This document shows, one piece after another, positions 1 to 64,000 of a stretch of 64,000 nucleotides of DNA. The notes under the pieces were generated by a model. It saw only the letters and a list, made by a program, of their open reading frames with translations. It did not search any database and had not been told where the DNA came from. Source of the stretch: an uncultured Woeseiaceae bacterium (GTDB lineage Bacteria > Pseudomonadota > Gammaproteobacteria > Steroidobacterales > Woeseiaceae). The position numbers and the translations under genes are program-made. How positions within the stretch are numbered: the first letter of the stretch is position 1; every line of letters begins with the position of its first letter. The DNA lies in assembly GCA_947259985.1 (NCBI GenBank), contig CAMYOJ010000012.1, positions 24,693 through 88,692 on the forward strand, given 5' to 3'.

Positions 1-332
1 GTACACAACGTGTACGTAACGACGACCGTATCGACGCTGTTGTCCTCGAGGGGTATTTCCTCGCCCGGCAGATCGATCAGCTCGATGTCGATGGGGCTGG
101 CCGCCAGGCGCTTACCGGCAAGACGACGCATTCCTTCCGAGGGTTCGAGACCCCAAACCCGCCGCACCTTGTCGTTATCGTAGAAGGGCAGGTTCAGGCC
201 GCTTCCGAATCCGATTTCCAACACGTCGCCACGGGCCTTCGGTACTATTTTCTGCCTTTGCTTCCGTGCCGGCTTTACGCCGCACACGAGATTCGTCATC
301 CGCGGCAAAATGCGATCTTCGTACCAGCTCAC
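1..332 (-). CDS. class I SAM-dependent methyltransferase (3' end outside window)
   Basis: Minus-strand reading from GTG at 332: VSWYEDRILPRMTNLVCGVKPARKQRQKIVPKARGDVLEIGFGSGLNLPFYDN; SAM-binding GFGSGLN motif; GTGA overlap with the upstream gene stop. Not the 175..357 ORF in the track. Confidence 0.75.
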   Translation of the reverse strand, partial: MSWYEDRILPRMTNLVCGVKPARKQRQKIVPKARGDVLEIGFGSGLNLPFYDNDKVRRVWGLEPSEGMRRLAGKRLAASPIDIELIDLPGEEIPLEDNSVDTVVVTYTLC

Positions 333-1060
333 CGCACCATCTCGCTGATCCGGACAAGCTCGAAACCCTCGCGCTCGAGTTCGCTCAACTCCCGTTCGAG
401 CAGGTCGAGGGTGGCGCGATAAGGATGGCCAATTGCCACGACCCTGCCTCGCTTGAGCGCCAGCCGCTTCATGCGGGCAAATTCCCTTTCGACGGTTTCA
501 GGCGAGCGATCCGGGTCGAGAAAAACGTCGCGCTTGATCGCGTCAACGCCCGCTTCGGCTGCTATCTGCAATGCAACGCTGTGGTGGGTAGTAAAACTGT
601 CCACGAAAAACAGGTTGTCGCGTGCACTGATCTCTTCCATGAGCCACTGCATGTGCCCGGGGTGACGAGTCAGCAGGCTGCCGCGATGGCCGTTAACGCC
701 AATCGCGTGCGGCACAGATTCGAGTGCCTCTTCGAAGACGGAACCGACCCGCTCCCGGCTCATGTCGAGCTCGATGCTAACCGGGTCACTGGACGCCTCT
801 TCGGAATTCGCTTGCAGCGGCAAGTGAACGAGCACCTCCTTGCCATTTTCATGCGCGTGACGAGCGAGCATCTCAGCTCGTGGTGCGCCCGGTATCACGC
901 CGAATGCCAGCGGTCCTGGCAAAGCAATGGCGCGACGCCCGGCATCCAACTGATAACCGAGATCGTCGATGATAATGGCGATGTGCGCGCGCGCACCGGC
1001 GCCCGTATGCGTCGCGAAAAGCAGCAGCGCCGCTGCGAAGCACCCCCTGGCAGCCGTCAT
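329..1060 (-). CDS. divergent polysaccharide deacetylase family protein (YibQ-like)
   Basis: Signal peptide then HIAIIIDDLGYQLDAGRRAIALPGPLAFGVIPGAP, typical of the YibQ/DUF610 family; located next to ctpA and envC. Confidence 0.85.
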   Translation of the reverse strand: MTAARGCFAAALLLFATHTGAGARAHIAIIIDDLGYQLDAGRRAIALPGPLAFGVIPGAPRAEMLARHAHENGKEVLVHLPLQANSEEASSDPVSIELDMSRERVGSVFEEALESVPHAIGVNGHRGSLLTRHPGHMQWLMEEISARDNLFFVDSFTTHHSVALQIAAEAGVDAIKRDVFLDPDRSPETVEREFARMKRLALKRGRVVAIGHPYRATLDLLERELSELEREGFELVRISEMVR

Positions 1061-2301
1061 TGGGCCTTGCTGTGCATCACCGAGCGAGGCTGCAGGTACT
1101 GGAGCGCCTCGGCCAACTGCATGTCCGCCTCACTATCAAGCGTGCCCGAGAGGCTGAGGTCGGGGAAACCGGGCGTATCCTGGACAAACACATCCGGCGT
1201 AATTCCCACATCGTGGATAGAGTCACCCGACGGCGTGTAATAGCGTGACGTCGTTAGCTTGATTGCGCGTCCTTTCGACAGCGGCATCACGGTCTGGACG
1301 AGCCCCTTGCCGAAAGTGCCGGTACCGACGATCAGCGCGCGGTCGTGATCCTGAAGCGCTCCGGCGACGATCTCCGATGCCGAGGCTGAGCCCTCATTGA
1401 CGAGCACCACCATATCGGCGCCATCCAGGATGTCACCACGGTGGGCCGAGCGTCTGAATTGCGAGTCCGCTGAGCGCCCGCTGGCCGTCACGATGACTCC
1501 CGCATCGAGGAACAGGTCGGAGACATCGACGGCTACGTCGAGAACCCCGCCAGGATTGTTGCGCAGGTCGAGCACCAGCCCTTCAAGCATGCCGCCACTG
1601 CTGTCCTGCAATTCGTCAATAGCGCGCCCCAGCTCACGCGCCGTGTTTTCGCTGAACTGGCTGACGCGAACGTAGCCATACGATGGGCTCAGCATCTCGC
1701 GGTGTACGCTCGCCACGCGAATGATCTGGCGACGCATCTCATGGTCTATCGCCACATCGTCTCGAAGTACCGTGACTTTTACCGTGGTGCCGACCTGGCC
1801 GCGCAACTGCCCGATCGTCTGTTGCAGGTTGCTGCTTTCGACGGCGAGGCCGTCGACGGCTATCACCTGGTCACCGCTGCGAATCCCCGAGCGCGCAGCC
1901 GGCGAGCCCGTGATAGGGGTAACGACAGTGACGGCGCCGTCTACTTCGCTGACTTCGATGCCGATGCCCGTGTAGCTTCCCGTGGTGCTGATACGGATGT
2001 CACGGTACTCGCCCGCATCGAGGTATTGAGAATGGGCGTCGAGATCGCTGACCATGCCGCGAATGGCGCTCTCGAGCAGCACCGCATCGTCGATCGGCTC
2101 GACATAATCACGTTTCACGCGCTCGAGCACCTCGGCAAACAGTCGCGCCTGTTCCCAGGCCAGCTCTTCCTTGTCGGGTGAATGGCCGGTGCCGATCAGG
2201 CCGCCGCCTATCGACAGGCTGAAGCCCAGCACGAGGCCAATGACCACCACGAGGATTGCACGAACTTTCAGCGACATACGTTTATCCGGGCGCCGGGACA
2301 A
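1057..2301 (-). CDS. ctpA: S41 family C-terminal processing peptidase
   Basis: PDZ plus S41 protease: GSASASEIVAGALQDHDRALIVGTGTFGKGLVQT; 4-bp overlap with yibQ-like gene. The start may be the internal MSLKVRAIL. Confidence 0.9.
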   Translation of the reverse strand: MSRRPDKRMSLKVRAILVVVIGLVLGFSLSIGGGLIGTGHSPDKEELAWEQARLFAEVLERVKRDYVEPIDDAVLLESAIRGMVSDLDAHSQYLDAGEYRDIRISTTGSYTGIGIEVSEVDGAVTVVTPITGSPAARSGIRSGDQVIAVDGLAVESSNLQQTIGQLRGQVGTTVKVTVLRDDVAIDHEMRRQIIRVASVHREMLSPSYGYVRVSQFSENTARELGRAIDELQDSSGGMLEGLVLDLRNNPGGVLDVAVDVSDLFLDAGVIVTASGRSADSQFRRSAHRGDILDGADMVVLVNEGSASASEIVAGALQDHDRALIVGTGTFGKGLVQTVMPLSKGRAIKLTTSRYYTPSGDSIHDVGITPDVFVQDTPGFPDLSLSGTLDSEADMQLAEALQYLQPRSVMHSKAQ

Positions 2302-2381
2302 AAGTCCATTAAGGCACGACCATCGACCTTAGCATAGCGGCACGCAATAATGTGCGCACAAGATCAACAAACGGCCGCCGC

Positions 2382-3536
2382 CTAACCGCCGGGCCGCCTT
2401 GTCACCCACTGCCGCGGGTTCACGGGTCGGGTGCCGCGACGCAGCTCGAAGTAGAGACCGACCTGTGCCTGGCCGCCGCTATCGCCGACGGTCGCTATGA
2501 CGTCGCCGGGAGCCACCCAGTCGCCGGCTTTCTTGAGCACGGTCTCGTTGTAACCGTACAGGCTCATGTAGCCCTCGCCATGATCCACGATCACGAGCAA
2601 TCCCATCCCGGCCAGCCAGTCGGCGAACGCGATACGGCCATGATAAACGGCGCGAACCTCGCGGCCGCGTTGCGTACCGAGGACGACGCCGTTCCACTTT
2701 ATCTGGCCACCGGCGCGTGGCTGGCCAAAATCATGCAATAAGGTGCCGGCGACCGGCCACGTGAGCTTGCCTTTGTGGCTGCTGAACGGTTCCTCGGAAC
2801 TTATGGGGTAATCCGACAAAATCGTCGTCAGCTCTGCGATCAGGCGGCTCAGGTCTTTTTCCTGCTGGGCCAGGCGCTCGACCTCCTGGCCTTCGTCGGC
2901 GATTTTCTGCCGCAAGCGCGCCAGCAAGGCCGTGCGACTTTCCTGGGTGTCGTTGAGCTTGCCCAGCTCCGCGTAGCGCGACCGCGCCAACTCGGCAAGG
3001 CGTGCCTCTTCCGCCGCGATCTGCGCGCGCAGCGATTCGAGCTCGCGGATCTGTTCGATCACCGCATCGATATTCTCGGCGCGGTAGTCGTTGAGGTAGC
3101 GGTAGTAGGCCATGAGCCGGCCGAGTGTTGCGGGGTCCCGCTGGTTCAGGAGCAGGCGGATCTTCTCCTGGCTACCGCTCATGTAGGCGGCGCGCACCTG
3201 TGACGCGAGCGCTTCAGACTCCTCGTCGAGAGCCGCTTCGCGTTCGGCCAGGTCCCGATCCAGGGCGTCCTTCTTGTTTGCCGTGAATCGCCGCTGCTGC
3301 TCGATCTCCTTAAGCCGAATTCGCTGTTCGGCGATCGCCACCTCGATGTCCTGCAGCTCGCCGGTCAGCCGGTCCCGCTCGGTGGCGCTTTCGTCCATGC
3401 TTTCCTTGAGGACGCTGATGCGCTGCCGGACCTCCTCGAGCTCTCTCTCCTTGATGCTCGCGAGGTCACCTTCCTGCGCCCCGACCGCCGTCATCATGGC
3501 CAGGAGCGCCACGACATAGCCTTTTCGCCACTTCAT
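2382..3536 (-). CDS. envC: murein hydrolase activator EnvC (coiled coil plus LytM/M23 domain)
   Basis: Long coiled coil followed by a M23 domain (GREVRAVYHGRIAFADWLAGMGLLVIVDHGEGYMSLYGYNE). Confidence 0.9.
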   Translation of the reverse strand: MKWRKGYVVALLAMMTAVGAQEGDLASIKERELEEVRQRISVLKESMDESATERDRLTGELQDIEVAIAEQRIRLKEIEQQRRFTANKKDALDRDLAEREAALDEESEALASQVRAAYMSGSQEKIRLLLNQRDPATLGRLMAYYRYLNDYRAENIDAVIEQIRELESLRAQIAAEEARLAELARSRYAELGKLNDTQESRTALLARLRQKIADEGQEVERLAQQEKDLSRLIAELTTILSDYPISSEEPFSSHKGKLTWPVAGTLLHDFGQPRAGGQIKWNGVVLGTQRGREVRAVYHGRIAFADWLAGMGLLVIVDHGEGYMSLYGYNETVLKKAGDWVAPGDVIATVGDSGGQAQVGLYFELRRGTRPVNPRQWVTRRPGG

Positions 3537-3642
3537 GGGCGCGAGTGTAGAGCCTCGAGGCTATTCCCGCTCGCGAATACGCGTATAATTCCGGGTTTTG
3601 GCATCATCAAGGCGCGACACCCTGCGCCGAAACTATTGATTC

Positions 3643-4101
3643 ATGGACAAAATTCTAGAATTCACGAGCAATCACATGCTGCTCGTGTCCGCGCTGATGA
3701 TCAGCTTTTTTCTCGTCGTGTTCTCCGAATTGCGCCGCAAGGCCAGTGGGCTGATCAACGTCGAGGCCAGCGACGCCGTCAAGCTGATCAACAATGACGC
3801 TGTTGTGGTCGACATTCGCAGTGCCGACGCATTCGCCCGTGGCCACATCGTTAATGCGAAGAATATCCCCCCGGACGAACTGGCAAGCCGCCTGTCGCAG
3901 CTCGAGCAATACAAGGCCAACCCGGTCATCGCCGTATGCGACAATGGCATAACTTCGACACGCGCGGTCAATACGTTGCGAGGCGCCGGTTTCGAAAGCG
4001 CCTATGGGCTCAAAGGTGGCATGACCAACTGGAACCAGGCCGGTCTGCCCGTCGTTACCGGAAAGAAGACGCGCAGCAAGTCTGGTAAGAAACGCAAGTA
4101 A
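3643..4101 (+). CDS. membrane-anchored rhodanese-like protein (YibN type)
   Basis: N-terminal TM helix; rhodanese domain VVDIRSADAFARGHIVNAKNIP and VAVCDNG; upstream of grxC-secB. Confidence 0.85.
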   Translation: MDKILEFTSNHMLLVSALMISFFLVVFSELRRKASGLINVEASDAVKLINNDAVVVDIRSADAFARGHIVNAKNIPPDELASRLSQLEQYKANPVIAVCDNGITSTRAVNTLRGAGFESAYGLKGGMTNWNQAGLPVVTGKKTRSKSGKKRK

Positions 4102-4102
4102 C

Positions 4103-4360
4103 GTGGGTAACAAGGTCATAATTTACGGCAATGCGACCTGTCCTTTTTGCGGAGCAGCGCGCATGCTGCTCACAAAAAAAGCAGTCGAGTTTGAAGACAT
4201 CCAGGTTGCCAGCGATCCCGCATTGTTCGCGGAAATGCGGGAAAAGAGCGGCCGACAGACGGTGCCGCAGATATTTATCGGCGACACCCACGTCGGCGGA
4301 TTTGATGAACTTTATGCTCTCGAACAGAGTGGAGAGCTGGACAAGCTGCTCGCCGAATAG
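4103..4360 (+). CDS. grxC: glutaredoxin 3
   Basis: CPFC active site, TVPQIFIGDTHVGGFDEL. Confidence 0.93.
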   Translation: MGNKVIIYGNATCPFCGAARMLLTKKAVEFEDIQVASDPALFAEMREKSGRQTVPQIFIGDTHVGGFDELYALEQSGELDKLLAE

Positions 4361-4395
4361 GCGGACAAGCGATTTTTTAATAGACAGGAAATACG

Positions 4396-4860
4396 ATGGC
4401 AGAACAGGAACAAGCCGCTGAAAAGCGCTTATCGATCAGCAAGATTTATCTGAAGGATTTTTCGTTCGAGTCTCCACAGACGCCGGGCATTTTTCGCCAG
4501 AGTGACTGGAAGCCGGACACGAACCTGAACCTGCGCAGCGCGCATAGCCCGGCCGATAGCGATCACCATGAAATCACGCTGACGATCACGGTCGAAGCCA
4601 AGCAGGACGACCAAACCTGCTTCCTGATCGAGCTGCAGCAGGCCGGCCTTTTCGAGATCGCCGGTTACGAGGGCGAAGAGCTCAAGGCAATTATTGGCAG
4701 CTTTTGCCCAAACATCCTGTTTCCTTACGCCCGCGAGTCGATCGCGTCGCTGATTCAAAAGGGCGGCTTCCCGGAGTTTGTGTTGCAGCCCATTAATTTC
4801 GACGCGCTCTATATGCAGGCGCAACAACAGGCGGCTGAACAAGCCGTGGAGGCTCACTGA
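4396..4860 (+). CDS. secB: protein-export chaperone SecB
   Basis: SecB-like IYLKDFSFESPQTPGIF and FPYARESIASLIQKGGFPEFVLQPINFDALY. Confidence 0.95.
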   Translation: MAEQEQAAEKRLSISKIYLKDFSFESPQTPGIFRQSDWKPDTNLNLRSAHSPADSDHHEITLTITVEAKQDDQTCFLIELQQAGLFEIAGYEGEELKAIIGSFCPNILFPYARESIASLIQKGGFPEFVLQPINFDALYMQAQQQAAEQAVEAH

Positions 4861-4889
4861 TACACAACGACACGCGAGAAACCGTTGCC

Positions 4890-5879
4890 GTGATCGGCGC
4901 CGGTTCCTGGGGCACGGCGCTGGCGCTGCAATTCGCCCGCTCCGGCCACGACGTTCGGCTGGGCGGATTGTTTGAGATCGACCAACTCGAGGCCATGGTC
5001 GAAAAGCGCGAGAATAAGCGCTACCTGCCTGGCGCTCGCTTCCCGGACAACCTGGTCGCCTGCCCGAAGCTCGAGGACTGTCTCGAGGGTGCGCGCGATA
5101 TTCTCGTTGCCGTGCCGAGCCACGGGTTGCGCGACACTCTGACGAAGATCAAGCCGATGCTCGGGCCGGACTCGCGCGTGTGCTGGGCCACCAAAGGCTT
5201 CGAACTGAGCACGGGCAAGCTGCCGCATCAGGTTGCCGCCGAAGTGCTGGGCCCGGATTTCCCGGTCGCCGTACTTTCCGGTCCAACGTTTGCCAAGGAA
5301 GTCGGCGCCGGCCTGCCGACGGCGATGACCATCGCCTCCAACGATGATGCGTTTGCGCGGTCACTCGCCAAGGCGATTTCCAGTGACAACTTCCGCGCCT
5401 ACACGTCTGACGACGTTATCGGCGTCGAGGTCGGTGGCGCGGTCAAGAATGCGCTGGCGATCGGGGCGGGCATGTCGGACGGCCTCGGCTTCGGCGCCAA
5501 CACGCGCATTGCGCTGATCAACCGTGGCCTCGTTGAGCTGATGCGCCTCGGCGTCGCGCTCGGCGCAAAGAAAGAGACGTTCATGGGCCTGGCCGGCATG
5601 GGGGACCTGGTCCTCACCTGCACCGACAACCTGTCGCGAAATCGTCGCATGGGCCTCGCACTTGCAGCCGGCAACACGATCGAGGAGGCACAGGAAGAAA
5701 TCCAGCAGGTCGTCGAGGGCGTTAAGGCCGCCAAGGCGGTGCACGAAGTCGCCGAGGAGCTGGGTATCGAAATGCCCATCGTTAACCAGGTCTACCGCAT
5801 CCTCTATGAAGGCCTGACGCCGCGCGAGGCGGTCGAGGCACTCATGAGCCGCGAGCTCAAGCCCGAATCCGAACACTAG
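4890..5879 (+). CDS. gpsA: NAD(P)-dependent glycerol-3-phosphate dehydrogenase (start uncertain, see findings)
   Basis: IGAGSWGTALALQFARSGHDV, KGFE, SGPTFAKEV, AGMGDLVLTC motifs. The true start may be upstream, around 4857-4860. Confidence 0.93.
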   Translation: MIGAGSWGTALALQFARSGHDVRLGGLFEIDQLEAMVEKRENKRYLPGARFPDNLVACPKLEDCLEGARDILVAVPSHGLRDTLTKIKPMLGPDSRVCWATKGFELSTGKLPHQVAAEVLGPDFPVAVLSGPTFAKEVGAGLPTAMTIASNDDAFARSLAKAISSDNFRAYTSDDVIGVEVGGAVKNALAIGAGMSDGLGFGANTRIALINRGLVELMRLGVALGAKKETFMGLAGMGDLVLTCTDNLSRNRRMGLALAAGNTIEEAQEEIQQVVEGVKAAKAVHEVAEELGIEMPIVNQVYRILYEGLTPREAVEALMSRELKPESEH

Positions 5880-5952
5880 CCTGTCGACTCGAATTTCTAC
5901 CTCGAGGTACCAGGCTTAATCCGTAAATCATAAGAACAACAAGGGGAATACG

Positions 5953-7434
5953 ATGGACCGACGGAGTTTCTGCAAGACCACACTTGCAGCCAGCATGGCT
6001 GCCGCTTACCCGCTTATCGGCGGCTGCGGACAAAAAACCGCAACCGAAGCCGATACGAGCATACGCGCCGTTTCGCTGGACGGTGCGGAGATAGAACTCG
6101 AAAAAGCGGCCATCAAGGAACTCGGCGAGGCCCTCTCTGGCCCGGTCATGTTATCGGGTCATCCCGACTACGACGGCGCGCGGCAAATCTGGAACGGCAT
6201 GCATGACAAGCGGCCGGCACTGATCGCTCGCTGCCTGACGAGCGAGGACGTCTCGAACGCCGTAACCTTTGCCCGCGAGCGAGAATTGCTCGTCGCTGTC
6301 CGCGGCGGTGGGCACAGCTGGCCCGGGAAATCGGTCTGCGACGACGGCCTCATGATCGACCTTTCGCACATGCGCAACGTCGAGGCCAATGCCGAGACCC
6401 GGCGCGCATTCGCCGGCGGCGGCGCGTTACTCGGCCATCTCGACGACGCAACACTTGCCAAGGGACTGGTAACGACGGCAGGTGTAGTTTCGCACACTGG
6501 CGTTGGCGGCTACACGCTGGGCGGTGGTTTCGGCAGGCTGAATCGCAAGTACGGCCTCACGATCGACAACCTGCGTTCCGCAGAGATCATCACGGCGGAC
6601 GGCCAGGTCCGCACGGTCAGCGAAGAGCAGGACGCCGATCTCTTCTGGGCAATTCGCGGCGGCGGCGGCAACTTCGGCGTCGTTACTCAGTTCGAATACG
6701 AGGTCCATCCGTTCGATCGCAACGTGCTGTCCGGACTCATTGTCTGGCCCATCGACCAGGCGCCCGACGTGCTCGATTTCTATGCCGGGTGGCAGGAGGG
6801 ATTGTCGCGCGAGATGTACACGGGCCCGGCGATGCTGACGCATCCGGAGGCCGGTAACGTCATCGCGATGGAGGTCGTGTACAACGGCGACCCGGCGCAG
6901 GGCGAGAAAGAGCTGGCGCCGCTGCGTGCCATTGGCTCGCCGATCGACGATGGCGTCAAGGTGCAGGACTACAAGGTCCTCCAGACACACGAAGACGCGA
7001 CCGTTGCACACGGCATTCGTTCCTACGCGAAAAACGCGATGGTCGGGGAGTTTTCGCAGGGCCTGGTCGACGACATGGTTGACTCGTACATCGCCGATCC
7101 TCGCGCAGCGATCTTTACGCATACCTGTGGCGGCGCCGTCAGCGATGTTGGCGAAACCGATACCGCGTTCCCGCACCGCAATGCCGAGACGATGCTCGTT
7201 TTTTTCACGGGGTGGATGGATCCCGCGCAGGATGCCGAAGGCAAGCAGCTGTGTCGTGACTGGCACGCCGCGCTCGAAAAGCATTCTGGCGGTTACTACG
7301 ACAATATCGAGCAGGAAGGCGATACGCGCGTTGCGCGGAACTTCGGACCAAACTATGACCGCCTGCGTCAGATCAAGTCCGAGTACGATCCGGGAAACCT
7401 GTTCCGCTTGAACAGCAACATCGAGCCGGCCTGA
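5953..7434 (+). CDS. FAD-linked oxidase with BBE-type C-terminus, Tat/lipoprotein-like signal
   Basis: DRRSFCKTTLAASMAAAYPLIGGCG leader; VRGGGHSWPGKS FAD motif; GGGFGRLNRKYGLTIDNL; C-terminal NFGPNYDRLRQIKSEYDPGNLFRLN. Confidence 0.88.
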   Translation: MDRRSFCKTTLAASMAAAYPLIGGCGQKTATEADTSIRAVSLDGAEIELEKAAIKELGEALSGPVMLSGHPDYDGARQIWNGMHDKRPALIARCLTSEDVSNAVTFARERELLVAVRGGGHSWPGKSVCDDGLMIDLSHMRNVEANAETRRAFAGGGALLGHLDDATLAKGLVTTAGVVSHTGVGGYTLGGGFGRLNRKYGLTIDNLRSAEIITADGQVRTVSEEQDADLFWAIRGGGGNFGVVTQFEYEVHPFDRNVLSGLIVWPIDQAPDVLDFYAGWQEGLSREMYTGPAMLTHPEAGNVIAMEVVYNGDPAQGEKELAPLRAIGSPIDDGVKVQDYKVLQTHEDATVAHGIRSYAKNAMVGEFSQGLVDDMVDSYIADPRAAIFTHTCGGAVSDVGETDTAFPHRNAETMLVFFTGWMDPAQDAEGKQLCRDWHAALEKHSGGYYDNIEQEGDTRVARNFGPNYDRLRQIKSEYDPGNLFRLNSNIEPA

Positions 7435-7444
7435 TCGAACCGGG

Positions 7445-7909
7445 CTACGCTCCACCCGCAAAATCGAGCTGTCGCCACGCTTCGTAGACGACCACGGCGG
7501 CGGAGTTCGATAGGTTCAGGCTGCGATTGCCCTGTCGCATAGGCAGGCGCAACCGCTGTCCAGGGGGAAGTCCGTCGAGAATCTCCTGCGGAAGGCCGCG
7601 AGTTTCGGGACCGAACAATAACGCGTCACCCTCGCGGAATTCGGCCTGGTCGTAGCGCGTCGAGTTTCTCGTCGACAACGCAAATACCCTCGGCTGGTCG
7701 AGCGCTTCGAGACAGTCATCGAGCGACGCATGCGTCTCGACGCTCGCGAACTCCCTGTAGTCGAGCCCCGCGCGCTTCAGGCGTGGTTCGTCGAGCTCGA
7801 ACCCCAGCGGTTCGATCAGGTGCAGGCCAGTGCCCGTATTCGCGCACAGGCGAATAATATTGCCCGTGTTCGGCGGTATTTCCGGCTCGTAAAGTATGAC
7901 GCTGAACAT
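7445..7909 (-). CDS. trmL: tRNA (cytidine(34)-2'-O)-methyltransferase (SpoU/TrmH class)
   Basis: EPEIPPNTGNIIRLCANTG, LLFGPETRGLP, LRLPMRQGNRSLNLSNSAAVVVYEAWRQL. Confidence 0.93.
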   Translation of the reverse strand: MFSVILYEPEIPPNTGNIIRLCANTGTGLHLIEPLGFELDEPRLKRAGLDYREFASVETHASLDDCLEALDQPRVFALSTRNSTRYDQAEFREGDALLFGPETRGLPQEILDGLPPGQRLRLPMRQGNRSLNLSNSAAVVVYEAWRQLDFAGGA

Positions 7910-7913
7910 TTCG

Positions 7914-7976
7914 GGGACAGTTTACTTAATTGCCCGCAAGCGGGCGAAAGGCGTCGACAATTAAGTAAACTGTCCC
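7914..7976. repeat. palindromic repeat copy 1 (19-bp perfect inverted repeat GGGACAGTTTACTTAATTG / CAATTAAGTAAACTGTCCC with an inner hairpin)
   Basis: Arms 7914-7932 and 7958-7976 are exact reverse complements; interior contains GCCCGC-AA-GCGGGC (7932-7945). Confidence 0.9.
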
Positions 7977-8003
7977 TTAATTGTTCTGTAGAATGCCGCA
8001 CGC

Positions 8004-8939
8004 ATGACGGGCACACCCCACAAATCCCTCTCCACCGAGTTTTGCGGCATGGCGATGGCATCGCCCATCGTTTTGCTCTCGGGGTGTGTCGGCTTCGGCG
8101 AGGAATACACGCGCGTCGAGGGCTTTTCGAATACCGACGTCGGTGCCGTCGTTCTCAAGGGCACGACGGGCGATATGCGCCTGGGCAACCCACCGCACCG
8201 CGTTTACGAGACACCCGACGGCATGCTCAATGCCATTGGCCTGCAGAACCCGGGTGTCGACAAGGTCGTTGACGAGATCCCCCCTGGCCTCGACTTCACT
8301 GAAACGCGCTTCATCGCCAACGTCTCCGGCTCGACCGTCGAGGAGTACGAGCGCGTGACCCGGCGGTTCGACGACTCAGAAATAGATGCGATCGAAATCA
8401 ACATCTCCTGCCCGAACGTCAAGGAGGGTGGTGTCGCGTTCGGCAATGACCCCGAGATGTCGGCGCGCGTCGTTGCAGCCTGCCGCGCTCAGACATCGAA
8501 GCCGTTGATAACGAAGCTGTCGCCGAACCAGACTGACATTCGCGCCAACGCGAAGCTTTGCATCGAATCCGGAACCGACGGATTTGCGGTCATCAATACG
8601 TTGATGGGAATGGCGATCGACGCCGAAACCCGCAAGCCGATCATCGGCAACGTACAGGGCGGCCTGTCCGGCCCCGCCATTAAGCCGATCGCGTTACTGA
8701 AGGTGCGCCAGGTCTACGAGGTGGCCAAACAACATGACGTGCCAATCATCGGACAGGGCGGCATCACGACGGCCAGCGATGCGCTCGAATTTATGATCGC
8801 CGGCGCTGCTGCGGTGGGCGTGGGTACGGCGCTCTTCTATGATCCTCTGGTCTGCACGAAGATCAACGACGGCATTGCCGATTATCTTGTTCGCCACGAG
8901 ATGTCATCGGTGAAAGAACTGGTCGGGTCGCTGGCCTAG
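8004..8939 (+). CDS. class 1B-like dihydroorotate dehydrogenase / dihydropyrimidine dehydrogenase-like FMN protein
   Basis: NISCPNVKEGGVAFG, NTLMGMAIDAETRKPIIGNVQGGLSGPAIKPIALLKVRQVYEV, IIGQGGITTASDALEFMIAGA; no adjacent pyrK. Confidence 0.82.
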   Translation: MTGTPHKSLSTEFCGMAMASPIVLLSGCVGFGEEYTRVEGFSNTDVGAVVLKGTTGDMRLGNPPHRVYETPDGMLNAIGLQNPGVDKVVDEIPPGLDFTETRFIANVSGSTVEEYERVTRRFDDSEIDAIEINISCPNVKEGGVAFGNDPEMSARVVAACRAQTSKPLITKLSPNQTDIRANAKLCIESGTDGFAVINTLMGMAIDAETRKPIIGNVQGGLSGPAIKPIALLKVRQVYEVAKQHDVPIIGQGGITTASDALEFMIAGAAAVGVGTALFYDPLVCTKINDGIADYLVRHEMSSVKELVGSLA

Positions 8940-9016
8940 GCCATGATTGGTCGAATGATGCCGGAGAGTCGGCCGGAATTTCTTCTGCTGGTTCTCGCTG
9001 GCTTGCGGTTCAATGT

Positions 9017-9241
9017 TTGGGGGCGGTCATGACGAATAAGCCGAAATTCCCTTTGTGGGTCATCTTTCTGGATATTGCAGGTACCTTGTTGGTCGCCGGC
9101 GGGCTTTTCGGTCTGTTTGCCGAAGGCAACCCGACCCTCGCGGGCGTCGTTGATCTGAAACGGCTGGCAGTTCCGTTGATCATTCTGGGCGTGTTACTGA
9201 TGGCGCCGCTCGTAATCTATGCGGTGAAGCGGGTGCGATGA
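9017..9241 (+). CDS. small membrane protein of unknown function (two predicted TM segments)
   Basis: 74 aa with hydrophobic segments FPLWVIFLDIAGTLLVAGGLFGLF and LIILGVLLMAPLVIYAV; coding status plausible only. Confidence 0.5.
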   Translation: MGAVMTNKPKFPLWVIFLDIAGTLLVAGGLFGLFAEGNPTLAGVVDLKRLAVPLIILGVLLMAPLVIYAVKRVR

Positions 9242-9262
9242 AGATAGCGTCCGCTGAATAGA

Positions 9263-9796
9263 ATGCGATACGCCGCCTACGGATCCAACCTGCATCCCCT
9301 GCGCCTGTCCCGGCGACTCGCGACGGCGCGCCTGCTTGGAACGGCGTTCCTGCCGGGCTGGTCGCTTCGTTTTCACAAGCGCAGCGCGGACGCGTCGGGC
9401 AAGTGCAGTATTCAGCGCGGTAGCCGCGGCGTGCACTTTGCCATCTATGACATCAGCGAAGCCGACAAAATATTGCTCGACAAGATCGAGGGTGTCGGCT
9501 CGGGGTACGACGAAGCCTGCATTGACGTTCCGTCTTTCGGTCGCTGCCTCTCATACACGGCAAGTGCCACGCACATCGATGATTCGCTGTTCCCGTACGA
9601 CTGGTACCGCGAACTCGTACTCGCGGGTGCGCGCTTGCTGGATTTCCCCAAAGACTACGTGAGTGCGATTGCCAGCGTTTCAGCATGCCGGGATCCGGAA
9701 CCGTCAAGGCACCAGGAAATGTGGGACCTCGTCAACCTAATCCAGGTGCAGGGCCTTCATCTTCCGAGCGAGAGTATTACGTCCCCAGCCGAGTAA
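9263..9796 (+). CDS. gamma-glutamylcyclotransferase-like protein
   Basis: N-terminal MRYAAYGSNLHPLRLSRRL typical of GGCT/AIG2-like fold. Confidence 0.75.
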   Translation: MRYAAYGSNLHPLRLSRRLATARLLGTAFLPGWSLRFHKRSADASGKCSIQRGSRGVHFAIYDISEADKILLDKIEGVGSGYDEACIDVPSFGRCLSYTASATHIDDSLFPYDWYRELVLAGARLLDFPKDYVSAIASVSACRDPEPSRHQEMWDLVNLIQVQGLHLPSESITSPAE

Positions 9797-11095
9797 CTTC
9801 GCAGCTTCCTGCCGGTGGCCATTCGTTTGCGACATCGCGATCTCAATCAACGTTTTCTCGAACTCGGGCAACGCGGCCTCAAGGAGCGGCATGTCGCTGT
9901 TGTGAAGCTGTCGTTCGGCCCACGAGGCCAGCACTCGCGTCCACTCCCTGGTCGCTCGTTTCGGCGATTCGCTTCCGCCGAGGTCGCCCGGGATATCCTC
10001 GGCCGTGATTACGGTGCCCGGCGCCGTGACAGTAAGACGGCGCGTCGCATTGACGAGCTGGCGCACATTGCCGGGCCACGAGAACGCCTGCAAAAGCTCT
10101 TTAGCGGCTGTGGCGAGATAATGATTCAGCAATAGCGGTATATCGTCACGTCGTTGTCGAAGCGGTGGCGTATTGATGCGAATGACATTGAGACGGTGAT
10201 ACAGGTCCTCGCGAAAACGTGATTCCTTGACGGCCCTTGCGAGATCCTGGTTTGTGGCCGCTATGACACGGACGTCGACCTTTATCGGCGTTTGCCCGCC
10301 AACACGATAAAACTCACTCTCGGCCAGCACGCGAAGCAGGCGGGTTTGTAATGCCGGCGACATGTCGCCTATTTCATCGAGAAACAGCGTGCCGCCATCG
10401 GCCTGTTCAAAGCGACCGATGCGCCGGGAGTCGGCGCCCGTAAACGCTCCTTTCTCGTGCCCGAACAGCTCGGACTCGAGAAGCTCCGAGGCGATAGCGG
10501 AAGTATTCAGCGCGACGAAGGTCTTGTTGGCCCGGGGGCTGTGGTCGTGCAGCGCTTGTGCGACGAGCTCCTTGCCGGTGCCCGACTCGCCCGTAATCAG
10601 CACGGTCATACTTGAACCTGCGAGTCGGCCAATGGACCGAAACACCTCCTGCATCGCGGGCGCCTGGCCGATCATGGAGGCGATGGCATCAGGCTTGCTG
10701 GCTGTTTCTTCGCCACCCCTGCCGTTCGCTCGCGCAGCCTTCTGCACGAGCTCGACCGCCTCGTCGATGTCGAAGGGTTTAGGCAGGTACTCGAATGCGC
10801 CACCTTTGTAGGCCGCCACGGCGTTCTCGAGATCGGAGTGCGCCGTGATAACGATAATCGGCAGTTCGGGCCGGGAATTCCGCAGGCGCTCGAGCAGCGC
10901 GATGCCACTCATGCCTGGCATGCGGACGTCAGTTATCAGTACGTCGGGTTCCGCGTCATCGATCGCCTCGAGCAGGTGCTCGGCGCGCTCGAAACTTCTC
11001 GTCTGCATGTCGGCCTGGTTTAGCGCCTTTTCAAGGACCCAGCGGACCGACTGGTCGTCATCGACAATCCAGACGTCGAGTCGATCGTTAGCCAT
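9737..11095 (-). CDS. ntrC: nitrogen regulation response regulator NtrC (sigma54 activator)
   Basis: Receiver domain, AAA+ with GESGTGKE and EKGAFTGA, LFLDEIGDM, Fis-type HTH at the C-terminus; next to ntrB and glnA. Confidence 0.95.
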   Translation of the reverse strand: MANDRLDVWIVDDDQSVRWVLEKALNQADMQTRSFERAEHLLEAIDDAEPDVLITDVRMPGMSGIALLERLRNSRPELPIIVITAHSDLENAVAAYKGGAFEYLPKPFDIDEAVELVQKAARANGRGGEETASKPDAIASMIGQAPAMQEVFRSIGRLAGSSMTVLITGESGTGKELVAQALHDHSPRANKTFVALNTSAIASELLESELFGHEKGAFTGADSRRIGRFEQADGGTLFLDEIGDMSPALQTRLLRVLAESEFYRVGGQTPIKVDVRVIAATNQDLARAVKESRFREDLYHRLNVIRINTPPLRQRRDDIPLLLNHYLATAAKELLQAFSWPGNVRQLVNATRRLTVTAPGTVITAEDIPGDLGGSESPKRATREWTRVLASWAERQLHNSDMPLLEAALPEFEKTLIEIAMSQTNGHRQEAAKLLGWGRNTLARKMKALHLD

Positions 11096-12199
11096 CGGCG
11101 TCAGTCTCCTGCTGTTCGATCGGTATGCGGACGTAGAAGACCGTGCGCCCGGGCCGGCTTTCGAATTCGATTAGCCCGCCGTGACGGCTCAACAGTTCCT
11201 GCGCTGCGGGCAGGCCGAGCCCGGTTCCATCCGGCCGACTCGTTACGAGAGGATAGAAAACGGTGTCCTGCAGTTCGAACGGGATGCCGGGTCCGTCGTC
11301 CTCGATCTCGATCGATGCGATGACGCGGTGGCGTGTATCGCCAATCGTGAAATTGGTGGCAGCGCGGCTACGTAAGGTGACCTTCCCGTGCCCGTCAAGC
11401 GCTGCGGCTGCGTTTCTAATCAGATTGAGGAACGCCTGGATCATCTGGTCACGATCGAGGTCGATCATCGGCAGGCCCGGATCGTAATCCCTCTGCACGG
11501 TGAGTCGCTTCTCAGCTTCGGTTTCGACAATGCGCACGACGTATTCGAGCAGCTCGTGGATGTTTACAGGCCGCTTCATCGGCGGGCCGCCGGGCCCCAA
11601 CAATGTGTCAACAAGGGCCGCGAGTCGGTCCGTCTCGCTGATCACGACATCGGTATACTCGTGCAGCTCTTCGTTTTCGAGTTGTCGCTCCAGCAGCTGT
11701 GCCGCACCTCGAATTCCCCCGAGCGGATTCTTGATTTCGTGGGCGAGCTGGCGAATCATTTGCCGGCCGGCCCCATGCTGTATCAGCAGCGCATTCTCGC
11801 GCGTAATTTGCGAGCGTCGAGTCACGTCAGCTATTTCAATGAGCAGCACCGCCTTGTCGGCCTGGATGGGTGAGACCCGACAATCGACGACACGCTCATC
11901 TCCGTGCACCTCGGTGGGCGCAAGATGCATTTCGTTCGCGTAGTGATCGCCTGTTTGAACGACACGGGTCAGTATGTCGCGCATCTCGGGCTCATCGTCG
12001 ACCAGTCGCAACAGCGACTTGCCGCGCGCGCGTTGCTGGCTTATGCCGAGGATGTTCTCGGCTGCCGGGTTTAGTGCGACGATCAACAGATGCTCGTCGA
12101 GCAGGATTACGCCAGAACTCAGGTTGTCGAGAATGTAAGCGGAACCGCGGCGAAGCTCGTCGCCGTCACCGGGGCCGGAAGGACCTTTGCCGGCCGTCT
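11088..12199 (-). CDS. ntrB: nitrogen regulation sensor histidine kinase NtrB (start not resolved)
   Basis: PAS domain, LAHEIKNPLGGIRGAAQLL H-box, DDGPGIP, TGLGLPAAQELLSRHGG. No ATG near the expected N-terminus; the 12449 start in the ORF track runs through the DUF4124 gene. Confidence 0.88.
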
Positions 12200-12202
12200 T
12201 GT

Positions 12203-12736
12203 CTAGCGGCCCCGAATCGTGTTCTGCTGCACGTAGAACCGGTTCGGCAGACTTCGGATCATGAGTTTGCCCGTCTCGTCCAGCACTTCGGCCTGCACGT
12301 TGTGCACGCCACGATAAACTTCCTCGATCTGGAAGCTCGTCCCCGTCACCGTTCTCGGCGTACCGTCGAAATACACCCGTACCTGGTGGCCGGGTTGCAA
12401 CCCTGGACTCAGGGCCAACGAAACGTTTAGGACGCCCTCGATATTCCATAGCGTTTCTTCAGGAGCCGGGGCGGCAACTTCGAGCGATTCGTAGCGGAAC
12501 GGACCGGCGTCTTCCTCTGCCGCATCTTCAGTTGCGTCGGACGCGGCACCCTGCTCGCGCGTGACGGGCCTGCTCCTGACGGTATTGGCTTCGGGCAATA
12601 CGATATGCTTCGCGCCAGGCTCCGGCCGGTCGGAGTAGTGCACAACACCGTCTTCGTCGGTCCACGTGTAGGCATCAGCGAGGACGCCGCTTGTGGCGAG
12701 CAGCCCGAGAAGGATGAAAATCGGTCGTGTTTCCAT
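12203..12736 (-). CDS. DUF4124 domain-containing exported protein
   Basis: Signal peptide followed by YTWTDEDGVVHYSDRPEPGAKHIVL, characteristic of DUF4124. Confidence 0.85.
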   Translation of the reverse strand: METRPIFILLGLLATSGVLADAYTWTDEDGVVHYSDRPEPGAKHIVLPEANTVRSRPVTREQGAASDATEDAAEEDAGPFRYESLEVAAPAPEETLWNIEGVLNVSLALSPGLQPGHQVRVYFDGTPRTVTGTSFQIEEVYRGVHNVQAEVLDETGKLMIRSLPNRFYVQQNTIRGR

Positions 12737-12776
12737 GCAGTTAGCATAGCAGTGCTGGTGCGATCCGGGCTAGTGG

Positions 12777-12799
12777 CCGGGCGGCAAAATGCCGCCCGG
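12777..12799. terminator. stable hairpin downstream of glnA (possible terminator/attenuator before DUF4124-ntrBC)
   Basis: CCGGGCGGCA-AAA-TGCCGCCCGG perfect 10-bp stem; no clear U-run. Confidence 0.5.
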
Positions 12800-12816
12800 T
12801 TCACACTTTTGCCCTG

Positions 12817-14226
12817 CTACAGGCTGTAATACATGTCAAATTCGACCGGATGCGTCGTCATCCTGAGGCGCGTGACGTTTTCCATCTTGAGGTCGATGTA
12901 AGCGTCGATCAGGTCGTCACTGAATACGCCGCCGGCTTTGAGGAATTCACGATCCTCGTCGAGCGCGCCGAGCGCCTCATCGAGGGAGAATGCGACAAGC
13001 TTCAGCTCCTTCTCTTCCTCCGGTGGCAGGTCATAAAGGTCCTTGTCCATCGCGTCTCCGGGGTGGATCTTGTTCTGAATACCGTCGACGCCCGCCATCA
13101 TCATTGCCGCAAACGCGAGATAAGGGTTGGCCATCGAGTCCGGGAAGCGTACTTCGATACGACGGCCCTTCGGGTTGGCGATGTAAGGGATACGAATCGA
13201 CGCCGAGCGATTACGGGCCGAGTAAGCAAGAATCGTCGGTGCCTCGAAACCCGGCACCAGGCGCTTGTAGCTGTTCGTCGATGGGTTCGTAAACGCATTA
13301 ATTGCCTTGGCATGCTTGATGACGCCGCCGATGTAGTACAGCGCTGTTTCTGACAGGCCTCCATAGCCGTCGCCTGAGAAAAGGTTCTCGCCGTCCTTGA
13401 ACAGAGACTGGTGCACGTGCATGCCGTTACCGTTGTCGTTGACGAGCGGCTTGGGCATAAACGTCGCCGTTTTCCCGTACGCATGAGCGACGTTGTGCAC
13501 GGCGTATTTCATGATCTGCACTTCGTCGGCCTTGCTTACTAAGGTGTTGAATTTAGTGCCAATTTCACACTGTCCGGCGGTCGCAACCTCGTGATGGTGA
13601 ACCTCGGTTTCGACGCCGAGCTCCTCGATGGCGAGACACATCGACGAACGAACGTCGTGCAGCGAGTCAACGGGCGGTACCGGGAAGTAACCGCCTTTGA
13701 TGGTCGGACGGTGGCCCGTGTTTCCCTCTTCGATGCTGCGGTCCGTATTCCACGCGCCCTCATCGGAGTCAACCTTGTAAAATGCGCCCTGCATGGTGTC
13801 ATCCCAGGCGACATGATCGAAGACGAAGAACTCGTTCTCAGGTCCGAAGTATGCGGCGTCGGCGACGCCCGAAGAGTTGAGATATGCCTCCGCACGCTCG
13901 GCGAGCGAACGCGGGCAACGATCGTAACCCTGCATCGTCGATGGTTCGACGACGTTGCAGCGCAGGTTCAGCGTGGGCTCGTCCGGAAAGATGTCGACTA
14001 CGGCTGTGTCCGGATCCGGCATCAGGATCATGTCCGACTCGTTGATTCCCTTCCAACCTGAAATCGACGACCCGTCAAACATCTTGCCGTCTTCGAACAA
14101 ATCTTCATCCACCACGCGGGCTGGCACGGTTACATGTTGTTCTTTGCCAATCGTGTCGGTGAAACGAAAATCGACAAACTTGACCTCTGCCTCTTTTATG
14201 AGGGCAATTACCTCTGCGGCCGTCAT
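12817..14226 (-). CDS. glnA: type I glutamine synthetase
   Basis: [50 protein letters not shown], adenylylation-type site [20 protein letters not shown]. Confidence 0.97.
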
Positions 14227-14292
14227 GAGTTTTTCCTCCAGGTTGTATGTGCAATAAATCGCCGCTCGACGCGGCCCGATGGAAGTCTTGAT

Positions 14293-14309
14293 TGCACGAT
14301 GCGTGCCAA
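14293..14309 (-). promoter_or_regulatory. putative sigma54 promoter of glnA
   Basis: Minus strand TTGGCACG-CATC-GTGCA: GG-N10-GC spacing intact, one deviation (GTGC for TTGC), upstream of the glnA start at 14226. Confidence 0.75.
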
Positions 14310-14370
14310 ATTGGTGCCTTTCTTAAGCTGCTGTTTAATAACAGGTTTTTAATATGTCCTCGCCCGGGCT

Positions 14371-14387
14371 TGCACCAGGTTGGTGCG
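14371..14387. promoter_or_regulatory. putative NtrC-binding site upstream of glnA
   Basis: TGCACC-AGGTT-GGTGCG, close to the NtrC consensus TGCACC-N5-GGTGCA, about 75 bp upstream of the sigma54 element. Confidence 0.7.
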
Positions 14388-14538
14388 AGGCCGGCCGCGG
14401 CCGCGCCATTATAGTGCAAGCTGTGGCCGCGCGCACCCGTTTGGGGCGTGTCGCCCGCGCGCGGCCTTGATTCTGATCGCCCCCAAAGCGCTGAAAGCCG
14501 TTATACTTCGCGCCTTTGGCCCACCGTGACACTCGAGA

Positions 14539-15471
14539 ATGAGCACCGATATATCGCCTGATGCGTTGAGCTTCCAGGACCTGATCCTGAAGCTGCAGCA
14601 ATACTGGGCCGAGCGTGGCTGCGTGATAATGCAGCCCTACGACATGGAAATGGGGGCCGGCACCTTCCACCCGGCAACGTTTCTGCGTGCCGTGGGTCCG
14701 GAACCATGGTCTGCGGCCTATGTGCAACCGAGCCGGCGACCGACCGATGGCCGTTATGGAGACAATCCGTTTCGGCTGCAGCACTATTATCAGTACCAGG
14801 TCGTCATCAAGCCGTCACCCGAAGACATACAGGATATGTACCTGGGCTCGCTCGCGGCCATCGGCATCGACTCGACTATCCACGACATCCGGTTTGTCGA
14901 GGACAACTGGGAGTCTCCGACACTGGGTGCCTGGGGGCTGGGCTGGGAGGTCTGGCTCAACGGCATGGAGGTCACGCAGTTCACCTATTTCCAGCAGGTC
15001 GGCGGCCTCGAGTGCCGGCCGGTCACGGGCGAGATTACTTATGGCCTCGAACGGCTCGCCATGTACCTGCAGAACGTCGAGAGCATTTTCGATCTCGTCT
15101 GGACGGATGGTCCACTGGGTCGCATCACCTACGGCGACGTTTATCACCAGAACGAGTTCGAGCAATCAAAATTCAACTTCGAAGAGGCTGACGTCGACGA
15201 GCTGTTTCACGCCTTCGATCATGCCGAACAGGAGAGCCGGCGGCTCATCGAACTGAACCTCGCGCTCCCGGCTTACGAGCAGATGCTCACAGCTTCGCAT
15301 ACGTTCAACCTCCTCGACGCGCGCCAGGCAATTTCTGTAACCGAGCGGCAGCGATTCATCCTCCGCGTGCGTGCGATGTCGCGCGCTATCTGCGAGGCCT
15401 ATTACGCAAGTCGCGAAGCCCTCGGTTTTCCGATGCTCGCGACCGTTAGCCAGAAGGCGGCTGCGAAATGA
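14539..15471 (+). CDS. glyQ: glycyl-tRNA synthetase alpha subunit
   Basis: [64 protein letters not shown]. Confidence 0.97.
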
Positions 15472-17555
15472 GCGCCGACAATCTGCTCGTAGAGATCGGC
15501 ACCGAGGAGCTGCCGCCCAAAGCATTGCGGTCATTGATGGAAGCTTTTGGCGAGGGCCTGGAAGCAGCCATTGATGAAGTGCGGCTCGCGCGTGGCGACT
15601 TGCGCGTCTATGCAAGCCCACGACGGCTTGCCGTCATCGTCGATTCGCTGGCACGCGAACAGGATGACCGCAAAATCGAGCACAAGGGACCGCCGCTAAA
15701 GATCGCTTTCGATGCCGACGGCAATCCCACTCCCGCGGCAGCGGCGTTTGCCAGGAAATGCGGCGTCGACGTAGCCGACCTCGAGCGCAGCAAAACGGAC
15801 AAAGGCGAGTGGCTGTCTTTCGCCAGCGTCGAGAAAGGCAAGAGCGCCGCCGAGTTGTTACCCGGCCTCGTCGAGCGCGCATTGTCTGCGCTGCCGATAC
15901 CGCGGCGCATGCGCTGGGGTGCCGGCGAAGCAGAGTTCGTGCGCCCGGTGCATTGGGTCGTGCTGATACACGGTCACGACGTAGTCGACACGTCGATCAT
16001 GGGTATTGCCACCACCAACCAGAGTCGCGGGCATCGAGTTCATTGCAGCGAGCCTGTCATTATAAAGGATGCCGACTCGTACCTGGGGGCCCTCGAAAAA
16101 GAGGGCCACGTGATTGCCGATTTCGAGCGCAGACGCGATCTCGTTAGCGATGGCGTAAATGCTGCCGCGGCCGATGCGGGTGGCGTTGTCGTTGAAGGCG
16201 AATCGCTGTACGACGAGGTGGCGGCGCTGGTTGAGTGGCCCGTGCCGCTGCTGGGAAAATTTGACGCGGAGTACCTCGAGCTGCCGCGCGAAGTTGTGAT
16301 CTCGACACTGACCGGTCATCAACGGTATTTCCCGGTAGCGGACAAGGGCGGTGAGCTGTTACCGCGGTTTGTTACGGTGGCCAACATCGAGAGCAGGGAC
16401 CCCGACCAGGTTCGTGACGGCAACGAGCGCGTCATTCGACCGCGCCTGGCCGACGCGGCGTTTTTCTGGGACAACGACCGGCGCAAGACCCTGTCCAGTC
16501 GTGAAGACGCATTGCGCGAAGTCGTCTATCAAAGCGGCCTTGGCAGCCTTCATGACAAGAGCCTTCGCATCGGCAAGCTGGCGCACTGGCTTGCCGCGCA
16601 GCTGGGCGTCGATGGGGCGAATGCGGAGCGCGCAGCGGCGCTTGCCAAGTGCGATCTCCTGACGGGCATGGTCGGGGAGTTTCCCGAACTGCAGGGAACC
16701 ATGGGGCGTTACTATGCCCTGTCCGACGGCGAACCCGGCGACGTTGCTGATGCGATCGCCGAGCACTATCAGCCGCGCTTCGCCGGCGACTCCCTTCCTG
16801 CCAGCATCGCCGGCCAAATACTGAGCGCCGCCGACAAGATGGACACGCTGGCCGGTGTCTTTTCAATTGGCAAGAAGCCCAGCGGCAACCGCGATCCGTT
16901 CGGCCTGCGACGGGCCGCGCTCGGCATCGTCCGCATCTCTATCGAGTGTGGGCTGGATGTCGATCTTAAGAAATTGATTGCGACTGCCGTCAAGCTACAG
17001 CCGAAGAGCAAGGCGGACAGCGAGGAGCTCGGGGCCGAACTGTACGTCTTCATTACCGATCGTTTGCGGCGCTATTTCCTGGATCGCGACACCGGCCTTG
17101 CGACAGAGACCTTCGACTCCGTTATGGCCCGGCGCCCGGCTTCGCTGGTCGATTTCGATCGGCGTCTCGCGGCCGTGCAGACCTTCGCGCGGCTCGAACA
17201 GGCCGAGAGCCTGGCGGCGGCCAACAAGAGAATCGCCAACATCCTGCGGAAGGCTGGCGACACGAGTGGCAAGAAAGTCAGCAAAAAACTTTTCGAGCAC
17301 GATGCCGAGACCGTGCTCGCGAATGCGCTCGACAATGCCCGGGACAAGGTGCTGCCGATGATCGAAACGCGCAGCTACGCGGAAGCGCTCAACGAGCTTG
17401 CTAACCTCAGGGAGCCCGTGGACCGCTATTTCGACGATGTCATGGTTATGGCTGAAGACGCGGCCGTACGCGACAATCGATTGGCGCTTTTAGCCGAGCT
17501 TCGCGCACTTTTTCTCGATGTTGCCGACATTTCGCGTCTTTCGCTTGGATCTTGA
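15468..17555 (+). CDS. glyS: glycyl-tRNA synthetase beta subunit
   Basis: [15 protein letters not shown] start; ATGA overlap with glyQ; large beta-subunit protein. Confidence 0.96.
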
Positions 17556-18124
17556 TGGCATCTCGACCAAACGACAGGGGGCTCGTGATCCTCGATCGCG
17601 ACGGTGTCATCAATCGCGACTCGCCGGCGTTCGTCAAATCCACCGACGAGTGGATACCGCTGCCCGGCAGCATCCGTGCCATTGCGGCGCTGGATCGAGG
17701 CGGTTTCACGGTAACGATTGCCAGCAACCAGTCCGGAATCTCGCGCGGCCTCTTCGATCGCAACGCGCTGCGTTCGATGCACCGCAAACTCCGACGGCTC
17801 GTCGCGACAGAGGGCGGTCATGTGGCCCGCATTGTGGTCTGCCCACACGGCCCCGACGACGGCTGCGCTTGCCGCAAGCCCAGGGCCGGGCTGTTGCGTC
17901 GGCTCGGCCGCCATTACAAAACGAGCCTGGACGGCGTCCCCGTAATCGGCGATTCCCTGCGCGACCTGCAAGCTGCGGCGCGCGCGGGTGCCCGTCCGAT
18001 CCTCGTGCGCAGCGGCAACGGCCGGAACACCGAGGCCGCATTGCCCGGGGAACTGGCCGCTACCGAAATCTACGACGACCTTGCGGCCGCGGCGGCCGCG
18101 CTGCTCAGGGAGCACAATAAATGA
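17552..18124 (+). CDS. gmhB: D-glycero-beta-D-manno-heptose-1,7-bisphosphate 7-phosphatase
   Basis: LVILDRDGVINRDSPAFVKSTDEWIPLPGS, NQSGISRGLF, CPHGPDDGCACRKP. Confidence 0.92.
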   Translation: MMASRPNDRGLVILDRDGVINRDSPAFVKSTDEWIPLPGSIRAIAALDRGGFTVTIASNQSGISRGLFDRNALRSMHRKLRRLVATEGGHVARIVVCPHGPDDGCACRKPRAGLLRRLGRHYKTSLDGVPVIGDSLRDLQAAARAGARPILVRSGNGRNTEAALPGELAATEIYDDLAAAAAALLREHNK

Positions 18125-18843
18125 TTCGCTGGTTACGCTCCGCTGTGTTCGTGGCGTTAGGGTTCACCTCGGCCGTTGGGGTGTCCGTAGTGTTGATACT
18201 CTTGTTCTGGGCCCCGCGGACCTGGCGTCATCGCGTGCTCGTTGCGTTCTGCAGCATGTTGTTGCGGGCCGGGGATCTCCTGTGCGGGCTCAAGGTTGTC
18301 GTCGAAGGCAGGGAAAATCTCCCGGACGCTCCCAGCGTCCTCATGATCAAGCACACCTCGGCGCTGGAAACATACGGCCACGTACCGATGTTCCCGCGCA
18401 CCTCCTGGGTCGTGAAGCGAGAGCTGATCTGGACGCCCTTCGTGGGTTGGGCGATCGCGCTCGTTCTCAGCCCTATCGCGATTAATCGCGGAAACGGTCA
18501 TTCGGCCGTGAGACAGGTCATCGAGCAGGGCAAGGAGCGGCTGGCCAGTGGCAACTGGGTAACGGTCTTTCCCGAGGGTACGCGCGTGCAGCCCGGTGAG
18601 ACTCGCAAGTACGGCATCAGCGGTGCCGCTCTCGCCCACGCGGCTGGTGCGCCCATTGTGCCGGTTGCGCACAACGCCGGCGATTTCTGGCGCCGTCGTG
18701 AGTTCGTCAAAAGGCCCGGTACCGTGCGCTTCGTCATCGGCCCGCCAATCGATGCTTCGACGCAGCCCCCCAAAGAGACGAACCAGATTGTGCAGGACTG
18801 GATCGAAAACAAAATGCGCGAGATCAGCAGCGCTTACGATTAG
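18121..18843 (+). CDS. plsC: 1-acyl-sn-glycerol-3-phosphate acyltransferase
   Basis: Variant acyltransferase motif IKHTSALET and VFPEGTRVQPGETRKYGISG. Confidence 0.85.
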   Translation: MIRWLRSAVFVALGFTSAVGVSVVLILLFWAPRTWRHRVLVAFCSMLLRAGDLLCGLKVVVEGRENLPDAPSVLMIKHTSALETYGHVPMFPRTSWVVKRELIWTPFVGWAIALVLSPIAINRGNGHSAVRQVIEQGKERLASGNWVTVFPEGTRVQPGETRKYGISGAALAHAAGAPIVPVAHNAGDFWRRREFVKRPGTVRFVIGPPIDASTQPPKETNQIVQDWIENKMREISSAYD

Positions 18844-18862
18844 CTGACGCTTCTGCTCCTGA

Positions 18863-22257
<3,395 letters not shown>

Positions 22258-22321
22258 TCAGAGCGTAACCGACGCATTGTATCAAAATTGGGCCCATTAA
22301 GGGCCCTCAAAGCTTTCTTTT

Positions 22322-23410
22322 TTAAAGTGTTTTTGGCCGCTTGACCGGCTCGCCGGCGGGGCTCAGAACGCCGTGTTCCACGTGGAACACGGCGGCCCCT
22401 TCAGGTATCGATAAAGCGGCCCGCTCCAGGCTCGTGGCAACGACCTGGCAGCCCAGCATCGCGACCGCCTCCATGAGGCGATCGAGCGAATCCGCGTCGA
22501 GCTCCGCCGCCGGATCGTCGAGAAGCAACAGCAGTGGCCGCTCGAGTGCCGTCTGCGCCGTCTCGGCCGCCGCGAGGATCATCGCGCTCGCCAGCAGCTT
22601 CTGCTGCCCCCGGGACACCAGCTTCCGGGCCTGGCGCTCGTCATAGCGAATCTTGAGATCGGCACGGTGGGGCCCGTACTGCGTAGCGCCCAGTTGCAGG
22701 TCTCGCTCCAGCCCCTCTGTCAGCAGGGCTTCGAGCGCCAGCTCCTTTTTCCACCCCTGCTGATAATCAAACCCGAGATCGGTACCCAGCAGGCCCTGGC
22801 CGTAACCCTCCAGGCTGCCCTTCGCCACCTCCAGGGAACGACGCCGCGACGCGTCCAGCGCCATGCTCAGCTCCACGAACTCGGCGTTCCAGCTATTTAT
22901 CGCGGCGGGCCGGGAATTTCCCCTGAGCGCGGCATTTCTTTGTTTGAGGACTCGCCGGAAACGACGCCATGCCGTCAGGTGTTCTGGTTCCACGTGGAAC
23001 GCGACCCAGTCCAGGAAGCGGCGGCGCTGTTCAGGCCCGCCGGCGACGAGGTTATGAACTTCCGGATCAATCACCTGCAACGGCAGGGCCTCTGCGAGGG
23101 CCGCGGCACCGCCGCCCTCCCCATCTACCCGTATTTCGAGGCCGGCCCGGCTGTTGCGCACCCCTATTCTCCGATGCCGACCATCATTATCCACCTGCCC
23201 GAACAGCACGAACTCCTGCGCGCCGTGCTGTATGAGGTTCGCTGTACTCGCCCCACGAAACGACTTCCCCCGTCCCAGGTACGCCAATGCCTCCAGGAGA
23301 CTCGTCTTCCCGGAGGCGTTGGCCCCAAAAATAAGGTTGAAGTCCGGCGCCAGCGCGAGCTCGATATTCTCCAGGCAGCGGAAATGGCTCGCCTTGAATG
23401 TACGAATCAT
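22322..23410 (-). CDS. recF: DNA replication/repair protein RecF
   Basis: FRCLENIELALAPDFNLIFGANASGKTSLLEALAYLGRGKSFRG; between dnaN and gyrB. Confidence 0.96.
   Translation of the reverse strand: MIRTFKASHFRCLENIELALAPDFNLIFGANASGKTSLLEALAYLGRGKSFRGASTANLIQHGAQEFVLFGQVDNDGRHRRIGVRNSRAGLEIRVDGEGGGAAALAEALPLQVIDPEVHNLVAGGPEQRRRFLDWVAFHVEPEHLTAWRRFRRVLKQRNAALRGNSRPAAINSWNAEFVELSMALDASRRRSLEVAKGSLEGYGQGLLGTDLGFDYQQGWKKELALEALLTEGLERDLQLGATQYGPHRADLKIRYDERQARKLVSRGQQKLLASAMILAAAETAQTALERPLLLLLDDPAAELDADSLDRLMEAVAMLGCQVVATSLERAALSIPEGAAVFHVEHGVLSPAGEPVKRPKTL
22369..22394. promoter_or_regulatory. parS-like ParB binding site 1 (inside recF)
   Basis: CGCCGTGTTCCACGTGGAACACGGCG, perfect 26-bp palindrome containing TGTTCCACGTGGAACA. 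Confidence 0.88.
22987..23000. promoter_or_regulatory. parS-like ParB binding site 2 (inside recF)
   Basis: GTTCCACGTGGAAC perfect 14-bp palindrome. Confidence 0.8.
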
Positions 23411-23432
23411 CGGGGCCCGAGCACCGCTCTTC

Positions 23433-24536
23433 CTACAGGCGCATCGGCATTACGACAAACGTGCTGTCCTGGTTCCCCGGCTGCCGGATAAGGCAGCTCG
23501 AGTTGCTATCCTGCACCGATAGCGTCACATCATCACTCTCTACGGCCCCAAGGGCATCAAGCAGATAATTGACGTTGAATCCGATTTCGATGTCTTCGCC
23601 ACTGTACTCCACCTCGAGTTCCTCTTCGGCCTCTTCCTGCTCGGGGTTATGGGCCTGCAGCACCACACCACTGTCTCGTATAACCAGCCTGATGCCGCGG
23701 TACTTCTCGTTCGAGAGAATCGCCGTGCGCTGCAAAGCACCGCGAAACGACCCTCGATCCGCTTTCAGCTCGTTGGCCGATTCCTTCGGGATAACACGCT
23801 CGTATTCCGGGAATCGACCATCGATGAGCTTGGACGTAAACCGAATGCCGTCTAACTGGATGCGAATATGATTTGCCCCGAGCTCTATCTCGAGATCGCC
23901 TTCCCCGTTCATCAGGCGCTGCAACTCCAGCACGCCCTTGCGTGGCACGATCACCTGTTGCTCGTCCAGGCTGCTGTCGAGCTCCGCCTGGCAGAGCGCG
24001 AGGCGGTGACCATCCGTGGCTACGGCCCGCAAGTACTTGCCGCCCGTCTCCAGTAACATGCCATTCAGGTAGTAACGCACATCCTGCTGCGCCATGGAGA
24101 AATGCGTCTTTTCTATGAGCCTGCCAAGCACTTCCTGGGATGCCTGGATGCTCTGTCCCGCCTTGATATCTTCGACGACCGGAAATTCCGCCGCCGGCAG
24201 GGTAGCGAGGTTAAAGCGGCTCCTGCCTGCCTTGACGAGCAGCTTCTCACCGCTAAGGCCGACATCAATTTCCGAGCCCTCGGGCAGCGCGCGGCAGATA
24301 TCCAGGAGCTTTCTTCCCGATACCGTAATCTCTCCCCCCGTTTCTGTCTCCACATCTGCCTGGGCGACCAGCTCGACCTCGAGGTCCGTCGCCGTAATCG
24401 ACAATTGCCCATCCCGGGCTATCATCAGGACATTGGAGAGTATCGGCATCGTCTGGCGCCGCTCTACAACGCCGATGACGGCTTGCAGGGGTTTCAACAG
24501 CGCTTCCCGGGCTGCGGTAAACTTCATAGGATCCAC
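23433..24536 (-). CDS. dnaN: DNA polymerase III beta sliding clamp
   Basis: MKFTAAREALLKPLQAVIGVVERRQTMPILSNVL ... C-terminal FVVMPMRL. Confidence 0.97.
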   Translation of the reverse strand: MDPMKFTAAREALLKPLQAVIGVVERRQTMPILSNVLMIARDGQLSITATDLEVELVAQADVETETGGEITVSGRKLLDICRALPEGSEIDVGLSGEKLLVKAGRSRFNLATLPAAEFPVVEDIKAGQSIQASQEVLGRLIEKTHFSMAQQDVRYYLNGMLLETGGKYLRAVATDGHRLALCQAELDSSLDEQQVIVPRKGVLELQRLMNGEGDLEIELGANHIRIQLDGIRFTSKLIDGRFPEYERVIPKESANELKADRGSFRGALQRTAILSNEKYRGIRLVIRDSGVVLQAHNPEQEEAEEELEVEYSGEDIEIGFNVNYLLDALGAVESDDVTLSVQDSNSSCLIRQPGNQDSTFVVMPMRL

Positions 24537-24735
24537 CTGTTAATAAATATTGGAAATCTATATTTTATTATTATTATTAAGCGACAAAAGTCCTGTGTAT
24601 AACTTTTTAATCTCTTTATAATTCAATAAGTTATGCCTAACAAATCGACCTAACACTTCTTGCATGTCCGGTCTGCGAGCTGTGAGCAGCCTGTGGATAA
24701 AATACGTGCAGTTAGTTTTCCACCAGTTATCCACA
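24537..24735. other. candidate oriC (dnaN-dnaA intergenic)
   Basis: DnaA-box-type 9-mers TGTGTATAA (24594-24602), TGTGGATAA (24692-24700), TTATCCACA (24727-24735); AT-rich tract with five TTA repeats (24565-24579). Confidence 0.75.
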
Positions 24736-26094
24736 TCATCCTGTCAGAGTTCTCAACAAATTCAAATAATCGTCATCGATGCGCTTGTCGGTCTCGCGCA
24801 GAGACTCGATCCGCCGACAGCCGTGCAGGACGGTCGTGTGATCCCTGCCGCCGAACGCATCGCCAATCTCGGGAAGACTGTGATTTGTCAGCTCCTTGGC
24901 CAGCGCCATCCCGAACTGCCTCGGTCGGGCAATCGAGCGACTCCGCTTCTTCGACAGCAGGTCGCCGACGCGAATCTTAAAGTAGTCTGCGACGGTTTTC
25001 TGAATATTCTCGATCGACACAAGCCGGTCTTGTACAGCCAGCAGGTCACGTAAAGCTTCCTTGGCAAACTCCAGGCTAATAGGCCGACCCGTAAAGCGGT
25101 AATTTGCAATCACCCGACGCAGAGCGCCTTCGAGTTCGCGCACGTTCGAACGAATCCTCTTGGCGATGAAGAAAGCAACCTCCTCCGGCAGCTCGATGCC
25201 ATCAGCACTTGCCTTGCTCATCAGGATTGCCACCGAGGTCTCGAGTTCTGGCGGCTCAATGGCAACGGTGAGTCCCCACCCAAACCGGGACTTCAGGCGC
25301 TCCTCGAGCCCATTAACTTCCTTCGGGTAACGGTCGCAGGTCAATATGATTTGTCGCTGACCCTCCAGGAGGGCGTTGAAAGTGTGAAAAAACTCTTCCT
25401 GTGACCGGTCTTTACCGGCAAAAAACTGAATATCATCAATAAGTAAAGCATCGAGCGATCGGTAAGATCGCTTGAATTCAGAGATCGTGTTGTGTTGCAG
25501 GCCGCGCACCATGTCGCCGACGAAGCGCTCCGAATGAACGTAGCTAACGCGCGCGCCCGGATTATTCTTGAGGATCGCATTGCCGACCGCATGCATGAGG
25601 TGGGTCTTGCCGAGCCCCACGCCACCATAAATAAATAACGGGTTGTACGACTTGCCCGGGTTCTCGCCGACCTGGGTCGCGGCGGCCTTTGCCAGCTGGT
25701 TGCTCTTGCCCTCGACGAAGCTATCGAATGTGAAGACAGGATTCAGTCTCGAAACGACGGGTGTTGCCGCTGTTTTCCTCGCAACGACCGGCTCCGGCCG
25801 TTTGCTTGGTCCGGCCGGCGTCTCGGCCTGGCGCGACCCCACCTCGAGCGCCACCTCGGTGTTGTCGCTGTTTTCCGCCACGAGTTCGAGGATCCGGTCA
25901 AGATAATGCTGCTGGAGCCAGTCGACGACAAAACGGTTGGGCGCGAGCAGGCGCAGCACGCCGCCACCGTCGACGGCCTGCAACGGTCGTATCCAGGTAT
26001 TGAATTGCTGCTCGGGAAGCTCCGCCTGCAGGTCGCGAATACACTGCTTCCAAAGCGTCGATTCTGCAGACAAGATATTCCCCGGGGTCCCCAT
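24736..26094 (-). CDS. dnaA: chromosomal replication initiator DnaA
   Basis: [66 protein letters not shown]. Confidence 0.98.
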
Positions 26095-26171
26095 GATTGT
26101 TATGTTTGTTATCTAAAAACAGCGAAAGACGAGGCAGTCTATACTCTAAGGCCGGCCGCCGCCAGATGCGG

Positions 26172-26180
26172 TTATCCACA
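26172..26180. promoter_or_regulatory. DnaA box upstream of dnaA
   Basis: TTATCCACA exact match in the dnaA-rpmH divergent region. Confidence 0.7.
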
Positions 26181-26308
26181 GCTTGTTAAAGGCCGAAATC
26201 TCAATGTTTACATTAGTCTATTGACACTCTCCGGGCATCTGCGTACCCTTGCCGCCCTTCCAAAAGTACGGCCTCGATCTGGCCGGCTTATGACCCAGGT
26301 AATCGACA

Positions 26309-26443
26309 ATGAAACGCACATTTCAGCCCAGCAAGATAAAGCGGGCCCGGACGCACGGTTTTCGCGCTCGCATGGCCACCAAGGCCGGGCGGCTCGTGTT
26401 GAAGCGCCGCCGCGCAAAAGGCCGCGCACGGTTGACGCCGTAA
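26309..26443 (+). CDS. rpmH: 50S ribosomal protein L34 (absent from the supplied ORF track)
   Basis: Reads [44 protein letters not shown]-stop. Confidence 0.97.
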
Positions 26444-26484
26444 CATACCCGGCGTCGGTCACGACGACGAGCCACCAATCAGGA

Positions 26485-26859
26485 TTGAAGAGCAGCAGCA
26501 AGAGTATCCGGTTCACAAAAGACAATCGGTTACTTGATGCGGCTGCTTTCGGCCGCGTGTTTCAAAAAGCCACACGCAGCCGCGACAAATTATTTACAGT
26601 GCTCGCTCGGCGGGGCGAAAAAGACCGGGCCAGGCTCGGTTTGGCAATCTCGAAAAAACATTGTCGCCACGCCACAGCACGGAACCGAATTAAAAGACTA
26701 ATCAGGGAATCATTTCGTCAGCAGCAGGACGAGCTGGCCGGCCTCGACATCGTGGTGATCAATCAGCCGGCCGCCGCCGCAGCCAGCAACCAGGAGGTTT
26801 TCAAGAGCCTCGACGAACACTGGCGGCGATGCTGCAAGGCGAAATCGCGGGAACGCTAA
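26485..26859 (+). CDS. rnpA: ribonuclease P protein component (TTG start proposed)
   Basis: IRFTKDNRLLDAAAFGRVFQKATRSRDKLFTVLARR...RARLGLAISKKHCRHATARNRIKRLIRESFR. The ORF track start at 25906 is an artefactual extension. Confidence 0.92.
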   Translation: MKSSSKSIRFTKDNRLLDAAAFGRVFQKATRSRDKLFTVLARRGEKDRARLGLAISKKHCRHATARNRIKRLIRESFRQQQDELAGLDIVVINQPAAAAASNQEVFKSLDEHWRRCCKAKSRER

Positions 26860-26862
26860 TCG

Positions 26863-28566
26863 ATGGATAATCAACGACTGCTGATTTGGGCCTTTTTCGG
26901 ACTCATGGCCTGGATCACCTACCAGACCTGGGTACAGGATTACGCGCCGAAACCGGCCATCCCGTCGGGCGAGCGCCCGGCCCTGGCCGTCGATGAAACG
27001 GCGCCACCGGCCTCCGAAGACGACCTGCCGCAGATAAGCGCGCCCGACAGTGCACCGGCCATCTCTCCTGACGCGAATACCACGGAGCCGGTTTCTGCGC
27101 CCGCAGCCCCGGTTGTTCGGGTCACGACCGACGTGCTGGATCTCGAAATCAGCACGGGCGGCGGCACCTTGCAAAAAGCCGTCCTGCTTAATTATCCCGT
27201 GGCCAAAGACCGGCCCGACGAGCTGGTCAGATTGCTCAGTTTCGATCCACCTGAGCTCGGCCTCATCGAGTCCGGCGTTCGCTCGCTGGGAGGGGCAGCC
27301 GAGGCGACGCACCTCACAATCTTTGAGAGTCCGCAAACCCGGTATGAACTCGATGGCGCGGAAGAGCTCGTCGTTCCGCTGGTCTGGACCGACCCTGGCG
27401 GCATCGTCATCGAGAAGCGCTACCGCTTCAAGCGTGGCAGTTACATCATCGAGCTCGAACAGGAAGTCGGGAACACCAGCGCCGAGCCCTGGCGTGGCGC
27501 CGAGTATGTGCGCATCAAGCGTTACTCGAAGGAGCAGGAGCGCTCGATGTTCGACGTCGATTCCTATTCGTTCCAGGGGCCCATTATCTATGATGGCGAG
27601 AAGTCGGAGAAGCTGAAGCGCGACGACCTTATCGACGACGGCAAGTACGAGTATTACTCGCAACGCGGCTGGTTTGGCTCGATCCAGCACCATTTCGTCA
27701 GCGCGGTAGTGCCCGCGCCGGGCAGCGATTACCGCTATGAAGTGTCGGTTGACGGCAGCATCGCTACGAGCAGCGCAATTGGCCGGAATGCCTCGTCTGT
27801 CGAGCCAGGAAGCAGCAAGGTATTCGCGACGTCATTGTTCGTTGGGCCGAAACTGCAGGCTCAGCTCGAGGAAATTGACGAAACGCTGAAGCTCACTGTC
27901 GATTATGGCTGGCTGACGATTATCTCGCAGCCGCTGTTCTGGCTCTTGAGCCTCGTCCATGGGTTCGTGGCCAACTGGGGCGTCTCTATTATCATCGTAA
28001 CGCTCCTGATCAAGCTCGCTTTCTACAAGCTCACCGAATCGAGCGGCCGTTCGATGGCCAAGATGCGAAACCTGCAGCCACGCATGAAAGCGCTGCAAGA
28101 TCGCTACAAGGACGATCGCCAGGCGCTTAGCCAGGCGATGATGGAGCTTTACAAGCGCGAGAAGGTCAATCCGGCAGCCGGCTGTCTGCCGATACTGATC
28201 CAGATGCCTTTTTTCCTGGCGTTCTACTGGGTGCTGCTCGAAAGCGTCGAAATGCGCCAGGCACCATTCGCGCTCTGGATCACGGACCTGTCGACGCGCG
28301 ATCCGTACTTTATCCTGCCGCTCATCATGGGCGCCGCCATGTTCATGCAGCAAAAGCTCAACCCGGCGCCGGCCGACCCCGTGCAGGCGAAGGTCATGCA
28401 GATCATGCCGATCATGTTCACGGTATTTTTCGCCTTTTTCCCGTCGGGCCTCGTTCTATACTGGGTGACCAACACGCTGTTGTCGATCGCGCAGCAGTGG
28501 AAGATCAACAGGGTCGTCGAGCTGGAGGCAAAAACCCAGAAGGGCGGCAAGAAGAAAGACGGTTAG
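26863..28566 (+). CDS. yidC: membrane protein insertase YidC
   Basis: MDNQRLLIWAFFGLMAWITYQTW; C-terminal LKALQDRYKDDRQALSQAMMELYKREKVNPAAGCLPILIQMPFFLAFYWVL. Confidence 0.97.
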   Translation: MDNQRLLIWAFFGLMAWITYQTWVQDYAPKPAIPSGERPALAVDETAPPASEDDLPQISAPDSAPAISPDANTTEPVSAPAAPVVRVTTDVLDLEISTGGGTLQKAVLLNYPVAKDRPDELVRLLSFDPPELGLIESGVRSLGGAAEATHLTIFESPQTRYELDGAEELVVPLVWTDPGGIVIEKRYRFKRGSYIIELEQEVGNTSAEPWRGAEYVRIKRYSKEQERSMFDVDSYSFQGPIIYDGEKSEKLKRDDLIDDGKYEYYSQRGWFGSIQHHFVSAVVPAPGSDYRYEVSVDGSIATSSAIGRNASSVEPGSSKVFATSLFVGPKLQAQLEEIDETLKLTVDYGWLTIISQPLFWLLSLVHGFVANWGVSIIIVTLLIKLAFYKLTESSGRSMAKMRNLQPRMKALQDRYKDDRQALSQAMMELYKREKVNPAAGCLPILIQMPFFLAFYWVLLESVEMRQAPFALWITDLSTRDPYFILPLIMGAAMFMQQKLNPAPADPVQAKVMQIMPIMFTVFFAFFPSGLVLYWVTNTLLSIAQQWKINRVVELEAKTQKGGKKKDG

Positions 28567-29774
28567 ACGAGCTTTGACCGGATCTTGATCTCGCCCTCGA
28601 GGGTGCGATGAACGGGACAACGATCGGCGATCTCGAGCACGCGTTGCCGCTGTGTCTCGCTCAAGCCTCCCTGTAGCGCAATCGATCGCTGGAATTCATC
28701 GATCCTGCCCGAATCGCTCTCGCAATCTTCGCAATCGACCGCGTGAATCTTGCCGTGCTTGACCCGCACCGTAACCGACTCCAGGTCGAGTTTCTTGTGT
28801 GCCGCGTACATGTGCAGTGTCATCGACGTGCAGGTCGCGAGGGACGCAGACAACAGGTCGTAGGGCGAGGGCCCGGCATTGGTGCCGCCAACCGAGCGCG
28901 GCTCGTCGGCAACGAGCGTATGACGACCGGCGCGGACGTCCGTTTTGAAACCGTCAGTGTAGGTTCGAGCGACGACTTCGCCCGCGGCGACGCGGAACGG
29001 CTCACCATGATCGGCATGCGGCAGGTAGCGCGAAGCCCAGGCGGCCAGCACCTGTCCCGCGTAGCGTGAATCGTCGTCGTTGGTCAGCAGATGGTCGGCA
29101 CTGTCGAGACTCACGAAGCTTTTCGGGTGTTTCGCGGCGACGAAAAGCTCTGCGGCGTTGTCGATCTCCACGATGTTGTCGAGCGGCGCGTGCATGATGA
29201 GCAGCGCTTTGTGCAGCTTGCCGATGGTTCCTTTTACATCGTGTTGCTCGAGATCGTCGACGAACTGTTGCTTCACGAGGAAAGGACGGCCGCCGAGATC
29301 GACCTCCGCTTCGCCACGCTCGCGCAGCGAATCCTCATGCCCCCCGAGCATCCTCGCCACGTGCGTGGGCTCGGCCGGGGAGCCGATTGTCACGACGGCC
29401 ACGGCCGTCTCGACCTGCGGCGCGGCTTGCAGTACGGCCGTGCCGCCGAGCGAGTGCCCGATGAGAATGGAGACATCGCCGTGTTTGCGATCCAGAAAGT
29501 CTACTGCGGCCAGCAGGTCGCCGACGTTGGAAGAGAAATTGGTGTCCGCGAACTCGCCCTCACTTTGTCCCAGCCCCGTGAAATCGAATCTCAGCACGGC
29601 GATGCGCTCGTCGTTCAGCGCGCGAGCGATGTTGCTCGCGGCGCGCAGGTTTTTCGAGCAGGTGAAACAGTGGGCAAACAGTGCGTACGCGACGGGCTCC
29701 TCGGTCGGGAGGTCGAGGATGCCCGAGAGCATCTCGCCGTTCTGGTTTTTGAAGGTGACATTCAGATTCTGCAT
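28563..29774 (-). CDS. bifunctional alpha/beta hydrolase / OsmC family protein
   Basis: N-terminal hydrolase with GHSLGG; C-terminal OsmC-like GPSPYDLLSASLATCTSMTLHMYAAHKKLDLESVTVRV. Start set at MQNLNVTFKNQNGEML (29774). Confidence 0.88.
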   Translation of the reverse strand: MQNLNVTFKNQNGEMLSGILDLPTEEPVAYALFAHCFTCSKNLRAASNIARALNDERIAVLRFDFTGLGQSEGEFADTNFSSNVGDLLAAVDFLDRKHGDVSILIGHSLGGTAVLQAAPQVETAVAVVTIGSPAEPTHVARMLGGHEDSLRERGEAEVDLGGRPFLVKQQFVDDLEQHDVKGTIGKLHKALLIMHAPLDNIVEIDNAAELFVAAKHPKSFVSLDSADHLLTNDDDSRYAGQVLAAWASRYLPHADHGEPFRVAAGEVVARTYTDGFKTDVRAGRHTLVADEPRSVGGTNAGPSPYDLLSASLATCTSMTLHMYAAHKKLDLESVTVRVKHGKIHAVDCEDCESDSGRIDEFQRSIALQGGLSETQRQRVLEIADRCPVHRTLEGEIKIRSKLV

Positions 29775-29803
29775 AGTGCTGCTACCTGTGTTTTCATTAC
29801 CGT

Positions 29804-31129
29804 ATGACGAGCGACGCAGACACGATTGTTGCTGCAGCGACACCGCCCGGGAGCGGTGGTGTCGGCGTCGTGCGGATTTCCGGTGACCGGACCGAGCAGA
29901 TTGCACGCCGTATGCTGGGCAGTCTACCGGAACCGCGCACGGCCACCTATCGCAACTTCAGAAATGCCGACGGTGACATCGTGGATTCCGGCATCGCGCT
30001 GTATTTTCCGGCGCCGGCTTCGTTCACGGGTGAATCGGTGCTCGAACTGCAGGGGCACGGCGGCCCGCTCGTCATCGCGCTGCTCGTGGATGCGGTGACG
30101 GCACTCGGCGCGCGCCAGGCGGCACCCGGCGAATTCTCAAAACGCGCCTATCTCAATGACAAGCTCGATCTCGTGCAGGCTGAGGCGATCGCCGACCTGA
30201 TTGGCAGCGGCACGGCCCAGGCGGCCAGGGCGGCGTTGCGCTCATTGAGCGGGGCGTTCTCGACTGCCGTCGATGCCCTGGCGGAGCAGCTCGTAAGATT
30301 GCGCATGCATGTCGAAGCCGCCATCGATTTTCCGGAAGAAGAGATCGACTTCCTGTCCGACGAAAAGCTCGCTCGGCGCGTCGAAGAATGCGGCGAGGCG
30401 TTCGCCACACTGCTGGCCGGCGCCCGGCAGGGCCGCATGCTGCGCGATGGCTACCAGGTCGTGATCGTGGGAAAGCCGAATGCGGGTAAGTCCAGCCTGC
30501 TGAATTTGCTAAGCGGCCAGGAGGCCGCGATCGTGACCGAGGTCGCCGGCACCACGCGCGATATCCTGCGCGAGCAAATCGATATCGACGGCCTTGGTGT
30601 CGAGCTCGTGGATACGGCAGGGCTGAGGAACGATCCTGATCGCATCGAAAGGGAAGGCATCCGACGCGCCCGAAAGGCGCTCGAGAGCGCCGATGCCGTG
30701 CTATGGATACAGGATGCGTCGGACCCCGATCGTGGTGACATCGATGAGGACTTGCCCGACGGGGTGCCAGTTACCGTTGTCCGCAACAAGATCGATCTCG
30801 TCGACGTCGATCGAACGGATGGCGCCGTTTGCCTGTCGGCAAAGACCGGCGAGGGCCTCGATGATCTCAGGCGCCGCATCCGCGAACTTGCCGGCTACGA
30901 GAACCAGGGAGAAGGCGCCTTCACGGCGCGCCGCCGCCACCTCGAAGCGCTCCGGAAAGCCAGGCAACATTTCAACACGGGTCGTGACGCGCTGCGGCAA
31001 TCACGAGCGGGCGAGCTGTTCGCCGAGGAGTTGCGACTGAGCCAGCAGGCGCTTGGGGAAATAACGGGCGCCGTCTCATCGGACGAGCTGCTGGGCCGCA
31101 TCTTCTCCGAATTCTGCATCGGCAAATAG
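29804..31129 (+). CDS. mnmE: tRNA modification GTPase MnmE
   Basis: DTIVAAATPPGSGGVGVVRISG, GKPNAGKSSLLN, C-terminal FCIGK. Confidence 0.97.
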   Translation: MTSDADTIVAAATPPGSGGVGVVRISGDRTEQIARRMLGSLPEPRTATYRNFRNADGDIVDSGIALYFPAPASFTGESVLELQGHGGPLVIALLVDAVTALGARQAAPGEFSKRAYLNDKLDLVQAEAIADLIGSGTAQAARAALRSLSGAFSTAVDALAEQLVRLRMHVEAAIDFPEEEIDFLSDEKLARRVEECGEAFATLLAGARQGRMLRDGYQVVIVGKPNAGKSSLLNLLSGQEAAIVTEVAGTTRDILREQIDIDGLGVELVDTAGLRNDPDRIEREGIRRARKALESADAVLWIQDASDPDRGDIDEDLPDGVPVTVVRNKIDLVDVDRTDGAVCLSAKTGEGLDDLRRRIRELAGYENQGEGAFTARRRHLEALRKARQHFNTGRDALRQSRAGELFAEELRLSQQALGEITGAVSSDELLGRIFSEFCIGK

Positions 31130-31130
31130 T

Positions 31131-31151
31131 CGGCCCTCGCCGTCAGGGCCG
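31131..31151. terminator. hairpin between convergent mnmE and M16 genes
   Basis: CGGCCCT-CGCCGTC-AGGGCCG; no U-run. Confidence 0.4.
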
Positions 31152-32534
31152 GAAGCGCGTCTCCTGGATCGATAGCTCGGTGAGCGGCCCGTATTCGCTT
31201 ATATCGTCCCGAATTTTCCCGGCATCGCCGATGAGAATGAACACGAGGTTATCGGGCGATGGATAGACATCGGTGATCGTCGTCGCAACACCCTCGGTCG
31301 TAGCCGCGCCCAGTGACGCTACGTAGTTGTCGACGTATGTCGCGTCGAGGCCATAGAGTTCCAGCGTTGCGAACTGCGCCGCGAGCTGCGCGGCCGTCTC
31401 GAGGCGCGGCGGGAATTGTCCCATGACGTAGTTGCGCGCGGAGTCGATCATCTCCTCGTCGATACCAGAGTCGAGAAGCTCCTCGAGCAGGTCGAGCGCC
31501 ATGTCGATGGCCTCGGTGGTCGTGCTCGTCTCGGTAAAAGTGCTGATAACGACCGAACCGGGCGTGGCGGGCCGCGTAAGCACCGAGCGTGCGCTGTAGG
31601 TCAGGCCCGCCTTAACGCGCATTTCGTTGTTGAGCATGGACGTGAAGCGTCCGCCGAACACCGTGTTCGCCAGGTTCAGCTCGGCGCGCTGCGGATAGTC
31701 GACGGCAACGCCGATATTCCCCAGCCAGAAATAGGTCTGCGTTGCGCCCGGCTTGTCAACCAACAGTACGCGACGTCCTTCCTGTTTTTGCGCAACAGGC
31801 GCGAGGCTCTCATCGTTGGCCGCGCTTCGCCAATCGCCGAAAGCTGCTGATAGCCGGTTCTTCATGGCCTCGGCATTGAAGTCTCCGACGACCGCAATAA
31901 TCAGCCTGTCCGCACCCACGTGGTTTTCGTAAAAAGCGAGCAAATCCTCGTGGGTTATCCGCGCAAGCGAATCCTCGCTACCGCCAACCGGGTTGCCATA
32001 AGGGTGACCAGGGAACAGGAAGGCGTTGCCGTAGGCGGGCAGCAGGTCGCCGGGATTCGATCCTTTGGCGGCCTTGATCAGGTTGATGGAGCGGTCGCGC
32101 AGCTTCTCGAATTCGGCCGCGTCCAGCGCAGGACGGCGCAGCATGTCGGTAAGCAGCTCGATCAGGAGCTCGGCGTCATGCGCCATGAAGTCGGCCGAGA
32201 TGCGAACCGATTCGAGCCCTGCCGAAGCCGATAGTCTGCCACCCACCGCGTCGACGGCCTCCGCAAAAGCCGCCGCATCGCGCTCCCCGGCGCCCTTTTC
32301 GAGCACGCCGGCCAGCAGGTTGGCGAGCCCGCTCAGCTCCGCGGGGTCCTGGATCGCGCCGCCGCGGATGACGGCCTCGAGACCAACGAGCGGCACATCG
32401 TGTTTTTCGCTGATCAGCAGTACGACACCGTTGTCGAGTTCGACGCGCTCGAATTCGGGAAGCGCCACGTCGGCGCTAACGCCCGAGGCGAAAAGCAACA
32501 AGACAAGAACGGAGAGCCGAAGGGGGCGCATCAT
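31143..32534 (-). CDS. M16 family peptidase-like protein lacking the HxxEH zinc motif (presumed non-catalytic partner)
   Basis: M16 fold features (FERVELDNGVVLLISEKHDVPLVGLEAVIRGGAIQDPAELSGLANLLAGVLEKGAGERDAAAFAEAVDAVGGRLSASAG); ANLLAG stands where HxxEH is expected. Confidence 0.85.
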   Translation of the reverse strand: MMRPLRLSVLVLLLFASGVSADVALPEFERVELDNGVVLLISEKHDVPLVGLEAVIRGGAIQDPAELSGLANLLAGVLEKGAGERDAAAFAEAVDAVGGRLSASAGLESVRISADFMAHDAELLIELLTDMLRRPALDAAEFEKLRDRSINLIKAAKGSNPGDLLPAYGNAFLFPGHPYGNPVGGSEDSLARITHEDLLAFYENHVGADRLIIAVVGDFNAEAMKNRLSAAFGDWRSAANDESLAPVAQKQEGRRVLLVDKPGATQTYFWLGNIGVAVDYPQRAELNLANTVFGGRFTSMLNNEMRVKAGLTYSARSVLTRPATPGSVVISTFTETSTTTEAIDMALDLLEELLDSGIDEEMIDSARNYVMGQFPPRLETAAQLAAQFATLELYGLDATYVDNYVASLGAATTEGVATTITDVYPSPDNLVFILIGDAGKIRDDISEYGPLTELSIQETRFRP

Positions 32535-34207
32535 GTTTCCTCGCCCGGGGCCTGCAGCACGCCGATCGTCATATTGGCGCGGCGAAACACGCTGCTGGCC
32601 ACAGCCTTCAGGTCGACGACCGTAACGGCGCTGACGTCCTCGGGAAGAGAGAACAGGTTCTCGTAGCTCCCCGTGAACACCTCGTAGTTGCCGAGCGCCG
32701 CCGCCTTGCCGTTGATCGTCGACAGGTTGCGCCAGTAATCCGCGAGGATGATCTTGCGCGCTTTCTCGAGCTCCGCCCCGGTGACGCCCTCGACCGCAGC
32801 TCGCTCGAGCTCCTCGAGCAGGCGGCCTTCCACCGCGGCGATGTCGGCGTCGGGCGGCAGCGTCAGGTAGAAGTAAACGAGCCCCGGGTCAAAACCTTCC
32901 ATCTGCATGCCACCCACGCCCAGCGCGAGCTGCTCCTCTTCGACGAGCAAACGATGCAGGCGCGACGAGTCGCCGCCAACGAGGATATTGAGCAGCAACT
33001 CCATGTGCCGGGTTTCGGGGTCGGCCGCGCTGCCCGCATGGAACGCAACGTGCAGCAGCGGTGTCTCGGTATCCGTTTCGATCAGGAGGCGCCGCTCGCC
33101 GGCCTGCTCCGGCTCGACCGTGCGCACGGGCGGAGGCGACGATTGGCGGGGTATCGGTGCGAAATATTGCTCGGCCAGCAGGAAAATCTCCTCTGGCGAT
33201 ACCGCGCCCGTGAAGATCATTGTGCAGTTGTTGGGCGCGTAATAGGTCTTGAAATAGGACTCGAGATCCTCCTGCGTCCAGTTCTCGATGTCGGACGGCC
33301 AGCCGATTACCGGGAACTGGTAGGGGTGCGCCACGAAAGCGTTGGCGAGCATCTGCTCATACAGGCGACCGTTATTGTCGTTGTCGATGCGCAGCCGACG
33401 TTCCGAATATACGACGTTGCGCTCGCTCTCGACGACATCCGGGTCGATCGCGAGATTTTGCAGCCGGTCGGCTTCGAGTTCGAAAATGGTCTTGAGCGCC
33501 GATCGCGGAAACCAGTCCTGGTAAACGGTCAGGTCGTTCGAGGTATAGGCATTATTGGCGCCGCCGGCCGCCTCCATGATGCGATCGAACTCGCCCGGAT
33601 CCAGCTCCGACGTGCCGTTGAACATCATGTGCTCGAAGAAGTGCGACAGGCCCGTGATACCCGGGTACTCGTTACGCCCGCCGGCGCGCACGAAGTTGTA
33701 CATGACGATATTGGGAATGTCGTGATCGGGCCAGACGACGATGCGCAGCCCGTTTGCCATGGTGTAAGCCGTGATCTCCCTGGGCACGCCGACACTCTCC
33801 GAGGAGTCGTAGACCGGCCTCAGCGGAATCTCCTCCACGGGTTCGAGGCGCACGAGTTCGAACTCGGGCAACAGGCGCTCGCCGACAATCGCGGCGAGAC
33901 CCAGTACCGCGAGGACGGCGACGGCCGCGTTGAGCTTCTGGCCGGTCTTGTAAACGATCGACTGTGTCTGGTCGACGTCGACGCCTTTCTTGAGGCCCTC
34001 GGGCGTGATCTCGTAAACCCACGCGAAAATCAGCGCGACCAGGAAACCGATCGCCAGCAACAGCAGGACGAACTCCTTGGCCCAGATCGGCGCGACCCCG
34101 CCGGACACAGCATGATCGACAATCCAGACGATGAGCAGGCTGGCCACCGCATACAGCAGGGCGACCTTGAGCACATTGCGACGGCGGAGCTCGGAGAAAA
34201 GCGACAT
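32531..34207 (-). CDS. M16 family zinc metallopeptidase with N-terminal membrane domain
   Basis: HFFEH motif at 33629-33643 (GLSHFFEHMMFNGT); N-terminal RRRNVLKVALLYAVASLLIVWIVDHAV...IFAWVYEITPEGLKKG. Confidence 0.9.
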   Translation of the reverse strand: MSLFSELRRRNVLKVALLYAVASLLIVWIVDHAVSGGVAPIWAKEFVLLLLAIGFLVALIFAWVYEITPEGLKKGVDVDQTQSIVYKTGQKLNAAVAVLAVLGLAAIVGERLLPEFELVRLEPVEEIPLRPVYDSSESVGVPREITAYTMANGLRIVVWPDHDIPNIVMYNFVRAGGRNEYPGITGLSHFFEHMMFNGTSELDPGEFDRIMEAAGGANNAYTSNDLTVYQDWFPRSALKTIFELEADRLQNLAIDPDVVESERNVVYSERRLRIDNDNNGRLYEQMLANAFVAHPYQFPVIGWPSDIENWTQEDLESYFKTYYAPNNCTMIFTGAVSPEEIFLLAEQYFAPIPRQSSPPPVRTVEPEQAGERRLLIETDTETPLLHVAFHAGSAADPETRHMELLLNILVGGDSSRLHRLLVEEEQLALGVGGMQMEGFDPGLVYFYLTLPPDADIAAVEGRLLEELERAAVEGVTGAELEKARKIILADYWRNLSTINGKAAALGNYEVFTGSYENLFSLPEDVSAVTVVDLKAVASSVFRRANMTIGVLQAPGEET

Positions 34208-34216
34208 TTGATTATT

Positions 34217-35395
34217 CTATCCCAGCAGGCCCTCGCGGCGGTACAAGCGGGCGCAGATCCAGGTCAGGAGAGCACCAAAAATCAGGGTGCTCACGACCGA
34301 GATCACGACGTGCAAATTGTTGACGGGTTCGTTCTTGACCATGTCGACCAGCAGTAGATGCTGGCTCAGGCTCGGAACGAACATGAACTCGAGGCGCGGG
34401 CGCAAGGTGAGGATGCTGACGATCAGGATCGGCATTGTTGGCGCGATGAGGACGACGCTGAGCCAGGTTTGCGCCTCGCGATAGCTCTTTGTGAAGGATG
34501 CGACGAGCGTCATGAGGGCTGCGCCCAGGAGTATGAACGGCGCGAACAGGAGCAGCGCGGCGAGCATGACCCTGGGGCTGAAGTTGGGTGTCATGCCCAG
34601 TTGCTCGAGCGGCATGAACTTCAGCGCGATGAAAAACGATACCAGGCTAAGCGATAGCGACAGCATCATGAAAAGGCAGGTGGCGGCAATCTTGCCGAGC
34701 ATGAGCTGGTCGCGCGTGACGGGCAGGCAGAGCAGCGGCTCGAGAGAGCCGCGCTCGCGTTCGCCGGCGGTAGAGTCGATGGCGAGATACATGCCGCCCA
34801 TCAGGGCTGCGAAAATGAAAAAGTAACTCATCATGCCGAGCAGCATGGCCGAGCGGCCGCTCGGCGTGGAGACGTCGACCTCATCGATATTGAGCGGTCG
34901 CAGGACCAGCGGATTGACGCCGCGGGCCGACAGGCGCACAGCCGCAAGCTCCTGGCTGTAAGCATACAGGGCACCGCGCGCCCGCCGCGCGTCGCGCTCC
35001 GCGTCGGTGTTCGCCTGGTCCGACACGAGCTCGAGTTTTGCGGGAACGGTGTCCTGAAGCTGCTCCCCGAACTGTTCGGGAATTATCAGGACGACGTCGT
35101 TGGCGCCGGTCTTGACGGCGTCGATCGCGGCCGCAGCGTCAGCGGGGCCATCGACGACCTCGATGTTGCGGCTTTCGAGGTAACGCACCAGGTTCGGCGC
35201 ATGCTGCTGGCCGATGACGGGTAGCTCCATCGTGCGCTCGATGTCGTCGAGAGAGCGCTCTATCGACAGGTTGATGACGAAAGCGAACAGCACCGGACCG
35301 AAGATCGGGCCCATGATCAGCGCCGACGCGAGCGTGCGACGGTCGCGCAGATTGTCGAGGATCTCCTTGAGGAATACGACGATCGTCGTGCGCAT
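34217..35395 (-). CDS. ABC-2 type transporter permease (NatB-like)
   Basis: MRTTIVVFLKEILDNLRDRRTLASALIMGPIFGPVLFAFVINL; ERERGSLEPLLCLPVTRDQLMLGKI; start assigned at 35395. Confidence 0.85.
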   Translation of the reverse strand: MRTTIVVFLKEILDNLRDRRTLASALIMGPIFGPVLFAFVINLSIERSLDDIERTMELPVIGQQHAPNLVRYLESRNIEVVDGPADAAAAIDAVKTGANDVVLIIPEQFGEQLQDTVPAKLELVSDQANTDAERDARRARGALYAYSQELAAVRLSARGVNPLVLRPLNIDEVDVSTPSGRSAMLLGMMSYFFIFAALMGGMYLAIDSTAGERERGSLEPLLCLPVTRDQLMLGKIAATCLFMMLSLSLSLVSFFIALKFMPLEQLGMTPNFSPRVMLAALLLFAPFILLGAALMTLVASFTKSYREAQTWLSVVLIAPTMPILIVSILTLRPRLEFMFVPSLSQHLLLVDMVKNEPVNNLHVVISVVSTLIFGALLTWICARLYRREGLLG

Positions 35396-36123
35396 CAGTC
35401 TGGCCTCACCATGTGTATGGCCTTGACGAAGGCATCTTCGAGGTCGTCGCAACCCGTGCGATTGCGTATGCCGTCGACCGAGTCATCGATGGCGACCTGG
35501 CCGTTGGCGATGATGCAGATGTCGTCGCACAGCGCCGCGACTTCCTGCATCACGTGGCTCGAGAACAGCACGCAGCGGCCCGCGTCCTTGAGTTTGAGTA
35601 TCAGGTTGCGCAGAGAGCGCGTTGCCATGACATCGAGCCCGTTGGACGGCTCATCGAGAATAACGTTCTGCGGGTCGTGCACGAGGGCGCGGGCGAGCGA
35701 CACCTTGGTACGCTGGCCCTGCGAAAAACCCTTGGTGCGTCGATCGGCAAAATCTTCGATCTCGAGCAGTCGCACGATCTCGTCAACGCGATCATCGATC
35801 TCGGCCTTGTCGAGGCCGCACAGGCGCGCGAAATAGGCGACGTTCTCGCGCGCCGTCAGGTGCGGATACAGTCCCGAGCCGTGCGGCAACGCCCCGATAC
35901 GCCGGCGGGCGTTGAGGCCGTCTTTGACGACGTCCGCGCCATCGACGGACGCTGTGCCCGCGTCCGGCTTGAGTACCGTGTAAAGGACCCGAAGTGTCGT
36001 CGACTTACCGGCGCCGTTGGGCCCCAAAAGGCCCGTTATTTTGCCGTCGGGCGCCTGGAAGCTGACGCCGCGCACGGCGCGCACGACGCCGAAGGACTTG
36101 TGGATCTCATGAACCCTGATCAT
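35395..36123 (-). CDS. ABC transporter ATP-binding protein (NatA-like)
   Basis: GLLGPNGAGKSTTLRVLYTVL Walker A, SQGQRTKVSLARALVHDPQNVILDEPSNGLD. Confidence 0.92.
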   Translation of the reverse strand: MIRVHEIHKSFGVVRAVRGVSFQAPDGKITGLLGPNGAGKSTTLRVLYTVLKPDAGTASVDGADVVKDGLNARRRIGALPHGSGLYPHLTARENVAYFARLCGLDKAEIDDRVDEIVRLLEIEDFADRRTKGFSQGQRTKVSLARALVHDPQNVILDEPSNGLDVMATRSLRNLILKLKDAGRCVLFSSHVMQEVAALCDDICIIANGQVAIDDSVDGIRNRTGCDDLEDAFVKAIHMVRPD

Positions 36124-37571
36124 GGGCTCGGCCCCGAGAAGTCGAGAAAGAACGGCATGACGAAGCTACGTTCGAGACAGTCTGTGTCCAGGCCGTCGAG
36201 ATCGGCCGTGTCGATGAAGTTCGCGACAATACGTCGCGTGCAGCCAACGGCGATCTGCCCGTGCCCCTGGTTCTCGCCGACGAGGTGCTTCTTGTTCGCG
36301 AGGTCGACCATCGCAAGGCGCGCGTAGCCGGGCGGTGTTATCGGGTCCGCGTCGCCCGACAGCAGCAACACGGGGATATCGGTCGCGAGCGGCACCTTGA
36401 ACTCGGGGTCAACCGGACCCTCAGGCCACACCGAGCAGATAGCCTCCAGCGCCTCGAGTTGAAACGTGCCCATGTAGCTCGCGGCGAGCGCCTCGTAATC
36501 GATAGTCGTCTTGTCGTAGAACGGCACGTCCTCGTTACACATGATGGAGTTGTGCATGCCGAGCGCGAGCGCATCGACGAGCGCGATGACCGTCATCTGG
36601 TACTGCGAGGCGAGCGGCACGAAATTGCCGTTCGCTGCCTCGTGCACCAGGAGCGGCATCAGTGCGATGGTGCCCGGGCTGTAAGCCAGCAGTCGAATGG
36701 CACCGGCAAACTCGTTGACGCCGAAGCTCAGGTCCTCGGGGCGCCCGGTGCTCGGGTGCGGCACACTGAGTTGCTGTGGCTTCGCACGAAGCTGCTCGAC
36801 GAGTAAAGAAAAGGACTCCTGAACGTCGGGAAAGCGTTCGTTGCAGGCTGAATCGGCAGCGCATCGCGCGAGGATGCTGTCAACGGCCTTCTGGCTTTCG
36901 GTGGCGATCTCGGGGCCCAGCGATATTTGAGGCGGCACGACGCCGTCAAGAACGACGGTGCGCGTCGATTCGGGATAACGACGCGCGAAGTGCTGCGCAA
37001 CGCGGGTGCCGTAAGACACACCGTAGAGATTCAGAGCCGTATAGCCAAGAGCCTGGCGCACGGCCTCGAGGTCACGAACGGCGACACTCGTCGTGAAGTA
37101 CGCGGGATCGTGAGGCAGCTGATCGAGGCAGTCGTGCGTGAACCTGACGGTCTCTTCCATCGAATACTCGCCTTCGAGGATCTCGTCGTCGACGGGGCAG
37201 TCCATGCGCGATGATTCACCGGTGCCACGCTGGTCCACGAGCAATATGTCGCGATTGCGGCGTGCAGGCTCGAACGCGGCCGCGTAAACCGAGTAGAACT
37301 GCACGGCGCCCTGGCCCGGCCCGCCCGCCAGCGGCACGACCGGGTCCGTGGCGGGGGTGAGGTTGAGCGCCGGCACGACGGCGACGCGCATCGCGATATC
37401 GGGTGACGCCGGGTCTTCGGGATTCTCGGGGCGCGGCATGGTGCCGCAGCGCGCCTTGATGCCCGGATAGCCCGGTCCGGCACTGATGCGGCAGTCCTCG
37501 AGCTCGAGCGGCTCTGCATGGGCAGGGGCGAGCAGGAACGCGAGGAGGGCGAGATGAGCGGCGCGAAACAT
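36120..37571 (-). CDS. secreted alpha/beta hydrolase, S33/TAP-like peptidase
   Basis: Signal peptide; LAGGPGQGAVQFY, LLVDQRGTGESSRMDCP, LYGVSYGTRVAQHFARRYPESTRTVVLDGVVPP, PVLLLSGDADPITPP. Confidence 0.87.
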   Translation of the reverse strand: MFRAAHLALLAFLLAPAHAEPLELEDCRISAGPGYPGIKARCGTMPRPENPEDPASPDIAMRVAVVPALNLTPATDPVVPLAGGPGQGAVQFYSVYAAAFEPARRNRDILLVDQRGTGESSRMDCPVDDEILEGEYSMEETVRFTHDCLDQLPHDPAYFTTSVAVRDLEAVRQALGYTALNLYGVSYGTRVAQHFARRYPESTRTVVLDGVVPPQISLGPEIATESQKAVDSILARCAADSACNERFPDVQESFSLLVEQLRAKPQQLSVPHPSTGRPEDLSFGVNEFAGAIRLLAYSPGTIALMPLLVHEAANGNFVPLASQYQMTVIALVDALALGMHNSIMCNEDVPFYDKTTIDYEALAASYMGTFQLEALEAICSVWPEGPVDPEFKVPLATDIPVLLLSGDADPITPPGYARLAMVDLANKKHLVGENQGHGQIAVGCTRRIVANFIDTADLDGLDTDCLERSFVMPFFLDFSGPSP

Positions 37572-37660
37572 GCGAAATCCGTCGGGCGAAACAGCGCGCT
37601 ATCTTGGACAAAGCCTTGTAGATAGTAAAGTTTTTGCGATTCCAGGGCTTGCAGAAGGGG

Positions 37661-37689
37661 TGGCAACGCGAGGGGCCAGCGACTAAAAT
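37661..37689 (+). promoter_or_regulatory. possible sigma70 promoter of mnmG
   Basis: TGGCAA-N17-TAAAAT about 30 bp upstream of the mnmG start. Confidence 0.4.
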
Positions 37690-37720
37690 CGCGCCCCTCT
37701 TGCTCTATTTGTAATTAGCC

Positions 37721-39616
37721 ATGCAGTTCGATGTCATCGTCATAGGCGGCGGCCACGCGGGAACGGAGGCCTCACTGGCAGCCGCGCGAGCGGGTGCGCG
37801 CACGCTTCTGATTACGCACAACATCGCGACCCTGGGACAGATGAGCTGCAATCCTGCGGTTGGCGGCATCGGTAAGGGCCACCTGACCCGGGAGATCGAC
37901 GCCATGGGCGGCGCGATGGCAACGGCGATCGACCGGGCCGGCATTCAGTTTCGAACGCTCAATGCGAGCAAGGGGCCCGCCGTCCGGGCCACGCGCGCGC
38001 AGGCCGATCGTGAACTCTACCGCCGGGCGATTCGAGGCATCATCGAGAATCAGCCCGGACTGTCGGTGTTCCAGCAGTCGGTCGACGACCTGCTCATTGA
38101 CGGAGACCGGGTCAGCGGGGTGGTAACAGGGCAAGACCTCAGGTTCCATGCGAGCACCGTGGTGCTGACCGTCGGCACGTTTCTCGGCGGCCGCATCCTC
38201 GTAGGACAAACCGAGAAAGCCGGCGGCCGCGTCGGCGATGCCCCGTCAAACCGCCTCGCGGCGCGACTTCGCGAAATGCCGTTTCGGGTAGCGCGGCTCA
38301 AGACGGGTACGCCACCGCGCATCGACGGTAAGACGCTGGACTACACGCTCATGACCGAGCAGCCGGGCGATACGCCGGTTCCCGTGTTCTCGTTTACTGG
38401 ACGGCGCGCGCAACACCCGCAGCAGGTGTGCTGTCACATCACGAAGACAACGCTCGAGACGCACGACATCATTCGCGGCTCACTCGACGAGTCGCCAATG
38501 TATTCGGGACTTATCGAAGGCGTTGGGCCGCGTTACTGTCCGTCGATCGAAGACAAGGTTGTGCGCTTTGCCGACAAGCCTTCGCACCAGATCTTCGTCG
38601 AACCCGAAGGTCTGTATACCAACGAGGTGTATCCCAACGGAATTTCGACGAGCCTGCCATACGATACGCAGCTCAGGTTCGTGCGCTCGATCGTCGGTTT
38701 CGAAAACGCACATATCACGCAGCCCGGGTATGCCATCGAGTACGACTATTTCGACCCGCGGGACCTCAGGCCGACGTTGGAGACCCGACACGTCAAAGGC
38801 CTTTATTTTGCGGGCCAGATCAACGGCACCACGGGTTACGAGGAGGCGGGCGCACAAGGCCTTCTGGCAGGCATCAATGCCGCGCAGAAAGCCCGCGACC
38901 GCGACGAATGGTTTCCGGGCAGGCACGACGCGTACCTCGGCGTGCTCGTTGACGACCTGATCACGCGCGGCGTCAGCGAGCCGTACCGAATGTTCACGAG
39001 CCGGGCCGAGTATCGCCTGACGCTCAGGGAAGACAATGCGGATATGCGCCTGACGCCGAAAGGTCGCGAGCTCGGACTCGTTGATGACGCGCGCTGGTCG
39101 ACTTTCAATGACAAGCAGACGGCGGTCGCCGCGGAACAACGGCGGCTCGACGGCATCACGCTGCACCCTGGCCGACTCAGTGAGAACGACGAATTCCTGA
39201 TTGGCAAGGCGTTGCAGAGAGAGTGCTCGGCGGGAGACCTGTTACGGCGCCCGGAACTGGACTACGCGGCAGTGTCGGGCCTGTCGCTCGTCGGCGCGCT
39301 CGAGTCGAGCGGCCTGCAGAGCGACGAGCAGCGCGAGCAGGTCGAATTGCAGCTCGAAGTCCAGGCCAAGTACGCTGGCTATATCGACCGCCAGGAGCGA
39401 GAAATCGCGAAACACGCAAAGCAGGAGTCGCTGCGGCTGCCCGAGGATATCAACTACGCGGCCGTGGACGGCCTGTCGAACGAGGCGCGGCAGAAACTGG
39501 CGGCCGCACGGCCCGCTACGCTTGGGCAGGCCTCACGCCTCGAGGGCATGACGCCATCCGCGGTATCCTTGCTGCTCATCCACCTCAAGAAGCGGCAGCT
39601 CAAGAAGAGCGCCTGA
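37721..39616 (+). CDS. mnmG: tRNA uridine-5-carboxymethylaminomethyl modification enzyme MnmG
   Basis: [62 protein letters not shown]. Confidence 0.98.
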
Positions 39617-39623
39617 GACGCTT

Positions 39624-41219
39624 ATGAAAACCAGGATCCTGTTGGCGCTGCTCGCGGTTCTCGCGATCTCGGCGTGTACGGAAGCGCCTCGCGAAGAGGG
39701 GCAGGTCCTGCACCGGGGGCTGCCGTCGGAGCCGGAATCGCTGGACCCGCACAAGGGGCGCACGACACAGGCCGCGGAGGTGCAGCGCGACATCGGTGAA
39801 GGGCTCTTGAGCTACAGTGCGACCGGAGAACTCGTTGCTGGTGCCGCGCACAGCTGGGAAGTGTCCGAGCACGGCACGACGTACACGTTCCACCTGCGCC
39901 CGGAGGCGCGCTGGTCGAATGGCGACGCCGTTACCGCCGAGCATTTCGTGATCGCGCTTCGCCGCCTCGTCACGCCGGAAACCGCGGCGTTTTACGCTCA
40001 GTTTCTCGAAGACCTCGTCAATGCCGAAGACATCGTTGCGGGCAGGAAAGCGCCCGAGACGCTCGGCGTCGAGGCCATGGATGACCGGACGCTGCGCCTG
40101 TTCCTGGACAGGCCGACACCTTACATGCTGAGCCTGCTGACGCACCCCAGCACGTTTCCGATACATCCGGGCTCGATCGAGCAACACGGCGAAGATTTCG
40201 TCCGGCCCGGGAACCTGCTGTCGAACGGCGCCTATGTCCTCGAGGAGTGGGTGCCGGGATCGAATATCGTGATTCGTCGCAACGAGCACTACTGGAACAA
40301 TGCCGCGACGGCGGTCGATCGTGTCAGTTACCACATTCTTGTGCAGGCCACGGCGGAGCTGAATCGCTATCGTGCCGGCGAGCTGCATATAACGTCGAAC
40401 GTTCCGACGGATGCCTTCCAGACTGTCAAGGAGCAGTATCCCGACGAGCTCCGTGCATCGCCGACGCTGGGCGTTTATTACTACGGCTATAACCTCACGA
40501 AGCCGCCGTTCAGGAATTCGCCCGAGCTGCGCCAGGCGCTGTCGATGGCCATTGATCGCGACATGCTAGCCAAAAAAATTGTTGGACGCGGGGAAAAGCC
40601 GGCCTATAGCTGGGTGCCGCCCGGGGTCGCCAACTACGAGCCGGCCGTCATGAGCTTTGCGTCGTTGACGCAGAAAGAACGCAACAACGTCGCGCGGCGG
40701 TTACTCGCGGAGGCGGGCTACGGCCCCAATAATCCGCTCGAAGTGGAGCTGCGTTACAACACGTCGGATTTCCACAGGCGCATTGCCGTCGCGATCCAGG
40801 CCATGTGGCGAGACGTCCTCGGCGTCGAGACCACCCTGGTCAACGAGGAGGCCCAGGTCCTGCTGGCCAACGTCAGGGAACGCGAGATTACGCAGATTTT
40901 CCGCTCGAGCTGGATCGGCGATTACAACGATGCGCATACTTTCCTGAGCATCATGCAGTCGGGCGCTTCGGCCAATACGCCGGGTTACGCAAATAGTGAA
41001 TACGACTCACTGATGCAGCGTGCGGCGGACCAACCCGAGCTCGACCGGCGCAGGCTGTATCTCGAAGAGGCCGAACGCGTGCTGCTCGCCGATCACGCCG
41101 TCATTCCGCTTTACTTCTATGTCAGCAAGCATCTCGTTTCCCCTGCGGTCAGCGGATGGGGAGACAATGTGCTGGATTATCATTACAGTCAGCACCTGAG
41201 TCTCAGCGCGAGCGAATAA
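39624..41219 (+). CDS. oligopeptide ABC transporter substrate-binding lipoprotein (OppA-like)
   Basis: Lipobox LAISAC; LHRGLPSEPESLDPHKGRTTQAAEVQRDIGEGLL; WSNGDAVTAEHFVIALRRL. Confidence 0.9.
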   Translation: MKTRILLALLAVLAISACTEAPREEGQVLHRGLPSEPESLDPHKGRTTQAAEVQRDIGEGLLSYSATGELVAGAAHSWEVSEHGTTYTFHLRPEARWSNGDAVTAEHFVIALRRLVTPETAAFYAQFLEDLVNAEDIVAGRKAPETLGVEAMDDRTLRLFLDRPTPYMLSLLTHPSTFPIHPGSIEQHGEDFVRPGNLLSNGAYVLEEWVPGSNIVIRRNEHYWNNAATAVDRVSYHILVQATAELNRYRAGELHITSNVPTDAFQTVKEQYPDELRASPTLGVYYYGYNLTKPPFRNSPELRQALSMAIDRDMLAKKIVGRGEKPAYSWVPPGVANYEPAVMSFASLTQKERNNVARRLLAEAGYGPNNPLEVELRYNTSDFHRRIAVAIQAMWRDVLGVETTLVNEEAQVLLANVREREITQIFRSSWIGDYNDAHTFLSIMQSGASANTPGYANSEYDSLMQRAADQPELDRRRLYLEEAERVLLADHAVIPLYFYVSKHLVSPAVSGWGDNVLDYHYSQHLSLSASE

Positions 41220-41243
41220 TCGCGCTACAAGCGGAACAACAAA

Positions 41244-42167
41244 TTGCTGCGATACACGCTGCTCCGGTTACTGGGGGCGATACCTACCTTGTTGTTGGTC
41301 ATCGTGCTCGCCTTCCTCATGGTGCATGCCGCACCCGGGGGGCCCTTTGACGCCGAGCGCGCCCTGCCGGCCGATGTCGAAGCCAATATCGCGCGCGCCT
41401 ATCACCTTGATGAACCGCTGCCGCAACAGTTCCTGCGTTACCTGTCGGGCCTGTTGCAGGGTGACCTCGGCCCGTCGTTTCGCTATCGGGATTACACGGT
41501 CAACGAGCTGATCGGCGCCGCGTTCCCGTTGTCGCTGAAGCTCGGCGCCATGGCGATGGCGTTGGCGCTCGTGCTGGGTGTGAGCGCCGGCACGGCGGCG
41601 GCGCTAAGACAGAACTCGACGCTCGATCGCGTCGTCATGGCGTTTGCAATGACGGGCATCTCGATTCCCGTGTTCGTCGTGGCACCCATACTGGTCTTGT
41701 TCCTGGCCGTGAAGTTGCAATGGCTGCCTGCCGGGTGGAGCAGCACCACGAGCGCGTCTCGTCTCGTGTTGCCCGTGATCACGCTGGCGTTACCGCAGAT
41801 TGCGTACATCGCGCGGCTGACGCGCGCCAGCATGATTGACGTTCTCAGCCGGGACTTCATTCGTACGGCGCGCGCGCAGGGTCTCGGCACGATGACGGTT
41901 GTGCGCCTGCATGCGCTGAAGCCCGCCATGTTGCCCGTGCTGTCCTACATGGGCCCGGCCATCGCGGCGATCCTCACCGGTTCCGTCGTTGTGGAGGAGA
42001 TCTTCGGTATCCCGGGTCTCGGGCAGTTCTTCGTGCGTGCCGCGGGCAACCGCGACTACACGCTGGTCCTTGGTATCGTGGTGTTCTACGCCACGCTGAT
42101 CGTGTTGCTGAACCTCGTCGTAGACATCCTCTATGGCGTCATCGATCCGCGCGTGAGGCAGCGATGA
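41244..42167 (+). CDS. peptide ABC transporter permease (OppB-like; TTG start)
   Basis: RLLGAIPTLLLVIVLAFLMVHAAPGGPFDAE; TARAQGLGTMTVVRLHALKPAMLPVLSYMGP. Confidence 0.9.
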   Translation: MLRYTLLRLLGAIPTLLLVIVLAFLMVHAAPGGPFDAERALPADVEANIARAYHLDEPLPQQFLRYLSGLLQGDLGPSFRYRDYTVNELIGAAFPLSLKLGAMAMALALVLGVSAGTAAALRQNSTLDRVVMAFAMTGISIPVFVVAPILVLFLAVKLQWLPAGWSSTTSASRLVLPVITLALPQIAYIARLTRASMIDVLSRDFIRTARAQGLGTMTVVRLHALKPAMLPVLSYMGPAIAAILTGSVVVEEIFGIPGLGQFFVRAAGNRDYTLVLGIVVFYATLIVLLNLVVDILYGVIDPRVRQR

Positions 42168-42985
42168 GCTTGCTGGGCAATCCGACGGTCAGGGTCAGCG
42201 GAGGCATCGTCCTGTTCATCGCGCTGGTCGCGCTGCTCGGGCCGTTCCTGAGCCCCAACGACTACCTGAGCACCAACTTCGACGAGCTGTTGTCGCCGCC
42301 GTCATTCGACGGCGCACGATTCTTCGGTACCGACGACCTCGGTCGTGACCTGTTCGTGCGGACGATGCTCGGTATACGCGTAACGCTCGTCGTCGCCATC
42401 GTGGCGAGCTTCGTCAGCCTCGTTATCGGCGTCGCTTATGGCGCCATCGCCGGCTTCGTTGGCGGCCGCGTCGACGCCGCGATGATGCGCGTCGTCGATA
42501 CACTGTACGCGCTGCCATTCATCTTCTTCGTCATCCTGTTGATGGTCGTGTTCGAGCGCAACTTGCTGTTGATCTTCGTCGCGATAGGCGCGGTCAACTG
42601 GCTGGACATGGCGCGCATAGTGCGAGGCCAGACACTAAGCCTGCGCGAGCGCGAATTCGTCGCCGCGGCGCGTCTCATGGGCGTCAGCCCGGCGCGTATC
42701 GTGTTCAGGCACATTGCGCCCAACCTGATCGGCATCGTTGTCGTGTATGTCACGTTGACGATTCCGCAGGCCATTCTCGTCGAGTCGTTCCTGAGTTTCC
42801 TGGGGCTCGGCGTTCAGGAGCCACAAACCTCGCTTGGTGCGCTCGTCGACGCGGGTGTAAACCAGATGGAAGGGGCGTCGTGGACGCTGCTGATTCCCGG
42901 TGGCCTGCTGGCTTTGATCCTGATGTGCTTCAACTTCCTCGGTGACGGTCTGCGCGACGTCTTCGATGCGAGGCACGTGTCGTGA
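42164..42985 (+). CDS. peptide ABC transporter permease (OppC-like)
   Basis: GTDDLGRDLFVRTMLGIRVTL; AAARLMGVSPARIVFRHIAPNLIGIVVV; ATGA overlap with oppB-like gene. Confidence 0.9.
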   Translation: MSLLGNPTVRVSGGIVLFIALVALLGPFLSPNDYLSTNFDELLSPPSFDGARFFGTDDLGRDLFVRTMLGIRVTLVVAIVASFVSLVIGVAYGAIAGFVGGRVDAAMMRVVDTLYALPFIFFVILLMVVFERNLLLIFVAIGAVNWLDMARIVRGQTLSLREREFVAAARLMGVSPARIVFRHIAPNLIGIVVVYVTLTIPQAILVESFLSFLGLGVQEPQTSLGALVDAGVNQMEGASWTLLIPGGLLALILMCFNFLGDGLRDVFDARHVS

Positions 42986-44718
42986 GCCTGCTCGAGCTGG
43001 AAAAGCTTTCGATCCGCTATGGGAACACGACAGTTGTCGATAATCTCGGTTTTACAGTGGGCGAAGGAGAGTCTGTCGGCCTCGTTGGCGAGTCGGGTTC
43101 GGGCAAGTCGCAGACCGCGCTCGCGATTCTCGGGCTGTCTCCGCGAGGCGCCCAGGTAAGCGGCAACATCCGTTTTGCCGGAAGCGATCTGGCCGAGCTG
43201 TCGCAGCGCGAGCTGGACAAGCTGCGCGCCCGTCGTATTGGTATCGCCTTCCAGGATCCCTCGCAGGCGCTGAATCCTTACCTGCGGGTTGGCCGGCAAC
43301 TCCGCGAAATACTCGTCAGGCACGGCATTGCCAAGGGCAAAGACGCCGATCGTCAGGTCATGGCAATGCTCGAGCGAGTCGGATTGCCCGATACCGAACG
43401 ACAATTCATGGCTTATCCGCACCAGCTCTCGGGTGGCATGCGGCAGCGCGTGATGCTGGCGTCGGCGTTGATCGCGCAGCCCGATCTGCTGATTGCCGAC
43501 GAACCGACGACGGCCCTCGATGTCACGGTCCAGGCGCAGATTCTCGATCTTCTCGAAGAGATTCGCGATAACACGGCGCTGCTGTTGATCACGCACGACT
43601 TAGGGATTGTTGCGGGGCACTGCGAACGCATGCTCGTGCTGGAAAGGGGTCGCCTTGTCGACGCCGGTGCGACGACTGCGCTTTTCGCGTCACCAGGGCA
43701 CGCGCATACGCGGGCGCTGCTCGCGGCGGCGCCGCGCATCGACACCAGCGATATCCCGGACGCTGTACACGGCAAATCGATACTCGGCGTCGAATCGGCC
43801 ACGGTCAGTTACGAGGAGCGCGGCAGCCGGCGCCTGCACGCCGTAAGCGATGTTGACCTGTCGTTGCACGTCGGCGAAACGCTCGCCATCGTGGGGGAAT
43901 CGGGCTCGGGCAAGTCGAGCCTCGTGAGCGCAATACTCGGGCTCGTGCCGATGGAGAGCGGCTGCGTCGTTTATGCGGGCAGCGAGCTCAACGGGCCCGT
44001 CGAGCGGCGCGGCAAGAGACAGGCGAGAGAGTTGCAGCTGATTTTCCAGGACCCGATCGGCGCACTGAACCCGCAAATGCGCGTACGGAGTCTCGTGGGT
44101 GAGCCGCTCGTGGTGCACGAGACGCAGCTGTCGTCGCGGCAGCGACTCGGGAGGGTTACCGAGGCGCTCGAACAGGTCGGACTCGACGCAGGTTACCTCG
44201 AGCGCTTTCCGCACGAGCTGTCGGGTGGCCAGGCGCAGCGCGTCGCTATTGCCCGCGCCTTGATACTGCGCCCGAACGTGCTTGTTTGTGACGAGGCTGT
44301 GGCGGCGCTGGACGGCTCCGTGCGGCAACAGGTGTTGTCGCTGTTACGGCAGGTTCAGGATGAGACCGGCCTCGCTATTATTTTCATTTCGCACGACCTG
44401 GCCGTGGTCCGCTCGATCAGCCATCGCGTGCTCGTGATGTACATGGGGCGATTTGTCGAAGTCGCCGAGAATGATGCTTTGTTCCGGCACCCGCGACACC
44501 CTTATACCCGGGCCCTCATCGAGGCCGTGCCCGTGCCGGATCCGCTGGTGCCGCCGAGAAAAGCGCCACTGCAGGGCGAGGTACCGTCGTTGCTGAAGCC
44601 GCCGCCGGGCTGCGTGTTTCACCCGCGCTGCCCGCTCGCGAGTGATGTCTGCAGACAATCATGTCCCGGCGCGCGCGACATTGACGGCACGCGGGTCGCG
44701 TGCCATCACGCAGACTAA
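42982..44718 (+). CDS. fused dual-ATPase peptide ABC transporter ATP-binding protein (OppD-OppF fusion)
   Basis: Two Walker A motifs ([15 protein letters not shown] and [15 protein letters not shown]), two signature motifs ([24 protein letters not shown]), oligopeptide C-terminal [15 protein letters not shown]. Confidence 0.92.
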
Positions 44719-44730
44719 AAAGGGCACAGA

Positions 44731-44780
44731 ATTAAGGGGACAGTTTACTTAATTACAATTAAGTAAACTGTCCCCTTAAT
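44731..44780. repeat. palindromic repeat copy 2 (24-bp perfect inverted repeat, 2-nt spacer)
   Basis: ATTAAGGGGACAGTTTACTTAATT-AC-AATTAAGTAAACTGTCCCCTTAAT between convergent stop codons. Confidence 0.95.
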
Positions 44781-44782
44781 TT

Positions 44783-46084
44783 TCACATGCTGCCGAGTGG
44801 AATCGGCATCGGTGCACCGTTGATCGTCAGCAAGCCTTTCTTGTACTCGGCTTCCATCTCGTAGACGTCGCCGCTCTTTTGCAGGAATCCCATGCCGACG
44901 ATGGCGCCGGCCTGCGGGTTCATCTGCATGGCCATGTCGACGAGCGCCTCGGGCACCGTGACGTTCGCGGATGCCTCCGTACCGAGTAGCAGCGAGCTCC
45001 AGTCAAAGGTGTCGGGGTCCTCTTCGGCGACCTTGAAATCGAGCTTCGTCACGACGGTGCCCATGGGCAGGGTCACGTCGAGCTGATCGAAGCGCAGCTC
45101 CATGCCGCCGGCAAGCAGTCGTTTCAGGTCTTCCTCGATGGCCGCGAACAGCATGTTCGGGTCGCCGCTCGTGCCTGCGGCATCTATGGCCTGCTGCAGT
45201 GCACCGACGGCCTCGGCATCGGCACCCTCGAGCGTGACGTCAGCGGCGAGCGACACCTCGCCAAACCCGGGAATCATTTGTGACTCGAGGCTCAGCAGCG
45301 TATGACCGCTTACCGCGCCATCATCAACGCTCGACATCGCTTCGATGCTCAGGCCCCTGAGACCCCCGCCGGCGCCCCCGACGGACTCCATCGACATCGC
45401 GTCGAGTTCCAGTTTAATGTCGCCAATGGCGAAGCCGTATTTCGTCGGGACATGCGTGCCCGAGAATGACATGCCGTCGATGCTCACGACGGAGCGATCG
45501 TCCACGACCTTCAGCGTGCCGACGTCACCCGCATAGTCGATCTCGCCCGTAGACGGGTTCGTCGTAACAGCGATGTTGGAGTCACCCCAGGATGCCGTCG
45601 TGTCGTTCTCTTCGTGCGACCCCGCTTCGAGCGTGTAGTTCGACTGCAGTTCGCCGCCCAGTCCGATCTTGCTGAAAATCTTCCCCGGCAGCTCGATGGT
45701 ATCGCCGTCGGGCATCTCGAAACTTACCGAGGAGATGGCGCTGCCAAGACCCGGGGCCAGCGACCCCTGTTCCCGTGACATCGAGGAGAAGGGCACCAGG
45801 CCATGATCGAGGTGCGTATCAATGACGAGCACGGGCAAGGCGCCGCTCGACTTCGGCAGCAGGGCGTGAAGCTGGCCCTCCCTGATCTCGATGCGATGTT
45901 GGCCCTCGGACGAAAACCAGCCGCGATCGAATCCCGTGGACGTTACAGTAAGTTCACCGCTTTCGGCGGCTGCCCAATTGAGATTTTCATCGACGCTTTT
46001 CTCGGCAAGCCTGCCGATCAGGGCGGGCGATACGAGGACGACGAGCGCCAGGACGACGAGCAGAGCAACTATGCCTTTCTTCAC
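44783..46084 (-). CDS. DUF945 (YdgA-like) family protein
   Basis: KKGIVALLVVLALVVLVSPALIGRLAEKSVDENL, GWFSSEGQHRIEI; GTG start at 46084 favoured over the longer ORF start. Confidence 0.82.
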   Translation of the reverse strand: MKKGIVALLVVLALVVLVSPALIGRLAEKSVDENLNWAAAESGELTVTSTGFDRGWFSSEGQHRIEIREGQLHALLPKSSGALPVLVIDTHLDHGLVPFSSMSREQGSLAPGLGSAISSVSFEMPDGDTIELPGKIFSKIGLGGELQSNYTLEAGSHEENDTTASWGDSNIAVTTNPSTGEIDYAGDVGTLKVVDDRSVVSIDGMSFSGTHVPTKYGFAIGDIKLELDAMSMESVGGAGGGLRGLSIEAMSSVDDGAVSGHTLLSLESQMIPGFGEVSLAADVTLEGADAEAVGALQQAIDAAGTSGDPNMLFAAIEEDLKRLLAGGMELRFDQLDVTLPMGTVVTKLDFKVAEEDPDTFDWSSLLLGTEASANVTVPEALVDMAMQMNPQAGAIVGMGFLQKSGDVYEMEAEYKKGLLTINGAPMPIPLGSM

Positions 46085-46247
46085 GGTGATTTCCTGTTTG
46101 TACCATCGGGACCCGCCGATGCTAGCACGCTGCCACAAAGTATCTGTGAGCTAGCGCTAGAAATTGGCAGCAACTGCCACTACCATAGCGCCCTCACTAG
46201 CGTCCGAACCGACACTGAACCTCTTTGAAAACCAAGTGATTACGAAC

Positions 46248-46850
46248 ATGAAGATCGTAGCCCGCGCCACGACAATCCTCGTCGCCATTGCTCTATTCCC
46301 GCTTACTGCCGCCGCCGAAGGCGACGTGCAGGCCGGCAAGGAGCTCGGATACACCTGCCTCGGTTGCCACGGCATCGAGGGGTATCGCAATGCCTACCCG
46401 TCGTACCGGGTGCCCAAGCTCGGCGGCCAGAAGGCCGGCTACCTCGAGATTGCGCTGCGTGGCTACCGCGACGGCACACGCCCGCACCCCACAATGCAGG
46501 CGCAGGCCAGCAGCCTGAGCGACCAGGAGATAGCGGACGTCGCCGCGTACCTTGCAAGCCTTGCCAACGACAAGGTTGCGGCCGGCGGTACAACCGGCGC
46601 CAGCTTTGAGAAAGCCGCGGCCTGTGCAGCCTGCCATGGCGCTAACGGTATCAGCCTCAACGCCGTGTGGCCGACGCTGGCCGGGCAGCACGAGGACTAT
46701 CTCGAGACTGCGCTGAACCAGTACCGCAATGGCAAGCGCACGGACCCCGTCATGACGGCGCAGGCGGCGCTCGTGGCAGAGGAAGACGTGGCGCTGCTGG
46801 CGCGTTATTTCGCGGGCCTCGAAGGCCTGGAAACGACCAGGCCCGAGTAG
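46248..46850 (+). CDS. dihaem c-type cytochrome (cytochrome c4-like)
   Basis: Signal peptide MKIVARATTILVAIALFPLTAAA; two CxxCH motifs (CLGCH, CAACH). Confidence 0.9.
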   Translation: MKIVARATTILVAIALFPLTAAAEGDVQAGKELGYTCLGCHGIEGYRNAYPSYRVPKLGGQKAGYLEIALRGYRDGTRPHPTMQAQASSLSDQEIADVAAYLASLANDKVAAGGTTGASFEKAAACAACHGANGISLNAVWPTLAGQHEDYLETALNQYRNGKRTDPVMTAQAALVAEEDVALLARYFAGLEGLETTRPE

Positions 46851-46878
46851 TCGTCAGCGCGCCCGCGGATTACAGTCG

Positions 46879-47853
46879 ATGCCGGGCAACAGCGCGCAAC
46901 TCACCACGGTCGGAGATGGCATATTCGCCATCGACGTCGAGTACGTGCGGCCACTGCAGGACTCCAGCCACCTGGTCGTTCAGGGCGACCGCGCGGCGTT
47001 CGTCGACACGGGCACCAACGACAGCGTCCCGCTGCTGCTCGACGGGTTGCGGCAGCAGGCCCTCGGCCCGGATGATGTCGACTTTGTCTTCCTGACGCAT
47101 ATCCACCTCGATCATGCGGGCGGCGCCGGCCTGCTCATGCAGCAGCTGCCCAATGCGCGCTGCGTCGTACATCCGCGCGGAGCGCCCCACATGATAAGCC
47201 CCGAGCGGCTCATCAAGGGCACCGAGGCCGTCTACGGTGTCGAGCGAACCCGTGAAATGTACGGCGACATCCTGCCGATAGACGAACAGCGGGTCATCGT
47301 TGCCGAAGACGAGCGGTGGATAGACTTCAACGGCCGGAAAATGCAGCCGCTGTTCACCGAGGGCCATGCGCGACATCACTACTGTCTCAACGATCCGGCA
47401 TCGCGCGGCGTGTTCACGGGTGACAGCTTTGGCATTTCGTATCGCGAACTCGATACGGCAGCGGGCGAGTTCATATATCCGACGACCACGCCCGCGAGCT
47501 TCGATCCTGATGAGGCGCACAAGGCGGTCGATCGGATCATGGCCTGCGAGCCGCAACAGCTCTACCTGACGCACTACAGTCGTGTCACGAATCTCGAACG
47601 GCTCGCCAAAGACATGCACGACGGCATCGATGCGTTTGCCGCGATGGCTCTCGAGCATCGAGACAGCGCCGATCGGGGCCGGCGAATTGAAAAGGCCATG
47701 TTCGACTACCTTGCGCGGCGCCTCGAGAATCACGGATTCAAGGGCGATCGTGATGCCATGTGGTCGGTAGTGGAAATCGATGTAGTCTTGAACTCCGCGG
47801 GACTCGTTTCGTGGCTCGAGCGCCTGCAAAAACAGGGACAAGAACAGGGGTAA
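46879..47853 (+). CDS. MBL-fold metallo-hydrolase
   Basis: HIHLDHAGG (HxHxDH), EGHARHHY, GDSFG. Confidence 0.88.
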   Translation: MPGNSAQLTTVGDGIFAIDVEYVRPLQDSSHLVVQGDRAAFVDTGTNDSVPLLLDGLRQQALGPDDVDFVFLTHIHLDHAGGAGLLMQQLPNARCVVHPRGAPHMISPERLIKGTEAVYGVERTREMYGDILPIDEQRVIVAEDERWIDFNGRKMQPLFTEGHARHHYCLNDPASRGVFTGDSFGISYRELDTAAGEFIYPTTTPASFDPDEAHKAVDRIMACEPQQLYLTHYSRVTNLERLAKDMHDGIDAFAAMALEHRDSADRGRRIEKAMFDYLARRLENHGFKGDRDAMWSVVEIDVVLNSAGLVSWLERLQKQGQEQG

Positions 47854-47856
47854 GAA

Positions 47857-48846
47857 ATGGACAGTTTTCGCGCCTTCCGCATTGATGAACAGGACGGCGA
47901 GGTGGTCGCCGGTTTCCAGGAGCTGTCGATTGACGACCTGACCGAGGGCAATGTCGTCGTCCGTGTCAGCCACTCGACGATCAACTACAAGGACGCGCTG
48001 GCGGCGACGGGCATGGGCAAGATTCTGCGCCGCTATCCGCTCAACGGCGGCATCGACCTTGCCGGCGTCGTCGTAAGCTCTGAAGACGCCGAGTTCCAGC
48101 CCGGGACCGAGGTGCTCGTCAACGGCTGTGGGCTCAGCGAGACCGTGGATGGTGGTTACTCGGAATACGCGCGCGTCGACAGCAAGAGCCTCGTCGCGAT
48201 CCCCGAGGGCATGACGCCCGAGACGGCCATGCAGATCGGCACCGCGGGTTATACGGCGGCACTGGCGATCCATCGCATGGAACAGAACAACCAGGCGCCG
48301 GACATGGGGCCCGTTGTCGTGACCGGGGCCACGGGCGGCGTCGGCAGTATTGCCATCGACATGCTGGCTGCCCGGGGCTATGAAGTCGTGGCCGTCACGG
48401 GCAAGGCCGCCGAGGAGGCCTACCTGCGCAAAATCGGTGCGAGCAGGATTCTGCTGCGCGAGCAGCTCGACGTCGGCAAGCGGCCGATGGAGAAAGCCCA
48501 GTGGGGCGGCGCCATCGACAGCCTGGGCGGCGACCTCCTGACCTGGCTGACGCGCACGGTCGACTATGGTGGCAACATCGCCAGTATCGGGCTTGCCGCG
48601 AGCCCGGCGCTGCACACGACCGTGTTGCCGTTCATCCTGCGCGCCGTGTGCCTGCTCGGTATCAACTCGGTGGACACGCCGCGCGATCTCAGGCGCGCCG
48701 TCTGGACCCGAATCGGCAACGATCTCATGCCACAGCACCTGGACGTCATCGGCCACCGGACGATCGGCTTCGATGAGTTGCCGGAGGCTTTCCAGGCCTT
48801 TATCGATGGCCAGATAACCGGTCGCGTGGTCGTCGAGATTAATTGA
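47857..48846 (+). CDS. YhdH/AcuI-type quinone oxidoreductase / acrylyl-CoA reductase-like
   Basis: STINYKDALAATGMGKILRRYPLNGGIDLAGVVVSS; VVTGATGGVGSIAIDMLAARGYEVVAVTGK. Confidence 0.88.
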   Translation: MDSFRAFRIDEQDGEVVAGFQELSIDDLTEGNVVVRVSHSTINYKDALAATGMGKILRRYPLNGGIDLAGVVVSSEDAEFQPGTEVLVNGCGLSETVDGGYSEYARVDSKSLVAIPEGMTPETAMQIGTAGYTAALAIHRMEQNNQAPDMGPVVVTGATGGVGSIAIDMLAARGYEVVAVTGKAAEEAYLRKIGASRILLREQLDVGKRPMEKAQWGGAIDSLGGDLLTWLTRTVDYGGNIASIGLAASPALHTTVLPFILRAVCLLGINSVDTPRDLRRAVWTRIGNDLMPQHLDVIGHRTIGFDELPEAFQAFIDGQITGRVVVEIN

Positions 48847-48965
48847 TCAATCGCTCTATTTGGGAAACGGCCTTCGCGTGGTTTAGAATCGCGCCCCCGC
48901 CGGTTTTAATCTGCATTAAAAAAGCGCAAAGCCGGCCTCTGACACCCGCATAGAGAGGAATAGCG

Positions 48966-49865
48966 ATGAGTGCAGGAGCCCGATTCCGCGCCGCGCTGGC
49001 AGCGGAGACCCCGCTTCAGATCGTAGGCGCCATTAACGCATTCACGGCCATGCTCGCCGAGCGCGCGGGCCACAAGGCCATCTACCTGTCCGGAGCGGGA
49101 GTCGCGAACGCGTCGCACGGCCTGCCGGACCTTGCCATGACCACGCTCAACGACGTGTCCGAGGACGTTCGGCGCATCTGTTCGGCGACCGACCTGCCGT
49201 TGCTCGTCGATATCGACACGGGCTGGGGCAGTGCGTTCATGATCGGCCGAACAATCCGGGAGATGACGTGGTCGGGTGCTGCTGCCGTGCACATGGAAGA
49301 CCAGGTTGCCGTCAAGCGCTGCGGGCACAGGCCTGGCAAGGCGCTCGTGGACACGAGCGAGATGTGTGACCGCCTCAAGGCCGCCGTCGATGGCCGTATC
49401 GACGACGATTTCGTGATCATGGCGCGCACCGACGCGCACGCGGTCGAGGGTCAGCAGGCCACGATCGATCGCGCCGCGGCCTACGTCGAGGCCGGCGCGG
49501 ACATGATATTCGCCGAAGCGCTTACCACTTTAGAGGAATACCAACAATTCACGGACGCCGTTAAAGTGCCGGTACTCGCCAATCTGACCGAGTTTGGCAG
49601 GACGCCCTTGTTCACGACGAGCGAGCTCGCCGATGTGGGCGTCGCGATGGCCCTGTACCCGCTGAGCGCGTTCCGGGCAATGTCGGCCGCGGCGCTCAAT
49701 GTCTACGAGACGATCCGGCAAGACGGCACGCAAAAGGCCGTTGTCGACGACATGCAGACACGTATGCAGCTTTACGAAGTACTGGGCTACCAGGCGTACG
49801 AAGACAAGCTTGACGCCCTGTTCCAGGAACAGGGCCTGAAGACGGGAGAGAGAGATGGCAGCTAA
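48966..49865 (+). CDS. prpB: methylisocitrate lyase
   Basis: [56 protein letters not shown]. Confidence 0.93.
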
Positions 49866-50982
49866 AGACAAAACAGGCGGCCTTGCCGGCGTAACGGCGG
49901 GCGCAACGCACTTGTGCACGGTTGGCAAGGAAGGTGCCGGCCTGACGTATCGTGGCTACGATATCTATGACCTTGCCGACAACGCGAGCTTTGAGGAGGT
50001 GGCGTACCTGCTGCTGCACGGCAAGCTGCCGACGCAGTCCGAGCTCGACGCGTATATCAACAAGATCAAGGCCAATCGCGGCTTGCCCGGGTCACTCAGG
50101 ACCGTGCTCGAGATGATCCCCGCGGACGCGCACCCGATGGACGTGTTGCGCACGGGCGTCTCGTTCCTCGGCAACATCGAGCCCGAAGGCGACTTCTCCA
50201 ACCAGCTCGATACGGCGGATCGATTACTCGCCTGCCTGCCGTCGATGCTGTTGTACTGGCATCGTTTCCACGCGGACGGCGGAATTCGCATTGACACCGA
50301 AACAGACGACGACAGTGTTTCGGGCCATTTCCTGCACATGCTGCACGGCGAGCCGCCGAAAGAGCTGCACAGGAAGTGCCTCGACACGACGCTGATTCTC
50401 TACGCGGAACACGAGTTCAACGCCTCGACGTTTGCCGGGCGTGTCATCACGGGGACCCTTTCTGACATGCACTCGGCCGTTGCCGGGGCCATCGGCGCAT
50501 TGCGCGGTCCGCTGCACGGCGGTGCAAATGAAGCCGCGATGGAACTCATTTCGCTTTACGATACGCCCGGGGCGGCGGTTGAGGGCATCCATGAGAGGCT
50601 CACCAACAAAGACCTGATCATGGGTTTCGGGCATCGCGTCTACACGACGTCGGACCCGCGTAATGCCGTGAACAAGAAGATGTCGAAGGCGTTGGCCGAC
50701 GACGTTGGCAACACGACCTTGTACCCGGTATCGGAAGCCATCGAGAAAGTCATGTGGGACGAGAAGAAGCTGTTCGCTAACGCCGATTTCTTCGCGGCCA
50801 GCGTGTACCACTTCATGGGCATTCCGACGTACCTGTTCACGCCGATCTTCGTGTGCTCGCGGATCACGGGCTGGGCGGCGCACATCATGGAACAGCGTGC
50901 CGACAACAAGCTGATTCGCCCGGCCGCCGACTACATTGGTCCGGACCTGCAAGCCTGGGTCGCTATTGAAGATCGCAGCTGA
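49855..50982 (+). CDS. prpC: 2-methylcitrate synthase
   Basis: Citrate-synthase family: [58 protein letters not shown]; follows prpB. Confidence 0.93.
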
Positions 50983-51010
50983 AACTAAAACCTGAATACG
51001 GAGACACCTG

Positions 51011-52459
51011 ATGTCCGGAGTTATTGTCCGCTCGGCCGAACGCGCCGACTGGGACCAGGCGCTTGTCGATATCGCCGACTACGTCTGCAACTACGAGGTT
51101 GAATCGGACCTCGCCCTCGAAACCGCGCATTACTGCCTCATGGATACGCTGGCCTGTGGCTTCCAGGCGCTGGACTACCCGGCGTGCACCAAGCTCATGG
51201 GCCCCGTCGTGCCAGGCGCCACGCTCGCCGGCGGCGCTCGTGTGCCGGGCACTTCGTACGAGCTCGACCCGGTTATGGCTGCATTCAATATCGGTGCGAT
51301 GAATCGCTGGCTCGACTTCAACGACACCTGGCTGGCGGCCGAGTGGGGGCACCCGTCCGACAATCTCGGCGGCATCCTGGCCGTCGCCGACTACCTGAGC
51401 CGCCAGGCGCGCGCCAAGGGTGAGGAACCGCTCAAGATCCTCGACGTGCTCAAGGCCGCCGTCATGGCGCACGAGATTCAGGGTTGTCTCGCGCTCGAGA
51501 ACAGCTACAACCGGGTCGGCCTCGATCATGTGCTGTTGGTGCGCATTGCAACGACGGCCGTGGTAACTCGCATGCTCGGAGGAGACCACGAAACCGTACT
51601 CAATGCCGTTTCCAACGCCTGGGTCGACGGCTGTTCGCTCAGGACCTACCGCCATGCGCCGAACACGGGCTCCCGCAAGAGCTGGGCGGCCGGTGATGCG
51701 ACGAGTCGCGCCGTACGCCTCGCGTTGATCGCCATGACGGGCGAGATGGGCTACCCGTCGGCGCTCAGCGCGCCGACCTGGGGTTACTACGACGTACTGT
51801 TCAAGGGCAACGAGTTCAGGTTCCAGCGACCCTATGGTTCCTACGTCATGGAAAATGTGCTGTTCAAGATCTCTTACCCGGCAGAATTCCATTCGCAAAC
51901 GGCTGTCGAAGCCGCCATGACGCTGCACCCGGAAGTCGGAGACCGCATCGCCGACGTCGAGAGAGTCGTCATCGAAACGCAGGAAGCGGGCGTGCGAATC
52001 ATAGACAAGACGGGTCCGCTCGATAATCCGGCGGATCGCGATCATTGCATCCAGTACATGGTGGCCGTGCCGCTCATTTTCGGTCGCCTGACTGCCGCCG
52101 ATTACGAGGATGACGTGGCCGGCGACCCGCGTATCGATGAACTGCGCGACAAGATGGAAGTCAAAGAAAACGAGCGGTACACCAAGGACTATTTTGATCC
52201 CGAGCTTCGCTACATTGGCAACTCGGTACAGGTCTTCTTCAAAGACGGTACAAGCACGGAGAAGGTCGCCGTTGATTTTCCGATTGGCCATCGTGAGCGC
52301 CGCGCCGAAGGCATCCCGGTGCTCAAGAAGAAATTCGTCGACAGCGTGTCGCCCAGGCTCAGCCAGGGGCAATGGGCCGAGCTCGACGCGCTGTGCCAGG
52401 ATCGCGACAAACTCGCGGCGACTCCCGTTGACGACTTCATGGCATTACTCGTTGCGTAG
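51011..52459 (+). CDS. prpD: 2-methylcitrate dehydratase
   Basis: MmgE/PrpD family; [34 protein letters not shown]; follows prpC. Confidence 0.93.
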
Positions 52460-54428
52460 ATTCGCGCTTGCGGGCGCGTTACTACTGTTGGCGCTGCCAC
52501 CAGTCTCGATAGCGGATGTCCAGGTTCGGACCAAGTTCGACGGCAAACTCGTCATGGAAGGCGTGCCCGAGATACCGCGTGAGTTGCTGGTCAGCCTGAT
52601 GCGCTACCAGAATATTCGCGCCGCGGTTTTTCGTGCGTGGACGCCGGACAGCAACGGTATTTACGTGTCGACGGGATTCGGTAACGTGGATTCGATCCAC
52701 CGCGTCGATCAGCCCGGCGGTGCGCGGCAACAACTGACCTTTTACAATGAACGCGTCGCGGGGATCCTCGGCCGCCCCGGCGGCCGCGAGCTGTTGTTCA
52801 CCCGGGACACGGGCGGCAGCGAGTTTGCGCAGATATTCGAATTCGACCCCGTAAGCGGCGAAGCGGTCATGCTCACGGACGGAAAATCGCGAAACACGGC
52901 CGCGGTCTGGGACCGAAGCGGTAGCCGCATTGCGTACCGGAGCACACGCCGCGACGGCGTGTTCAACGACATCTGGATCATGGACCCGTCGGACCCGGAC
53001 AGTGCCTCGATCGCCCTCGAGTCCGTCGACGGCAGCCGCTGGTCGCCGATCGAATTCTCGGCGAGTGGCAGCAAGTTATTGCTGCACAAGTACACCAGCA
53101 TTACAGATTCGCGCGCCTATTTGCTCGACCTGGACAGCGGCGCTGCAATGCTGCTGGCAGGACGCGAGAACGACGCGAGCACCAATCTGCCTGTTGCGAT
53201 CGACGACGAAAACGAAGGCTTCTGGTTCATCACGGACCAGGGCAGTGAATTCAACCGACTTGCCTGGCAGGCGATGACGCCGAACGCCGAGCCCGAGTTC
53301 GTTACCGCGGGCATACCGTGGAACGTGTCGTCGGCAGTATTCAGCCATGACCGCAGGCGCGCGGCGTTTGTCACCAATGAAGATGGCATGTCGCGCGTCT
53401 ACGTGATGAACCCCGCGACGCGGCAATACCGGCCCGTGGAGAACATACCGACGGGTGTCGCGTTCGGGCTAAGATTCAGCCCCGACGGCCGACGTCTCGG
53501 CATGACGCTGAACACGCCGCAGTCTCCCAGCGACGCCTTCGCGCTCGACCTCGGTGAGGGCCCCCTGGACTATGGGACTCTGACGCGCTGGACACGGAGC
53601 GAGATGGGCGGCCTCGACAGTTCGGTAATGAGCGCTCCGGAGCTGGTCCACTATCCGACATTCGACGAGGTCGACGGCGCGTCCCGGCAAATACCGGCCT
53701 GGGTATACAAGCCGGTCGGCCAGGGCCCGTTCCCGGTCATCATCGCCATCCATGGCGGTCCCGAAGGGCAGGCCAGGCCGTCGTTCAACAACACCTACCA
53801 GATGTGGGTAAACAAGCTGGGCGTCGCCGTGATTCGACCGAACGTGCGCGGATCGGCCGGTTATGGCAAAACCTATGTGGGCCTCGACAACGCTTGCAAA
53901 CGCGAGGACTCGGTGCGCGACATTGGCGCGCTGCTCGACTGGATCGAAACGCAGGCAGATCTCGATGCCGGCCGTGTCGGCGTGTACGGTGCCAGCTACG
54001 GCGGCTACATGGTGCTGGCCAGCGCCGCGCATTTCAGCGACAGGCTCAGAGCGGCCGTAGACAGCGTGGGCATCAGCAACTTCGTCACCTTTCTCGAAAC
54101 CACGCAGGATTATCGCCGCGACCTCCGGCGCGCCGAGTATGGCGACGAGCGCGATCCTGAAATGCGCGCCCACCTCGAGAAAATCAGCCCGCTCAACAAC
54201 GTCGACCGGATCAACGTTCCCATCTTCGTGGTGCAGGGTCAGAACGATCCGCGTGTGCCCGTGACCGAGTCCGAGCAGATGGTCGCGGCGTTGCGCGAGG
54301 CGGGCAACACGGTGTGGTACATGAACGCACTCAATGAAGGCCACGGCTACAAGCGACGTGAAAACCGCGATGTCTTCCAACAAGCTATGATGTTGTTCTT
54401 CAGGGAACACCTGATTAACGGCGAGTAA
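52452..54428 (+). CDS. S9 family serine peptidase (prolyl oligopeptidase-like), secreted
   Basis: TTG start overlapping prpD stop gives signal peptide [63 protein letters not shown]. Confidence 0.9.
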
Positions 54429-54432
54429 GGCG

Positions 54433-55053
54433 GTGCGGGCAGCGGACATCGAAGTGGCAATCGGCCGATTGCCCCAGGTTTTTCCCGGTGATGCGGCCGG
54501 AAAAATGGCGGCGCTCCTGAACGAGCTCGAGAAATGGAACCGGCGCGTCAACCTGACCGCCGTTCGCGACCCGCAAGAGATGGTGACGGCTCATATTCTC
54601 GACAGCCTGGTCGCCCGGCCGTTTCTAGAGGGCGAAAGCATCCTGGACGTTGGCACGGGCCCCGGTTTCCCCGGGCTGCCACTCGCGATCGCCGAGCCGG
54701 AGCGACGGTTCACCTTGCTCGACAGCAACAACAAGAAGATTATGTTCGTCCAGCATGCGGCGGGTTTGCTGGGCCTCGATAACGTCGAGGCGGTCAAAGG
54801 ACGAGGCGAGGACTATGCACCCGGCCAGCGCTTTGATACCGTGATTGCACGAGCGCTGGCCGCACTGCGGCGACTCGTGGAAATCGCCGGGCACCACGTG
54901 GGAGAGGACGGAGTGTTCGTAGCGCTGAAAGGGCGCTATCCGGCTGAAGAACTAGAAGAACTAACGGCTCCATGGAGCCATGAAGTTGTGCAACTGGTGG
55001 TGCCGGGGCTCGATGCGGGTTCGCGGCATGCAGTGCTGTTGCGAAGAGTCTGA
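54433..55053 (+). CDS. rsmG: 16S rRNA (guanine(527)-N(7))-methyltransferase
   Basis: WNRRVNLTAVRDPQEMVTAHILDSL, ILDVGTGPGFPGLPLAIAEPERRFTLLDSNNKK. Confidence 0.96.
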   Translation: MRAADIEVAIGRLPQVFPGDAAGKMAALLNELEKWNRRVNLTAVRDPQEMVTAHILDSLVARPFLEGESILDVGTGPGFPGLPLAIAEPERRFTLLDSNNKKIMFVQHAAGLLGLDNVEAVKGRGEDYAPGQRFDTVIARALAALRRLVEIAGHHVGEDGVFVALKGRYPAEELEELTAPWSHEVVQLVVPGLDAGSRHAVLLRRV

Positions 55054-55842
55054 ATGATGACACGAATACTTGCAGTAGCGAACCAGAAAGGCGGGGTGGG
55101 CAAGACGACCACCTGCGTCAACCTGGCCGCGTCGCTCGCCGCTACGCAGCGGCGCGTGCTGCTTGTGGACATGGATCCCCAGGGCAACGCGACCATGGGC
55201 TGTGGCATTAACAAGATGGAGCTCGAAAATTCCACCTGCGATGTGTTGCTGGGTGATGCCACGGCGGCTGACACCATCGTGTCGCCACCCGAGGGCGGGT
55301 TCGCAGTCTTGCCCGGCAACGCGGACCTGACGCTGGCCGAGGTCAACCTGCTGCAGGAAATCGGGCGCGAGATGAAACTCAAGAAAGCGCTGGCGCCGGT
55401 CACGGGGCTGTACGATTTCATCCTGATCGACTGTCCGCCGTCGATAAACATGCTGACCGTCAATGCCCTGACGGCAGCCGATGGCGTACTCATACCCATG
55501 CAGTGCGAGTATTACGCACTCGAAGGGCTGAGCGCTCTTCTGAACACCATCGAGCAGGTGCGCGACTCGGTGAACCCGGAGCTCAATGTGTACGGCATCC
55601 TGCGTACGATGTTCGACCCGCGCGTGAACCTGTCGAACGAGGTATCCATGCAGCTCATCGAGCATTTCGATCGCAAGGTGTTTCGCACGGTCGTACCGCG
55701 AAACATCCGCCTGGCCGAGGCGCCGAGTTTCGGCCGTCCGGTGCTGTTGCATGATCGCTCGTCCCGTGGCGCAATTGCGTACCTTGCGCTGGCTGGTGAA
55801 GTGCTCAGGCGTGAAGATGCGCGCGTCGCACAGGCTGTTTAG
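55054..55842 (+). CDS. parA: chromosome partitioning ATPase ParA/Soj
   Basis: NQKGGVGKTTTCVNLAASLA, LLVDMDPQGNATMGCG. Confidence 0.96.
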   Translation: MMTRILAVANQKGGVGKTTTCVNLAASLAATQRRVLLVDMDPQGNATMGCGINKMELENSTCDVLLGDATAADTIVSPPEGGFAVLPGNADLTLAEVNLLQEIGREMKLKKALAPVTGLYDFILIDCPPSINMLTVNALTAADGVLIPMQCEYYALEGLSALLNTIEQVRDSVNPELNVYGILRTMFDPRVNLSNEVSMQLIEHFDRKVFRTVVPRNIRLAEAPSFGRPVLLHDRSSRGAIAYLALAGEVLRREDARVAQAV

Positions 55843-55851
55843 GAAAATCTG

Positions 55852-56745
55852 ATGACACCCAAGAAAAGGCTCGGCCGCGGGCTTGATGCATTACTGAGCA
55901 AGCCTGCATCCAGACCACAATCGGTAAGCGATGATGTCATCGCCGGCGGCGATACGCTCAAAAACATACCGGTCGAATTGCTGCAGCGTGGGCAGTACCA
56001 GCCGCGCGTCGACATGCGCCAGGATTCGCTCGAGGACCTCGCGAACTCGATCAAGGTCCAGGGCGTCGTGCAGCCTATTGTTGCGCGGCCCATTGGCAAC
56101 AAGGACGGCACGCAGCGCTATGAGATTGTCGCGGGCGAAAGGCGCTGGCGCGCCGCGCAGCTGGCCGGACTCGCCGAGATTCCGGCGGTGGTGCGCGACG
56201 TCCCCGATGAGGGCGCGATCGCAATGGCTCTTATCGAGAATATCCAGCGCGAGGACCTCAACCCGCTCGAAGAGGCGCGCGCCCTCGATCGGCTGATCCG
56301 CGAATTCGAGCTGACACACGCCGAGGCCGCAAAGGCGGTCGGTCGCTCCAGGGCTGCGGTCAGCAACCTGCTACGCCTGCAGGAATTGTCCGACAAGGTG
56401 AAGCCGTTACTCGAAGATCGCCAGCTGGAAATGGGACACGCACGTGCGCTGCTCGCGATCACTAACGCGACGCAACAGTTCGATGCAGCGCGCCAGGTGG
56501 TCCGCAAGGGCATGTCAGTGCGCGAAACGGAGAAACTCGTGCGCCGTATGCTGGACAGCGGCGGCAGCAAGCCGGTGAAGAAACCGGCCGTTGTCGATGC
56601 CGATATCCGGCGCCTGGAAATCGAGGTCTCGGAAAAGCTGGGCGCCAAAGTGCACGTCGATCACACGAAGAAGGGCGCCGGCAAGCTCGTGATCAGCTAC
56701 AACAACCTCGACGAGCTCGACGGCATCCTCAAGCACATCAATTAA
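55852..56745 (+). CDS. parB: chromosome partitioning protein ParB/Spo0J
   Basis: LGRGLDALLSK; GERRWRAAQLAGLAEIPAVVRD; ALIENIQREDLNPLEEA; central HTH. Confidence 0.96.
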   Translation: MTPKKRLGRGLDALLSKPASRPQSVSDDVIAGGDTLKNIPVELLQRGQYQPRVDMRQDSLEDLANSIKVQGVVQPIVARPIGNKDGTQRYEIVAGERRWRAAQLAGLAEIPAVVRDVPDEGAIAMALIENIQREDLNPLEEARALDRLIREFELTHAEAAKAVGRSRAAVSNLLRLQELSDKVKPLLEDRQLEMGHARALLAITNATQQFDAARQVVRKGMSVRETEKLVRRMLDSGGSKPVKKPAVVDADIRRLEIEVSEKLGAKVHVDHTKKGAGKLVISYNNLDELDGILKHIN

Positions 56746-56761
56746 AGGGGACACTTGAATT

Positions 56762-56811
56762 AAAGGGACAGTTTACTTAATTGCTTGGAGAATTAAGTAA
56801 ACTGTCCCTTT
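56762..56811. repeat. palindromic repeat copy 3 (21-bp perfect inverted repeat, 8-nt loop)
   Basis: AAAGGGACAGTTTACTTAATT-GCTTGGAG-AATTAAGTAAACTGTCCCTTT; preceded by a degenerate half-copy TTAAAGGGGACACTTGAA. Confidence 0.95.
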
Positions 56812-56812
56812 C

Positions 56813-57976
56813 TCAGGCGACCTCTTCGGGCGCGCCTTCAGACGCTGAGTAGACGCGCCGGAGGATGTTCGGCAGCACGGCCTCCGAGATCAGGAAGCCC
56901 TGCATCTTGTCGCACTCGATCTGCGTCAGGAACCGGTAGGTTTCCTCGGTCTCAACCCCCTCCGCGCAAACCGACATGCCCAGATTGTGGGCGAGCCCCG
57001 TCACAGCTGCGAGCACCGTGCCGGCCACCTTGTCTCGCTGAGCGCGCTTCAGCGCCGAGGCATGAATCTTGATTTCATCGAGTGGCAGCTGCTCGAGGGT
57101 GCTGAGCGATGAGGCGGCGACGCGAAAATCGTCGAGGCAAATACGGAAACCTCGCGCGCGCAGCTCGTGGAGCGTCGCGAGATGCGGAGCGTCCGGGTCG
57201 CTGAGGTCCTGCTCGATGACCTCGAATGTGAAGCGCGAACACTCCAGTCCGGCGTCGTCGACAATGGAGGCGTAGTTAAAGGCCAGGTCTGGCTCGGTAA
57301 GCTGGCTCGAGGCAAGGTTGATGCAGGAGTTAAGCTCAATGCCCTTGTTTTGCCAGCTGACCAGCTGCCTGGCGGCCTCATCGAGAACGAAGCCGCTGAG
57401 CTTGCCCATCAGGCCGAATGCCTCGATTTCTGGCAGAAACTCGAGAGGACCGATGAGCCCGTGCTCGGGACTGTGCCAGCGAACCAGTGCTTCAGCCTCG
57501 CGGGTGACCCACTCCTGGCCCGAGGAGCGCTCCACTTTCGGCTGGTAACGCAACACGAACTCACCGTTGTCGAACGCTTTTTCGAGGTCTTCGCGGGAGA
57601 TCTTGAGCAGGCGTCGCCGGCAGCGCCGCGCGGAGGCGCCCAGGCGCTCGAAGTCGAAATTGGCGCCAACCCACTCTACATTGTCGAAATCGGCCAGCTC
57701 GTCGACCAATTCCGCCTGACGACTGTCGCGCAGGCTGGCGCGATCGGCGGCCACGATGACGCCGAAAGGCATCCGCTCGGCCGCCGCAGACAGGGATCTC
57801 AGGTTCTCGCTGACAAAGTCAGATTCTGTGAGCATGACGATTCGCCGGGACTCGCCCTGCAGAAGCTCTTTGAATTTCGCCGGACTGGCGAAGAAGCTGA
57901 GCGTCAAGCTCATCTCCCGGGCAACGTCGATGAGCGCACGATTGGCGCGAATGGTTTCATTTGTAATTAATAACAT
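56813..57976 (-). CDS. EAL-domain protein with divergent N-terminal receiver-like region
   Basis: EAEALVRWHSPEHGLIGPLEFLPEIE, FEVIEQD, CLDDFRVAASSLSTLEQLPLDEIKI, AEGVETEETYRFL, MQGFLISEA. Confidence 0.88.
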   Translation of the reverse strand: MLLITNETIRANRALIDVAREMSLTLSFFASPAKFKELLQGESRRIVMLTESDFVSENLRSLSAAAERMPFGVIVAADRASLRDSRQAELVDELADFDNVEWVGANFDFERLGASARRCRRRLLKISREDLEKAFDNGEFVLRYQPKVERSSGQEWVTREAEALVRWHSPEHGLIGPLEFLPEIEAFGLMGKLSGFVLDEAARQLVSWQNKGIELNSCINLASSQLTEPDLAFNYASIVDDAGLECSRFTFEVIEQDLSDPDAPHLATLHELRARGFRICLDDFRVAASSLSTLEQLPLDEIKIHASALKRAQRDKVAGTVLAAVTGLAHNLGMSVCAEGVETEETYRFLTQIECDKMQGFLISEAVLPNILRRVYSASEGAPEEVA

Positions 57977-58118
57977 GGCCAGCCTGGATTAATGAAAATG
58001 CGGTCCCATTTATACCCGGACCGAACGGGCCCGGATGTGCGGTATGTCGCAATGCCAAAAACGCCGCAAATACCGCAAAAAACCGATGGAAATGACTGTT
58101 TTCATGCGTGCTTTCGTA

Positions 58119-58147
58119 TTGCCATGTCAGGGGCCTGCCACTATAAT
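58119..58147 (+). promoter_or_regulatory. sigma70 promoter of the atp operon
   Basis: TTGCCA (58119-58124), 17-nt spacer, TATAAT (58142-58147), about 106 bp upstream of the atpI start. Confidence 0.75.
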
Positions 58148-58253
58148 GCGCTCGCGATTTATCAGGCCCGCCTGGAAAAAACCAATCCAAAGCGCCACAC
58201 CCCGCCGGGACGCCCGATGGACGTGGCGTTTTTAGTGCCGGAGGCATAATAAA

Positions 58254-59481
<1,228 letters not shown>

Positions 59482-59500
59482 TTTAAATGAACCTCCTTAG

Positions 59501-59779
<279 letters not shown>

Positions 59780-59793
59780 TAAAGCACGCGATC

Positions 59794-59844
59794 TGTAGGA
59801 GGCCGCTGCGGCGGCCGACATCGTGCGCCGAGGCGCGCGCCTAC
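59794..59844. repeat. REP-like double hairpin between atpE and atpF
   Basis: TGTAGGAGGCCGCTGCGGCGGCCGACA...GCGCC-GA-GGCGC...CCTAC: GTAGG/CCTAC outer pair and two internal stems. Confidence 0.7.
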
Positions 59845-59876
59845 GCTGATTCTACAAATGGTGTAAGGAGCATTAC

Positions 59877-60347
59877 GTGGACATCAACTGGACTCTCTTC
59901 GGCCAGACGCTCGCCATGATCGTGTTCGTCTGGTTCTGCATGAAGTTTATCTGGCCGCCTATTCTCAATGCGATCGAGGAACGCCAGAAGCAGATCGAAG
60001 AAGGCCTCGCCGCCGCCGATCTGAGCCAGGAGAAGCTGGCCGAAGCTGCAACCGAGGCCGAGGGCATCGTCGCCGAGGCGCGTCAGCAGGCAACCGGCAT
60101 TCTCGACCAGGCGCATGCGCGCGCGAACGAAATCGTCGCGGATGGCAAAGACGCCGGCGTCAAGGAGCGTGAGCGTCAGCTGGCCGCCGCCAAGGCCGAG
60201 ATCGAGCAGGAAGCCAACAAGGCACGTGAAGAGCTGCGCGGCCAGGTTTCGGCTATTGCCATAGCGAGCGCCGAGAAGATCCTGAATCGCGAGATCGACA
60301 GCAAGTCGCACCAAGACATCCTGGGCAAGCTCGCTCAGGAGCTGTAA
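59877..60347 (+). CDS. atpF: F0F1 ATP synthase subunit B (GTG start)
   Basis: MDINWTLFGQTLAMIVFVWFCMKFIWPPILNAIEERQKQI. Confidence 0.97.
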   Translation: MDINWTLFGQTLAMIVFVWFCMKFIWPPILNAIEERQKQIEEGLAAADLSQEKLAEAATEAEGIVAEARQQATGILDQAHARANEIVADGKDAGVKERERQLAAAKAEIEQEANKAREELRGQVSAIAIASAEKILNREIDSKSHQDILGKLAQEL

Positions 60348-60359
60348 GCGGAGACCGCC

Positions 60360-60917
60360 GTGGCTGACAACAACACAATAGCAAGGCCTTACGCGCAGGC
60401 AATCTTCGAGGTTGCCGATGAGGCCGGCACTCTCGGTGACTGGTCCGAGACACTCAAGACCGCCGCACAGCTGCTCGCCGATCGCGGGCTTGTCGAGTAC
60501 CTCGGCAACCCCGAGTACAACGACGACCAACGCCTCGAGTTTCTCGCCGGCTTGTTCGACAAGGCCGGTAGCAAGCTGCTTGCGGGCGCGGACCAGAAAG
60601 GCACCAATTTTCTCAAGCTGCTGCTCGAGAACGGCCGCGTGGCGGTGTTGCCCGAGATTTCGGCGCACTTCGAAGCGCTGAAGGCCGATGTCGAGAACAG
60701 TGTCGATGCGGTCGTCACATCCGCGACGGCGCTGAGCGACGAGCAGACCGAGGAAATTGCGCGCTCACTCAAAGAACGACTCGGTCGTGACGTGAGAATC
60801 ACGACGGAAATTGACGAGAACCTCATTGGTGGTGCCGTAATTCGCGCCGGTGATGTCGTAATTGATGGATCACTGCGGGCAAGGCTGGAAGGTCTGGCCA
60901 ACGCATTGACCAACTAA
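60360..60917 (+). CDS. atpH: F0F1 ATP synthase subunit delta
   Basis: [25 protein letters not shown]-terminal [23 protein letters not shown]. Confidence 0.96.
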
Positions 60918-60930
60918 AGAGGAAAAACAA

Positions 60931-62472
60931 ATGGCACTCAAAGCTTCTGAAATCAGCCAGCTGATTAAAGAGCGTATCGAGAACTTCGAGGCTTCCACGG
61001 AAGCACGTGACGTAGGCACCGTTATCGCGGTGACCGACGGTATCGTTCGCATCCACGGCCTTGCCGACGCACGTTACGGCGAAATGCTCGAGTTCCCGCA
61101 GAACACTTTCGGCATGGCGCTGAACCTCGAGCAGGATTCGGTCGGTTCCGTGGTACTCGGCGACTACAAGCACATTTCAGAAGGTGACACGGTCAAGACG
61201 ACGGGTCGCATTCTCGAGGTGCCGGTCGGTCGTGAACTGCTTGGTCGCGTCGTCGACTCGCTCGGCAACCCGATCGATGGCAAGGGCCCGATCGATGCCA
61301 AAGCATCGTCGCCGATCGAGAAGGTTGCACCCGGCGTTATTCAGCGCCAGTCGGTATCGCAGCCCGTGCAGACGGGACTGAAGTCGATTGACTCGATGGT
61401 GCCGATCGGCCGCGGTCAGCGTGAGCTGATCATCGGTGACCGCCAGACGGGCAAGACGGCGGTCGCGGTCGACACGATCATCAACCAGCGCGGCACGGGC
61501 ATCAAGTGTATCTACGTCGCTGTCGGCCAGAAGGCTTCTTCGATCGCGGGCGTCGTCCGCAAGCTCGAGGAAGAGGGCGCCATGGAGCATACGATCGTGG
61601 TCGCAGCCGCCGCTGCCGACAGCCCGGCCATGCAATACATCGCGCCGTACTCCGGTGCATCAATGGGGGAGTTCTTCCTCGATAATGGCGAAGACGCGCT
61701 GATTATTTTCGACGACCTCACGAAGCAGGCCTGGGCGTATCGCCAGGTGTCACTGCTGCTGCGTCGCCCGCCGGGGCGCGAAGCCTACCCCGGTGACGTT
61801 TTCTACCTGCACTCTCGCCTGCTCGAACGCGCTTCGCGCGTCAACGCCGAGCATGTCGAGGAGGTGTCTGGCGGCAAGATCAAGGGCAAGACCGGATCGC
61901 TGACGGCACTGCCGATCATCGAAACGCAGGCTGGCGACGTATCGGCATTCGTACCGACCAACGTGATCTCAATCACCGACGGCCAGATCTTCCTCGAGAC
62001 CGACCTCTTTAACGCGGGCGTCCGCCCGGCCATCAACGCCGGCCTGTCGGTATCGCGAGTGGGTGGCGCGGCGCAGACCAAGATCATCAAGAAGCTCGGT
62101 GGTGGTGTACGTCTTGCGTTAGCCCAGTATCGCGAGCTCGCCGCTTTCGCGCAGTTCGCATCGGATCTCGATGCGGCGACGCGGGCGCAGCTGGAGCGCG
62201 GCGAACGCGTAACCGAGCTCATGAAGCAGAAGCAGTATTCGCCGTTGTCGGTTGCCGAAATGGCGCTGTCGCTCTACGCCGTCAACGAGGGCTACCTCGA
62301 CAGCGTGGACGTAGAGAAGGTCGTCGATTTCGAGGAAGCGCTGCACGACTTCGCGCGCTCGAACTACCAGGGCGACCTGGACGACATGAACGAGTCGGGC
62401 GACTACAACGACGATGTTGCTGCCAAGCTCAAGGAAATCTGCGACGCGTTCGCCAAGAAGGGCGCTTACTAG
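60931..62472 (+). CDS. atpA: F0F1 ATP synthase subunit alpha
   Basis: [27 protein letters not shown]; full-length alpha subunit. Confidence 0.98.
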
Positions 62473-62480
62473 GAATCGAT

Positions 62481-63353
62481 ATGGCGGGCGAGAAGGAAAT
62501 CCGCACAAAGATTGCTTCTGTAAAGAACATGCAGAAGATCACGAGTGCGATGGAAAAGGTCGCGGCGAGCAAGATTCGCAAGGCTCAGCTGCAGATGGAG
62601 GCGGCGCGTCCTTACGCGCAGCGTATCCGCCGGGTAATCGGCCACCTGCAGCATGCCAACCCCGACTATAAGCACCCGTTCCTGACGGAGCGCGACATCA
62701 AGCGAGTCGGCTACATCGTGATTTCGACCGACCGTGGCTTGTGCGGGGGGCTCAACGCCAACCTGTTCAAGACCATGATCGGCGAGATTTCGAAGTGGCA
62801 GGAACAGGACATTGAAATCGACATGGCCCTGATCGGTGCCAAGGCGGTTCAGTTCTTCCGTCGCATGGGCGGCCGTGTCGTCGGTACAGCTTCGCACCTC
62901 GGCGACAAGCCGATGGTGAACGATCTGATCGGTTCGATCCAGATCATGCTGAGCGCCTATGAAGAGGGCAATATCGACCGCCTGTTCGTCGTGCACAACG
63001 AGTTCATGAGCGCGATGAGCCAGACGCCCGTCGTCAGACAATTGCTGCCGGCAAATTCGGTCAAGCAGGCGGACGGCGAACTACAGGAGTACTGGGACTA
63101 CATTTACGAGCCCGATGCCGCGGAAATGCTTGATGACGTACTGATGCGTTACATCGAGTCGCAGGTATATCGAGGCGCGGTTGAGAACTTCGCCTGCGAG
63201 ATGGCGGCGAAGATGGTTGCGATGAAGTCCGCGACGGACAATGCCGGCGAGATCATCGATGGACTGCAGCTCCAGTACAACAAGGCTCGACAGGCTGCTA
63301 TCACGCAAGAAATTTCAGAAATTGTTGGCGGCGCTGCTGCCGTATCAGGTTAG
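62481..63353 (+). CDS. atpG: F0F1 ATP synthase subunit gamma
   Basis: [52 protein letters not shown]. Confidence 0.97.
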
Positions 63354-63362
63354 AGGACCTAA

Positions 63363-64000
<638 letters not shown>

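Follow-up and report, generated by a model that had tools for sequence, protein, structure and literature searches.

Probable parS centromere sites within the recF coding sequence of a Woeseiaceae bacterium and of its relatives in the class

In Pseudomonas aeruginosa the sites parS1 and parS2 are situated within recF (PMC5521831, PMC3909081), so parS in this gene is already known in kind. The locus described here is a further member and comes from a 64,000-nucleotide stretch of DNA of an uncultured Woeseiaceae bacterium (the window). At the level of genes it resembles P. aeruginosa in having two canonical parS sites inside recF near oriC and a chromosomal ParAB pair beside gidB (PMC5521831, PMC3909081). 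However, P. aeruginosa has about ten parS sites, of which four lie near oriC (two within recF and two in intergenic DNA further along), whereas in the host of the window two were found, both in recF. The distance of parAB also differs, being about 7 kb from oriC in P. aeruginosa (PMC3909081) and 33 kb from the recF sites in the window.

Xanthomonas citri is like the window in carrying parS (TGTTCCACGTGGAACG) about 3 kb from the origin, but at least one of its sites was reported at the 3' end of dnaN and no recF pair was reported (PMC3937727). The window ParB has counterparts of R173 and G201, the specificity residues of Caulobacter crescentus ParB; in contrast, recF genes sampled outside the class in the same phylum are without parS at these positions. 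No description of class-wide orthology of the sites, of codon locking or of relocation to the dnaN-gyrB gap was found in the literature searched, whose scope excludes Livny 2007 and most subscription papers, and this is absence of evidence only.

The two palindromes and their neighbourhood

The recF gene of the window (22322-23410, minus strand, Pfam RecF/RecN/SMC N) is flanked by dnaN (24536-23433, minus) on one side and gyrB (22248-19810, minus) on the other. As proposed in the initial annotation, it contains two parS-like palindromes, both GTTCCACGTGGAAC and separated by 612 bp: site A at 22987-23000 (RecF codons F138-H139-V140-E141) and site B at 22375-22388 (F342-H343-V344-E345). The codons read GCG TTC CAC GTG GAA CCA and GTG TTC CAC GTG GAA CAC, in agreement with the FHVE peptide assigned to both. 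Against the 16-bp parS palindrome TGTTNCACGTGNAACA, site B matches at 16/16 positions (16-mer TGTTCCACGTGGAACA at 22374-22389), while site A has a perfect 14-bp core and differs at both outer bases (16-mer context GGTTCCACGTGGAACG at 22986-23001). The longer 26-bp perfect palindrome described around site B, CGCCGTGTTCCACGTGGAACACGGCG, is present at 22369-22394, but its extension beyond 16 bp is not conserved. All 26 bp are found in 2/33 same-genus recF genes; as a rule the palindrome there is perfect over 14-16 bp or is broken at the Y/R positions. Only the inner 14-16 bp are kept in relatives, and the 26-bp palindrome was rejected as a distinct element.

A search of the 64-kb window with the 16-mer and up to three mismatches detected sites A and B only. 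In shuffled windows the chance mean was 0.18, and two matches were reached in 1/100 shuffles. The host genome, a draft of 2.5 Mb in 60 contigs, was also searched by pattern, a check proposed along with the initial annotation: matches with zero to two mismatches are again sites A and B only, both in recF. At up to three mismatches the whole draft yielded 15 matches, and the reversed-pattern control 15 as well; the 3-mismatch matches are therefore chance. Because the draft is only 82% complete, further parS sites may exist elsewhere in the host genome.

The A+T-rich gap between dnaN and dnaA (24537-24735) is the candidate for oriC and contains two perfect DnaA boxes (24692-24700 and 24727-24735). 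Cumulative GC skew, a coarse measure here, is lowest at about 24-28 kb of the window. Together, the boxes and the skew minimum make an origin near this gap plausible. Both recF sites are 1.6-2.3 kb from the candidate gap, the distance estimated at the outset. A third perfect DnaA box is found upstream of dnaA (26172-26180), and oriC could be on either side of that gene.

The par genes are located on the plus strand beyond rsmG/gidB (54433-55053), which precedes parA (55054-55842, AAA_31). The chromosomal parB (55852-56745) encodes ParB_N, HTH_ParB and ParB_C, that is, an N-terminal domain, an HTH and a dimerisation domain, and a GERRWR motif. ParA and ParB are 32.7 kb from the recF sites, which bears out the early figure of about 33 kb. 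The GRSR and MGHAR positions of the window ParB correspond to R173 and G201, an equivalence read by eye against PMC7383237 with Caulobacter ParB itself outside the alignment, and both recognition residues are present.

Conservation of position and of codons

The relatives with names are mainly metagenome-assembled genomes of Woeseiaceae. The sequence GTTYCACGTGRAAC is present in 55/60 relatives searched, almost always in exactly two copies. In 128/170 recF genes with aligned codons both sites are found at homologous RecF codons (138-141 and 342-345) and in the same phase. They are retained in all same-genus recF genes (33/33, spacing 603-612 bp) and in 17/22 from other families of the order. 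Among class representatives (one genome per family) 79/114 possess both sites, 15 site A only, 9 site B only and 11 none, so that 103/114 have at least one. Sites within the examined recF genes but away from the two positions number only six. Most class genomes contain exactly two parS sites, with a reversed-pattern control of about zero, and ParB is present in 134/140 class genomes. Six genomes (G107, G190, G118, G101, G308 and G340) have neither canonical recF site despite a full-length ParB; recF is therefore not an obligatory place for parS.

Some genomes deviate from this pattern. One genome of the class (G158) carries twelve canonical parS sites where nearly all others carry two. In two recF genes (L198 and L200, from G044 and G057) a third parS is found inside the gene, at RecF position 78 and in a different reading phase. 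One draft with 9% contamination (G009; L017, L047, L051) contains two different recF genes and is probably a mixed bin.

Codon restriction was assessed in 97 RecF columns dominated by one residue, where the frequency of the most used codon was set against the codon usage of each gene itself; since the genomes are phylogenetically non-independent, the resulting z serves as a ranking and not as a probability. The six most restricted columns are V140, V344, H139, H343, E141 and E345; their z values fall from 12.8 to 8.2. The next in the ranking is serine column 118 (z 8.2), where the value is probably inflated by the two serine codon families. At site A, GTG was observed in 95/97 cases against 36 expected, CAC in 100/104 against 48, and GAA in 85/88 against 47. 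The flanks are restricted too: at both sites most genes have a G at the end of the codon before and a C at the start of the codon after, although the residues vary. At site A the counts are 104/114 for the G and 104/114 for the C, the residue of the following codon being mainly P, H, Q or R. At the E codon a charge reversal from E to K is tolerated (GAA to AAA, 23 cases at site A), while the synonymous GAG is nearly absent. Within the genus, 123 columns are nearly invariant in residue and five codons are fully invariant, all of them within the two sites.

These counts indicate that recF DNA at the sites is conserved beyond the need of the protein. The pattern that had been named as evidence against the initial proposal, palindromes lost from the DNA while the protein is kept, was looked for and the opposite was found.

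Loci without recF, without ParB or with altered sites

Several lineages act as natural experiments. In four genomes without a convincing recF, dnaN adjoins gyrB. Three of these (L218, L219 and L220) carry a parS pair in the dnaN-gyrB gap, and the fourth (G111, L222) a single parS there. In several genomes missing one of the recF sites, a parS is found 4-32 bp past the recF stop codon.

The par genes are absent from Enterobacteriaceae and Pasteurellaceae (PMC3909081). Both sites are absent from the recF loci of four genomes without chromosomal-type ParB: that of E. coli (L217), which reads TTT CAC AAC GAA and TTT ACC GTG GAA at the two positions, and three others (L259, L260 and L262; genomes G257, G349 and G281), where ParB is either missing or matched only weakly. 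The losses in ParB-less genomes probably go back to no more than one or two separate events. Beyond the class, a site was found in 0/36 RecF genes sampled elsewhere in the same phylum, and mostly different residues occupy both positions.

The order of G103 (G103, G198-G223) contains no canonical parS in 27/27 genomes and none in its recF genes. It was rejected as a ParB-less control because a divergent ParB (about 35% identity) was found. In the two ParB proteins aligned, the R173-equivalent of the recognition helix is replaced (GRDN), and the order was re-read as a probable case of altered ParB specificity. Genomes of the order of G088 (G088, G224-G248; 2-6.6 Mb) have no canonical parS. In those searched, no convincing ParB or RecF was found (there was one weak ParB-like match), and with both proteins absent the order was unusable as a recF control.

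A few recF genes carry altered sites. Both sites are GTTTCATATGAAAC in G142 (recF L173) and GTTCCACATGGAAC in G080 (recF L102). In G062 (recF L151) the two sites are reverse complements of each other, GTTTCACATGAAAC at A and GTTTCATGTGAAAC at B, and their peptides differ (FHMK and FHVK). Site A of G087 (recF L188) is GTTCTACGTAGAAC. The cores in these four genes changed in concert (CATATG, CACATG, CACATG/CATGTG) or, in one, to TACGTA, with symmetry largely kept. To judge from the sequences, they look like paired changes that preserve a ParB site. ParB changes were detected in three variant-core lineages, at the equivalents of G170 (G142), K171 (G080) and S172 (G087), while the ParB alignment showed no obvious change in G062 and G064. 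Their small number makes these changes a hint rather than a case of covariation. In a RecF tree built without the site columns the variant-core lineages did not form one clade, and supports were weak.

Centromere and coding information in one sequence

The best explanation is that the two palindromes serve a ParABS system as its chromosomal centromere (parS) sites, and that the same 14 bp also encode part of RecF (probability about 0.94). As part of this explanation, parS function would fix the codons G-TTY-CAC-GTG-RAA-C and partly also the residues, FHV[EK] with H, P, Q or R next. That centromere and coding information overlap in recF, as originally suggested, is well supported by the sequence data, because the DNA is conserved beyond protein need and the sites are kept in the dnaN-gyrB gap where recF is missing. 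The location of parAB, 33 kb away and farther than in P. aeruginosa, counts against this explanation, although ParB acts in trans.

That the palindromes are instead a by-product of the conserved RecF peptide, with a palindromic codon choice by chance, is highly improbable. FHVE is indeed conserved at both places in most RecF proteins of the class, but the six site codons lead all 97 testable columns in codon restriction and the neighbouring residues vary mostly among those with palindrome-keeping codons. Moreover, FHVE is missing from nearly all RecF proteins outside the class, sites occur without recF in the dnaN-gyrB gap, and changed cores kept their symmetry by paired changes, as at both sites of L173. 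Peptide-driven conservation was rejected on the codon statistics and the gap cases.

That the sites bind another protein in place of ParB, such as one regulating the dnaA-dnaN-recF-gyrB operon, is very unlikely. The sites do sit in a key operon, and an excess of P. aeruginosa ParB reduces expression of this region (PMC5521831). However, the sequence is that of canonical parS, nearly all class genomes possess ParB, and the sites are absent where ParB is absent or without its specificity residue. As for chance matches in G+C-rich coding sequence, short palindromes do arise randomly, but the shuffles, the reversed-pattern controls and the class-wide conservation of position already refute this explanation, and its likelihood is negligible.

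If the sites are parS, the role of ParB in the host can be sketched by analogy with parS1 and parS2 of P. aeruginosa and with general ParB biochemistry. ParB dimers would load at the two recF sites, 1.6-2.3 kb from oriC, and would then slide and spread across the oriC-gyrB region. ParA would segregate the ParB complex, resulting in early separation of the origins, while the same 14 bp at each site would continue to code for part of RecF.

A broader reading is tentative and stands at somewhat less than even odds. The recF pair may be the ancestral centromere of the whole class, locked in the gene from the origin of the class onwards and dictating RecF residues. A few lineages would have acquired a new centromere specificity through matched base changes in both sites (CACGTG to CACATG/CATGTG to CATATG) and accompanying changes in the DNA-contacting helix of ParB, and recF would thus record the co-evolution of ParB and parS.

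The recF sites offer a clean case of one DNA stretch serving as both centromere and protein code across very long evolutionary time, with built-in controls in the lineages without ParB, with altered ParB and without recF. They make it possible to test whether the centromere constrains RecF, what favours a pair of sites, and in what way the specificity of ParB changes while its sites are confined to a gene.
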